Assembly (NCBI GenBank): GCA_903833215.1
Contig: CAILEM010000121.1
Location: 1-46,446, forward strand
DNA length: 46,446 nucleotides
DNA from: an uncultured Armatimonadota bacterium
GTDB taxonomy: Bacteria; Armatimonadota; Fimbriimonadia; Fimbriimonadales; Fimbriimonadaceae
Direction of reading: 5' to 3'
Part shown: positions 1 to 46,446 of the stretch, one piece after another
How the letters are laid out: every line of letters begins with the position of its first letter
Numbering within the stretch: position 1 is the first letter of the stretch
Notes under the pieces: generated by a model
Database searches by the model: none
Told to the model about the DNA's origin: nothing
Seen by the model: only the letters and a program-made list of their open reading frames with translations
Made by a program: the position numbers and the translations under genes

Positions 1-49
1 ATCGATCCGAAGCAGCCCGCATCAACTCGTTCCTAGCATCGATTGCCAT
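1..49 (-). CDS. Truncated gene start, possible transposase N-terminus
   Basis: Partial gene running off the left edge. It begins at ATG 49-47, with an alternative ATG at 52, behind a GGAGG ribosome binding site. Only 16 residues are visible, MAIDARNELMRAASDR. This resembles the start of DDE/integrase-type transposases, which often open with an 'EL..A...RY' helix before a helix-turn-helix, but 16 residues are too few to assign a family. The same start, with identical upstream DNA, is found at 46397 on the plus strand, so the gene is multicopy. Confidence 0.35.
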   Translation of the reverse strand, partial: MAIDARNELMRAASDR

Positions 50-140
50 CATCGCACCTCCGTTCTAAGCCGGAATTACGGTGCGATTCTTATGTGAGGC
101 AACGACTAGATTTCGGTGCGAAAATAGATGAGGCTATGCG
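1..140 (-). mobile_element. End of a repeated (probably IS) element, left copy
   Basis: Bases 1-140 are an exact reverse complement of 46306-46445. Read on the minus strand, the repeat holds a promoter-like region, an SD sequence and a gene start that runs off the window. Identity stops abruptly at 140/141, where the unique sequence before rpmG begins. This is what is expected when a contig stops inside a multicopy element. Its length, about 140 bp, is also close to a large assembly k-mer, so the visible length probably reflects the assembler and not the size of the element. That it is an insertion sequence is inference. Confidence 0.6.
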
Positions 141-145
141 TTCCC

Positions 146-175
146 TTGCATTCGTGGTCTCGGGTTGGTCATAAT
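146..175 (+). promoter_or_regulatory. Probable promoter of rpmG-rpmF
   Basis: TTGCAT at 146-151 and CATAAT at 170-175 are separated by 18 bp, a good sigma70-type match. They lie just outside the terminal repeat and about 55 bp upstream of the rpmG start. No other gene in this orientation precedes it. Confidence 0.5.
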
Positions 176-230
176 TCTCAGGCTGTCCTGCGAGTGATCG
201 GAGTTCGACGGCGATAAAAGAGGACCTATA

Positions 231-398
231 ATGGCCAAGAAAGCCGAAGCCAGAGAAATTATCCGAGTCGTGTGCACCGTGGACGGTAAGAATTATTACA
301 CGACCACCAAAAACAAGCGCAATACAACAGAGCGCTTGGAGATCATGAAGTACAACCCGCGTCTGCGCAAACACACGCTGCACCGGGAGAAGAAGTAA
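231..398 (+). CDS. rpmG: 50S ribosomal protein L33 (bL33)
   Basis: Component of the large ribosomal subunit near the E site. The 55-residue product starts [19 protein letters not shown] and ends [10 protein letters not shown], a typical bL33 sequence with the [11 protein letters not shown] core. It is the Cys-free form, lacking the zinc-binding CxxC pairs of C+ paralogues; only one Cys is present. The ATG at 231 follows an AGAGGA ribosome binding site. The stop TAA overlaps the rpmF start by one base (TAATG), so the two genes are probably translationally coupled. Confidence 0.95.
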
Positions 399-580
399 TG
401 CCTAATCCAAAACGCCGCCATAGCCACCAGCGAACTGCCCTTCGCCGAACCAACTACGTTGCGATCATGCCTGAGATCCAGGTTAACAAGCAGGTAGGCG
501 GAGAACCCTACGTTCTTCGAAACTGCGCAACACCAGATGGTTACTACAAAGGTCGCCGTCTTCCCGGCTTCAAAGATTAA
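398..580 (+). CDS. rpmF: 50S ribosomal protein L32 (bL32)
   Basis: Large-subunit ribosomal protein of 60 residues, the normal family length. The N-terminus [20 protein letters not shown] is diagnostic of bL32. Zinc-binding Cys pairs seen in some bL32 proteins are absent, with one Cys at residue 43. It overlaps rpmG by one base and is followed by an intrinsic terminator at 609-647. In many bacteria rpmF sits with plsX and fabH; here it pairs with rpmG and is followed by recN, so that arrangement is not conserved. Confidence 0.95.
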   Translation: MPNPKRRHSHQRTALRRTNYVAIMPEIQVNKQVGGEPYVLRNCATPDGYYKGRRLPGFKD

Positions 581-608
581 CGAATTCGCGAATTAGGTTC
601 GTTCAATG

Positions 609-647
609 AAGGTCGCTCGTCCTGAAGGATGGGCGACCTTTCGTTTT
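609..647 (+). terminator. Intrinsic terminator after rpmF
   Basis: AAGGTCGC (609-616) pairs perfectly with GCGACCTT (633-640), and the inner loop can pair further (CGTCC with GGATG). The stem is followed by TCGTTTT. It separates the ribosomal protein operon from recN. The tail resembles that of the terminator at 7689-7723. Confidence 0.7.
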
Positions 648-691
648 CAGGGCGAAAGCGTCGCCATCTGTTTGGAGGAATCGCTGAACGC

Positions 692-2365
692 ATGATTGTC
701 GAACTCACCGTCGAAAACCTTGCCATCATCGAACGGTCGCATATAACGCTTGGACCGGGCTTTACCGTGCTTACCGGTGAGACGGGCGCTGGAAAGTCGC
801 TACTGATCGACGCAATCGAACTTGCCCTTGGTGAGCGCGCAGATGCTGAACTCGTTCGTACCGGCGCGACGAGGGCTTCCGTGAACGTCGTTCTCGATCT
901 TTCGAACGAAACCGTCGGCCTGGAGAAGTGCGCCGAACTTGGCATCCCACTCGAAGATAATCTCCTCTACATTCAGCGAGAGGTGTTTGCGGAAGGAAGA
1001 TCTCAGTGCCGGGTTGGGGGCAAGATGATTCCGGTTTCGGCGCTACGGCAACTCGGGCAGTATCTGGTGGATCTTCATGGCCAGCACGATCACCAAAGTC
1101 TTCTTGACGCGGCCCGACATATCACGTATCTCGATTCCTGGATCGGGAAGCCAGCGTATGAACTGATTGATCGGGTGGTGGAAGCTGCCGCAGCAACCGA
1201 AGAGGCACGTCGCCGACTTCAGAGTCTTCGGTCGGGTATGCGAGACCGTGAACATCGTCTCGATCTGCTTCGTTTTCAAGTGAACGAGATCGAAGCCACG
1301 AGCCCGGTCCCGGGTGAGATGGCGGAGCTAGAAACACAGCTCTCGCGCTTGAAGCACACCGAAAAACTCGCGACCGCCGCATTTGGTGCGCTTGAGTCGA
1401 TCGCCGATCAGGAAAACTGTGCCATTGACTTGCTCGGGGCGGCGGTGCAGGCCTTAGAAGACTGTGTTCGATTCGATCCAAGCCTCGACGAGAGGCTGGT
1501 TCCCCTTCGCGATGCTCTGATTCAAGCCGAAGAGGGAGTTCATGCTCTGCGCCAATACGCTGAGGTGCTTGAGGCAGACCCAGACAAGCTGGAGGAAGTC
1601 GCGGCGCGTATCGACGCGTTGAAGCGACTTAGGCGCAAGTACGGCGAAGATGAAGCGGCGATCATCCTTTTCCTTGAAAACGCACGGCATGAATTGGCGC
1701 TGCTCGAAGATTCGGAAGCAAGTGAGGATGAGTTACGTGCTGCCGTCGAGCGAGCCGAGGCAGCGCTCAACCATGTAGCGACCCAGCTATCCAAACTAAG
1801 GCAGGGAAGGGCGTCGGAGTTTAGCGAGCTGGTGCAGAACCAGTTGCGAGACTTGGCCATGGATCGGGCACTGTTCAGCGTCGACTTCAAAGCGAAAGCG
1901 GCCGATTCATCGGGGTGCGATGTGGTGGAGTTCTATTTCTCGGCGAACGCTGGCGAGGACCCCAGACCGCTTGGCAAGATCGCAAGTGGTGGTGAAATCA
2001 GCCGTGTTATGCTCGCTATCAAGACGGCGTTGGCAGGCAAGGCTGGTGTTCCAACCCTGATCTTCGACGAAGTGGATGCTGGCCTTGGCGGTCGGGCTGC
2101 AGCAACTGTCGCCCGAAAGCTTGAAGAACTGGCAACGCACTACCAGGTTGTAGTTATCAGCCACCTACCTCAGTTGGCGAGCCGAGCCACCACGCACTAC
2201 CGAATTGAGAAGGCCGAGTCCAACGGCCGCGTGGTGACCAACGTGCGTTTGCTTGCTCCGCAGGAGCGTGTCGATGAAATCGCGAGGATGCTCGCCGGGG
2301 AGCACGTCACCGAGAGTGCGTTGGCTAATGCCCGCGAGATGCTAATCGGCCGCGTGCCGGCATGA
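692..2365 (+). CDS. recN: DNA repair protein RecN
   Basis: SMC-like ATPase that acts early in double-strand break repair, holding DNA ends together in the cytoplasm. From ATG 692 the product has 557 residues, the normal RecN length. The Walker A motif GETGAGKS is at about 29-36, the ABC signature SGGE at 432-435, and Walker B LIFDEVDAG at about 456-464. A long charged helical region between them forms the coiled coil. An in-frame GTG/ATG further upstream (near 629) lies inside the terminator, so 692 is preferred; it has GGAGG at 674-678. It is monocistronic as far as can be seen. No LexA-type box was recognised upstream. Confidence 0.95.
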   Translation: MIVELTVENLAIIERSHITLGPGFTVLTGETGAGKSLLIDAIELALGERADAELVRTGATRASVNVVLDLSNETVGLEKCAELGIPLEDNLLYIQREVFAEGRSQCRVGGKMIPVSALRQLGQYLVDLHGQHDHQSLLDAARHITYLDSWIGKPAYELIDRVVEAAAATEEARRRLQSLRSGMRDREHRLDLLRFQVNEIEATSPVPGEMAELETQLSRLKHTEKLATAAFGALESIADQENCAIDLLGAAVQALEDCVRFDPSLDERLVPLRDALIQAEEGVHALRQYAEVLEADPDKLEEVAARIDALKRLRRKYGEDEAAIILFLENARHELALLEDSEASEDELRAAVERAEAALNHVATQLSKLRQGRASEFSELVQNQLRDLAMDRALFSVDFKAKAADSSGCDVVEFYFSANAGEDPRPLGKIASGGEISRVMLAIKTALAGKAGVPTLIFDEVDAGLGGRAAATVARKLEELATHYQVVVISHLPQLASRATTHYRIEKAESNGRVVTNVRLLAPQERVDEIARMLAGEHVTESALANAREMLIGRVPA

Positions 2366-2383
2366 CCGCAACCCAACGCTGAT

Positions 2384-2509
2384 GCCTCCACCCGGAACGA
2401 AGTGGAGCGTGGAGGCTACACATAGAGTGCTCGGTGGGCCAACTTGCCCTTGTCGCTGGGAGCAGGTGGTTCAAGCCTCCAGACTCCGCTTTCAGCTCCG
2501 GCTGGAGGC
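2384..2509 (+). repeat. Pair of inverted REP-like palindromes
   Basis: Two related hairpins lie between recN and the next gene. The first, 2384-2416, has arms GCCTCCAC and GTGGAGGC. The second, 2475-2509, has arms GCCTCCAG and CTGGAGGC. The reverse complement of the second aligns with the first across the whole unit (GATGCCTCCA, then CCGGA, then GGAG, then TGGAGGC). The two units therefore face opposite ways, as in BIME-type REP pairs. The remaining bases of this 240-bp gap hold no recognisable gene. Confidence 0.5.
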
Positions 2510-2607
2510 ATCATCGGGCGCGGTGCTTCTAAGGGCGACACCTTTAGCAGCAATGTCTTTTTGTGCGTCGAATCGTGGTTTGGCGTAATATGGATGTAGG
2601 ACAACCT

Positions 2608-2994
2608 ATGGCATCTCCGTCAACAAAGCTGGCTATCGCGGGGGTATTAGGATTGGGTCTGCTTGCGCTTGGAGAGGCTACCGACGTGACTTACGTGATG
2701 CTGGCGGCGGCTGTCCTTAGCTTGGGAACTCCACGGCGATTCATGTGGATCGCACTCGTGGCGTGGAGTTTCCATTTCCTGGCTTGGGCCTGTTTCGAGA
2801 TCTACTGGTTATTTCAAGGCGATTCGAAGTTTGGGTGGATGTGTATTCCTTACGGTGTGGGCGCCTTGATTTTCGCATTGGCAGGATGGCTATCGTTCCG
2901 TGGCGTTGCGATGACTTTCGGCGGAGCAAAGCAGTCGTTTCAAAACGAGCTTCCAGTTTTCGATTCAGTCGAACAGACTGTCCCGCCTTCCTAA
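2608..2994 (+). CDS. Small integral membrane protein, unknown function
   Basis: A product of 128 residues with about four predicted hydrophobic segments: LAIAGVLGLGLLALG, then VMLAAAVLSLG, then WIALVAWSFHFLAWACFEIYW, then VGALIFALAGWLSF. The C-terminal 25 residues are polar and probably cytoplasmic. ATG 2608 is preferred because AGGA lies seven bases upstream; ATG 2590 is an alternative. I do not recognise a family. It lies 43 bp upstream of the esterase at 3038 on the same strand and may be co-transcribed with it. Confidence 0.6.
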   Translation: MASPSTKLAIAGVLGLGLLALGEATDVTYVMLAAAVLSLGTPRRFMWIALVAWSFHFLAWACFEIYWLFQGDSKFGWMCIPYGVGALIFALAGWLSFRGVAMTFGGAKQSFQNELPVFDSVEQTVPPS

Positions 2995-3037
2995 AGCCGG
3001 TGCCCGAACGTATTTGGGATTCAGGTAACGTCGATTC

Positions 3038-3736
3038 ATGGTTCATCTCATCGCGGCAATGGCGCTTGCGCAGGCGGCTCAAGCCGGTCAGAGCCCAGAG
3101 TCTTACTCTCGTAAAGTCACTATCGAAGTTCAAGGTCGTTACCTGCTTTATCTGCCACCGGACTACGCCCAGAACAAGCACAAGAAGTATCCGTTGATTG
3201 TGTTTCTGCATGGCTCTGGCGAGCGAGGCACCGACCTCAACAAGGTGAAGATGCACGGACCTCCTAAGGAAATCGAGAAGGGACGGCAGTTCGAGTTCAT
3301 TATCCTCTCGCCTCAGTGTGATGAAAGAGGCGGGTGGTCCGTTCCATCCCTTATCGGGTTGCTTGATGAAGCCGAGCATCGGCTACGTGTGGACAAAGAT
3401 CGTGAATACCTCACGGGTCTAAGCATGGGCGGGATGGGTACCTATGCCCTCGCGACGGCACAACCGAACCGGTTTGCCGCGATTGCCCCGATCGCAGGGG
3501 CCGCGGGCCCAACCATCGCGTCAAAGATCAAAGATATTCCCATCTGGGCGACCCATGGCGACAAGGATCAAGCCGTCAATATTAACGGTGAGATTCCGTT
3601 GATCGATACCCTCAAAGGATTGGGCGCCGAGGTGAAATACGACATCATTCCGAATGGTGAGCACGACGTTTGGACGGCCGTCTATCAGAGTCACGCCCTT
3701 TATGATTGGTTCTTGCGCCATACACGAAAGAAGTAG
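3038..3736 (+). CDS. Secreted alpha/beta-hydrolase esterase (CE1/PHB depolymerase-like)
   Basis: Predicted serine esterase of 232 residues with a short signal peptide (about residues 1-16, ending AQA). The oxyanion region is FLHGSGERG (57-64). The nucleophile elbow is GLSMGGMG with Ser129; the acid is in HGDKD (Asp175 or Asp177) and the base is His209 in GEHDVW. This arrangement is typical of the 'predicted peptidase/esterase' group related to carbohydrate esterase family 1, which often removes acyl groups from plant polysaccharides. The substrate cannot be read from the sequence. It is followed 41 bp later by tRNA-Gln. Confidence 0.8.
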   Translation: MVHLIAAMALAQAAQAGQSPESYSRKVTIEVQGRYLLYLPPDYAQNKHKKYPLIVFLHGSGERGTDLNKVKMHGPPKEIEKGRQFEFIILSPQCDERGGWSVPSLIGLLDEAEHRLRVDKDREYLTGLSMGGMGTYALATAQPNRFAAIAPIAGAAGPTIASKIKDIPIWATHGDKDQAVNINGEIPLIDTLKGLGAEVKYDIIPNGEHDVWTAVYQSHALYDWFLRHTRKK

Positions 3737-3777
3737 CCAGCATCCGGCGGCAGATCGCAGGTAAAATGGCAATTCGT

Positions 3778-3853
3778 TGCCGGATAGCTCAATTGGCAGA
3801 GCGTCTGACTCTGAATCAGAAGGTTCTAGGTTCGAGACCTAGTCCGGCAGCCA
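3778..3853 (+). tRNA. tRNA-Gln (anticodon CTG)
   Basis: Complete cloverleaf. The acceptor stem TGCCGGA pairs with TCCGGCA (U1-A72, a glutamine identity element), the D arm is GCTC/GAGC, and the anticodon stem TCTGA/TCAGA encloses loop CTCTGAA. The T arm is CTAGG/CCTAG with TTCGAGA. The discriminator is G73 and CCA (3851-3853) is encoded. It reads CAG codons and is charged by the GlnRS encoded at 38259-39977. No long variable arm is present. Confidence 0.97.
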
Positions 3854-3899
3854 ACTTCCCATTTTTCCATTCCTCGGACTTGTGACGTCTGGGTGTGGG

Positions 3900-4262
3900 T
3901 CTAGGGGCGATACCCCGACAAGATGGATCGCGCCTACAGCGCTCTGGGGATGGTGTTCGCCTTCCGCCAGGGTTTCACCCTTCGCTATTATGGAACGCAC
4001 CCTTGGTGCTCTCGGACGGATCGGAAGATTGCAGGAAACACCTAGAAAAGGATCACCCGCAGGGTCCGAAAAGGGAAAGTCCAACTCGTCTCTCCTCGAC
4101 GTCCATAGCCGTCGCCGTTCGCTCGTCGATGGGCAGCCAGCGCGCCACTGTCTGAGCCCGAAGGGGCGAGTTTGGCGCGCGCCGAGCGATGACGAACGAT
4201 TAAGCGACGGTTCGGGACGTGGAGGAGAGACAGCACCCAGCGGTGTGAGCGTCCGAACCAGC
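3900..4262 (+). ncRNA. Candidate structured RNA downstream of tRNA-Gln
   Basis: A stretch of about 570 bp between the tRNA and the SGNH hydrolase has no convincing protein gene but many hairpins. Short ones: GGGG/CCCC at 3904-3916, AGGGT/ACCCT at 3969-3981 and GCACC/GGTGC at 3997-4009. The main helix pairs 4088-4104 with 4215-4231, 17 bp with one mismatch. It continues inward with CCGTCGC/GCGACGG (4109-4115 with 4204-4210), CGTTCG/CGAACG (4116-4121 with 4193-4198), GCGCGCCA/TGGCGCGC (4140-4147 with 4173-4180) and GCCC-GAAG-GGGC (4156-4167). GGTTCGG/CCGAACC (4209-4215 with 4253-4259) crosses it. The strand is assumed from the tRNA. No RNase P, tmRNA, SRP or known riboswitch signature was found. 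Bases 4266-4391 show nothing clear. Confidence 0.45.
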
Positions 4263-4391
4263 TATCAATCAAATTCGAATCGGAAGACGATCAAGAGCCG
4301 TTCGAAGATTGAGCGAAGGAATACGTCCCAATCGTTCAAAAGTGACGGATCCACCAGGAACTTTGGAGGAGGACGACTTTTCTGATCCGAG

Positions 4392-4403
4392 AACTATATA
4401 GAA
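4392..4403 (+). promoter_or_regulatory. Candidate operator AACTATATAGAA
   Basis: A 12-bp near-palindrome 21 bp before the start of the SGNH hydrolase gene. It matches the perfect palindrome TTCTATATAGAA at 6795 except for the first two bases, and shares CTATATAGAA with 11570-11581. It is proposed as a binding site of the GntR/LacI-type regulator encoded just downstream. The same bases could also contribute to a -10 element. Confidence 0.45.
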
Positions 4404-4424
4404 GGTCTAGGTATATTCCTTGAT

Positions 4425-5651
4425 ATGACAGCGTTTGTGGCGATGGCTGCGCTTGTGGCGATGCTTCCGAATTTGCCTCGCACCCATCAGGCTGTTCCAC
4501 CTGCGCTCAAGGGTGTGGCTCGAATTGTGTGCTTGGGTGACAGCATCACGCAACAAGGCGAGAAGCCGGTCGGATACGTTTGGCTGCTTCGGCACTACCT
4601 CAACACGATCTATCGTGACTCGCCTATTGAAGTGATCAATGCTGGGGTTTCGGGGCATAAGTCGTCCGACATGCTTGCGCGGTTTCAACGCGATGTTCTC
4701 GATCACAAGCCCGACCTGGTGTTGATCAGCGTTGGAGTCAACGATGTTTGGCACGGGTTCTATGATGGTCATACCAAGGGTGACGGGCCGCTTGGCATCC
4801 CGTTGTCGGACTACAGGAGCAACGTCCAAAAGATGATCCTGGCGGCAACGGAAGCCCGAGCCAAAGTGATTCTGCTGCTTGCGACTCAAATTGGTGAAGA
4901 CCCAAAGACCCCCGAGAACCTCAAAGCCCTCGCCTACAACAACACGCTTCGCGCCCTTGCCGAGGAGTTCAAGTGCGGTCTGGTCGATCTTCAGACGCCG
5001 TTCCGACGCATGATTGCCGCCTACCGAGAGACGACGGGGAACACGGAAAACATCCTCACCGTCGACGGCGTACACATGAATGTCGAGGGAAACCGGGTCA
5101 TGGCACACGCCATCCTTTCTGCCTTAGGGGTACCAGACAGCGTTCGCCTAGCCGCTCATGAAGCTGTAGAGTCGCAGCTTGCCGCATCTCGACCCCACCC
5201 TGGTCCACTTCCCAGTGGTCAAATCCTTTCGGACAACAAGCCAGCGACGGCCAGCTCCGAGTTCTCCGAGAAGTACGGAGCCGACCAGGCGAATCTCGCT
5301 GAAAAGACGTTCGATCAACGCTGGTGCGTAAACTCCGATAAGTTCGTGCCAAACCCCTGGTGGCAAGTCGACCTTGGGAAATCATACGAACTGAGAGGAG
5401 TTCACATCGTCTTCGCGCCGGAGGAGCCTGATACCTGGAAGTATAAGGTTCTAGTTTCGGAAGATGGTGTGGCGTTCCACGATGTTGTTGACCGATCGAA
5501 GGCAAACGAATATTTTTCAGAGGAAAACCATCGGTTCTTGTCACCGGTTGCGGCGAGATACGTTAAGGTTTTATTCACGGCTGAAACCAGTGCCCAGAAC
5601 TGGGCCTCACTCCGCCACGTCCAGGTATTCGGGAACGAGACAAGGAAGTAA
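4425..5651 (+). CDS. Secreted SGNH/GDSL hydrolase with C-terminal discoidin domain
   Basis: Predicted extracytoplasmic esterase of 408 residues. A hydrophobic N-terminus (about 1-22) is a likely signal or anchor. SGNH blocks: block I GDSIT with Ser40, block II Gly in NAGVSG (72-77), block III GVND with Asn106, and block V DGVH with Asp214 and His217. This family includes acetylxylan esterases and sugar deacetylases. Residues about 262-405 form an F5/8 type C (galactose-binding-like) domain with WWQVDLG, suggesting carbohydrate binding. The gene ends 8 bp before the regulator gene, so the two form a likely operon, probably autoregulated through the palindrome at 4392. Confidence 0.85.
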   Translation: MTAFVAMAALVAMLPNLPRTHQAVPPALKGVARIVCLGDSITQQGEKPVGYVWLLRHYLNTIYRDSPIEVINAGVSGHKSSDMLARFQRDVLDHKPDLVLISVGVNDVWHGFYDGHTKGDGPLGIPLSDYRSNVQKMILAATEARAKVILLLATQIGEDPKTPENLKALAYNNTLRALAEEFKCGLVDLQTPFRRMIAAYRETTGNTENILTVDGVHMNVEGNRVMAHAILSALGVPDSVRLAAHEAVESQLAASRPHPGPLPSGQILSDNKPATASSEFSEKYGADQANLAEKTFDQRWCVNSDKFVPNPWWQVDLGKSYELRGVHIVFAPEEPDTWKYKVLVSEDGVAFHDVVDRSKANEYFSEENHRFLSPVAARYVKVLFTAETSAQNWASLRHVQVFGNETRK

Positions 5652-5659
5652 AACCGCTT

Positions 5660-6739
5660 TTGAGCACGAAGACGAGGACTGGCAAACTAGAAACGAAGCA
5701 TGCGCAGGTATTTCAGGACCTGCGCGATCGTTTAGTGAGTGGCGAATACCAGACCGGACAGCAGTTGCCCAGTGAACCGCTGTTGGCTCACGAATACGGC
5801 GTTGCGTACATGACGATCCGGCGAGTGATCACCACGCTCGTTGAACAGGGCCTTCTTTATCGGGTTCGGGGAAGGGGGACATATGTTGCCGAACCTCCAT
5901 CAGTTGATCGACTGCCTTCGCTGGGACTCTTGCTACTCAGGAACTGGCACAGCATCGATCCGTTCTATTTTCCGCCACTGGTGAGTGGGTTTGTCGAATG
6001 TGCCCAGGAAATGGGCTACCAGGTTCACCTCGCAGATCGATCGGAGCCTTTACTGGAACTCCTTAGGTTCAATGAACTTCATGTTCAGGCAGTGGCCTGC
6101 GTCATGTTGGAACACGATGATTTGAAGGACGCCGATGATCTCCTCGATCGAGGCGTGATGGTGGTTGCCATCAACAACTATGGCGGCCTTCGTCGTGTGA
6201 CATCGGTCAGTCCCAATAATCGGAAAGGTTGTTACGATGCGACCAAGATGATGTTGGACTTAGGGCATCGCGACTTCGTTTTCTTGGCAGGGCCCCGGTT
6301 GAACTTGGATGCAAGCGAACGCAGAAAGGGCTATGAGGCGGCGATTCGCGAAGCAGGAAGCGCGGTGAAAAGCAGCGTCATCGTAGAAACGGGCTTCATG
6401 GAAGATGCTGGCTATGCCCAGGCCAAGGAACTCGTCAGGCGAGGAACGCTCCCGACTGCGGTCATGGCCGTGAGTGACCTGCCTGCGATTGGAATGATGA
6501 AGGGCCTTCAGGAGGCGGGGGTGTCGATTCCTGATGATGTGAGCATTTTCGGGTTCGGTGACTTCCGCCTTTCTGCTTACATGAATCCTGCGCTCACCAC
6601 AGTAAAGATGGCGCTGGATCAAATAGGCAGACGATCGGCAGAGGCACTCATCGCCCAATATCGTGGTGGGCGAATCGATAAAGTCGTCATCGAGTGTCCG
6701 ATTATCTGGCGAGAATCCGTCGCCAAGCCGCGCTCTTAG
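5660..6739 (+). CDS. GntR-type HTH regulator with LacI-like sugar-binding domain
   Basis: Transcription factor of 359 residues. Residues about 15-78 are a GntR winged helix (QLPSEPLLAHEYGVAYMTIRR, then RGRGTYVAE). Residues about 90-355 are a periplasmic-binding-protein-like effector domain as in LacI and AraR (SVSPNNRKG, GHRDFVFLAG, VMAVSDLPAIGMM, SIFGFGDF). This architecture is that of AraR from Bacillus, which binds DNA until a sugar is present. The start is TTG 5660, with AAGGAAG about 12 bases upstream. The nearby hexosaminidase and the shared palindromes suggest the effector is a glycan breakdown product; araA at 36642 has no such palindrome, so arabinose is not favoured. Confidence 0.85.
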   Translation: MSTKTRTGKLETKHAQVFQDLRDRLVSGEYQTGQQLPSEPLLAHEYGVAYMTIRRVITTLVEQGLLYRVRGRGTYVAEPPSVDRLPSLGLLLLRNWHSIDPFYFPPLVSGFVECAQEMGYQVHLADRSEPLLELLRFNELHVQAVACVMLEHDDLKDADDLLDRGVMVVAINNYGGLRRVTSVSPNNRKGCYDATKMMLDLGHRDFVFLAGPRLNLDASERRKGYEAAIREAGSAVKSSVIVETGFMEDAGYAQAKELVRRGTLPTAVMAVSDLPAIGMMKGLQEAGVSIPDDVSIFGFGDFRLSAYMNPALTTVKMALDQIGRRSAEALIAQYRGGRIDKVVIECPIIWRESVAKPRS

Positions 6740-6758
6740 ATCCGATGAAATTTGGTCC

Positions 6759-6787
6759 TTGGCATTTCCGAATCTTCATGCTATCAT
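6759..6787 (+). promoter_or_regulatory. Promoter of the pseudopilin gene
   Basis: TTGGCA (6759-6764) and TATCAT (6782-6787) with an exact 17-bp spacer. The predicted transcription start, about 6794, falls at the left edge of the palindrome TTCTATATAGAA, so a bound repressor would block initiation. Confidence 0.6.
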
Positions 6788-6794
6788 TTTAGCG

Positions 6795-6806
6795 TTCTAT
6801 ATAGAA
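6795..6806 (+). promoter_or_regulatory. Candidate operator TTCTATATAGAA (perfect palindrome)
   Basis: Perfect 12-bp palindrome placed immediately after a good promoter. Near-identical copies precede the genes at 4425 and 11540 (minus). It lies 55 bp downstream of the regulator gene, which is the closest candidate for the binding protein. Confidence 0.5.
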
Positions 6807-6861
6807 GCGACCTCAGTCGTATATCCAGACGTCCGTGTCTGACCAAGCAAGCAGAAACAGC

Positions 6862-7674
6862 ATGAAATCATCTCTACGCTCAATGAAGGCGTTCACGCTT
6901 ATCGAACTTTTGGTAGTCATAGCGATCATTGCGATCCTAGCGGCTATCCTTTTCCCCGTTTTTGCGCAGGCTAAAGAAGCGGCTAAGTCCTCTACATGTC
7001 TAAGCAACGTCAAGCAGATTGGTACGGCAACGGCGCTGTACATCGCGGACTCCGATGACGTTTGGGTTCCGTCCTATATGTATTTCGACGTTCCTGGCCA
7101 GTCCGGCAGAATTCACTGGTGGAACCAGATCATTCAGCCTTACGCCAAGAACTACGGCTTTTCGGTTTGTCCCGACCGCAAATATGAGTTGACCTCTGTT
7201 CCCTCCACCGACCTGTGGAGCGATGGTCATGACTACATGAGCTACTCGGTTAACGACATGCAGTATTACGGCACGTTTGGCAACGCCGCCGAACTCGCAT
7301 GGAATGGCAACGCCGTCAACGCTGGCGGTTGGCAAGAAGAGCATATCGGCTTTATGCACTCAAATCCGCTGGCTTGTGGTGGTTCCGAAGCCTGCATGAT
7401 CAACGGATCGCTACTCGCGATGCCTGCAGATACGATCTGGGTGCAGGACACGCCAGAGCCACAAGGCATCGTATACAACGAGATTTATGCCGACTGGCAG
7501 GTTGACTGGGCTGCTCCGGCTTGGCAGGCTACTGTTGATCAGTGGGATCCTCACCACGGCGGAACAAACTACGTGTGGGGTGATTTCCACGCCAAGTTCA
7601 AGAAGATGGGACAGGTTCGCCTATGCGATTACACCATCCAGGACGACTGTTCGACGACTCCTCCAAATCATTAA
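6862..7674 (+). CDS. Type II secretion/type IV pseudopilin-like protein (H-X9-DG type)
   Basis: Product of 270 residues with a prepilin-type leader. After the basic [10 protein letters not shown] comes [15 protein letters not shown], with the conserved Glu at mature position 5; cleavage would be after Ala10 where Gly is usual. The secreted part contains Cys-rich and aromatic segments and ends with [14 protein letters not shown], the variant C-terminal motif of the DUF1559/H-X9-DG family common in Planctomycetota, Verrucomicrobiota and Armatimonadota. The function of such orphan pseudopilins is unknown; surface display is likely. GTG 6835 and ATG 6883 are alternative starts; none has a strong ribosome binding site. 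It stands alone between a regulated promoter and a strong terminator. Confidence 0.85.
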
Positions 7675-7688
7675 GCGCTCGCCAACTA

Positions 7689-7723
7689 GATCGCCCATTC
7701 GATTGAATGGGCGATCTTTCGTT
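7689..7723 (+). terminator. Strong intrinsic terminator after the pseudopilin gene
   Basis: Perfect 12-bp stem GATCGCCCATTC (7689-7700) / GAATGGGCGATC (7705-7716) with loop GATT, followed by TTTCGTT. It isolates the pseudopilin transcript from the lipoprotein gene. Confidence 0.85.
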
Positions 7724-7751
7724 CTATGATATGAGCTGTATAGGAGTCCAT

Positions 7752-7961
7752 TTGAGCAAAAGATTGATGAGCCTTTTATTGACGGGTGCAGTGGCATTCG
7801 CCATGGTTGGATGCAAGTCGGCCGAAGTCGTTCCAATTGCCGATCAGCAGAGCAAAACACCTCCAGCAAACACCAAGGCAGGAGAGGCAGTGCGGAAGTT
7901 TCGTGAGCGCCGACAGGGCGGAGCAATGGGTCCAGACGCTGGCGTTAAAGCCGTGAACTAG
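7752..7961 (+). CDS. Small lipoprotein, unknown function
   Basis: Product of 69 residues with a lipoprotein signal (SLLLTGAVAFAMVG then Cys21). The rest is polar and positively charged near RKFRERRQGG. The start is TTG 7752, with AGGAG five bases upstream; an in-frame ATG at 7707 lies in the terminator and is rejected. I recognise no family. The position between a terminator and a convergent gene shows it has its own promoter, perhaps using TATGAT near 7735. Lgt, encoded at 18097, would modify it. Confidence 0.6.
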   Translation: MSKRLMSLLLTGAVAFAMVGCKSAEVVPIADQQSKTPPANTKAGEAVRKFRERRQGGAMGPDAGVKAVN

Positions 7962-8036
7962 ATTTTTCTCCCAGGCGGTTTAGGGGCGGACCTTCGACTG
8001 GAGGGTTGTCGGACCCGCTCCAACCGTTCGCTTGTT

Positions 8037-9341
8037 TCACCGTTTGTTGGCGGTGAACTTCTGAACGACGTATTCTAGATTTGTTCGCAGGACGTTGACG
8101 ACCTCGACGAGTGCGTTCGTATTCGACTGGATAAAGATCTCCATCTCAAGTTCCGTGACCCTCTCGCTCGGAAGCTGGAGAATCATTGGGTCCGGTCCCC
8201 AAATCACAAGCCGCTTCAATCCGTTCACGGGACTGAGCATCCCCGTACGTCCCGGTTTCAGGTCTGCTGGCCAAGAATTGCTGTCGCCGACCACTACCGC
8301 TTTACGTATCCAAAATAGACACGGCGTTTGATAGGAATCGACATGAATTTGGGTGCCCGGTAACGCGGAAATCGGAACCCGAATCGTTTGCCACCCAACG
8401 GTCGGTACGACCGTGATTTCGGCCTTCATCGGCTTTCCAGCTTGCTGCCAGGTGGTAATGACTCTTCCGGTGGGAAGAGCATTGGTGCGAACCATTTCTC
8501 GGGTCTGGCGCCACCGTCGCCAAAGGCCCTCAATGGAATGATCATAGCGGCCGTTACGAAAGCCTTCCCCGTCTTCTGCACAGGTTCGGGCCATTGCGTA
8601 CGTTTCTCGAACGAGTTCGGGCCACTCGCTCAGCCCCTCGAAGCCGTTATGGTTATGACGCCATTCGGGCCTTACTGCATCGCACGCGATCTCGATGGCA
8701 TCGGGAGAAGGTCGATCTCCATCAAGCATTGCTACCGCTGCGTCGATGGATGAACTCGGATCTTCGAGAAGCTGTTCATAGAGAAATACCGTGCGCTTGG
8801 CGCCTTTGCTCTCTCGCAGCGCAGATAGCGTGTAGTGAACCCACAAACCAACCACGCGTTCACCGAGGTGGGGAAGGGGGCTGTGCGTTCGTTGACTGGC
8901 ACATACATCGAGGGGATTTCGAACACAGATTACATAGAGTGGATCCACATCAAGGGTTCTGAAAACCTCACGATAAAGGGGGAGTAGCACGGTCGTCTGT
9001 GGCTCTTTCCACCCCCATTTTTCCTGGCCACCAAGTTTCTTCTTGAGTAAGTTGGAGATCTCAGTGACCGCATCCAGCGTGCCGGGAATCTCGGCCCAGT
9101 GGTCTGGAATTTCCTCGATCCGGAAATGTTGCATCCCAAAGATGCCCAGGATGCGACGGTTCAGATTCATGAGATCTTTGATCTCGAAATACCCACCCGG
9201 ATTGAAATCATCGGCAGGAAAGAGTTCGTCGTCTCCTCCGAAGTAGTAACCCAGCTTCGAGAAGCACGTTGCCACGCAGGACGTGCCACTTCGAAACATT
9301 CCCAGCACGACGATCGGCTGCTTGCTCTGACTGGATTTCAT
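8037..9341 (-). CDS. Sulfotransferase family protein
   Basis: Predicted PAPS-dependent sulfotransferase of 434 residues. The 5'-phosphosulfate loop GMFRSGTS is at 14-21. The 3'-phosphate motif VICVRNPLDVCASQR is at 137-151, with Arg141 and Ser149. The last 130 residues (from about 300) form an extra beta-rich domain not needed in single-domain members; it may bind carbohydrate. The acceptor is unknown, but surface polysaccharide or glycolipid is plausible. It lies 18 bp downstream of the GH20 gene on the same strand and may be transcribed with it, which would place it under the palindrome at 11570. It ends convergently with the small lipoprotein gene. Confidence 0.8.
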   Translation of the reverse strand: MKSSQSKQPIVVLGMFRSGTSCVATCFSKLGYYFGGDDELFPADDFNPGGYFEIKDLMNLNRRILGIFGMQHFRIEEIPDHWAEIPGTLDAVTEISNLLKKKLGGQEKWGWKEPQTTVLLPLYREVFRTLDVDPLYVICVRNPLDVCASQRTHSPLPHLGERVVGLWVHYTLSALRESKGAKRTVFLYEQLLEDPSSSIDAAVAMLDGDRPSPDAIEIACDAVRPEWRHNHNGFEGLSEWPELVRETYAMARTCAEDGEGFRNGRYDHSIEGLWRRWRQTREMVRTNALPTGRVITTWQQAGKPMKAEITVVPTVGWQTIRVPISALPGTQIHVDSYQTPCLFWIRKAVVVGDSNSWPADLKPGRTGMLSPVNGLKRLVIWGPDPMILQLPSERVTELEMEIFIQSNTNALVEVVNVLRTNLEYVVQKFTANKR

Positions 9342-9359
9342 TTTGAGGTGACCGAGAGT

Positions 9360-11540
9360 TTACTGGCGAAGCATTGAAGTGGGAACGATTTGCTTCTTCA
9401 CGCCTGGGCCCTCAATTCGGAACTGCATGTTTTGGCCCTCGGTTGCTTGGAAGTACCCGAGTTTGATTGGGTAGAGACCAGGCGTAAGCTTCACAGCCGC
9501 GCCTTTTTCCATCATTCCGTGAAGGCCGTCACTGTCAACGATCTTGATTCCAGCCAGCCAAATCGCACTTCCGTCATCACTCGAACACGAAAGCCGATAG
9601 CGTCCTGCTTTCGAGATCACCAGATATCCGGCGTACTCAATGGCGTAGTTCTCCTTGAGCCCCCCGACGAGTGTCACGGTCGGGGTGACGCCCTCCGAAG
9701 ATGCCGTCAACGTTGAGAAGTTCGGGAGCTTCGTAAAGGCTCCTTGGAACACGCGATATTTGAGACCCGGTACAGGATGAGCGCCAGAGGCTGGCTTGAG
9801 TTCCGCCCCCGTCACCTGAACCGACTCCGTCAGCGCCCCATGCTTGCCGATGAGGGCGACGGTTACGGTTTGGCCAGGTTTGAGCCGAATAGGGCCAGAA
9901 ATCACTTTCGATTGAAGAGTCGGAGGCGATCCGTCCAACGAGTACCTCAGCCCAGCCCCCGGAACCTGCGGGTAATTGAATGCAACGGGCTCTCCTGGTT
10001 TGACGATGGCTAAGGTGGTTGTTGGCGTTGGAAGGTGCATCCCTGGCGCTTTCGCATAGAGGCTTGGGAAATGAGCGATTAACCGCTTCATGAACGAGTT
10101 TTCCGTCTCCTTCTGTGTTGTCCAAAGAATCTGCGACATCGCTAACATCCGCGGGAACATGCGGTCTTCAATCGAAGCCCGGTTCGGAAGGTGCTCGGTC
10201 CAAATAGATGCTTGTGCCCCCATCACATACTTGGCCAAGTTCTTTCCACGGCTTGCTGGGGCGGGATCATAGCCGAGAACGACGCTGATCGGCAATTCGT
10301 CGTTGTTATGATCGAAGTAGCACTGATCCCAGGGGGTCATCACGACTCCGTGTTTCATCTTGGCCGCCTCGATCCCGCCGGATTCACCTTGCCAGGACAT
10401 CACGTACGCGTTGGGAGCAAGGCCGCCTTGCAGAATCTCATCCCAGCCAATGAGGTGGCGACCGTGGGAGTTAAGGTACTTTTCCACCCGCTTGATGAGG
10501 TAGCTCTCAAGTTCTGCTGGGGTCTTCAAGTGCTCTTTGGCCATGCGTGCCTTACAGTCGTCGCACCGGCTCCAAAGATACTTGTCGACCTCATCACCAC
10601 CGACATGGATTGTCTTGCTTGGAAAGAGGGCCATCACCTCGTCGAGCACATCCTCAATGAATTTGACGGTGGTCTCCTTGCCAGCGCAGAAGATGTTGGG
10701 GAAGACGAACTCCGTTTCTTTCTCAAATCCAGCTTTAAGGTTCGGAGAGCAGATCAACCACGGGTAGCTCATCGTAGCGCCGAGGTTATGGCCGGGCATC
10801 TCGATCTCGGGGACGATGTTGATGTGTTTGCGTTCGGCAAACCTCAAGATTTCCTTGACATCCTCTTGGGTGTAGAAGCCGCCGTACAGTTTCTTGCCAC
10901 TTTCGCGGCCGGGGAAATCTAGATTACGGTATTCGGGAAAAGTGCCGTCCGATGGGAGGCGCCATGCTCCAAACTCGGTGAGACGGGGGTACTTCTTGAT
11001 CTGCAGTCGCCAACCCCCGTCGTCCACCAAGTGCCAATGGAAGGTGTTGATCTTGTACTGGCTCAATAGGTCGAGGAAGTGAATGATGTCCTTCTTGGGG
11101 AAGAAGTGTCGAGACACATCAAGCATCATTCCGCGCCAAGGGAATCGAGGGCTGTCTTCGATCTTAACCTTGGGGACAACAAGATTCGGGCCCTGTCGTT
11201 GCACAATCTGCCTAAGCGATTGCAGCCCGTAGAACACTCCGGCCGGAGTTGGAGCGCCGATATCCACGCCTTGCTCGGTAACCCGTAAGGCATAACCCTC
11301 CGTCCCGAGATCCGTGCGATTTGGCTGCAGCCGAAGACGCAGTTGATACCGAGACTTCGACGTAGAGCCCAAAAAGCTCCGAGCCTCAGCAGCTTCGTGC
11401 GAAAGGCTTGAATCGGCAAGGATCGACAGACCTCCAAAGCGAACGACCTGGCCCCCCGATTGGACATGGTTCGGCATGGGAAAGATGGACGGAGACGGCG
11501 TTGTAACGGTGAGTGCGAGCAGTGCAACGAGATTGATCAC
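9360..11540 (-). CDS. Secreted beta-N-acetylhexosaminidase (GH20) with PA14 domain
   Basis: Removes terminal N-acetylglucosamine or N-acetylgalactosamine from glycans outside the cytoplasm. From GTG 11540 (AGGAAGG upstream) the product has 726 residues: signal peptide (INLVALLALTVTT), GH20b N-terminal domain to about 125, and a (beta/alpha)8 catalytic domain with HVGGDEVD holding the Asp316-Glu317 pair for substrate-assisted catalysis. A chitobiase C-terminal-like segment is at about 510-590 and a PA14 carbohydrate-binding domain at about 595-720 (CSSDDGSAIWLAG). A longer start to 11597 is possible but would cover the operator. Expression is probably controlled through the palindrome at 11570-11581. 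Confidence 0.92.
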   Translation of the reverse strand: MINLVALLALTVTTPSPSIFPMPNHVQSGGQVVRFGGLSILADSSLSHEAAEARSFLGSTSKSRYQLRLRLQPNRTDLGTEGYALRVTEQGVDIGAPTPAGVFYGLQSLRQIVQRQGPNLVVPKVKIEDSPRFPWRGMMLDVSRHFFPKKDIIHFLDLLSQYKINTFHWHLVDDGGWRLQIKKYPRLTEFGAWRLPSDGTFPEYRNLDFPGRESGKKLYGGFYTQEDVKEILRFAERKHINIVPEIEMPGHNLGATMSYPWLICSPNLKAGFEKETEFVFPNIFCAGKETTVKFIEDVLDEVMALFPSKTIHVGGDEVDKYLWSRCDDCKARMAKEHLKTPAELESYLIKRVEKYLNSHGRHLIGWDEILQGGLAPNAYVMSWQGESGGIEAAKMKHGVVMTPWDQCYFDHNNDELPISVVLGYDPAPASRGKNLAKYVMGAQASIWTEHLPNRASIEDRMFPRMLAMSQILWTTQKETENSFMKRLIAHFPSLYAKAPGMHLPTPTTTLAIVKPGEPVAFNYPQVPGAGLRYSLDGSPPTLQSKVISGPIRLKPGQTVTVALIGKHGALTESVQVTGAELKPASGAHPVPGLKYRVFQGAFTKLPNFSTLTASSEGVTPTVTLVGGLKENYAIEYAGYLVISKAGRYRLSCSSDDGSAIWLAGIKIVDSDGLHGMMEKGAAVKLTPGLYPIKLGYFQATEGQNMQFRIEGPGVKKQIVPTSMLRQ

Positions 11541-11569
11541 GGAGCCTTCCTTAAGGTCACGAGTATAAC

Positions 11570-11581
11570 TCCTATATAGAA
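11570..11581 (-). promoter_or_regulatory. Candidate operator TCCTATATAGAA before GH20
   Basis: Differs by one base from the perfect palindrome TTCTATATAGAA at 6795. It lies 30 bp upstream of the GTG start of the hexosaminidase. It is the third copy in the window and links the GH20 gene to the regulator at 5660. TATA within it could also serve as a -10 element. Confidence 0.45.
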
Positions 11582-11655
11582 CCAATCGCTTTGGCAATCT
11601 GCGATCAGCACATCAGAAATTTAGCCTAGGATAGGGAAGCTGGAGATGCAGAAGT

Positions 11656-12519
11656 CTAGTAGAGTCTGCGCATCCACGCTATCAGGAGATCTGGCCAAGC
11701 TTCCAATCCCGGTTCATGTGTCCGCAATCCATAGCCGTGCCCACCCTTAGGGAATAGATGCAGTTCAATCGATACCTGTGCCTTGTGGCAGGCATGGGTG
11801 TACGCCAGGCACCCTTCAACCTGGAGCGGATCATCCATCGTCTGTAGCAGAAACGCAGGGGGCGTGTTCTTGTCAACGACGAGCCCTTCGGTTAACTGGG
11901 TGGTTCCTTCCTTGTTGAGGTAGGCCGGATAAATCAGCACGGTGAAATCGGGCCGCTGGCTCATTTTGTCTGCATCGTCGATGGGCGTGTAGCTGGGTGC
12001 AGGGGCAGTCGATGTGACTGCAGTTGCGTGTCCGCCTGCCGAAAACCCGAGAATGCCCACTCGATCTGCCCTCATCTTGTACTCAGCCGCATGGGCTCGC
12101 AGGAGCCGGATGGCTCGCTGCGTATCTTGAAGCACGACCTTGTGGAGGGGCTTATCCGAATCGCGGTTGGGCAGTCGATACTTGAGGACAGCAGCGTGAA
12201 TGCCAGCAAGGTTCAGACGCGAAGCAATTTCCCAGCCCTCGAGTTCGATGGCTTCGACATAGTATCCGCCACCTGGGCAGATGAGCACGGTGGGAGCGTC
12301 AGGGTTGGCACTTGTTGATCGAAAGATCTCCAAAGTCGGCTGTGAAACACCCTTTACCAAAAGCAAATTGCCATCGGCATTGTTCTCCGTCGTTTCCTTG
12401 TCGGTGCGAGTCCACCCTTCGGGGTTACCGCTGGGCCATAGCTTGAGAACGGGTCGCTGCTGCGCTTGGGAACATACAAACAGCGTCATCAGTGACGCGA
12501 TAAGGAAAACCGAAGACAT
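11656..12519 (-). CDS. Secreted alpha/beta-hydrolase (BD-FAE/acetyl esterase-like)
   Basis: Esterase of 287 residues with a signal peptide (about 1-20, FVCSQAQ). The oxyanion loop is CPGGGYYV (81-88), the nucleophile elbow GFSAGGH with Ser160, the acid in TMDDP (Asp229 or Asp230) and the base His261 in KGGHGYGLR. These features match the xylan/hemicellulose acetyl-esterase-like group with the endo-1,4-xylanase B-like annotation. The substrate is unproven. It lies downstream of the M1 peptidase (40 bp) and upstream of GH20 on the same strand. Confidence 0.82.
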   Translation of the reverse strand: MSSVFLIASLMTLFVCSQAQQRPVLKLWPSGNPEGWTRTDKETTENNADGNLLLVKGVSQPTLEIFRSTSANPDAPTVLICPGGGYYVEAIELEGWEIASRLNLAGIHAAVLKYRLPNRDSDKPLHKVVLQDTQRAIRLLRAHAAEYKMRADRVGILGFSAGGHATAVTSTAPAPSYTPIDDADKMSQRPDFTVLIYPAYLNKEGTTQLTEGLVVDKNTPPAFLLQTMDDPLQVEGCLAYTHACHKAQVSIELHLFPKGGHGYGLRTHEPGLEAWPDLLIAWMRRLY

Positions 12520-12558
12520 GCCCTATGCTACGCCATCAGGCATGCCTTCAGTAAGAGA

Positions 12559-15030
12559 TTAGGCCTTGATCTTCTTGATCGCTTCCTCGAGCAGTTGAAC
12601 GGCTTCTGGCGTTAGCTTCTTGGCCGCCTCAAGGTCGCTCACGAGCTCTTTGATTTTCTTGTCTCCGGCAATTCTTGCTGCCGACACCGTGTCAAGGTTG
12701 ATTCCACTCTTGAGTGCCACGCGAAGAACTGAGGTCAATCGAGGATCTGCCTTCTTTAGGCCAGAGAGTGCTTGATAACCCGCCGATCGGATGGCAAGAG
12801 GCTGCTTTTCGTGGATCGAATCGAAGATGAGGTCCGCGGCTTCAGGCGCTTCGTTCGAGGCCAAAGTGGAAAGGGCGGTTTGGCGCAGGGGACCGTTGGT
12901 CTCTGACCGCGCCACTTTGACGATGAGGGGTTTGCCAGCGGCGAAGTCAAGCTTGCTGAGAGATTCGATCGCCGCCGTAACTACGACGTAAGGCTGCTTA
13001 TCGTTGATGAGAGCCTTCAGACTCTCGATGATCTCGGGAGTTTTGGGAAGGTCTCCGAGGGCAGACGCAGCGGTCGAACGCCTCTGGTAGCTTTCATGCT
13101 TGAGTTCATTGATCCAGAAACTTGTAAGCTCGGCTCGCTTGAGTGTAGCCAGGAGCCTGGTGTTCAGAATTCCTGGATTGGTGCCTTGATCCTGACTCAG
13201 GACACCGATGATATTTTGAAGCACCTTGTCAGTGGGCTTGCTGTCGATCAGCTTCTGCAATGCAAACGTCCGATCGATTGGGTTCGGATCCAGTTTGAGG
13301 ACGGCAAGGAGTTCATCAGGTGCCCATGGCTGGGATGGAATCTCTCGAAGGAATTCGTGGTCGGGGTCAAATACCACGGCAGAGGGTTTCTCTGTCGATG
13401 GAATTCTGAATTCCTGACTGGCCGCATTCAAATGGATAGCATTTCGCTCTATCGTGCTGGAACCTATGTTGAGGATTCCAACATGGGTTAGCACGTCATA
13501 GACAGGCGTTCCAATCGAGAGATCCTGGGTCTGTTTCACCTTGACCACAATCTCCTTTTTCGGTTGCTCCCACGACCATGACCAGTCGATGATCGGATGG
13601 CCAGGCTTGTAGATCCACTGGTCGAACCACGGATGAAGGTTGACGCCGGTGGCTTCCGTAAGGTCGGCACACAAATCATTGGATTCGACGGGGCCGTTAT
13701 GGTGTCGATCTAGATAACGCTTGAGACCCGCATAGAAGGCTTTTTCGCCCAATTGCCTTCGCAAAGAATAGAGCAGCACGCCTCCCTTGGGATAGGTGTG
13801 CTGATCGAACATCACATCGGGATTCTGATAGAAGTTGGTCGCGAGCGGTCTCTTGTAGCGCTTCGCCTCTTCAAAGTACTCCTGGCTGTTCTGCTCGACT
13901 TCACGCAAGGATTCATTGATTCCACGGCTGTGGAGGGTGTAGCTCATCTCCATAAACGTGGCGAAGCTCTCGTTCAGCCAAATTTGTCCCCAATCTTTGC
14001 AAGTGACATAGTCGCCGAACCACTGATGTCCGGTTTCGTGAGCGATGATCCAATCCATGCCGGAGCGGTCTTCACGCGCGTCCGTGAGAAAGACTCCGTA
14101 AGTTGTCGCGCTGACGTTTTCTTGCCCACCCCCGAAGTCGTAGGTGATGTCTTGGGCATATTTCGGCCAAGGGTATTTGACACCTAACTTGTCGGAATAG
14201 AAGCTGAGAATGTCTTTCGTGTGACCAAAGCTGTAGTCCAGCTTGTCGCCCATTCCCTTGGGTGCAACGTACATCAACGGCACCCCCCGCCATTTGTCGC
14301 GGTGAATATCGAAAGGTCCACCGACCAGCGACACGAGATAGGTCGCGTGGGGCTGGTCCAACTTCCACACGACGGTGTGACGCTTTCCACCTTCGACCGG
14401 CGTATCGCTAGCCTGCAGTCCGTTTCCTACGACCTGCCAATCGGACGGCACCGTTGTATGGGTTTCGGTTGTGGCAAAGTCGTTAGGGTAGTCCCAGGTC
14501 ACCGCCCAGTCTCTCGTGTCAGCGGTCTCACCATTGGTATAGAAGCCGGTTCTGGATGGTTCGCCCTTGACAGGTTCGTGCCAATGCCATCCGCCGACCC
14601 CTTGTCCGTTGGGCGTTTCAGATTTCTTTAGGTGATATTGGACTGCTACAACCAGCTTCTGTCCAGCAATTGAAGGAGTCGTTTCTACGAGAATTCCCTC
14701 GCTATCTCGCTTAAAGTGTGCGGTCTTGCCATTGATCTCAACCGATTCGACTTTGGTGCTCGCTCCCGCGTGAAAGCGGAATTGAGTCGTGCCGTCTTGG
14801 AGTGCAATCAGTGTGTTGATGGATTTCGCGGTGACGAGCCGGTTTGGATAATCGACATCGAAATCAAGCTCAAGATGCAGCAGGTCGTAGGTTCGATTAG
14901 GTGCATATTGGACCTTCGCATCCGGAGCCGAGAAAGGGTTCTTGGTGCCGAAGGATCCGCCTTGAGAGTAAGCGCTTGGAAGCAAGCAGGCGAGGCCAAG
15001 GAAGGCAAGGGTTTTGTTGCTGTTAATCAT
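12559..15030 (-). CDS. Secreted M1-family metalloaminopeptidase with HEAT-like C-terminus
   Basis: Zinc aminopeptidase of 823 residues. A signal peptide covers about residues 1-23 (ending AYSQ). The substrate-recognition motif is GGQEN at about 300-304 (the GxMEN equivalent). The zinc site is HETGH at 331-335 with Glu354 in NESFA. The C-terminal quarter consists of helical repeats (GDLPKTPEIIESLKALI, SLSKLDFAAGKPLIV), as in M1 proteins with HEAT-like domains. ATG 15030 starts the signal peptide directly; an upstream TTG at 15069 would add 13 residues. No SD sequence is visible. It probably feeds the cell with amino acids from extracellular peptides. Confidence 0.92.
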   Translation of the reverse strand: MINSNKTLAFLGLACLLPSAYSQGGSFGTKNPFSAPDAKVQYAPNRTYDLLHLELDFDVDYPNRLVTAKSINTLIALQDGTTQFRFHAGASTKVESVEINGKTAHFKRDSEGILVETTPSIAGQKLVVAVQYHLKKSETPNGQGVGGWHWHEPVKGEPSRTGFYTNGETADTRDWAVTWDYPNDFATTETHTTVPSDWQVVGNGLQASDTPVEGGKRHTVVWKLDQPHATYLVSLVGGPFDIHRDKWRGVPLMYVAPKGMGDKLDYSFGHTKDILSFYSDKLGVKYPWPKYAQDITYDFGGGQENVSATTYGVFLTDAREDRSGMDWIIAHETGHQWFGDYVTCKDWGQIWLNESFATFMEMSYTLHSRGINESLREVEQNSQEYFEEAKRYKRPLATNFYQNPDVMFDQHTYPKGGVLLYSLRRQLGEKAFYAGLKRYLDRHHNGPVESNDLCADLTEATGVNLHPWFDQWIYKPGHPIIDWSWSWEQPKKEIVVKVKQTQDLSIGTPVYDVLTHVGILNIGSSTIERNAIHLNAASQEFRIPSTEKPSAVVFDPDHEFLREIPSQPWAPDELLAVLKLDPNPIDRTFALQKLIDSKPTDKVLQNIIGVLSQDQGTNPGILNTRLLATLKRAELTSFWINELKHESYQRRSTAASALGDLPKTPEIIESLKALINDKQPYVVVTAAIESLSKLDFAAGKPLIVKVARSETNGPLRQTALSTLASNEAPEAADLIFDSIHEKQPLAIRSAGYQALSGLKKADPRLTSVLRVALKSGINLDTVSAARIAGDKKIKELVSDLEAAKKLTPEAVQLLEEAIKKIKA

Positions 15031-15099
15031 AGGAAGGATAGGACTCACTACGACTCGTGAATCCGGCAAAGTTTCAGGTTCTAGGAGGAGGCGGCCCGG

Positions 15100-15567
15100 C
15101 TACGGCCCTGCACTTGGCGTATCGTATCCTGCCTCAGCAAGGACTGGCCCAATAACCTGCTCAACACTGTACCCACCCGATTTGGAGAACTCTATTTTCG
15201 CAACCCATTGGTGGTCTCGAATTTCGCTGCTCACTTGGGGAGCCCATGTTTGGACGGCGCTGTCTGTTAGCGGGCGCTTTTTGATTGCCTCCATCAGTGC
15301 TTCCTCAGGAACCTTGGGTAGCTGGCTCGTGTCCTTCAGCGTCTTTTTGCACACGGCAAAGAACTCTGTTGCTAAAGCGTTCTGTTGGCTTCGTGCTTGA
15401 AGCTCGGGAACATAAATCCATCCTGCGACAACAATGGCGAGGACGAGTGGGATCCTTAGGAATCGCCAGACATGACGCAAGTGCCAACTTAACGGGGCCC
15501 TGAGAGATGGGCCATCGTCAACAGGCATGTGCCCTGCATTAGGTGTTCTGGGGTCTTCCTGTGGCAT
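15100..15567 (-). CDS. Single-pass membrane protein, unknown function
   Basis: Product of 155 residues with a polar, Pro/Asp-rich N-terminus of about 36 residues, one membrane segment (FLRIPLVLAIVVAGWIYV, about 36-54) and a mostly helical C-terminal domain of about 100 residues, probably outside the membrane. I recognise no family. It sits 69 bp upstream of the M1 peptidase gene on the same strand. The 207 bp upstream (15568-15774) hold no gene; AT-rich bases near 15580-15600 may contain its promoter. Confidence 0.6.
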   Translation of the reverse strand: MPQEDPRTPNAGHMPVDDGPSLRAPLSWHLRHVWRFLRIPLVLAIVVAGWIYVPELQARSQQNALATEFFAVCKKTLKDTSQLPKVPEEALMEAIKKRPLTDSAVQTWAPQVSSEIRDHQWVAKIEFSKSGGYSVEQVIGPVLAEAGYDTPSAGP

Positions 15568-15774
15568 GTTCCAGGCAATATTATGGTCTGTATTATTCGC
15601 TGAGGGCGAAACAATGGCTTTATGGACCTATCACGGGCCTTCAAGAACCTAATTGGGGAAAGGACAGCAAGGAACTCACAACTTTCCTGGTAAAGCCCAA
15701 CGTCTTCAAGCTGAAGGCTCAACGTTGCGCTTGCACTCCCCTAGGCATCTGCGAGCCTTTTCGTTTCCAGAACT

Positions 15775-16728
15775 CTAAAGCTGTAATACGGCGACCAGTG
15801 CGATGAGGCTAATAAATAGCCATAACACGATTCCCTGAATGAGCGGTCGAAACCCGACCGATCGAAGCGTGTTCTTCGAAATTCCACCACCGATGAGGAA
15901 CAGTGACAGGGCGAAGCCTGCCGTAGCCACTAATTTTACGGTTGGGCCTAATGCATGAATCGGCGCGACATACGTGCTGACAATGCTCGCCAAAAGAAAG
16001 AGAGCAATGAACCAGGGGAGCGGAGCGGCGGTTGACGAGGCTTTATCCGAATTTCGACTTCGAAGATAGGCAGCCAGGATGGTGATGGGAACTAAATACA
16101 GAACTCGGCTGAGCTTCACGGCGACGGCGGTCTGAATCGCTCCGCCGCCAAACGATGTTGCAGCCCCTACCACACTGCTCACATCGTGAATGGCAATACC
16201 ACTCCAAGTTCCAAATTGATCGGGAGTCATATGGAGCAGATGGCCCAATGGCGGGAAAAGGACGAGGGCGAGCCCGTTCAGTAGGAAAACCGTTCCAACC
16301 GCAACGGACACATCCTCTTGCGGTGCCTCCATGACCGAACTCATCGCGGCGATAGCACTCCCGCCGCAAATCGCGGTTCCGGTGCTTACGAGCAGGCTTG
16401 TGAGAGGACGAACCTTGAGGAGCTTCTGGATGATCCAGCCGAGGAGGAATACGCTAGAGATTGACACGAGCGCGAAAACGAGACCGCTACGGCCCGCGTC
16501 AACGACCTTTTGCAAATCCATGCTGAATCCCAAAAGCACGACCGCGGCTTGAAGCAGGACTTTACTGACTTTCTTCGACTGATTGGGATAGGGATTTCCT
16601 ACGCTAAGGGCGAGGGCAATCCCTAAGATCAGCGCGCATGGCGCGACGAAGGCGAGGACCTTCTCTGGGACTGGCAGCAAAGGGATGCAACACCCAATTG
16701 CGGCGAGCCAAAAAAGGGCCCTCGACAC
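15775..16728 (-). CDS. YeiH-family (UPF0324) putative sulfate exporter
   Basis: Inner membrane protein of 317 residues with about 9-10 transmembrane segments. The family motifs are LGFSMDLQKV, TGTAICGGSAIAA and GIAIHDVSSVVGAA. Relatives are annotated as putative sulfate exporters and are often linked to sulfur or taurine metabolism; direct evidence of transport is sparse. The GTG start at 16728 directly abuts the TAG of the ASCH gene, so the two are translationally coupled. The product could complement the sulfotransferase at 8037, but no sulfur genes adjoin it. Confidence 0.85.
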   Translation of the reverse strand: MSRALFWLAAIGCCIPLLPVPEKVLAFVAPCALILGIALALSVGNPYPNQSKKVSKVLLQAAVVLLGFSMDLQKVVDAGRSGLVFALVSISSVFLLGWIIQKLLKVRPLTSLLVSTGTAICGGSAIAAMSSVMEAPQEDVSVAVGTVFLLNGLALVLFPPLGHLLHMTPDQFGTWSGIAIHDVSSVVGAATSFGGGAIQTAVAVKLSRVLYLVPITILAAYLRSRNSDKASSTAAPLPWFIALFLLASIVSTYVAPIHALGPTVKLVATAGFALSLFLIGGGISKNTLRSVGFRPLIQGIVLWLFISLIALVAVLQL

Positions 16729-17076
16729 CTACTCGTCAACTCGCGAGAAATACACGACGGTGACGCGGTGCTCGTGGGTGATGAGGTCGCCGTAGATTCG
16801 GCTGAGCATCCCGATAACATCGTCCATCGACCTGAATTCGGGGTTCTCGCGCTCAATGTCTCGTGGCGAAAGCTCTGCGATCGTTTTCACTTCGACTCGG
16901 TCTAGAATGGCGGAGTAGAGCTTTTGGCGTCTACCAAACCTGGGCCCGATCGTGACCCACACGATCATGCCGGGTTCGTACTTATCGGATTTGTCGCCAA
17001 GACGAATCGTGACGGTCTTGCGGTTGTTTCGCAGCACGTCGCCGTAAAGGTCGGAATAGAAGTTCAGAGCGTACAT
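16729..17076 (-). CDS. ASCH-domain protein (PUA-like fold)
   Basis: Product of 115 residues that is essentially one ASCH domain. The N-terminal half carries RKTVTIRLGDKSDKY, then the beta-strand GMIVWVTIG, as in ASCH proteins predicted to bind RNA or modified nucleotides. The C-terminus ends HRVTVVYFSRVDE. It is the first gene of a two-gene operon with the YeiH-family transporter. The 79-bp region to the divergent hydrolase at 17156 must contain both promoters. Confidence 0.75.
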   Translation of the reverse strand: MYALNFYSDLYGDVLRNNRKTVTIRLGDKSDKYEPGMIVWVTIGPRFGRRQKLYSAILDRVEVKTIAELSPRDIERENPEFRSMDDVIGMLSRIYGDLITHEHRVTVVYFSRVDE

Positions 17077-17155
17077 ATCAAGTTTCGAGTCATTCTTAGC
17101 ACGAAGGCTGGAAAAATCAAACCCACGGGCCTATCACACAGTTATGGACTAACAG

Positions 17156-18013
17156 ATGCTTTGGATTGTGAGCTTTTTGGCACTTTACTTGCTCGGTCTC
17201 ATCGGAATTGCGTGGATAAGCCTTCATCCGATCCGAACACCGAACTATATTTCCCCTGCCGCTTTCGATGCGCCACAACAGGATATCGAATTTGAATCGG
17301 AAGGGAACATCCTCAGGGGTTGGTGGCTTGAAGCTCCTGAATCCAAATCTGTGATCATTTTTGCTCACGGATATTTGATGAATAAGTGTGAACTCACGCC
17401 CGAGGCCGTCCAGTTGTGGAAGCGCGGAGCCTCCTGTATGGTGTTTGACCACCGAGCGCAGGGGCGCAGTGATGGGTGCAAATGCGGTTTTGGGTATTCC
17501 GAGAGGGTCGATATCGCGGCGGCCGTGCGAGAGGCAAAGCGGAGAAAGCCAGGGGCAAAGATTGGCCTTGTTGGAAGCAGCATGGGCTCAGCGGCCATTG
17601 CATTTGCGGTCAGTGAGGATCCCGAGCTGGCAGATGCTGTTGTCCTAGATAGCTGCTACTCACGCTTTCCGTCCGCGAGCCTTGGGTGGTGGCGATTCCT
17701 AGGTGGGAAACCGCTCTTGGTTGTGATGGCACCCACGGTTGTGGTAGCCGCCCCTATTGCTGGGTTCAACCCATTTCAGGTTGATGTAGCGAAGTCGCTG
17801 AAGCTCCAATCGAAAGTGCCGATGCTGTTTTTACACGGTGACCGAGACAATCTCGCGTTACCGTCGGAAGGCCAGCGAAATTTCGATGCCTATGGGGGCC
17901 CTAAGCAGATGGTGTGGTTTGAGGGCTGTCGTCACTCTGAGGGCCGTTGGGAGCAACCGGACAAATATCGCAAAGTCGTGAGGGAATTCTTCGAAACCTA
18001 CGGCCTAATTTAG
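17156..18013 (+). CDS. Membrane-anchored alpha/beta-hydrolase
   Basis: Product of 285 residues with an N-terminal signal anchor (WIVSFLALYLLGLIGIAWI). Hydrolase motifs are FAHGY in the oxyanion region, GSSMGS at the nucleophile elbow (Ser141 region), acid in LHGDRDN and base in GCRHSEG. The fold resembles the YqkD/BAAT-like group of 'alpha/beta hydrolase with cap'. Two Cys in DGCKCGFG are unusual. The substrate is unknown. The start is ATG 17156. Confidence 0.8.
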   Translation: MLWIVSFLALYLLGLIGIAWISLHPIRTPNYISPAAFDAPQQDIEFESEGNILRGWWLEAPESKSVIIFAHGYLMNKCELTPEAVQLWKRGASCMVFDHRAQGRSDGCKCGFGYSERVDIAAAVREAKRRKPGAKIGLVGSSMGSAAIAFAVSEDPELADAVVLDSCYSRFPSASLGWWRFLGGKPLLVVMAPTVVVAAPIAGFNPFQVDVAKSLKLQSKVPMLFLHGDRDNLALPSEGQRNFDAYGGPKQMVWFEGCRHSEGRWEQPDKYRKVVREFFETYGLI

Positions 18014-18096
18014 TACCCCCGCCGATTGCGTGGCACCAACGCTACGTCCATGACGTTGTAAGGGGTGCGCGGTAGACTGCATCACAACGCCAGAAC

Positions 18097-18933
18097 ATGC
18101 TCCCGATCCTTTTCACCATCCCAAAACTCAAACTCGGGCCGATTGCTCTGGGTCCCATGCCGATTCACACCTACGGGGTGATGATCGTTGTCTCGTTCCT
18201 TGCCGGAATGTGGCTCGTTCGGAAGCGAGCTTCTCTGTATGGATTCAATCCAGAAAAAGTCCTCGATATGGGATTTTGGGCGCTGATTGCCGGCGTCTTA
18301 GGAGCGAGAATTGCGTTCATCCTTCAGGAACTCCCGTATTTCTTGAAGCACAAGGACGAACTCTATTCGCTTCAGTTTAGCGGTCTGACCAGCTTTGGCG
18401 GCGAAATACTAGCCGTGATCGCGATTGTGATTTGGGCCAAGCGAACGAAATACAAAATCGTTTCGATTCTCGACTTGGCAGCGCCAGGTTATGTTTTGGG
18501 TTATTCCATCGGTCGCATCGGCTGTTTCCTCAACGGTTGTTGTTATGGCGGCGTCTGCAGCACGACTTTGCCATGGGGTGTTCACTTTACCGATGCAGTG
18601 GGGCTCCATCACCCTGCCCAACTCTACGATACGTTGATGAACCTGGTGGCGCTTGCTATCCTCCTCAAGCTACCCGCGACCAAGCTCAATCCCGGAAGAA
18701 TGGCTGCGATCGCGCTTATCCTTCACGGAATCGCTCGGTTCATCTACGAGTTCTGGCGGGCAGGAACCGAAGAGCAGGTTAAGCAGGGTTTGGCTTCGTC
18801 GACCTATTGGGGCAATTTACCGATCACCCAAGGGCACGCAATGGCACTTGGGTTCATTATCATCGGCGCAGTATGGTTTTTCCTCGCGCGAAAGTCTACG
18901 GAGTCAGCACCATCTAGTGCGGATATCGCGTGA
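18097..18933 (+). CDS. lgt: Prolipoprotein diacylglyceryl transferase
   Basis: Transfers diacylglyceryl from phosphatidylglycerol to the lipobox Cys of prolipoproteins, the first step of lipoprotein maturation, in the inner membrane. The product has 278 residues and about seven membrane segments. The Lgt signature is GYSIGRIGCFLNGCCYG (135-151), with the catalytic Arg140 and Asn146; HPAQLYD follows. The C-terminal RFIYEFWRAGTEEQ is also typical. Several lipoproteins are encoded in this window (7752, 25358, 26540, 27512). Confidence 0.96.
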   Translation: MLPILFTIPKLKLGPIALGPMPIHTYGVMIVVSFLAGMWLVRKRASLYGFNPEKVLDMGFWALIAGVLGARIAFILQELPYFLKHKDELYSLQFSGLTSFGGEILAVIAIVIWAKRTKYKIVSILDLAAPGYVLGYSIGRIGCFLNGCCYGGVCSTTLPWGVHFTDAVGLHHPAQLYDTLMNLVALAILLKLPATKLNPGRMAAIALILHGIARFIYEFWRAGTEEQVKQGLASSTYWGNLPITQGHAMALGFIIIGAVWFFLARKSTESAPSSADIA

Positions 18934-18986
18934 TGGCATCGTTTGACGATGCAGAGGATGGTATCCTAAGCGATTCAGGAGTTTGA

Positions 18987-19208
18987 ATGAGAGTTAAGAA
19001 TAAAGAGATCCGACAGCGACGGCATCGGAAAGAGCAAAAGATTAAAGAGGCGGCTCGAGAGTTGAGAGCACAGTACGGCGACAAGAAGACCGCTACTCCA
19101 ACCCACAAGCCAAAGACTGCAACTGCGGCCAAGAAAGCTGCGGCAACTAAGCCAGCCGAAGTTAAGCCCAAAGCTGCCCCTAAAGCCAAGAAACCCGAAG
19201 GCGAATAG
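18987..19208 (+). CDS. Small Lys/Ala-rich basic protein
   Basis: Product of 73 residues. The first 32 form a strongly charged helix (KNKEIRQRRHRKEQKIKEAA). The rest is a low-complexity tail of Lys, Ala, Pro and Thr (KKAAATKPAEVKPKAAPKAK), reminiscent of bacterial histone-like or nucleoid-associated tails. It is short and highly basic, so nucleic acid binding is a fair guess and nothing more. It begins 53 bp after lgt and may be co-transcribed. Confidence 0.6.
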   Translation: MRVKNKEIRQRRHRKEQKIKEAARELRAQYGDKKTATPTHKPKTATAAKKAAATKPAEVKPKAAPKAKKPEGE

Positions 19209-19253
19209 CCCTCTCATAAGTCCTATGGGCTCGCTTGCCGAGCCCTGAATCCT

Positions 19254-20285
19254 ATGAAGGTCGCTATTGTCGGCGCAGGTATTTGTGGGATTTCCGCCGC
19301 GCTTACCCTTTGCCAACGCGGGCACGAAGTTACCCTTCACGAGCAATTCGAGCTGTTCCACGACTTAGGGAGCTCACACGGCGCTTCGCGCATTGTTCGG
19401 CGGGCCTATCCAGATGCGTTTTACACGGCCTGCATGGCTGAGGCATATCCGATGTGGCATGACCTTGAGGTTGCTGTCAATCAGAAACTTCTTCATGAAT
19501 GCGGACTGCTGTATTTCGGCGATCGCGACTCCGAAAACATTCTCTGTCTTGCCGATGGCCTCCGTTCGCTGAATGTGCCGTTCGAAGTGCTTAGCTCGGC
19601 TCAGACGAAGGCAAAGTTGCCTGAGCTGCGGTTGCATCCCAACGAAGTCTCGATCTGGACGCCGCAAGCCGGATGGGTCGACGCCAACCTTGCGAATCGA
19701 GCAATGTTTGACCTCGCCAGCGCGAACGGACTCGAGATTCAGCAAGGTATGAAAGCTGACCCCTATTCCCTGGCGAAACACCACGATGTCGTCATAGTCA
19801 CGGCAGGGGCGTGGATGACCAAGTTCGCACCCATCCCAGCCCAGGTCACGCTTCAAACATTTGCCTATATCGATGCGAAGATCGATGGACCTGTGTGGAT
19901 TGAGGACAGCTACGACCAACCCTATGGCTTTCCATCCTCACCTGAGGGACAAAAAATCGGTATCCATCGTGCCGGCCCGGTCGTTGATCCTGGTAACCCA
20001 AGCCGCAACCCAAGCGAGGAATACTTGAGCATTATTCGCGAGACTGCGTCGCGCCGGTTCGGAGTCGAAAATCCCACCCTCAAGCATGCGAAAGCTTGCC
20101 TCTACACGACCACTCGCACCGATGACTTTTTGATGGGGCGCTTGGCACCAAACATCTTTTTCGCCTCTGCATGCAGCGGTCACGGCTTTAAGATGGGGCC
20201 ATGGATTGGTCGACTTCTTGCCGACTTTGCCGAGGCCAAAGATGCTCCTGAAAAGCACTCAAGATTCTATTGGACCGATATTTGA
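19254..20285 (+). CDS. FAD-dependent oxidoreductase, monomeric sarcosine oxidase-like
   Basis: Product of 343 residues of the DAO superfamily. Dinucleotide-binding motif GAGICG is at 7-12, followed by LHEQFELFHDLGSSHGASRIVRRAYPD, as in the MSOX/MTOX group. Cys282 in KACLYTTTRTDDF is at the position that binds FAD covalently in monomeric sarcosine oxidase. SGHGFKMGP near the C-terminus contacts the flavin. It would oxidise an N-methyl amino acid or similar amine and release H2O2; the substrate is unknown. The ATG at 19254 follows a weak GA-rich region. Confidence 0.85.
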   Translation: MKVAIVGAGICGISAALTLCQRGHEVTLHEQFELFHDLGSSHGASRIVRRAYPDAFYTACMAEAYPMWHDLEVAVNQKLLHECGLLYFGDRDSENILCLADGLRSLNVPFEVLSSAQTKAKLPELRLHPNEVSIWTPQAGWVDANLANRAMFDLASANGLEIQQGMKADPYSLAKHHDVVIVTAGAWMTKFAPIPAQVTLQTFAYIDAKIDGPVWIEDSYDQPYGFPSSPEGQKIGIHRAGPVVDPGNPSRNPSEEYLSIIRETASRRFGVENPTLKHAKACLYTTTRTDDFLMGRLAPNIFFASACSGHGFKMGPWIGRLLADFAEAKDAPEKHSRFYWTDI

Positions 20286-20344
20286 TCTTGGCACGAGCCT
20301 GTTCGAGTCTCCACGAGAAGTGAACAAATGGGTACCCTTCCTCT

Positions 20345-22813
20345 ATGATCGCTGCGCTGCTGTTCGCTGCGATGTCGCTACAGGGTGGTGTACGAACCGT
20401 TGAACTCAGTCACGGTGCATTGATCCAGTCAGCCGACTCGACCGCCGAGCCATTTGGATACTGGGATTCTAACGATACTTACATCGATGGATCCGCACCT
20501 GACCAGATTTTTGGAGGGGAGCCCATCCTTGCCGTTGGCCCCTCAAAGACACTCTTGATTCGTTTTGGAGACCTTAACCGGGTACTAGGATCTACACGCC
20601 GCATTCGCAAGGCGACCCTCGTGTTGACGATGGCGGGAGGAGATACCCCCGCTCTTAAGACCGTGGACAAAATTCTTGTGCCATGGGGCTCAGGACCCTA
20701 CTTCACGATTGGGGCTCTGCTGAAGCAGGCGGCAAGTCATGCTTCGGATGATCCCAAGCCCGTAAACCAGAAGCCAGTCATCCCTCGCTTAGCTGCGACA
20801 TGGAGACACCGGTTGAGCGGTGAGGGAGGGGCGACCTGGCAACAGGCGGGTGCCAATGGCGCCCAAGATTCCGAAACGATCAAAGAGGCTCATGCCACCG
20901 TTGGTGACAAAGAGGTTGCTGTGACCGGACTCACCGCTGCTCTTCAAGAGATGGCGGACCATCCCAACACGAATTTCGGCTTTGGTCTACAGTTCCAAAC
21001 TGCATGCGAGTTCTATTCGAGTCGCGCCGCGATCGGGCATCCCCGTCTTGAACTTGAATTGGACTCCATCCCAACCGCATCTGGCCCAGATTTGAGCGTA
21101 ACCTCTATCCAGCGTATTACCGCTTCCGGTGCAAACCCGAAAGACGGTGAAGATGTGACCTATACCGCTCACATCAAAAACGTTGGCACTGGGAATGCGA
21201 CCGGCTTCAAGGGGCAGTGGTATGTCAATGATCGACCCACCACAGAGGTTGACAAACCTGAGGCCATCGCTTCTGGTGTCGAGACGGTGGTCTCAATGCA
21301 CAAGCCCTACCGGTTGGATAAAACCGATCATCGCACCCAGTACATTGAGTTTCGCATCACGCCGCGTGGGCAAGACTCAGTCAGTGGAAACAATGCCCTG
21401 AAGGTTTATGAGAACGCCAAGACGATTGATGTTCAGGTGCCTGCCGAGCTTGCCAACAACGTTCCGTTGAACCTTGTGGGTTCTACTGCGGTGGAAGATT
21501 GGGTGCAAGAACAGGTGCGAGTCTTCAACGATACCTATGCAGCCCAGAGTCGGTTTTCCTTTGCGCCGGATGGCGTCAAGGAGCGAATCAGCATCCAGCA
21601 CATTCTCATCGGCGATGCCAAGGCTACCGATGGTGCCCATGCCGATGGGGTGGCGGTCGTTCCTGCGAGTGAAAAACTTTGGCTTTCTTCAGACAACGCT
21701 TTCTTCCGTTCCATCGGTCTGGCAATCGGTATTCCCGATTACACCAGCATGAGCTTTCCGGCGGGAAATCGAGTTCAGCTAAAGTTCGGTGACAAGGTGG
21801 TTGCTCGCGCCAGCACGGATCTCTATCCAGGTGTAGTGGGCTTTGGCGATACAAGAAACGAGTCGGCGCTTGCCGGTCCAATAAGCCTCGTCTATGAGCC
21901 ATACAAGCCGCTGACTTCCGGCATGCTCCCAATCCTTCCGAGCGGTCTTTTGTCCGCGACGGATGTTGCCTTGCTTAACGGAAATGTTGAGCATGTGGCG
22001 GAGCCGCTGACGATGCCAAAGACTTCTTTGATCAAGGCAACGGACTTGGTGGGTCACCCGCTAGGCAATGCCCAGCTTGACTTCTTCCAGTCGAAAGATG
22101 GAGTGATCCCGGATGGCCCCCCGACGTTTAGTGCGAGTACAAGCTCAAGCCAAGGAACCGCGATCTTGCCCACGCGAGGGGGATTTGGTCCATTCGGCAA
22201 GTTGAGCCCCGATGGAAGCAATGGGACGTTCTTGATACGGGCAACCGCAAATGGAGCCACCGAATGGGGATGGCTCAAGGCGTGGCAGCTGATCGACATG
22301 GCGAGCCGAGGTAACACGATGGCCGGTGTCATCGAAGTTCGGTTTGATCTGCCGTCGGCTCCTCTCGATTCAAGCGTCGACTTGGCAAGGGACCGAATCA
22401 TTACCGACTCCACTAACATCCTTCCAGCAAAGATTGGAACGCTCGTAAGCGGAACGGCGGACAAAGAAGTTACGCTCGGGGGCAAGAAGGGCGATTGGGT
22501 CGAAATCGATCTCGGACGCGATCGAACGATTGGCGAAATTTCGCTTCTTGGCGGAGTTGGAGCCTTTTGGCCGCAGTTTGACATTATGGTTTACGGCACG
22601 GGGCAGAACGCTGCTGACGCCGCACCTTGGGCTCACGAACTCAATTGGAATTGGACTTCTTCGAATCGGAGAGATCTGGTTGGAACGGACCCGAATATCG
22701 TCTCGGTAGCGTATAGGTCCCTATCGGTTCGAATCCGTTTCATCAGAATTGTCAATCGATCGTCATTTCCGGGCAAGTTGTCGGGGATTAAGGTTATTCC
22801 GATTAAGATTTGA
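20345..22813 (+). CDS. Large secreted protein with CARDB-like and galactose-binding-like domains
   Basis: Product of 822 residues with a signal peptide (about 1-15, ending LQGG). The N-terminal 240 residues resemble the DNRLRE-type beta-sandwich found before secreted enzymes or stalks ([13 protein letters not shown], then [18 protein letters not shown]). Residues about 250-350 look like a CARDB Ig-like domain ([14 protein letters not shown], then [11 protein letters not shown]). The middle (370-560) has no clear catalytic motif. The last 130 residues ([22 protein letters not shown]) resemble a discoidin/galactose-binding domain. A structural or binding role on the surface is likely. It ends 35 bp before the sugar nucleotidyltransferase gene. 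Confidence 0.6.
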
Positions 22814-22848
22814 CCGTAGACTGTTTGTTTCGAGGGAGAATTATTGGA

Positions 22849-25353
22849 ATGAAAGCAGTGGTAATGGCGGGTGGAGAAGGTTCGCGATTGCGTCCGGTAA
22901 CGGCCAATCGTCCGAAGCCACTGGTTCCAATCTGTAATCAGCCGATCATGGAGCACATTCTTACGCTCCTAAAGCGGCACGGATTCAACGAAGTCGTATC
23001 AACGCTGTATTACCTCTCCGAGGAGATCCAGGGATATTTCGGAGACGGAACGGATTTCGGCGTGAAGATGCATTACAGCATCGAGACAACCCCTCTCGGC
23101 ACCGCTGGCAGTGTCAAGAAGGCGGAGAATCTGCTTAGGGATGACACGTTTGTCATCGTTTCAGGCGATGCCCTAACCGATTGCGACTTGACCAAGGCGA
23201 TCGAGTTTCACAAGAAGAACAAGAGCTTGGCAACGCTCATCCTCTACCGCGTCCAGAGCCCGTTGGAATTCGGCGTGGTGATTACCGATGACGATGGACG
23301 AATCGTACGGTTCTTGGAGAAGCCAAGCTGGTCCGAGGTTTTCTCCGATACGGTCAACACGGGCATGTACATTCTGGAACCTGAAATCTTTGATTACATG
23401 GATCCGAATAAGCCCTACGACTGGAGCAGCGACATCTTTCCGCAGTTGCTTGCCGAGCGGAAGCCGATGTACGGCTATGTCATGGACGAGTATTGGGCCG
23501 ACGTCGGATCGCTCAGTCAATATCGTGAAGCTCAAGAGCATATGCTTTCTGGGAAGGTGAACCTTCCCGTTCAAGGAGAGCCGATCGGGAATGGTGTCTC
23601 GATCGGCCCGAACTGCGTCATCGACGAGACCGCCAAGCTGATTCCTCCTTTGTGCCTGGGCCGCAACTGCAAGGTGAAGCGCGGCGCTACGGTTGGCCCC
23701 TACACCGTTATTGGTGACAACGCGTTCATCGAAGAGGACGCGAACGTCGAGCGATCGGTTGTCTGGGATAGCACCTACATTGGACCCAACGTCGGCATTC
23801 ACTCTGCCATTGTTTGCTCTCGAGCCACCATCAAGCGCGATACCGTCGTGAGGGAAGACTCGGTCATCGGAGATCGGTGCTTGGTCGATGTGGGCTGTAC
23901 CATTCGTCCTCGCGTCAAACTGTGGCCCGATAAGATCGTGGAGCGTGGCTCTACGGTGACGATGTCACTCGTTTGGGGCAGCAAATGGAGAGGGAATCTC
24001 TTTAGAGAACTGGGTGTCGCTGGCCTCAGTAACATCGAAATCACTCCCGATTTTGCGTGCCGTCTAGGTTCAGCTTTTGGTTCATGCTTCCCACAAGGCT
24101 GCAAAATCGTCACGAGTCGTGACTCCACGCGAAGCTCTCGAATGATCAAGCGCGCCATCATCGCCTCCTTGCTGAGCGTCGGTTGCGACGTCTTGGACAT
24201 GCGTAGCGCGGCCCTGCCCATTGCCAGGCACTTTATCAAAACGAGCGGTGCCGCCGGCGCGGTGAGCGTGCGCAAGCTACCCGGGAACACTCGGGTGACA
24301 CTCATCGAGATGCTGGATTCACGAGGTGCGTACCTTGGAAGGAACATGGAGCGGAAGGTGGAGTCGGCCTTCTTCCGAGAGGACTTCAAACGAACGGATC
24401 CAGATGATCTCGGACAGATCGAGTTTGCGAGCCGTGCGGTCGAAGAGTACCAAGTGGACTACTTCCGACTGCTGAATCCAACATCCAGCGAAAAGCGACT
24501 CAAGATTGTCTGCGACTATGGTTACTCCTCCCTCGCTGGTATCTTCCCAGCGATGCTGGAGCGGCTTGGGATCGAATCCATCAGTCTTAACAGCTTTAAC
24601 GACGCCAAGCGAGCACCGAGGTCTCAAGATGAGGTGGATCGCCACGTTCAAAACCTTGGGCAGATCGTCGGAACCCTCGGTTACGATCTCGGCGTGTTGT
24701 TCACTGCCGAAGGGGAGCGCCTCACGATTGTCGATGAGTACGGCCAACAGGTCTTAGGCAACGCATTGTTAGCGACTCTTGGAACGTTGGTGGCAAAGAC
24801 ACACAAAGATGCGAAGATCGCTCTCAGTGTGACGGCGCCTACTCTGCTTGAAGAGACCCTGATCAAACATGGGGCTCAAGTGATTCGAACGAAATCCGAT
24901 ACGCGTTCCCTGATGAACAGCAGCCTAGAAGAAGGTGTGATTTTTGGAGGAGATGAGCACGGTGGGTTTATTTTCCCGGCTATGCATCCTGGATTTGACG
25001 CTCCTTTCAGCTTTGGAATGCTCGTGTCGATGCTGCAGAAAACGGGCTTGTCTGTGAGCGAGGTGGCGGCAGAGTTGCCAGTATTCAAGCTGGCATACGA
25101 ACAAGTCGTTGTTCCGTGGGAGTCAAAGGGAACCGTCATGCGACGCATCTCTGAAGAGAGTCGCCCCGGATCGCATGTCGAACTGCTCGACGGAATCAAA
25201 ATCTTCGATAATGATTCGTGGGTGCTGGTGCTGCCTGACTCACTCGAACCCGTCTTCCACATCTATGCAGAATCGCCAGAGGCGGATGCGAGTAAAGCGC
25301 TGGTAGCGGAGTACGTTCGAAAGATTCAAGGCCTGATTGGAATGCAGGCCTGA
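22849..25353 (+). CDS. Sugar-1-P nucleotidyltransferase fused to phosphomannomutase-like domain
   Basis: Product of 834 residues. Residues 1-235 are a mannose-1-phosphate guanylyltransferase/NDP-sugar pyrophosphorylase domain ([17 protein letters not shown], metal site in SGDALTD with Asp107). Residues about 245-370 are left-handed beta-helix hexapeptide repeats. Residues about 380-830 are related to phosphomannomutase, but the catalytic sites are lost: where TASHNP is expected there is [10 protein letters not shown] (470-480), and DGDxDR is AEGER (620-624). The sugar loop is GGDEHGG and the phosphate loop PDSLEP. The C-terminal half is therefore probably regulatory. Similar fusions are known in cyanobacteria. 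ATG 22849 follows GGGAGAA. A role in GDP-mannose or cell-surface glycan synthesis is likely. Confidence 0.85.
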
Positions 25354-25357
25354 GCTG

Positions 25358-26560
25358 TTATTCGCCAGGTGTTTTCTTGGCTAGAGATTCGACGACGTAG
25401 GGATATTGGTTGCGTGCATTCCAAAGCAGGAAGCTCTGATACCCAACGTCTCGCGTTGCCTTGATCTGAGCTTTCAACTCCGGCGCTCCGTATTTCACGC
25501 CGAGTGAAAACGCTTGTAGCCAAGGGCGAATCCCGGTCTTAGGGAGTCGCTTCTTGTAATCGTTGAGCGACTTCTTGATGATCTCGTAGGGAGACGCATT
25601 TGGATTCGCGATGCCGTATTCGCCTTTAGCAAAGTGAGACGGGTAGATCATCGGAGACAGCACATCAAACGGCTCCGCAACTTTCTCAAGTTGCTGACCG
25701 ATGCCCTCATCCCCTTTCATGGAGGAGATGATGCCGAAGATATCCACCGAGTAGATGGCATGCTTCGCATGGACCTTTGTGCCGATGAACTTCGCGAAGT
25801 CGGCGATCACGTCGGCAGGGACCTTACCCGTCTTGGCGTACTCAGCCTTGGCCGGGAATAACTGAGACGCTGCCTTGCCTTCGCTTGGGAAACGTACATA
25901 GTCGAGTTGGATTTCAGGAAAACCGAGGTCGAGCGCAAAGTCGACGAGTTGCCCGATATATTCCCAGTTCTTCTTGTTGTACGGGTCAAGCCACAGATAG
26001 CCCTTACGATCGTGCCAGATCTTCCCGTTGGCGAAATGGATCGCTAACTCAGGATGATTCTTCGTCACGAAGTTATCACGGAAACAAGCAATGCGCGCAA
26101 TCGGCCAAATCTTGTGTTTCTCAAGGCTGCGGAGAAGATCTTGTGGCTTCCGAATCGCAACTTGGGTCACCTTCGGTTCGCTTGCCAACTTGATCCCTGT
26201 GTTCAGGTAGACGGTTCCCTCGTCTCGAATATCGATAACCACCGCATTAAGCTCGGTCCTATCAATGATATCGATCAGTTTGTTTCGAGCTTTAGGACTG
26301 CCCGATGTCCACGCTGTCCAATAGATACCCTTCACGTGGGCTGGTTTATCGAAATGGAGAGGAGGAAGGCCATCGGTGGTCTTGGGTAAAGCGACAACGG
26401 GCTTCTTTGTGGTGACCTGACCAGAATTCTTTTTGTTTTTAGCTAAATCTGCATCGGAACTTGGACCACCTGAGCAAGAATAGAGACAGGCGGAAATCGC
26501 CAATGCCAGGAAGGCAGTTAACGACCGCAGGGATTGAAAATGCAAACGAGTTCCGCTCAT
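25358..26560 (-). CDS. DUF4015-type putative glycoside hydrolase lipoprotein
   Basis: Product of 400 residues with a lipoprotein signal (AFLALAISACLYS then Cys29). Residues about 75-390 are a TIM-barrel-like domain of the DUF4015 'putative glycosyl hydrolase' family, with VKGIYWTAWTSG at the start and EIQLDYVRFPSEG and SPMIYPSHFAKGEYG as core motifs. It converges on the nucleotidyltransferase gene with 4 bp between stops. Its 5' end overlaps the first codons of the divergent deacetylase gene, so one of the two starts may lie further in. It may act on a surface or extracellular polysaccharide. Confidence 0.8.
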   Translation of the reverse strand: MSGTRLHFQSLRSLTAFLALAISACLYSCSGGPSSDADLAKNKKNSGQVTTKKPVVALPKTTDGLPPLHFDKPAHVKGIYWTAWTSGSPKARNKLIDIIDRTELNAVVIDIRDEGTVYLNTGIKLASEPKVTQVAIRKPQDLLRSLEKHKIWPIARIACFRDNFVTKNHPELAIHFANGKIWHDRKGYLWLDPYNKKNWEYIGQLVDFALDLGFPEIQLDYVRFPSEGKAASQLFPAKAEYAKTGKVPADVIADFAKFIGTKVHAKHAIYSVDIFGIISSMKGDEGIGQQLEKVAEPFDVLSPMIYPSHFAKGEYGIANPNASPYEIIKKSLNDYKKRLPKTGIRPWLQAFSLGVKYGAPELKAQIKATRDVGYQSFLLWNARNQYPYVVESLAKKTPGE

Positions 26561-27484
26561 GCTAGCCGAGTGATTGTACTAGGAATCCTCACCGCTGTTG
26601 CGGGTTGTTCCTCACCTACCCCACCGCAAATTGCAAACACCGCCATCACGGCCCCAAAATCGTCAAAACAGTCGTCGAAGCAAGTACCTAAGGAGCGAGT
26701 CTCCAACCGACCGGCAAACACGAAGGGTTCGGTATACGTCGCCGAGTATCACCACATCCGCGCTGGGAAAGGCGATATGTTTCGGTCTGTAAGCGATTTC
26801 AAGGCAGACCTTGAGCACTACTACAAATTAGGGTTTCGACCGGTGTTGGCGAGTGAGTATCTGGCCAACAAGATGAGCCTTCCACCTGGCGCGTCACCGA
26901 TCGTCATGACTTTCGACGATTCGACGCCGTCGCAGATTCAGTTGAAGTCCGATGGGACGGTTGATCCGAATTGTGCAGTCGGGATTTGGCAGGAGTTTGC
27001 CAAAACGCATCCCGATTTTCCGGTTCACGGCACGTTTTTTGTACTTCCCGATGTCATGTGGGGCCCCAGGAAATTTGATCCCCGCAAGGTCAAGTTACTT
27101 TTCGACTTGGGGAGTGAGTTGGGAAATCACACGATCACCCATCCGAAGCTAAGCCACCTAACCGATGACAAAGTTCAGTCGGAACTTGGGACGGCTGCCG
27201 AGAGGCTGGAGGCATTTGGCCAAAAAGGACCCCATTCCATGGCACTCCCATTTGGGATCAGCCCCAAGCATCCAGCGATCCTCAAGGGATTTGATTGGAA
27301 GGGAAGTCATGTGACTTTCACCGGGGTGTTCTTAGTCGGGGCAAATCCAGCGCCACCACCCACGAGTCCAAAATTCAACCGTAATCGGATTCCCAGAATT
27401 ATCGCCATTTCCGGTCCCTACGGTATCGACTACTGGCTGAAACAATTGGAACAAGGTCGAGTGAAACCCTACGTCCAACCATAG
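26540..27484 (+). CDS. Polysaccharide deacetylase lipoprotein (CE4), copy 1
   Basis: Product of 314 residues with a lipoprotein signal ending AVAG then Cys23. NodB-type deacetylase motifs are MTFDDS (Asp126, Asp127) and NHTITHP (His197, His201), the metal-binding Asp-His-His set. The family hydrolyses N- or O-acetyl groups of chitin, peptidoglycan or similar glycans. Starts: ATG 26540 with AGGGA upstream, TTG 26534, or GTG 26570, which would give a shorter signal and avoid overlap with the divergent gene. A close paralogue follows 27 bp downstream. Confidence 0.85.
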   Translation: MQTSSAHASRVIVLGILTAVAGCSSPTPPQIANTAITAPKSSKQSSKQVPKERVSNRPANTKGSVYVAEYHHIRAGKGDMFRSVSDFKADLEHYYKLGFRPVLASEYLANKMSLPPGASPIVMTFDDSTPSQIQLKSDGTVDPNCAVGIWQEFAKTHPDFPVHGTFFVLPDVMWGPRKFDPRKVKLLFDLGSELGNHTITHPKLSHLTDDKVQSELGTAAERLEAFGQKGPHSMALPFGISPKHPAILKGFDWKGSHVTFTGVFLVGANPAPPPTSPKFNRNRIPRIIAISGPYGIDYWLKQLEQGRVKPYVQP

Positions 27485-27511
27485 TAGACTCCTCGCTAGG
27501 ATGTTTTTGGC

Positions 27512-28447
27512 GTGAAATCTCGATGGACCCCTTCCACCGTTCTGCTCGCAGCGGTTGCTTTTGCTTTTGGATGTTCTCCTCATCAAGGGTCGGCTGCATC
27601 AGCGTCGGCCAGTTTAGAAAAGCACCCGTCGGTTTCTGACAAGGCAGAGCCTCCGAAGAGAGTCACGAACCGACCGGGCAACAAGATGGGGCGCGTTTAC
27701 ATCGCGATGTACCACCACATTCGCAGCGGTCGAGGGCCGATGTTCCGGACGGTGAAGCAGTTTCGCGCCGACCTCGAGTTTTACTACAAACTAGGTTTTC
27801 GACCCGTTCTTGCCAGCGAATACATCGCAAACAAAATGCCCCTTCCACCTGGTGCATCTCCGATTGTAATGACGTTCGATGACTCGAATCCATCCCAGAT
27901 TCAGTTGAAGAAAGACGGCAGTGTGGATCCTAAAAGTGCGGTTGGAATATGGATGGCCTTCGCGAAGGAGCACCCAGATTTCCCTGTTCACGGCACCTTT
28001 TTCTCCCTACCAGATAGCATGTGGGGCAACCCAGCTCAAAAGGAGCAGAAGATCAAAATTCTGCGAGATCTTGGCTCAGAGATTGGCAACCACACTGTCA
28101 ACCACCCCTTCTTGAATCGGCTGTCTGACAAGAGAGTTGAATACGAACTGGGCCGCTGCACCGAGATGTTGGAAGATTTGGGAATCGAGCCCCCAGATTT
28201 AGTTGCCGTGCCTTACGGGGTGTATCCCAAGAACTCAGGACTCTTGAAGGGATTCAAGTTTCACGGCAAGAAGATCACGTTCGCCGGCGTCTTTCGTGCG
28301 GACGGCCCTCCCGCCCGCTCTCCCGAAGACCCCCAGTTCAATAAACTCAGAATCCCCCGAATGACCGCCACAAAAGGTGCTGGAACGGTGATCGACCGAA
28401 TGAAGCGAATCGCCAAAGGCGACTATCCGCCCTATGTGCAGCCTTAG
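27512..28447 (+). CDS. Polysaccharide deacetylase lipoprotein (CE4), copy 2
   Basis: Product of 311 residues, similar to the preceding gene over its whole length (shared VYIAMYHHIRSGRGPMFR, YYKLGFRPVLASEY, MPLPPGASPIVMTFDDSNP). Lipobox Cys21 follows AFAFG. Metal motifs are FDDS and NHTVNHP. The start is GTG 27512 with AGGA about ten bases upstream. The divergence from copy 1 (for instance GNHTVNHPFLNRL against GNHTITHPKLSHL) shows an old tandem duplication, with different loops around the catalytic site and probably a different substrate. Confidence 0.85.
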   Translation: MKSRWTPSTVLLAAVAFAFGCSPHQGSAASASASLEKHPSVSDKAEPPKRVTNRPGNKMGRVYIAMYHHIRSGRGPMFRTVKQFRADLEFYYKLGFRPVLASEYIANKMPLPPGASPIVMTFDDSNPSQIQLKKDGSVDPKSAVGIWMAFAKEHPDFPVHGTFFSLPDSMWGNPAQKEQKIKILRDLGSEIGNHTVNHPFLNRLSDKRVEYELGRCTEMLEDLGIEPPDLVAVPYGVYPKNSGLLKGFKFHGKKITFAGVFRADGPPARSPEDPQFNKLRIPRMTATKGAGTVIDRMKRIAKGDYPPYVQP

Positions 28448-28556
28448 GTTGTGTCAGCCAAAATCGGCCGAATAGAAGGTGTGAAGCGGCTATAAGGGTT
28501 TTTGGCCGTCCTGGCCAGTCCGCCCGCCACTCCATTGGCACAGGTAAGGACGCATG

Positions 28557-28577
28557 GAGGGTGCTGAAAGCACCTCT
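28557..28577 (-). terminator. Hairpin at the end of the MBL hydrolase gene
   Basis: GGTGCT (28560-28565) pairs with AGCACC (28569-28574) around loop GAA, overlapping the stop codon region of the convergent gene. No T-run follows on either strand, so termination function is doubtful. The rest of the 128-bp gap holds only a GGCC-rich inverted repeat near 28504-28515. Confidence 0.25.
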
Positions 28578-29382
28578 AGATTTCGATTAACATGCCGTCG
28601 TAACCAGGTTCGATGCCGTGCTCGGCGAAAACTCGCTCAAGATCACAATGGCGTGCATTTCCATGGTGTCCATGGTGAGTGGTTACGACTCGTGATTTGG
28701 TGTCCAGAATTCCGTCGTGGCGAAGCCTCGTGACAACCTGAAGCACTCCCTCGATATTGAGGTGCCCGTTATAGGTCGACTGAACAAAGCCATCGGTGCA
28801 CTCGATGACGAGTAAATCAAATCGATATGCCTTGAGGAACTCGAACGTCTGTTCGGGCCAAATCCCCGTGTCAGTGGCGTAGAGCAGACGCTTACCATCT
28901 TTCTCTATGATGAGGTTTTGGCAGTCTTCATCCTCAATATGTGTTGCCTTGACGGGCATGATTTGATAGTCACCATGCGCGAAGGAGTGAAAGCTCTCTG
29001 TCACAACGATATCCATTGGCCAATGCGGATATCTGGCCTGGATCTCTCCGCAGACATTGGGGTTGGCGTAGATCGTGTACGGCAAATACTCTAGTTCCGA
29101 GAATGGGAAGAGTGCGTACTGAATCTCGTCGACGGCCAAGTGATCGTCGTCGCTGTGGGTGAAAAGCACTGCCGACCAGTCTCTAGCGTCGAGCGAAAAC
29201 CGATTGAGTTGGCTTAGAGTGTCAGGCGGAAAGTCAATCTGAAGGACATCATCCACCAGCGCTGCTGTGCGTCCACGAATATCCTTGCCTCCGTGGTGGC
29301 GGGCATAATCGCTGACCATGTCATTCCCGAAAAATCCAGGAATTCCATCCGCTGCGCCCGTTCCAAGGAGTCGAATATTCAT
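28576..29382 (-). CDS. MBL-fold metallohydrolase (PhnP-like)
   Basis: Product of 268 residues with the metallo-beta-lactamase fold of phosphodiesterase PhnP-type proteins. The metal signature is THSDDDHL (75-82), with further ligands in KATHIED and YATDTG. ATG 29382 begins MNIRLLGTGAADGIPG, the usual N-terminus; an upstream ATG at 29418 lies within the DUF1015 gene. The start follows the DUF1015 stop by 7 bp, so the two form an operon. The substrate is not evident; cyclic nucleotides or phosphodiesters are possible. Confidence 0.82.
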   Translation of the reverse strand: MNIRLLGTGAADGIPGFFGNDMVSDYARHHGGKDIRGRTAALVDDVLQIDFPPDTLSQLNRFSLDARDWSAVLFTHSDDDHLAVDEIQYALFPFSELEYLPYTIYANPNVCGEIQARYPHWPMDIVVTESFHSFAHGDYQIMPVKATHIEDEDCQNLIIEKDGKRLLYATDTGIWPEQTFEFLKAYRFDLLVIECTDGFVQSTYNGHLNIEGVLQVVTRLRHDGILDTKSRVVTTHHGHHGNARHCDLERVFAEHGIEPGYDGMLIEI

Positions 29383-29389
29383 TGGCAAA

Positions 29390-30667
29390 TCAAAAGTCGT
29401 TAAGACTCCAAATGACAAGGCCGCTCAAGATCTTCGGATAGTAGTAGGTGCTCTTTTGGGGCATCTTTTCTCCACCCATCGCAATGTTCTGCATATCCAA
29501 TACTGAAGGCGGATTCATCAGGAAGGATGCCGCGGCACCGGCCTCAACCGCTTCGACTGCCTCAGCAGCATCGCGAGTATAAGAAATCTGCTCCAGTCCG
29601 ACGACGTTCAGTAATTTTTCTAGGATAACCCGGTGAAGGATCGTAACGTCCAGATCTTTAAGAGAGTGGCTCTCTTCTGTTGTATTAAGCGCTAAAAGGC
29701 AACCACTTTCTTTCTCAGTAAGTACATAACCGAGACCGCCTGGGAACGCCAAACCAAATGCCCTGGTTCCATCAAGATGCAACTTCTCGATGTGGGACAT
29801 TAGTTGAGCGTTTGGCATTTCCTCAAGAGAAAATGCCTCTGAAAGTCGCAAAATAACCTCTTCCTGGCTAAGCGACAGGCTGCGCAGAATTCGGTGGGTA
29901 GGAAGGAGCACGAGTCCAGGATCGGTGATGGAACATAGCGCCATCATCATGAAATCCTCTGGAATCAATCCGTCTTTCTCGCCGAGGTTTTGTCGAAATG
30001 CGAGCGCGGTTTCGTATCGATGATGCCCGTCGGCAATCCAGACCTTCTTGTCAGCAAGAAGGCCCACTAACTGGGAGATGGCAGCCGCTTCAGTGATGGG
30101 TTCCAGATCCTGAGACACCCCGTCGTCTGATTTGGTATGCACGATGCTGTCTGATGGAGCGGACAGAATCGCTTTAAGGACGTCTCCGTTTGGGTCCTCG
30201 TACAGTCCAAAGATGCATTCAAGGTGCGCGCGAGTCGCCTCAAGGATGCGCATCCGGTCTTCTTTGTGCTTCGGGAAGGTTTGCTCATGGGGCAGAACCA
30301 CGCCAGCATCGTACGGCTCGACCTTGATCAGGGCAATGATCGACGTCCTCGAAAAGGCTTCAGGGGTGCCTGGGAGGTAGAAGTGCTGGGTGTAACGATA
30401 AAACGCTGGTTTGGCTTCCTTGACCAGGGCTCCCTCTTGTCTCCAAGCAGTAAGCAAAGCCGCACTTCGGGCGTACTTGATGTACTTGCTCCGATCATCG
30501 GACTTCTGCTCGGGGAGCGTCATATGGACAACGTTATGAGGATTGCGTGCAGCGTAGGCATCGCGTTCTGCTGGTGACAAAACGTCATAAGGTGGGGCAG
30601 TCAGCGTGTCAATATCGCCAGTTTCTGCTGCATAACGAAGGCCCGTAAACGGTCGAATCGAAGCCAT
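29390..30667 (-). CDS. DUF1015 family protein
   Basis: Product of 425 residues matching DUF1015 over its length: MASIRPFTGLRYA at the start, then APPYDVLSPAERDAYAARNPHNVVHMTLP, the central HYFTQHFY-like YRYTQHFYLPG, and the hallmark ADGHHRYETAL. The biochemical role is unknown; members are often near serine metabolism or aminotransferase genes. ATG 30667 is chosen because an in-frame extension to 31147 lacks family similarity and lies antisense to the polyprenyl synthase gene. Confidence 0.85.
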   Translation of the reverse strand: MASIRPFTGLRYAAETGDIDTLTAPPYDVLSPAERDAYAARNPHNVVHMTLPEQKSDDRSKYIKYARSAALLTAWRQEGALVKEAKPAFYRYTQHFYLPGTPEAFSRTSIIALIKVEPYDAGVVLPHEQTFPKHKEDRMRILEATRAHLECIFGLYEDPNGDVLKAILSAPSDSIVHTKSDDGVSQDLEPITEAAAISQLVGLLADKKVWIADGHHRYETALAFRQNLGEKDGLIPEDFMMMALCSITDPGLVLLPTHRILRSLSLSQEEVILRLSEAFSLEEMPNAQLMSHIEKLHLDGTRAFGLAFPGGLGYVLTEKESGCLLALNTTEESHSLKDLDVTILHRVILEKLLNVVGLEQISYTRDAAEAVEAVEAGAAASFLMNPPSVLDMQNIAMGGEKMPQKSTYYYPKILSGLVIWSLNDF

Positions 30668-30717
30668 ACGGGGCGAGTCTACCAGCGTTAGCACGTCTGG
30701 ACGGTAGACTCCACCCT

Positions 30718-31593
30718 GTGGGGTTCGATATAAAACTAAAGGCCTACTCCGAAGCCGTAAATCGGCGAATGGCGGAACTCCTTCCCGCTTCAGATGCCGT
30801 TCCTCAGCAATTGCATGAAGCGATGCGATATTCGTGCCTCGCCCCAGGAAAGCGAATGCGCCCTGCTCTCGCCATGGCCTCTGCGGAAGCTGTCGGCGCG
30901 GAAGCGTTATCGGTGTTGGATGCGGGCTGTGCGATCGAATTCGTCCACTGCTTTTCGTTGATTCATGACGACTTGCCAGCAATCGACAACGACGATCTGC
31001 GCAGGGGACTTCCGACGTGCCACAAGGCATTTGGGGAGGCCGTCGCGATTCTCGCGGGGGATGCCCTGTTCGCTTTGGCCTTTGATACGATCGCGAGAGG
31101 GCCTTGGCACCCGGAGCGAAGTGTGAAAGCGGTTGCTTCACTGACACGATCCACGGGGACCTATGGGCTCGTAGGCGGTGAGACTCTCGATATCCTCTCG
31201 GAAGGAAAGCCCGTGGATGCCGAAACGTTGAAGTTGATTCACGAACGAAAAACAGGGGCCCTGATTGCTGCGAGCTGTGAGATCGGCGCGCTATTAGGTG
31301 GGGCAGATGATGCTCAATGCAGTCGGCTGTATGAATATGGCGCTTGCGTAGGACTCGCTTTTCAGATTGCCGATGACCTCCTCAACGAGACATCCACGCC
31401 TGAGCAACTTGGGAAAGCGGCAGGTTCAGATCGCGAACGGGGCAAGGCTACCTATCCGGCACTGATTGGAATGGAAGCATCGCGAAGGGCGGCATTCGAC
31501 GCGGTTGCGCGGGGGATCGACTGCTTGGAAGGGATTTCTCATCCTGAGTTCCTCGAAGACATAGCTCGATATTCCGTTGAGCGACTTCACTAG
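30718..31593 (+). CDS. ispA: Polyprenyl (farnesyl/geranylgeranyl) diphosphate synthase
   Basis: Isoprenoid chain elongation by head-to-tail condensation of IPP with allylic diphosphates, in the cytoplasm. Product of 291 residues. The first Asp-rich motif is DDLPAIDND (84-92). The second is DDLLN (219-223), where Asn223 replaces the usual last Asp. GLVGGETLDIL and GKATYPALIG match the FPP synthase group. The GTG start at 30718 gives MGFDIKL. It is divergent from the DUF1015 gene with only 50 bp between them. The exact chain length cannot be assigned from sequence alone. Confidence 0.88.
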   Translation: MGFDIKLKAYSEAVNRRMAELLPASDAVPQQLHEAMRYSCLAPGKRMRPALAMASAEAVGAEALSVLDAGCAIEFVHCFSLIHDDLPAIDNDDLRRGLPTCHKAFGEAVAILAGDALFALAFDTIARGPWHPERSVKAVASLTRSTGTYGLVGGETLDILSEGKPVDAETLKLIHERKTGALIAASCEIGALLGGADDAQCSRLYEYGACVGLAFQIADDLLNETSTPEQLGKAAGSDRERGKATYPALIGMEASRRAAFDAVARGIDCLEGISHPEFLEDIARYSVERLH

Positions 31594-31623
31594 CCGGGTG
31601 GGCAAGTTTGGTAGGATTGCGGG

Positions 31624-32580
31624 ATGGCGATCTGGAATCTTGAGCCAATTCGGGCAAATGTTCACGGGCACTTTAGCCGAGATTTGAAACCGGTGCTGGA
31701 CATTGCGTCCGGTGACACCGTCATTTTTCGAACTCTGGATGCGCGTTGGTATGTCGAACCTCATGCGTCGCTAGACAGTCCCGAGCCAGCGAAACTTGAA
31801 CCCCGCGATCCTGAGTTGGATTCCGGACATTGCCTTGTTGGACCCGTGAAGATTAGCGGTGCCACTCCAGGAATGGTGCTTGAAGTTCAGATCAACGAAA
31901 TTACCGTTGGAAGTTGGGGCTGGACGACGGCCGGGTTTCCCCATCCTGTTCATCAGTGGATGGGAATTGAGGACAAGTTCACCTACCACCTTTGGGCGCT
32001 TGATGCTGTAAAAGGTGTTGGACGGAATCAGCATGGCCACGAGCTGAAGCTTCGGCCATTTATGGGTGTGATGGGAATGCCACCCGATATTGAGGGGATC
32101 CACCAAACGGGGCCACCTCGTGTGACCGGTGGAAACCTCGACTGTAAGGAACTCGTCGCGGGAACCTCGCTATTTCTTCCCATCGAGGTTGAGGGTGGAC
32201 TATTCTCGGTTGGAGACGGCCATGCGGTTCAGGGCGACGGTGAAGTGTGCGTCACTGCAATCGAGTGCCCGATGGACCGAGTCTCACTGACTTTTCGATT
32301 GCACGAAGATCGGAGCCTTAACACACCTCGAATCAAGACACCAACTTCGTGGATCACCCTGGGAGTAGATGAAGATCTCCAAAAAGCCACTTTCAAGGCT
32401 CTAGAAGATATGGTGGACCTTATGGGTGAGCAATACGGGTTGTCTCGACCCGACGCCATGGTTCTTGCCAGTTTGGTTGTCGACATGCGCATTACCCAAA
32501 TCGCCAATGGTGTCCTCGGCGTGCATGCAGTGTTGCCTGATGACGCTATCGGTGGGGGCTCGCGCGGCTCGTTAGATTGA
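31624..32580 (+). CDS. Acetamidase/formamidase family protein
   Basis: Amidohydrolase of 318 residues that releases ammonia from short amides such as formamide or acetamide. Family features are DSGHCLVGPVKISGATPGMVLEVQI, GVMGMPPDIEGIHQTGPPRVTGGNLDCKEL and GLFSVGDGHAVQGDGEVCVTAIE, which hold the metal and substrate residues. It is normal in length, at 318 against the usual 300-400. It is 30 bp downstream of the polyprenyl synthase gene and probably shares its transcript, though the functions are unrelated. Confidence 0.88.
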   Translation: MAIWNLEPIRANVHGHFSRDLKPVLDIASGDTVIFRTLDARWYVEPHASLDSPEPAKLEPRDPELDSGHCLVGPVKISGATPGMVLEVQINEITVGSWGWTTAGFPHPVHQWMGIEDKFTYHLWALDAVKGVGRNQHGHELKLRPFMGVMGMPPDIEGIHQTGPPRVTGGNLDCKELVAGTSLFLPIEVEGGLFSVGDGHAVQGDGEVCVTAIECPMDRVSLTFRLHEDRSLNTPRIKTPTSWITLGVDEDLQKATFKALEDMVDLMGEQYGLSRPDAMVLASLVVDMRITQIANGVLGVHAVLPDDAIGGGSRGSLD

Positions 32581-32586
32581 ATGTTG

Positions 32587-32709
32587 CACGCGAAGGTCGC
32601 CAAGGGACGCTAAGGCGGGACCGGAGTATTTTCCATTAGGCAGTTCGAACTTCGGCCCCAGCTGAGCCATTACATTTCTCCCTTTGCGTCCCCTGGCGAG
32701 CTTTGCGTG
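32587..32709 (+). repeat. Imperfect long inverted repeat between convergent genes
   Basis: CACGCGAAGGTCGCCAAGGG (from 32587, arm to 32610) pairs with 32686-32709, whose reverse complement begins CACGCAAAGCTCGCCAGGGG; 20 of 24 bases match and the similarity runs about five bases further in. Within each arm a CGC-N-AAGG unit recurs about every 9-10 bp. The centre holds GTTCGAAC. It occupies most of the 147 bp between two convergent genes. It resembles a dispersed palindromic element and could also end transcription on both strands. Confidence 0.5.
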
Positions 32710-32727
32710 AGGACACTGTGCAGCGCC

Positions 32728-33738
32728 TTAAGGTTCAATTGTGATCACGATCTTGCCGAAGTGGCCGGCTGATTCCATGAGTTTGAGCGCCTCAAGAGCA
32801 TTCTCAAATGGGAAAGTGCTGCCTATCACCGGAAGAAGCTTGTTCGCTTCGATCGCGCGATTCATCGAGTTGAACATCTCTACCGAACCGACATAAATGC
32901 CTTGGAGGCGAACGGCTTTGTGAAGAATGGATGTCGTTGGGATTTCGCCGACGGCTCCAGAAAGGACTCCAATCACTTGAATGCGGCCTCCGTACGCGAC
33001 GGCATCTAGCGACTGCTTGAGGGTTCCTGCGCCGCCCACTTCAACCACACAGTCAACGCCACCATTCGTCAGACGCCGAACCTCGGCACCCCAGTTGGGG
33101 ATCTCGTTGTAGTTGATGGTGGCAGTGGCACCAAGGGCTTTGGCGCGTTCCAACTTTTCATTGCTGCTTGATGTCACGACCACGTTCGCTCCTGCCGCTC
33201 GCGCAAATTGAAGTGCGAACATCGACACCCCACCCGTTCCTTGGACCAAAACGGAATCGCCGGGTTTGATGGGATCGTCTGCGAAAAGTGCGTTCCATGC
33301 GGTGACGCCAGCGCAGGGAAGGGTTGCCGCCTCGGCGTAAGATAGGTGGCTCGGAATCGGGACCGCACCGGCTTCATCCAGCAAGACATGAGTTGCCAGC
33401 ATCCCTTGCCGTGGCCCGCCAAGCGAATATCGTGATTTCTCCCGAGTGATGGGACCGGCGATCCAAGACTGGAAGAATGCTCCTGCGACTCGGTCACCGA
33501 CGTTGAGTTTTGTCACCCCTGATCCGATAGCGACAACCTCACCGGCACCGTCGGATAGGGGGATAAGGGGAAGCGGCATCCGCTTGTCGTAAATGCCTTT
33601 GATCATCAGGAGGTCCCGGTAATTGAGAGACGCAGCCTTCAGCGCTACCAACACCTGGCCTAGACCTGGCACTGGAGTTGGGATATCTCTCATCGCCAAA
33701 CCGTCAAGGCCGAAGGATTCAAGTTGGAATGCTTTCAT
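32728..33738 (-). CDS. MDR-family NAD(P)-dependent oxidoreductase
   Basis: Product of 336 residues of the zinc-type alcohol dehydrogenase/quinone oxidoreductase superfamily. The N-terminal GroES-like domain carries ASLNYRDLLMIKG and PLSDGAGEVVAIG. The Rossmann fold carries VLVQGTGGVSMFALQFARA. The catalytic and structural zinc Cys residues of classical alcohol dehydrogenases are absent (SDGAGE where GHE would lie), so it is likely a zinc-independent quinone or enoyl reductase using NADPH. The start is ATG 33738. Confidence 0.85.
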   Translation of the reverse strand: MKAFQLESFGLDGLAMRDIPTPVPGLGQVLVALKAASLNYRDLLMIKGIYDKRMPLPLIPLSDGAGEVVAIGSGVTKLNVGDRVAGAFFQSWIAGPITREKSRYSLGGPRQGMLATHVLLDEAGAVPIPSHLSYAEAATLPCAGVTAWNALFADDPIKPGDSVLVQGTGGVSMFALQFARAAGANVVVTSSSNEKLERAKALGATATINYNEIPNWGAEVRRLTNGGVDCVVEVGGAGTLKQSLDAVAYGGRIQVIGVLSGAVGEIPTTSILHKAVRLQGIYVGSVEMFNSMNRAIEANKLLPVIGSTFPFENALEALKLMESAGHFGKIVITIEP

Positions 33739-33915
33739 GTAACTAGTCTACGGGGTGGTTATCGGTGATCTCTGCCTAAATTCGGATGACTTGGGAACAC
33801 ATGTAAGGTCAGAAATGCGTTCAAACTCTCATTTGCCGAAGATTCTGGATTGCGCGATAAACTTACGCCGTGAATCGCCGTATGAACAATAACGTTTGGC
33901 ATTGCATCAACCGAC

Positions 33916-34839
33916 ATGAACTCAAAAATCAGAAAGCCTAATCTCCGCTTGCTATCCTTGGCTGGACTCTTCCTGCTAACCGGATCGTCAATTTTCGCTC
34001 AAGCACCTGCCGCTGCCGAAGGAACCAAGAAGTGCCTCATGTGGAAGGCCGTGTCCGGTTCCAATGTCGTTTACCTTCTCGGATCCATTCACCTGGGATC
34101 CCCTGACATGTACCCGCTCCCGAAGGTTATTGACGATGCGTTTGCTCGGTCCAAGGCTATGGTTGTCGAAGTCAATATGAACAACCTAGACCCTGGTGAG
34201 GCTTCCAAGTTCATCATGGAAAAGGGAATGTACACGGACGAAGACACGCTTTGGAAGCATTTGAGCAAGCCGACCGGTGACAAAGTGAAGAAGTTCTTCA
34301 CCAACTACGGAATGGATGAGACGGCGGCAGGCAAATTCAAGCCATGGCTCGCCGGAATCATGTCCTCCGTCTTGCCGATGATGAAGGCGGGTATGAATGC
34401 GGATTTGGGTATCGACAAGCATTTTCTCGACTTGGCCAAAGGAAAGAAAAAGGTCGAGCAAGCCGAATCGATGGACTTCCAACTGAAGCTGCTCTCTTCG
34501 ATGACGGATAGCGTTGCCGACGTCTACCTGTCTTACACGGTGGGCGAAGTGGCCAAGTCGAAGGAACAAGACCTCAAGCTTGAGCGCCTTTGGAAGAAAG
34601 GGGATGCCGAGGCTCTGAACAAAGAGATCTCGGTCCACCCGAAAGAACTGGATGGCCTGATGCGGTCACTTCTAGAGGATCGAAATCCTCACATGGCCGA
34701 CGTTGCCGAGAAATATCTGAAGAATGGCGGCGGTCCTTGCTTCTTCGTCGTGGGTGCTGCCCACTTGATCGGAAAAGAAGGAGTCGTCGCGATCCTCCAG
34801 AAGCGCGGCTACAACATCTATCAGGTCGCTGCCAACTAA
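33916..34839 (+). CDS. TraB/GumN family protein
   Basis: Secreted protein of 307 residues with signal peptide (LSLAGLFLLTGSSIFAQA, cleavage after about residue 29). TraB/GumN motifs are YLLGSIHLGSPDMYPLP near the start, a central ESMDFQLKLLSSM and C-terminal FFVVGAAHLIGKEGVVAIL, with two conserved Gly-x-x-His units. The fold is related to the Tiki metalloproteases and the GxxH motifs are the likely metal site; no substrate is known in bacteria. It converges on hipA with a 37-bp gap. Confidence 0.85.
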   Translation: MNSKIRKPNLRLLSLAGLFLLTGSSIFAQAPAAAEGTKKCLMWKAVSGSNVVYLLGSIHLGSPDMYPLPKVIDDAFARSKAMVVEVNMNNLDPGEASKFIMEKGMYTDEDTLWKHLSKPTGDKVKKFFTNYGMDETAAGKFKPWLAGIMSSVLPMMKAGMNADLGIDKHFLDLAKGKKKVEQAESMDFQLKLLSSMTDSVADVYLSYTVGEVAKSKEQDLKLERLWKKGDAEALNKEISVHPKELDGLMRSLLEDRNPHMADVAEKYLKNGGGPCFFVVGAAHLIGKEGVVAILQKRGYNIYQVAAN

Positions 34840-34876
34840 CGGCTATTAAGTCAGTTGCGTAGTTCAGACTGGTGGG

Positions 34877-36130
34877 CTACCCAGCAAATCTTCGGATTAC
34901 TTGCCCACAGCGATCGTTTATGAAGTTCGCAACTGATTCGGCTTGAGGATATCTAGTGGCGACTTCGGGCAGCCGAGAATGGACTTTCTCGGCAAGCTCG
35001 GGAACTAGCCGCCTCACAAGGGGGATAGAAAGTTTGACGTCTTCTGCAAATTTTTCGAAATGTCGGGGGAATATGAATGACGGATCAGCTTCCCCGCCAA
35101 TTTTCATGGCCATCCTTTGGGATAAGTTGGGATAAACCCCGGTACATATCAAATCGTAGAATGGCGCAAGTCTAGTTAATCGAAGAGGGGCTTTGCCATA
35201 GAGAAATGAAAAGTTCTTGCCATGTGCGTCGTAGTTGCCAATCAAGTAATTGAAGATGACACCGTTGAGAAGTGAATTGAGGCCGAGGGCAGGCAAGGAA
35301 CAGACTTCTCTCACCAAGTCAAAAGACTGTCTCAAGGTCGGCCCGCCCTCGCTTTGGTATTTGTGTTCCGACGTAATCCCGAGTGCCTGGCAAAAATCTT
35401 CTTGATGGATACGCTGAGACGAGACTAAGCCGTCTGCTCCGAGAGATTCTTTGCGATCATATCGCTTTACCTGAAGATAGGTGATCTCTTCTGCTTGACC
35501 AATTTCGACTTTTGCGGCTTGAAGTCCTATCTCAGTAGCTAAGCTCATACAGAGTGCTTCGTTGAATACTATCCCCGGAAAATGTGCAATGGCTGGCTTA
35601 ATAATGTGTGTACTGAGGGCGCCACCGCGAGGGATGGCAATCCCATCTTTGGAAACATGCAGAGCCATCTTCGTCTGGGCACCAGCAAGAGAGAGACGGA
35701 CACCTTCCTCACCAGCCATTAGAGGTCGAAGAGGAAGTGTTCTTAATAGTTTTACGAAATCTGCCGGAGCAAGGCTTTGGTAGGTGTGACTCTCCTCAGG
35801 CAGGTTTTCACCCATTGGGAGTAACGTCACAGCCCCAGCGCACTCACCCCCAATTCGTTCGAGCATCGCAAAATCATTGTGTTCGCTGATTCCCAAGTTG
35901 CCTGCTACGAGGTGTCTTTGGAGTTGTTCAGGAAGGATCCCGCCGAAGAAACCACTGCATTCCCGGCGATTAAAGCGCTCTTTCCGCAGGGGTAGTGAGT
36001 GAGACAGCGAAACTGCGGTCGATTTCTCAAGCCAGCTTTCTAAGTACCGAAAGTAGATTTTTCCGCTAGCGTCTTGCCCATACACGCCGACGAGGTCTCG
36101 ATGCAAATAGACATCTAAGGTTCGTTCCAC
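34877..36130 (-). CDS. hipA: HipA-family serine/threonine kinase toxin
   Basis: Toxin kinase of 417 residues. In Escherichia coli HipA phosphorylates glutamyl-tRNA synthetase and induces dormancy. Visible motifs: the Gly-rich/phospho-Ser loop RLSLAGAQTKMAL with Ser147, equivalent to the autophosphorylated Ser150 of E. coli; the catalytic GNYDAHGKN with Asp301 and Asn306; and the metal-binding YDL with Asp326. All catalytic residues are present. The GTG start at 36130 overlaps the 3' end of hipB by 16 bp, as expected for a coupled antitoxin-toxin pair. Expression is controlled through the three upstream palindromes. Confidence 0.93.
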   Translation of the reverse strand: MERTLDVYLHRDLVGVYGQDASGKIYFRYLESWLEKSTAVSLSHSLPLRKERFNRRECSGFFGGILPEQLQRHLVAGNLGISEHNDFAMLERIGGECAGAVTLLPMGENLPEESHTYQSLAPADFVKLLRTLPLRPLMAGEEGVRLSLAGAQTKMALHVSKDGIAIPRGGALSTHIIKPAIAHFPGIVFNEALCMSLATEIGLQAAKVEIGQAEEITYLQVKRYDRKESLGADGLVSSQRIHQEDFCQALGITSEHKYQSEGGPTLRQSFDLVREVCSLPALGLNSLLNGVIFNYLIGNYDAHGKNFSFLYGKAPLRLTRLAPFYDLICTGVYPNLSQRMAMKIGGEADPSFIFPRHFEKFAEDVKLSIPLVRRLVPELAEKVHSRLPEVATRYPQAESVANFINDRCGQVIRRFAG

Positions 36131-36372
36131 TCGCTACCTTCCTGGTTAGTTGCCTGAAATTCGCTATATCCGGTCACTTGGACAACTATCCCTAGTGTGT
36201 GGAGCACGGTGAGCACTTTCCCCAACTGGCACGTTGGCTTTCCCCGCTCAAGTTCAATAATGAACCGTAAGCCGGTTCCGGAGGTCAGAGCAAGGTCTTT
36301 CTGGGTAAGGCCAGCGTCATTCCGCGTCGATTTAATGAGTTCTCCAATCTGAAGAGGGGTTGGATTTTTCAC
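36115..36372 (-). CDS. hipB: HipB-type antitoxin and repressor
   Basis: DNA-binding antitoxin of 85 residues, a single Xre/HTH_3 domain: LIKSTRNDAGLTQKDLALTSG for helices 1-2, TGLRFIIELERGKP for helix 3, then KVLTVLHTLGI. It binds the operator, represses its own operon and neutralises HipA. The start is GTG 36372; the SD sequence is weak. Three exact copies of TTCCCGATCGGGAA lie upstream, the nearest 9 bp from the start codon. It is upstream of hipA in the same operon, the usual order. Confidence 0.92.
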   Translation of the reverse strand: MKNPTPLQIGELIKSTRNDAGLTQKDLALTSGTGLRFIIELERGKPTCQLGKVLTVLHTLGIVVQVTGYSEFQATNQEGSEWNEP

Positions 36373-36380
36373 TGCCTTGC

Positions 36381-36396
36381 ATTCCCGATCGGGAAT
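36381..36396 (-). promoter_or_regulatory. hip operator O1 (ATTCCCGATCGGGAAT)
   Basis: Perfect 16-bp palindrome 9 bp upstream of the hipB GTG. The adjacent TAGAAT on the minus strand (36402-36397) is a good -10 element, so HipB bound here would block both transcription and the ribosome binding region. Confidence 0.8.
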
Positions 36397-36429
36397 ATTC
36401 TAACACAAAAGCACGTAAATGCGAATCTA

Positions 36430-36447
36430 TATTCCCGATCGGGAATA
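36430..36447 (-). promoter_or_regulatory. hip operator O2 (perfect 18-bp palindrome)
   Basis: TATTCCCGATCGGGAATA, a perfect 18-bp palindrome. It is 50 bp from O1 measured between equivalent bases, close to five DNA turns, so bound dimers would lie on nearly the same face. Confidence 0.8.
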
Positions 36448-36479
36448 ATTGAGCGCTTATTTGCCTTGTGGTAAGCAAT

Positions 36480-36494
36480 ATTCCCGATCGGGAA
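36480..36494 (-). promoter_or_regulatory. hip operator O3 (TTCCCGATCGGGAA)
   Basis: Third copy, 49 bp from O2, with the same 14-bp core and A at 36480. Three equally spaced sites suggest DNA looping or wrapping by HipB/HipA, as described for E. coli hip operators. The E. coli site has a different sequence, TATCC-N8-GGATA. Confidence 0.8.
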
Positions 36495-36496
36495 GT

Positions 36497-36637
36497 CTAT
36501 GCTCGATTTTTCGAGAAGTGCACATTTGCAAATCCGATTGAATACACCTCGCGGCATATGACCTCGGCCTGCTCGACCACGAATCGAACAGCTTCGTCCT
36601 CAAGAAAGGTCCCGTAGTTGCCACGCGCACCATACAA
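36497..36637 (-). pseudogene. Short coding-like remnant between araA and hipB
   Basis: A TTG-initiated frame of 46 residues starting within the overlap with the araA stop and ending just before hip operator O3. The sequence contains GNYGTFLEDEAVRFVVEQAE and continues with a plausible helix, unlike random frames. No SD or ATG is present. It may be the end of a decayed gene or a small coupled protein; I cannot name a family. Confidence 0.3.
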
Positions 36638-36641
36638 ACAG

Positions 36642-38144
36642 CTAGCGACCGATGCCCGGAGCGAGGTGGTAGTACACCTCGTTCCAGCGGAGTTCGTTTC
36701 TCAGCGACTCCAACTTGGTGTCGGCGTCGATAACAACGATTTCGATTCCGGCGATCTCCGCGAAATCGCGTAGGTGCTCCGTGGTCACGCTGTAGCTAAA
36801 GCCGGTGTGGTGGGCACCACCTGCGTAGATCCACGATGCAAGTGCGGTTTTGAAGTCAGGCTTGCACTCCCAAAGGGCTCTTGCGACCGGCAGGTTGGGT
36901 AGCGGATGGGCGGGAACAACCGCATTCACTTCATTGACGATGAGTCTGAAGCGATTGCCGAGATCCACTAAAGTCGCGTTGAGGGCAGGGCCGGCTGGCG
37001 CATCGAAAACGAGGCGAACGGGATCATCCTTGCCACCAATTCCTAGCGGGTGAATCTCAAGTTTTGGCTTGGCCGACGCGATCGAAGGACAGATCTCCAA
37101 CATATGGGCGCCTAGGACTTGGGGTCCCGCCGGATCCATATGGTAGGTGTAATCCTCCATGAACGATGTGCCGCCAGGCAGTCCTTCGGCAACCACTTTC
37201 ATGAATCGCAGAAGGGCAGAGGTCTTCCAGTCGCCCTCCGCACCAAATCCGTATCCTTTCGCCATCAACCTTTGCGAAGCTAGGCCGGGGAGCTGTTTCA
37301 GACCGTGTAGGTCTTCAAACGTGGTTGTGTAACCCTTGAAGCCACCGGTTGTGAGGAATCGCTCGATACCAATTTCTTGTCGTGCTCCGTAGCGGAGAGA
37401 TTCGTGGTGATCTCCGCCTTTCTTTAACTCTGGAGCCACTTCGTAAATGGCCTCATATTCGGCACACAGCGCATCAATCTCTGCGTCGCTGACCGCGTCC
37501 AAAACCTGCACGAGGTCGCCAACGCCATAGGTGTTTACCGAGAAGCCGAATTTCATCTCCGCAGAGACTTTGTTGCCCTCTGTCACGGAGACTTCGCGCA
37601 TGTTGTCTCCGAATCGGCAGAATCGAGCGCCTTGCATGTCGTGCCAGGCGCTGACGACTCTCGCCCAAGCTCCGAGCCGTGCCTGCACCTCGGAATCGCT
37701 CCAGTGGCCGACGATAACTTTGCGGGCTAGGCGGAGCCGTGTGTGTAGGAAACCTGCCTCGCGGTCGCCGTGGGCGGCCTGGTTGAGGTTCATAAAGTCC
37801 ATGTCAATCTCGGCCCATGGGAGGTCTCGATTGAACTGAGTGTGGAGGTGCGCGATCGGCTTGTTCAGCGACGTCAATCCACCGATCCACATTTTTGCTG
37901 GCGAGAACGTGTGCATCCAAAGCACGAGTCCAGCGCAGTTGGGACTTGAATTGGCTTCCGTGCAGAGATTCCGGACTGCGGCGGGGTCGGTGAGCACGGG
38001 CTTGAAGACGACCTTCAGCGGAATGCTGGGAGAAGCGTCCAGTGCAGACGCAATCGCTTGTGAGTTTACGGCGACTTGGCGAAGCGTTTCATCGCCATAA
38101 AGATGCTGACTACCGGTGACAAACCAAAGCTCTAACTGTTCCAT
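36642..38144 (-). CDS. araA: L-arabinose isomerase
   Basis: Converts L-arabinose to L-ribulose in the cytoplasm with Mn2+. Product of 500 residues, the family length. Motifs: [20 protein letters not shown] at the start, [36 protein letters not shown], and the active-site segments [11 protein letters not shown] and HHTGFSYSV near the C-terminus. ATG 38144 begins MEQLELWF; the GTG at 38150 is an alternative. araB and araD are not adjacent and no TATATA palindrome precedes it. The gene lies downstream of a strong terminator that ends glnS, so it has its own promoter. Confidence 0.96.
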
Positions 38145-38204
38145 ACCCACTAAGACTATGGTCTATCCGAAGGTGGTTATGCCCGAGGGAGACCCAATAT
38201 TCCC

Positions 38205-38248
38205 AAAAAACTATATGCCCCCCTCGGTGATCGCTGAGGGAGGCATAT
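38205..38248 (-). terminator. Intrinsic terminator of glnS
   Basis: On the minus strand, ATATGCCTCCCTC (38248-38236) pairs with GAGGGGGGCATAT (38225-38213) with one non-Watson-Crick position, and TTTTTT follows 38210-38205. It ends the glnS transcript before araA. Confidence 0.9.
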
Positions 38249-38258
38249 TAGGCGAGGA

Positions 38259-39977
38259 TCAGGAACCTTTGGCCGCTTTGTCGATCTTGGCCCACGAGTC
38301 GCGGAGAGTTGCGGTTCGATTAAATACCAAGCTGTCAGGCTTGGAATCCTTGTCGACCGTGAAGTAGCCCAACCGCTCGAACTGATATTTCGTGCCGGGT
38401 TCTGCACCACCAACGCTCGGCTCAATGAAGCACTTACCAACCTTTAGCGAGTCTGGATTGAGATTGTCGAAGTAGGTTTTGCCTTCCTCTACTTCCTCAG
38501 GATTCGGCTTGTTGAATAGATGATCGTACAGTCGAACTTCGGCGGAAAGCGCGTGTGCGGCGGAAACCCAGTGGAGGGTTGCCTTCACCTTTCTGCCGTC
38601 GGGAGCGTCTCCACCACGTGTTGCCGGGTCGTAGGTGCAGTGAAGCTCAGTCACTTCGCCGTTTTCGTCCTTCACGATGTCCGTGCAGGTAATGAAGTAG
38701 CCATAGCGTAGTCTGACTTCACGTCCTACGGTAAGGCGGTAGAACTTCGGTGGGGGAACTTCACGGAAATCGTCGCGATCGATATAGAGCTCGCGTCCGA
38801 ATGGGACGGATCGCGTTCCCGCCGATTCGTCTTCGGGATTGTTGATTGCGTCAACGAACTCTTCCTGGCCCTCCGGGTAGTTGGTGATCACGACCTTGAT
38901 CGGATCGAGAACTCCCATCACGCGCTTGGCTTTCTTGTTGAGATCATTTCTTACGCAGTCTTCGAGAGCATGGAACTCGATGACGCTATCGGCTTTTGTA
39001 AGGCCGACGCGGCTGCAGAACTCTTTGATCGCTTCGGGGGAATAGCCACGTCGGCGCATACCGGCGAGGGTTGGCATTCGAGGGTCATCGTAGCCATTGA
39101 CGTACTTACCGTCGACAAGCTCAATGAACTTTCGCTTGCTCATGACGGTGTACGTTAATTTCAGCCGAGGAAATTCAATCTGGCGTGGGTGATAGATCCC
39201 TAGTTCATCAAGGAACCAATCGTACAGAGGCCGATGGATTTCGTATTCAAGGGAGCAAAGAGAGTGGGTCACTCCTTCGATGGAGTCTTCGAGGCCGTGC
39301 GCCCAGTCGTAAGACGGGTAGATGCACCATTTGTTGCCCTGGCGATGATGGTCGGTATGCCGAATCCGGTACATGACGGGATCGCGAAGATTCATGTTCG
39401 GCGAGGTCATATCGATCTTCGCGCGAAGGGTCCTTGCACCATCCGGAAATTCTCCGTTCCGCATCCTGGCGAATAGGTCAAGGTTCTCCTCAACGGTTCG
39501 GTTCCGGAAGGGACTCTCGGTTCCTGGGCTCGTCAGTGTTCCACGGGTCTGTCCCATCTGCTCTGCGGATAAATCGCAAACGAAGGCCTTCCCCTTACGA
39601 ATAAGTTCTTGAGCCCACACGTACATCTGCTCGAAGTAGTCCGAGGCAAAAAAGAGGCGATCTCCCCACGAGGCGCCGATCCAGGCAACATCTTCGATGA
39701 TGCCATCGACAAATTCTTGGTCCTCTTTCAGGGGATTCGTATCGTCGAAGCGCAGATTGAACAGCCCGCCGAAGTCGAGGGCGATGCCGTAATCAATCCA
39801 CACAGCCTTGGCATGACCGATGTGCAAGTAAGCATTTGGCTCCGGTGGGAATCGCGTATGAACGCAGTTGAACCTGCCTTCACGCAAATCTTGCTTGATT
39901 GCTTCTCTAATAAAATCGGTCGACGGCTCTGGATTACCCGTTTCTCGAGTGGTTGCTTCAATCTCGTGGTCTGTAAT
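38259..39977 (-). CDS. glnS: Glutaminyl-tRNA synthetase with ATT start
   Basis: Charges tRNA-Gln in the cytoplasm. The signature sequences are [15 protein letters not shown] (HIGH at 52-55) and VMSKRKF (KMSKS-type, 279-283). The family's conserved N-terminus (xxFIRxxIxxDL) is present in frame as [15 protein letters not shown], but no ATG, GTG or TTG lies before it up to the in-frame TAG at 39984-39986. ATT 39977 lies eight bases after GAGGT (39990-39986) and is the only well-placed start, giving 572 residues. A later TTG at 39887 would remove the conserved segment. The cognate tRNA-Gln is at 3778. Confidence 0.93.
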
Positions 39978-40164
39978 GCTGATCTACCTCGGCCCCGGTT
40001 AGGCTTGTTTATAGAGTATGGCGCACTTATGCACAGCCGAAAGCGGGCCGGAGCCACGGAAATTGCTCAAGACGGTGGGAACTTGGAGTTGCGATCTTTA
40101 GGAATTTGTTAAGACCGAATCCCCTTAACATGCGCTCCGTTTTGTATTCTGTTGGGGAAATTCG

Positions 40165-41619
40165 ATGAATCAAGAACAGTTAGCCGTTTTCGACCGCATC
40201 CAGGCGTTTCAACTAGATGTTCCCGATGCCTCCTATCCGTTCTCAAGAAAGCTTGCCCACGAGAATCACTGGTCACAAGCCTATACACGTCGCGTGATTG
40301 AAGAATATAAGCGCTTTGCCTTTTTGGCGGTCGCGGCCGGGCACCCGGTTTCACCCTCGGAAGATGTCGATGAGGCATGGCATATGCATCTGATGTACAC
40401 CCAAAACTATTGGAAGGTGTTCTGTGCGGACGTTCTCCAAATGCCGCTTCACCACAATCCATCCATTGGGGGGAAGGCTGAACGAGAGAAATTTGACGAC
40501 TGGTACAGCAAGACGTTGGACAGTTATCGCAGGCTCTTTGGATCTGAGCCACCTGCGGATATCTGGCCATCGCTAGAAGAACGAACGGCTATCGCTGCGA
40601 GAACTACCAAAGTTGATCGTGGCGCCCACTGGGTCATTCGGAAGCCTGACTTTGTCGCGAACGCACGACTGGCATCGGTTGCCTTCCTATCGTTGTTCAT
40701 TATCGGGTGTTCAACCGCCGCCGAGGGGGCGAATCCTTTCGATTGGAGAGGTCCCGAGTTCCTGAAGTTCTATATCGCTCTGTATCCCATCTGCTTGGGA
40801 TTGGCGCTTTGGACTAGGTACATCTTGCGCACGCCCATTCAGCAGCCAACATTGACGGCTCCACATCTGGAGCCGTATCAAATGGCTTATCTCCATGGTG
40901 GAAAGTGGGCCGTGATCGATATCGCAATCGCGAGCCTTGTGCACAAGAAGATGCTTGAAGTGGTTGTAGGTACCGGAAAGCTTCTTCCGACTGAGGTTCC
41001 CTTTATGGGCGGCCCCGGGCTTGAGCCATGGGTCTATTCTCAGGCAAATCGGAGTGGCGGGATCTTGATCCGGGACCTCAGGACTCAATGCGCAGCGCAT
41101 GCGGACGGGGTTGGAGAAAATCTGAAGCAGCTTGGGTTGATCGTGTCGGACCCTCAAGCATCCAAAACGATCGCGGTAAGCCTACTTGTGGCAAGTATCG
41201 TCCCCATCATCGGAGTCATGAAGATCTTGATCGGCATTTCACGGGACCGCCCCGTGACTTACTTAATCATCCTTTGCGTCATCACAACCTTGATTTCACT
41301 CCTCGTCCTCGCCCGACGGCCGCACCGGTCGCGCTATGGAGATAATGTCCTCGCTCAACTGCAGCAACGCTTTGCCCACATGCAGTCTCTAGGCCACCAT
41401 CATCATGCTTTGGAGGTAGACGACCTACCGATTGCAGTAGCACTGTTTGGTACAGCTGCCCTTGCTGGGTCGGAGATGGCATACCTAAACCAATCGCTTC
41501 GCACGCCCCCTCCGGGGAGTTCAGGTTGTTCTACGGCGAGCAGTTGCGGCGGCGGTGGAAGTGGCTGCGGCGGCGGTGGTGGTTGCGGTGGAGGAGGCTG
41601 TGGCGGCTGCGGTGGCTAG
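40165..41619 (+). CDS. GRDP-like/TIGR04222-like membrane protein with Cys/Gly tail
   Basis: Product of 484 residues joining two unusual regions. Residues about 15-140 resemble the glycine-rich-domain-protein (GRDP, PF07173-like) domain, with DEAWHMHLMYTQNYW and the WHxH motif (Trp72, His73, His75). Residues about 165-400 hold several membrane segments (LASVAFLSLFIIGCSTAA, FLKFYIALYPICLGLALW, IAVSLLVASIVPIIGV, YLIILCVITTLISLLVLA) and a TIGR04222-type central region. The last 35 residues are almost only Gly, Cys and Ser, with seven or more Cys. TIGR04222 proteins often end in such tails and their function is unknown. The start is ATG 40165. It is probably the first gene of a unit with the GH116 gene 50 bp downstream. 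Confidence 0.65.
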   Translation: MNQEQLAVFDRIQAFQLDVPDASYPFSRKLAHENHWSQAYTRRVIEEYKRFAFLAVAAGHPVSPSEDVDEAWHMHLMYTQNYWKVFCADVLQMPLHHNPSIGGKAEREKFDDWYSKTLDSYRRLFGSEPPADIWPSLEERTAIAARTTKVDRGAHWVIRKPDFVANARLASVAFLSLFIIGCSTAAEGANPFDWRGPEFLKFYIALYPICLGLALWTRYILRTPIQQPTLTAPHLEPYQMAYLHGGKWAVIDIAIASLVHKKMLEVVVGTGKLLPTEVPFMGGPGLEPWVYSQANRSGGILIRDLRTQCAAHADGVGENLKQLGLIVSDPQASKTIAVSLLVASIVPIIGVMKILIGISRDRPVTYLIILCVITTLISLLVLARRPHRSRYGDNVLAQLQQRFAHMQSLGHHHHALEVDDLPIAVALFGTAALAGSEMAYLNQSLRTPPPGSSGCSTASSCGGGGSGCGGGGGCGGGGCGGCGG

Positions 41620-41669
41620 CTTCGTTTTGAGCTGTGTCCTAAGCGATATACTCGCCTAGGGACGATTCA

Positions 41670-44600
41670 ATGCAGAATTTCACACGCCGCACAGTTTTGA
41701 AGATGGCCGGTGGGGCCACCCTTAGTCTAGGAGTGCCATTAAAGGTACTGGGAACACTGGCCGATGGCACGATGGTGGTTCAAGATCACCGTGTTCAGCC
41801 TGAAAAGAACCTCTCGAGCCAATGGAAACAGACTCTCATCTCTCGCGGAGAGAAAGAGGTCTGGACGGGTGAAGCCTTGGAATCCATTGGCATGCCCATC
41901 GGTGGAATTGCGACGGGCCAGCTTTACCTTTGCGGCGATGGGACTCTAGGGTGTTGGGAACTCTTCAACCACCACGATTATCAGAATCTGGGGCCCTACA
42001 GCTACGCAAAACGGCCAATTCCGCACATTGTGAAGTTCGGTTTTACGGTGAATGTTGGCGGAAAAGCCCATCACCTAAACAAGTCGGGGTTTCGTGACGT
42101 CGCATTTAAGGGCGAGCATCCCATTGGAACGATTACCTACAGCGATTCGAGCATCCCGGTCCAAGCTGAGATGGTCGCCTATTCGCCGTTCATTCCATTG
42201 AATGCCAAGGACTCGGGGCTCCCTGCGACTATTTTCGAGATCACTATAAAGAATCCTGGTGCCGACTCGGTTGACGTCGATGTGGTCGGATTCCTTGAGA
42301 ATGCGTGTGCTCGTTCTGCAGTGACGAACCCTGGCGGTCGAAAGCGCCATACGAAGGCGACAACGTCATCCGATTTTTGCGCCATGACGCACAGTGCGGA
42401 TGCCACGACGCAGGAATTCTCCACTCCTCGGACAAATCCTCGTGCCGATCTCGTTCTTGCAGACTTTGAAGGTGCGGACTATGGCGATTGGAAGGTTGAG
42501 GGCGAGTCTTTTGGCAAAGGTCCAGCGCAAGGAACCCTTGCCGGTCAGCAGCAGGTCACAGGCTTTATCGGCAAAGGTTTGGTGAACACGTTCCTAAGCG
42601 GGGATGGCACAACTGGACGTCTCACATCACCAGAATTTGAAATCACTCGAGACTTCATCACGTTCAAGATCGGCGGTGGGAATCAACCAGGTGTTGAGTG
42701 TATCAACCTCTGGGTAGACGGCAAGATCGTCAGGACCGCATCGGGACGTGACGAGGAACGGCTACTGTGGGAAGCCTGGCAGGTTCACGAATTTGCGGGC
42801 AAGAAGGGGCGAATTGAGATTGTCGATAACGGGACAGGCGGTTGGGGACATATCAATGTCGACCAGATCTCCCAGTCGGACAAACTCCCACCGGATGCAG
42901 ATCTCAGGGCACGGCACGGTAGATTGAATCTCGACACTGGCACTCTAACCCTAGCCTTGCTTGATTCTGGGACCGCGGACCAAGAAGCCGCCTATGGCTT
43001 TGAGAAGAGTTACGTCGGTCAAGTTCAGTCGCAGACTTTGAAAGTTGAACCAGGAAAGAGCCAAACTTTGCGTTTCGTTTTGGCTTGGAATTTCCCCAAC
43101 CATCCGAATGGACGCAACTACACGAACTACTTCTCCGACTCGGAAGCGGTCGCGAAATATGTCTCCGGAAACTACGCACGCTTAAGTCGCGACACCAAGC
43201 TGTGGCGAGACACGTTCTACGATTCGACGCTGCCGTATTGGCTTCTGGATCGCCTTCATTCCACAGTTGGAAATATCTGCACGGGAACGACCGAGTGGTG
43301 GAAATCCGGCCGATTCTGGTCTTGGGAAGGTGTGGTCTGCTGCTCCGGCACGTGTACCCATGTTTGGAATTACGAGCATTCGATGGCTCGACTCTTTCCC
43401 GAAATTGAGCGGAATATCCGCGAGTGGCAAGACTTCGGTGCAGGCTTTGAAGAAGCCACGGGGCTTGTTGGATTCCGGTCCGATCGAGAATATGCGGCGG
43501 ATGGGCAGTGCGGCACGCTGCTCAAGGCATATCGTGAACACCTCACCTCAGCCGACGACAAGTTCCTCAAAAAGAATTGGCCTCGGATCAAGAAGTCGCT
43601 GGAATACCTGATCAAGCGAGATGGCGATGGCGATGGCATCATCGAGGACTCGCAGCCGAACACCTACGACATCGAGTTCTTTGGCGCCAATACCTTTGTT
43701 GGTTCGCTCTATCTCGCCGCTCTTCGCGCTGGCGAGGAGATGGCCAAAGAAGTGGGAGACCACGCATTCGAGCAGCAGTGCAAAGCGCTTGCCGAAAGCG
43801 GCAAAGAGGCCACGATGAAGCGGCTGTGGAATGGGGAGTACTTCATCCAAGAGGTCGACCAGTTGAAATACAAACAGTATCAGTACGGTCCCGGCTGCTT
43901 GGCCGATCAGTTGTTTGGACAGGGATGGGCACACCAAGTTGGCCTCGGTCACATCTATCCTGCCGATAAGGTTGTGAAGGGTCTCCAGTCGATCTGGAAA
44001 TACAACTGGGCACCTGATGTTGCCAATCAAAATAAGCAGTGGCCACCCCAACGGCCGTTTGCATTGCCAGGGGAGGCAGGACTGTTTACGTGCACATGGC
44101 CCATTGGGGGCCGAGAAAAAGACCCTGTCCTTTACCGTGACGAGATTTGGACAGGAATCGAATACCAAGTCGCTGGCCACATGATTTGGGAAGGAATGGT
44201 TGAAGAGGGGCTCTCCATTTGTCGTGGCGTTCACGAACGGTATCACCCGATCAAACGCAACCCGTACAACGAGGTTGAGTGTAGCGATCACTACTCCAGG
44301 GCGATGGCTTCGTGGGGTGTCTACACAGCTCTCGCGGGGTTCGAATATCACGGCCCAGCCGGTCGCATCGGATTCGCACCAAGAGTAACACCCGAGGATT
44401 TCAAGACAGCGTTTACCACCGCCGAGGGTTGGGGCACTTACTCTCAGAGGGTCACTGGCGGCAAGCACACCAGTCATCTGAAGCTGGCATGGGGCAAGTT
44501 GAGCCTGAAGCAACTCCGCATCAAGACGGATTCCACCGGAACCGTCGCCGTTCGCCATCGCGGGCGGTCCGTTGCCGCACAATCCGCAGTCGAAGCAGGT

Positions 44601-44675
44601 TTTGCCACCATCATTCTTGAGCGCCCCGTCCAACTCGGACGCGGTCACGACCTCGAAATCACGATCGGAACATAG
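41670..44675 (+). CDS. Tat-exported GH116 glycoside hydrolase (GBA2-like)
   Basis: Product of 1001 residues. The N-terminus FTRRTVLKMAGG is a Tat signal. The N-terminal GBA2-like beta-sandwich (about 60-230) includes GMPIGGIATGQLYL. Residues about 255-400 are an inserted beta-rich domain with the repeated theme DLVLADFEGADYGDWKVEG, probably a carbohydrate-binding module. The (alpha/alpha)6 barrel follows: the likely nucleophile is Glu542 in CTGTTEWW and the likely acid/base is Asp667 in SQPNTYD, 125 residues apart, close to the E335-D462 spacing of archaeal SSO1353. Family members cleave beta-glucosides or beta-xylosides. AGGGACG precedes the ATG by seven bases. A MITE-like element lies 7 bp after the stop. 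Confidence 0.9.
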   Translation: MQNFTRRTVLKMAGGATLSLGVPLKVLGTLADGTMVVQDHRVQPEKNLSSQWKQTLISRGEKEVWTGEALESIGMPIGGIATGQLYLCGDGTLGCWELFNHHDYQNLGPYSYAKRPIPHIVKFGFTVNVGGKAHHLNKSGFRDVAFKGEHPIGTITYSDSSIPVQAEMVAYSPFIPLNAKDSGLPATIFEITIKNPGADSVDVDVVGFLENACARSAVTNPGGRKRHTKATTSSDFCAMTHSADATTQEFSTPRTNPRADLVLADFEGADYGDWKVEGESFGKGPAQGTLAGQQQVTGFIGKGLVNTFLSGDGTTGRLTSPEFEITRDFITFKIGGGNQPGVECINLWVDGKIVRTASGRDEERLLWEAWQVHEFAGKKGRIEIVDNGTGGWGHINVDQISQSDKLPPDADLRARHGRLNLDTGTLTLALLDSGTADQEAAYGFEKSYVGQVQSQTLKVEPGKSQTLRFVLAWNFPNHPNGRNYTNYFSDSEAVAKYVSGNYARLSRDTKLWRDTFYDSTLPYWLLDRLHSTVGNICTGTTEWWKSGRFWSWEGVVCCSGTCTHVWNYEHSMARLFPEIERNIREWQDFGAGFEEATGLVGFRSDREYAADGQCGTLLKAYREHLTSADDKFLKKNWPRIKKSLEYLIKRDGDGDGIIEDSQPNTYDIEFFGANTFVGSLYLAALRAGEEMAKEVGDHAFEQQCKALAESGKEATMKRLWNGEYFIQEVDQLKYKQYQYGPGCLADQLFGQGWAHQVGLGHIYPADKVVKGLQSIWKYNWAPDVANQNKQWPPQRPFALPGEAGLFTCTWPIGGREKDPVLYRDEIWTGIEYQVAGHMIWEGMVEEGLSICRGVHERYHPIKRNPYNEVECSDHYSRAMASWGVYTALAGFEYHGPAGRIGFAPRVTPEDFKTAFTTAEGWGTYSQRVTGGKHTSHLKLAWGKLSLKQLRIKTDSTGTVAVRHRGRSVAAQSAVEAGFATIILERPVQLGRGHDLEITIGT

Positions 44676-44681
44676 ATGCGA

Positions 44682-44868
44682 GGCGTGCCTTAATGTCAAA
44701 CAGTTTTGGTATTTCAATAGCCGCCGTAGCCGCCGGGTGGCTTGTACCGGCGTTCGGACCGGTCGCCAAGACCAAAAATGGGTTCAAGCCGCGAGTTGGG
44801 TGCGCGGCCACAAACCATGCTACGGAACAAGCCCATTCTGCCAAAACTGTTTGACATTAAGCCACGCC
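44682..44868 (+). mobile_element. MITE-like element with 28-bp terminal inverted repeats
   Basis: The left terminal repeat is 44682-44709 and the right 44841-44868; they match as inverted repeats at 27 of 28 positions (GGCGTG then CTTAATGTCAAACAGTTTTGG). The 131-bp interior codes for no recognisable protein and contains CCGGTxxxACCGG-like self-pairing. No target-site duplication is obvious. TTGACA, a perfect -35 sequence, lies in each terminus facing outward (44851-44856 on the right). The element fills most of the gap before the channel gene at 44926. Confidence 0.75.
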
Positions 44869-44925
44869 TTTCCCTTACAACGTGCATCAGGAGTTTGTGC
44901 AAGTCCGTGAGATACAATCTCGCCT

Positions 44926-45495
44926 ATGCACAAGGGGCGGTTGGAGGCATTTAGTGATGCGGTCATCGCGATCATCATGACGATCATGGTGCTTGAGCTA
45001 CACGCACCGAAAGGGAGCCAGTTGTCGGACTTGACGGCGGTGATGCCGACCATGCTCGGCTATGTTTTGAGCTTTATCTTCTTGGGCATCTACTGGAACA
45101 ATCATCATCACATGCTTCAAGCTGCAAAGCACGTCAACGGCCATGTACTTTGGGCGAACATGTTCCTTCTGTTCTGGCTCTCGCTGATCCCATTTGCGAC
45201 AGACTGGATGGGGGCACAGAATTACGCTCAACTACCTGTCGCCATTTACGCCGTCCTGCTCCTTATGTGCGGAACTGCGTACTTCTTTCTCTCCAAGAGC
45301 CTCATTAAGGCGAACGGAAAAGAATCTACTCTTGCACACGCCCTTGGCTCTGACCTTAAGGGAAAGCTCTCTCTCGTGATATATGCGGTGGCGTTCGGCC
45401 TAAGCTGGGTCAATGCGTACCTGTCTTGTGCCTGCTTTGTGATTGTCGCCGTGATGTGGTTTATTCCCGATCGGCGTATCGAACGTCACATCTAG
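44926..45495 (+). CDS. TMEM175-family (DUF1211) potassium channel
   Basis: Product of 189 residues with about six membrane segments. The signature at the N-terminus is RLEAFSDAVIAIIMTIMVLEL, with the FSD motif at Phe9-Asp11; IYWNNHHHMLQ follows. Bacterial TMEM175 proteins form K+-permeable tetramers. The start is ATG 44926, without a clear SD. The stop shares the palindrome CTAG with the stop of the convergent AraC-type gene (45492-45495). The upstream region is the right end of the MITE-like element, which may supply its promoter. Confidence 0.88.
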   Translation: MHKGRLEAFSDAVIAIIMTIMVLELHAPKGSQLSDLTAVMPTMLGYVLSFIFLGIYWNNHHHMLQAAKHVNGHVLWANMFLLFWLSLIPFATDWMGAQNYAQLPVAIYAVLLLMCGTAYFFLSKSLIKANGKESTLAHALGSDLKGKLSLVIYAVAFGLSWVNAYLSCACFVIVAVMWFIPDRRIERHI

Positions 45496-46262
45496 GTTTT
45501 GCCTGTATATGTGCTTGGAGTTGAGCCTAGTTCTCTTCGGAACATTGCGATGAAGGCGCTTGGGGAACTGTATCCCAAGTGGAATGCCACATAGGCAGTG
45601 GTCTCTCCCCTCAAAAGCTGATCAAGCCCGGTCAAGAGCTTTCGCCGACGTATCCATTGCCCAAGGGTCATTCCGGTTTCGGTCAAGAAGATCCTTTCTA
45701 AGGTCCGACGACTGACTCCGCAGTCCCTCATATCGTGTTTCCAATCGCTATTGAAAGCGTCAAGCTTCTCCAGCGCTAGCGCGAACTTCAGTGCAACCTC
45801 CGATTGCGGATAGGGCAGTTGGAGGGGGACGGTTTCAATCGCTTCAATTTCATCCTCTATCAGCGCAGAGAGGTGTCTGTGATGGGGCACATTCGACTCA
45901 AGCGCGCCAATCTGGATGGTTCGGACGATGAGTTCACGAAGCAAGCTCGATACACTCACGACGGCACATTGGCTGCGGTCAAACTTGGCTGATTGGGCCT
46001 CTTGCTTTCGCAAGTAGATCATCCTCAGCGCCGTTTGACCAGACATCTCAAGCCAGTGGCGCGTATTGGCAGGCAGCCAAACGGCCCTATGCGGTGGCAC
46101 GACCCAAGTGCCCAAATCGGTCTTAACCGTAAGTACTCCACGAATGGCATAAACCAACTGGTCCCAAACTTCGGAGGTCGGGGGCTTATGGGACGGGATG
46201 CTAAAGGTGACACCGTAACTTCGAACAAGCACACCGTCATCGAGTTGTCGTAATTGCGACAT
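45492..46262 (-). CDS. AraC-family transcriptional regulator with cupin domain
   Basis: Product of 256 residues. Residues about 5-105 are a cupin-like sensor domain (YAIRGVLTVKTDLGTWVVPPHRAVWLPANTRHWLEM), as in the 'AraC_binding' family that often controls efflux or adjacent genes. Residues about 160-255 are the two-helix-turn-helix DNA-binding domain: SRRTLERIFLTETGMTLGQW, then VAFHLGYSSPSAFIAMFRRELGSTPSTY. The start is ATG 46262; a TTG at 46265 is possible. The gene is transcribed away from the right-hand repeat. Its targets are unknown; the neighbouring channel is not divergent but convergent. Confidence 0.9.
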   Translation of the reverse strand: MSQLRQLDDGVLVRSYGVTFSIPSHKPPTSEVWDQLVYAIRGVLTVKTDLGTWVVPPHRAVWLPANTRHWLEMSGQTALRMIYLRKQEAQSAKFDRSQCAVVSVSSLLRELIVRTIQIGALESNVPHHRHLSALIEDEIEAIETVPLQLPYPQSEVALKFALALEKLDAFNSDWKHDMRDCGVSRRTLERIFLTETGMTLGQWIRRRKLLTGLDQLLRGETTAYVAFHLGYSSPSAFIAMFRRELGSTPSTYTGKT

Positions 46263-46305
46263 CAATTGGCGTTATACCGTTATCACGTCAGACGCTGATT
46301 CGCCG

Positions 46306-46446
46306 CGCATAGCCTCATCTATTTTCGCACCGAAATCTAGTCGTTGCCTCACATAAGAATCGCACCGTAATTCCGGCTTAGAACGGAGGTGCGATGATGG
46401 CAATCGATGCTAGGAACGAGTTGATGCGGGCTGCTTCGGATCGATA
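46306..46446 (+). mobile_element. End of a repeated (probably IS) element, right copy
   Basis: Exact inverted copy of bases 1-140 plus one base. It holds TTGCCT (46344-46349), then CGTAAT (46366-46371) with a 16-bp spacer, a GGAGG at 46385-46389 and a gene start at 46397. TCGCACCG occurs twice within it (46326 and 46360 regions). The outer boundary near 46305/46306 is probably the end of the element. Confidence 0.6.
46397..46446 (+). CDS. Truncated gene start, possible transposase N-terminus (right copy)
   Basis: Partial gene running off the right edge, identical to that at 49-1 on the minus strand. ATG 46397 lies seven bases after GGAGG (ATG 46394 is alternative). The visible MAIDARNELMRAASDR continues with TA, compatible with Tyr, giving an AxDRY pattern. 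The resemblance to N-termini of integrase-type transposases is suggestive, not proof. Confidence 0.35.
   Translation, partial: MAIDARNELMRAASDR

Follow-up and report, generated by a model that had tools for sequence, protein, structure and literature searches.

What is the densely structured DNA that lies between a tRNA-Gln gene (positions 3778–3853) and an SGNH gene on a contig of an uncultured Armatimonadota bacterium, and does it belong to either of these genes? A sequence-only reading of the whole stretch of 46,446 nucleotides, which we call the window, had assigned an RNA structure of unknown family to positions 3900–4385 and had considered either a large non-coding RNA transcribed together with tRNA-Gln or an SGNH operon leader. 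From the copies of this element and their distribution we conclude that it is not an RNA gene linked to the tRNA but a REP-like composite interspersed repeat, ordinary in kind and unusual in form.

The structured region of the window

The dense structure is real. Folded as RNA, the region 3860–4420 lies below its dinucleotide shuffles with a z-score of −4.75 and the region 4040–4290 with a z-score of −6.36; in both cases no shuffle was equally stable, and other copies of the element carry compensatory changes. Of the 17 positions of the near-perfect stem that had been read at 4088–4104/4215–4231, 16 are standard pairs in the window copy and one is a G–G at 4098/4221. At least three short hairpins had been noted in the region and four were found, at ~3899–3919, 3930–3942, 3969–3981 and 3997–4009.

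All 7 pairs of a second helix (4209–4215/4253–4259), which crosses the long stem and had been taken for a pseudoknot or an alternative state, can form in the window copy. In the other copies this helix is paired to 75% and complete in 5 of 33. Its 5′ strand hardly varies and its 3′ strand does, and compensatory changes are missing. Thus, the helix as such is present in the window, a conserved pseudoknot it is not, and judged from the aligned copies it is most likely chance complementarity of the window copy.

The only long open reading frame, 3882–4385, would encode 167 amino acids. As this frame has no NCBIfam match, is open across the core of the element in 14 of 38 copies and shows among the copies neither an excess of third-position substitutions nor a codon signature, we rejected it as a protein gene, and the region is indeed devoid of a protein-like gene as had been assumed. 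A known RNA family was not found either: with Rfam gathering scores the tRNA is the only match in the region and the element has none, and a lax scan (E up to 10) gave no credible family and one sub-threshold chance match, which falls on the tRNA itself.

Directly upstream of the SGNH gene there is an A/T-rich motif, CTATATAGAAGGTCTAGGTATA (4393–4416), and a similar counterpart, CTATAGAAGTTATAGGTATA, is found in genome G012 (L110, ~1440–1480). The motif is possibly the operator of the GntR-type regulator that is encoded alongside.

Copies and anatomy of the repeat

When the source genome (6.2 Mb, 168 contigs) was searched with the element we obtained 62 matches, many of them extending over 350–450 bases at 72–84% identity, and shorter ones with up to ~93% identity. 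A covariance model of the core, R1, finds ~65 sense places genome-wide, which are full, short or decayed copies; there are ~45 strong sense copies plus decayed ones and forms of ~60 nt, and the antisense matches of the model are those expected from a palindrome. A search of 60 relatives, 19 of them from the same genus, gave nothing comparable, and among 291 genomes of the phylum just one other species, G004, has matches. The exact core pattern was matched neither in genome contigs nor in viral contigs, and nothing similar to the element was found in plasmids. A clean empty site, a target duplication and exact ends of the element were not obtained; no relative shares both flanks.

The alignment of full copies sets the limits of the repeat at ~3875 and ~4320, which differs slightly from the 3900–4385 that had been assigned. 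The whole unit of ~450 bp consists of three modules in the order U, core and tail. U (3875–4050) comprises the four small hairpins, each of 13–24 nt. The core (4052–4262, plus strand) has an outer helix (4053–4064/4236–4248) which encloses a conserved asymmetric loop and a long hairpin (4088–4231, plus strand) that includes the 17-bp stem; unpaired stretches within the core are conserved in the copy alignment. The apex of the long hairpin bears the motif CTGTCTGAGCCCGAAGGGGCGAGTT (4148–4172, plus strand), which is common to hairpins of many phyla. The tail (4263–4320, plus strand) is purine-rich with recurring GAGCCGNNCGGAGG, and similarity fades along it.

These modules are seen in the arrangements U–core, U–core–tail, U alone, core and core–tail, with constant order and orientation apart from few exceptions. 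When U and core are both present, their order, orientation and spacing are nearly always identical. Core without U and U without core are both found, and about one third of the core copies have no recognisable U. The long hairpin is absent from the ~60-nt copies and longer in some others, in which extra stem segments are present on one or both arms; this is consistent with growth of the stem or with decay by partial deletion. Stem inserts of the type CCTCCTTCGCAGAGCTACGGCGGAC with a partner on the opposite arm were observed at L083–L086, L089, L034, L037, L040 and L059. In addition, cores as well as pieces of U are found in tandem at L028 (3405–4156), L035, L047, L057 and L094; the tandem junctions are similar, with CCAG..CCCC(A/G) joined to ATCACC, and look like recombination between repeats.

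Both hairpin modules have covarying pairs, and in this the sequence-only reading is supported. In the core alignment (A2, 34 copies, 67 pairs) 94.7% of the cells are paired, 18 pairs have changed on both sides, and 93 cells have both sides changed, compared to 31.6 in shuffles. As a control the partner was slid by 1–3 columns, and pairing fell to 27–46%. In the U alignment (A3, 43 copies, 24 pairs) 92.6% of the cells are paired and both sides have changed in 101 cells, compared to 29.4 in shuffles. Since the copies are related these counts are not independent events, yet several stems show three or four pair types.

The wobble pairs also tell which strand is folded. The core has 74 G–U against 26 A–C wobbles when read on the plus strand, and the plus strand is the more stable one in 31 of 34 copies. 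For U the pattern is reversed, with 12 G–U against 43 A–C on the plus strand, and the U hairpins 1 to 3 fold better as minus strand, which suggests that U is folded on the minus strand. The strand that is folded thus seems to differ between U and core. As part of the explanation that we regard as the best one overall, it is rather probable that the hairpins are kept as strand-specific folded structures.

The tip of the long hairpin in other phyla

In the R1 matches of G004 the loop TGTTTGAGGCC(C)GAAGGGGCCGAGTT is retained and the arms differ. From the loops of G004 and the window we derived the tip pattern CTGTYTGAG-N(1-4)-CGAAGG-N(1-4)-CGAGTT. This pattern is found in at least 117 GTDB contig stretches, against ~4 expected by an estimate that assumes uniform composition, and in none of the viral contigs. 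The matches listed include Zoogloea, Azoarcus, Thauera, Azonexus, delta-proteobacteria and Nitrospirota, and also Bacteroidota, Bacillota, Eggerthellaceae, Acidobacteria and Gastranaerophilales; among them the tip caps a hairpin of 12 or more crossing pairs in 106 of 120 occurrences. The arms of these hairpins are unconstrained by the pattern and differ, yet they pair with all four Watson–Crick types, and the strand with the motif is the more stable one in 57 of 86 cross-phylum hairpins. As the search itself fixed the letters of the loop, direct evidence of their conservation comes solely from the case of G004 and from the surplus of matches over chance.

In Zoogloea and Azonexus the same apical motif tips a long hairpin within a repeated unit of 570–650 bp. 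This unit is a palindrome in which two tip hairpins stand face to face, whereas the element in the window combines a single hairpin with a U array. The palindromes (L183:6500–7155, L202, L257 and L258) also contain outer hairpins, for example CTTTCTTTGCTTACTTTCTTGGCGAAGC. A relative in Variovorax, the one annotated example, is intergenic and sits between convergent genes in a gap that has no annotation. At 17 tip loci Rfam gave no gathering-score match to the hairpin, and a lax scan at two tip loci gave sub-threshold scores only, mostly of miRNA type. A gene family specifically linked to the tip was not found at the 117 listed loci, and a single Y1-like frame lies within 8 kb of these related tips.

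In the open-access literature we found work on REP sequences and Y1 transposases and no description of the tip motif; the cross-phylum hairpin tip appears to be undescribed so far. We would suggest, as a tentative possibility, that the core is one member of a so far undescribed family of long hairpins which spans phyla and has a conserved asymmetric apical internal loop (CUGUYUGA/GAGUU), possibly with tandem G–A pairs beside a GAA-capped stem, and that this loop may be the recognition site of a shared putative enzyme or host protein which spreads or uses the elements as RNA or as single-stranded DNA.

Genomic placement, Y1 transposases and a proposed mode of spread

The copies are nearly always intergenic. 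Genes were called with a hexamer model that had been trained on the copy-bearing loci. Of the 58 copies that could be placed, 28 lie between convergent genes, 27 between co-directional and 3 between divergent ones. Element-free gaps of 50–250 bp in the same loci are distributed differently (11 convergent, 52 co-directional and 38 divergent), and with these gene calls the placement bias has a p-value of about 1e-8. The co-directional copies have no strand preference, 13 being oriented with and 14 against the genes, and this lack of a favoured transcriptional orientation argues against a leader or a sense 3′ regulator.

The same bias toward convergent and away from divergent gaps has been published for REPs (PMC3733652), and the likeness goes further. 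As in REP, BIME and REPIN sequences and in REPtrons, we find multi-copy intergenic palindromes with covarying stems, and as in REPtrons arrays flank a Y1 transposase gene. The differences concern size and enzyme. REP and BIME units, which end in a GTAG or CGTC foot, have 20–40 bp; the single U hairpins are of 13–24 nt, whereas the window element as a whole has ~450 bp with a hairpin of 144 nt and an outer closing helix. REPtrons have TnpA_REP (RAYT), whereas the enzymes near the U arrays are IS200-like and of subclass 1.2.

The source genome has seven Y1 genes. U arrays are present on both sides and in both orientations around the genes at L063 and L065 and, more weakly, at L062; no U array accompanies the gene at L064, which is close to the end of a contig. 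The proteins of all four genes (L062–L065) have the signature Y---Q--HH, which is that of subclass 1.2 TnpA_Y1 (PMC6006769). The protein of L062 passes the NCBIfam model IS200/IS605 with 61.6 bits (cut-off 55) and with a score of 23 stays far below the cut-off of 80 for REP_Tyr_transpos. A cognate TnpA_REP (RAYT) gene was not found within the repeats. What was found is an IS200-type Y1 gene flanked by the hairpins of U and not by the core, which is absent from all seven Y1 gene loci. The class 2-like Y1 genes at L066–L068 were rejected as partner, as they have no U array, and an RT or retron-like partner was rejected, as the four RT loci do not have the core. In the genus, Y1 transposase genes are numerous (in G000 at C25, C50 and C122, and in the relatives G002, G003, G007 and G009, the latter with up to 26 Y1 matches), and many of them have the subclass 1.2 signature.

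Genes of subclass 1.2 have been described as generally without typical terminal structures, whereas here they lie within multi-copy hairpin arrays; class 3 Y1 genes likewise have atypical multi-copy hairpins on their flanks, which carry a CnGA foot, and these genes differ in the Y motif (PMC6006769). Subclass 1.2 genes inside such arrays are near to known systems and are not described in that study.

We consider it fairly probable that the element is one copy of a composite non-coding REP/BIME-like interspersed repeat which most likely spreads non-autonomously via a Y1 enzyme of subclass 1.2. The repeat would have multiplied in the source Armatimonadota genome without a transposase of its own. 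The enzyme acting in trans would be an IS200-related Y1 (HUH) transposase of subclass 1.2 whose gene lies elsewhere in the genome. It would recognise the small U hairpins on single-stranded DNA, core and tail would be carried along with U, and the copies would be retained chiefly in gaps on the downstream side of genes. What we observed directly is the set of copies with its modular order and covariation, the bias in placement, and the U arrays beside Y1 genes; from these observations we infer that a Y1 enzyme probably moves the repeat and that the whole unit probably moves as one. Against this model speak the absence of the core at the Y1 genes, the L064 gene without a U array and the core copies that have no recognisable U. 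The apparent folding of U and core on opposite strands is likewise not required by a single intermediate of single-stranded DNA.

It is rather unlikely that the core is instead a multi-copy functional RNA, that is, a transcribed hairpin whose conserved internal loop (CUGUYUGA/GAGUU) binds a protein and whose placement reflects tolerance or use in 3′ untranslated regions. The strand-specific wobble pattern, which holds for the core and for the strand with the motif in the cross-phylum hairpins, would fit such an RNA, as would the conserved unpaired stretches and the recurrence of the tip across phyla. However, single-stranded DNA tolerates G–T wobbles too, the copies are oriented without preference with respect to the flanking genes (13:14), a promoter-like site for the core was not seen in what is a weak test, no linked gene is found, and numerous copies are decayed, truncated or in tandem.

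Less likely still is that the core is separate from U and has been spread by another putative enzyme, one specific to the long hairpin or to its tip, and that the two modules simply came to be linked. The existence of either module without the other agrees with this, the Y1 loci never carry the core, and tips elsewhere mostly have no Y1 gene within 8 kb. Against it, joint copies nearly always keep the same order, orientation and spacing, and a small hairpin of similar kind stands ahead of the core in G004 as well.

A large non-coding RNA transcribed jointly with tRNA-Gln, or an SGNH operon leader, has in its favour the location between the two genes and a structure that is real, and it is nevertheless highly improbable: the ~65 copies are scattered among unrelated neighbouring genes with just one other copy near a tRNA gene (~140 bp), relatives have no element downstream of tRNA-Gln, and in G012 and G004, where the SGNH and GntR-type genes remain adjacent, neither tRNA-Gln nor the element is near this operon. 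We rejected both proposals, as the linkage to tRNA-Gln or to the SGNH operon is not conserved.

On the favoured reading of a composite repeat, what appeared to be a single non-coding RNA gene becomes an interspersed element of clear anatomy, and multi-copy hairpin arrays are tied to a Y1 subclass that has been described as generally without them (PMC6006769). The part of most specialist interest is the shared hairpin tip. Its occurrence with differing arms across phyla points to a common putative recogniser, for which the tip is a short and testable probe.
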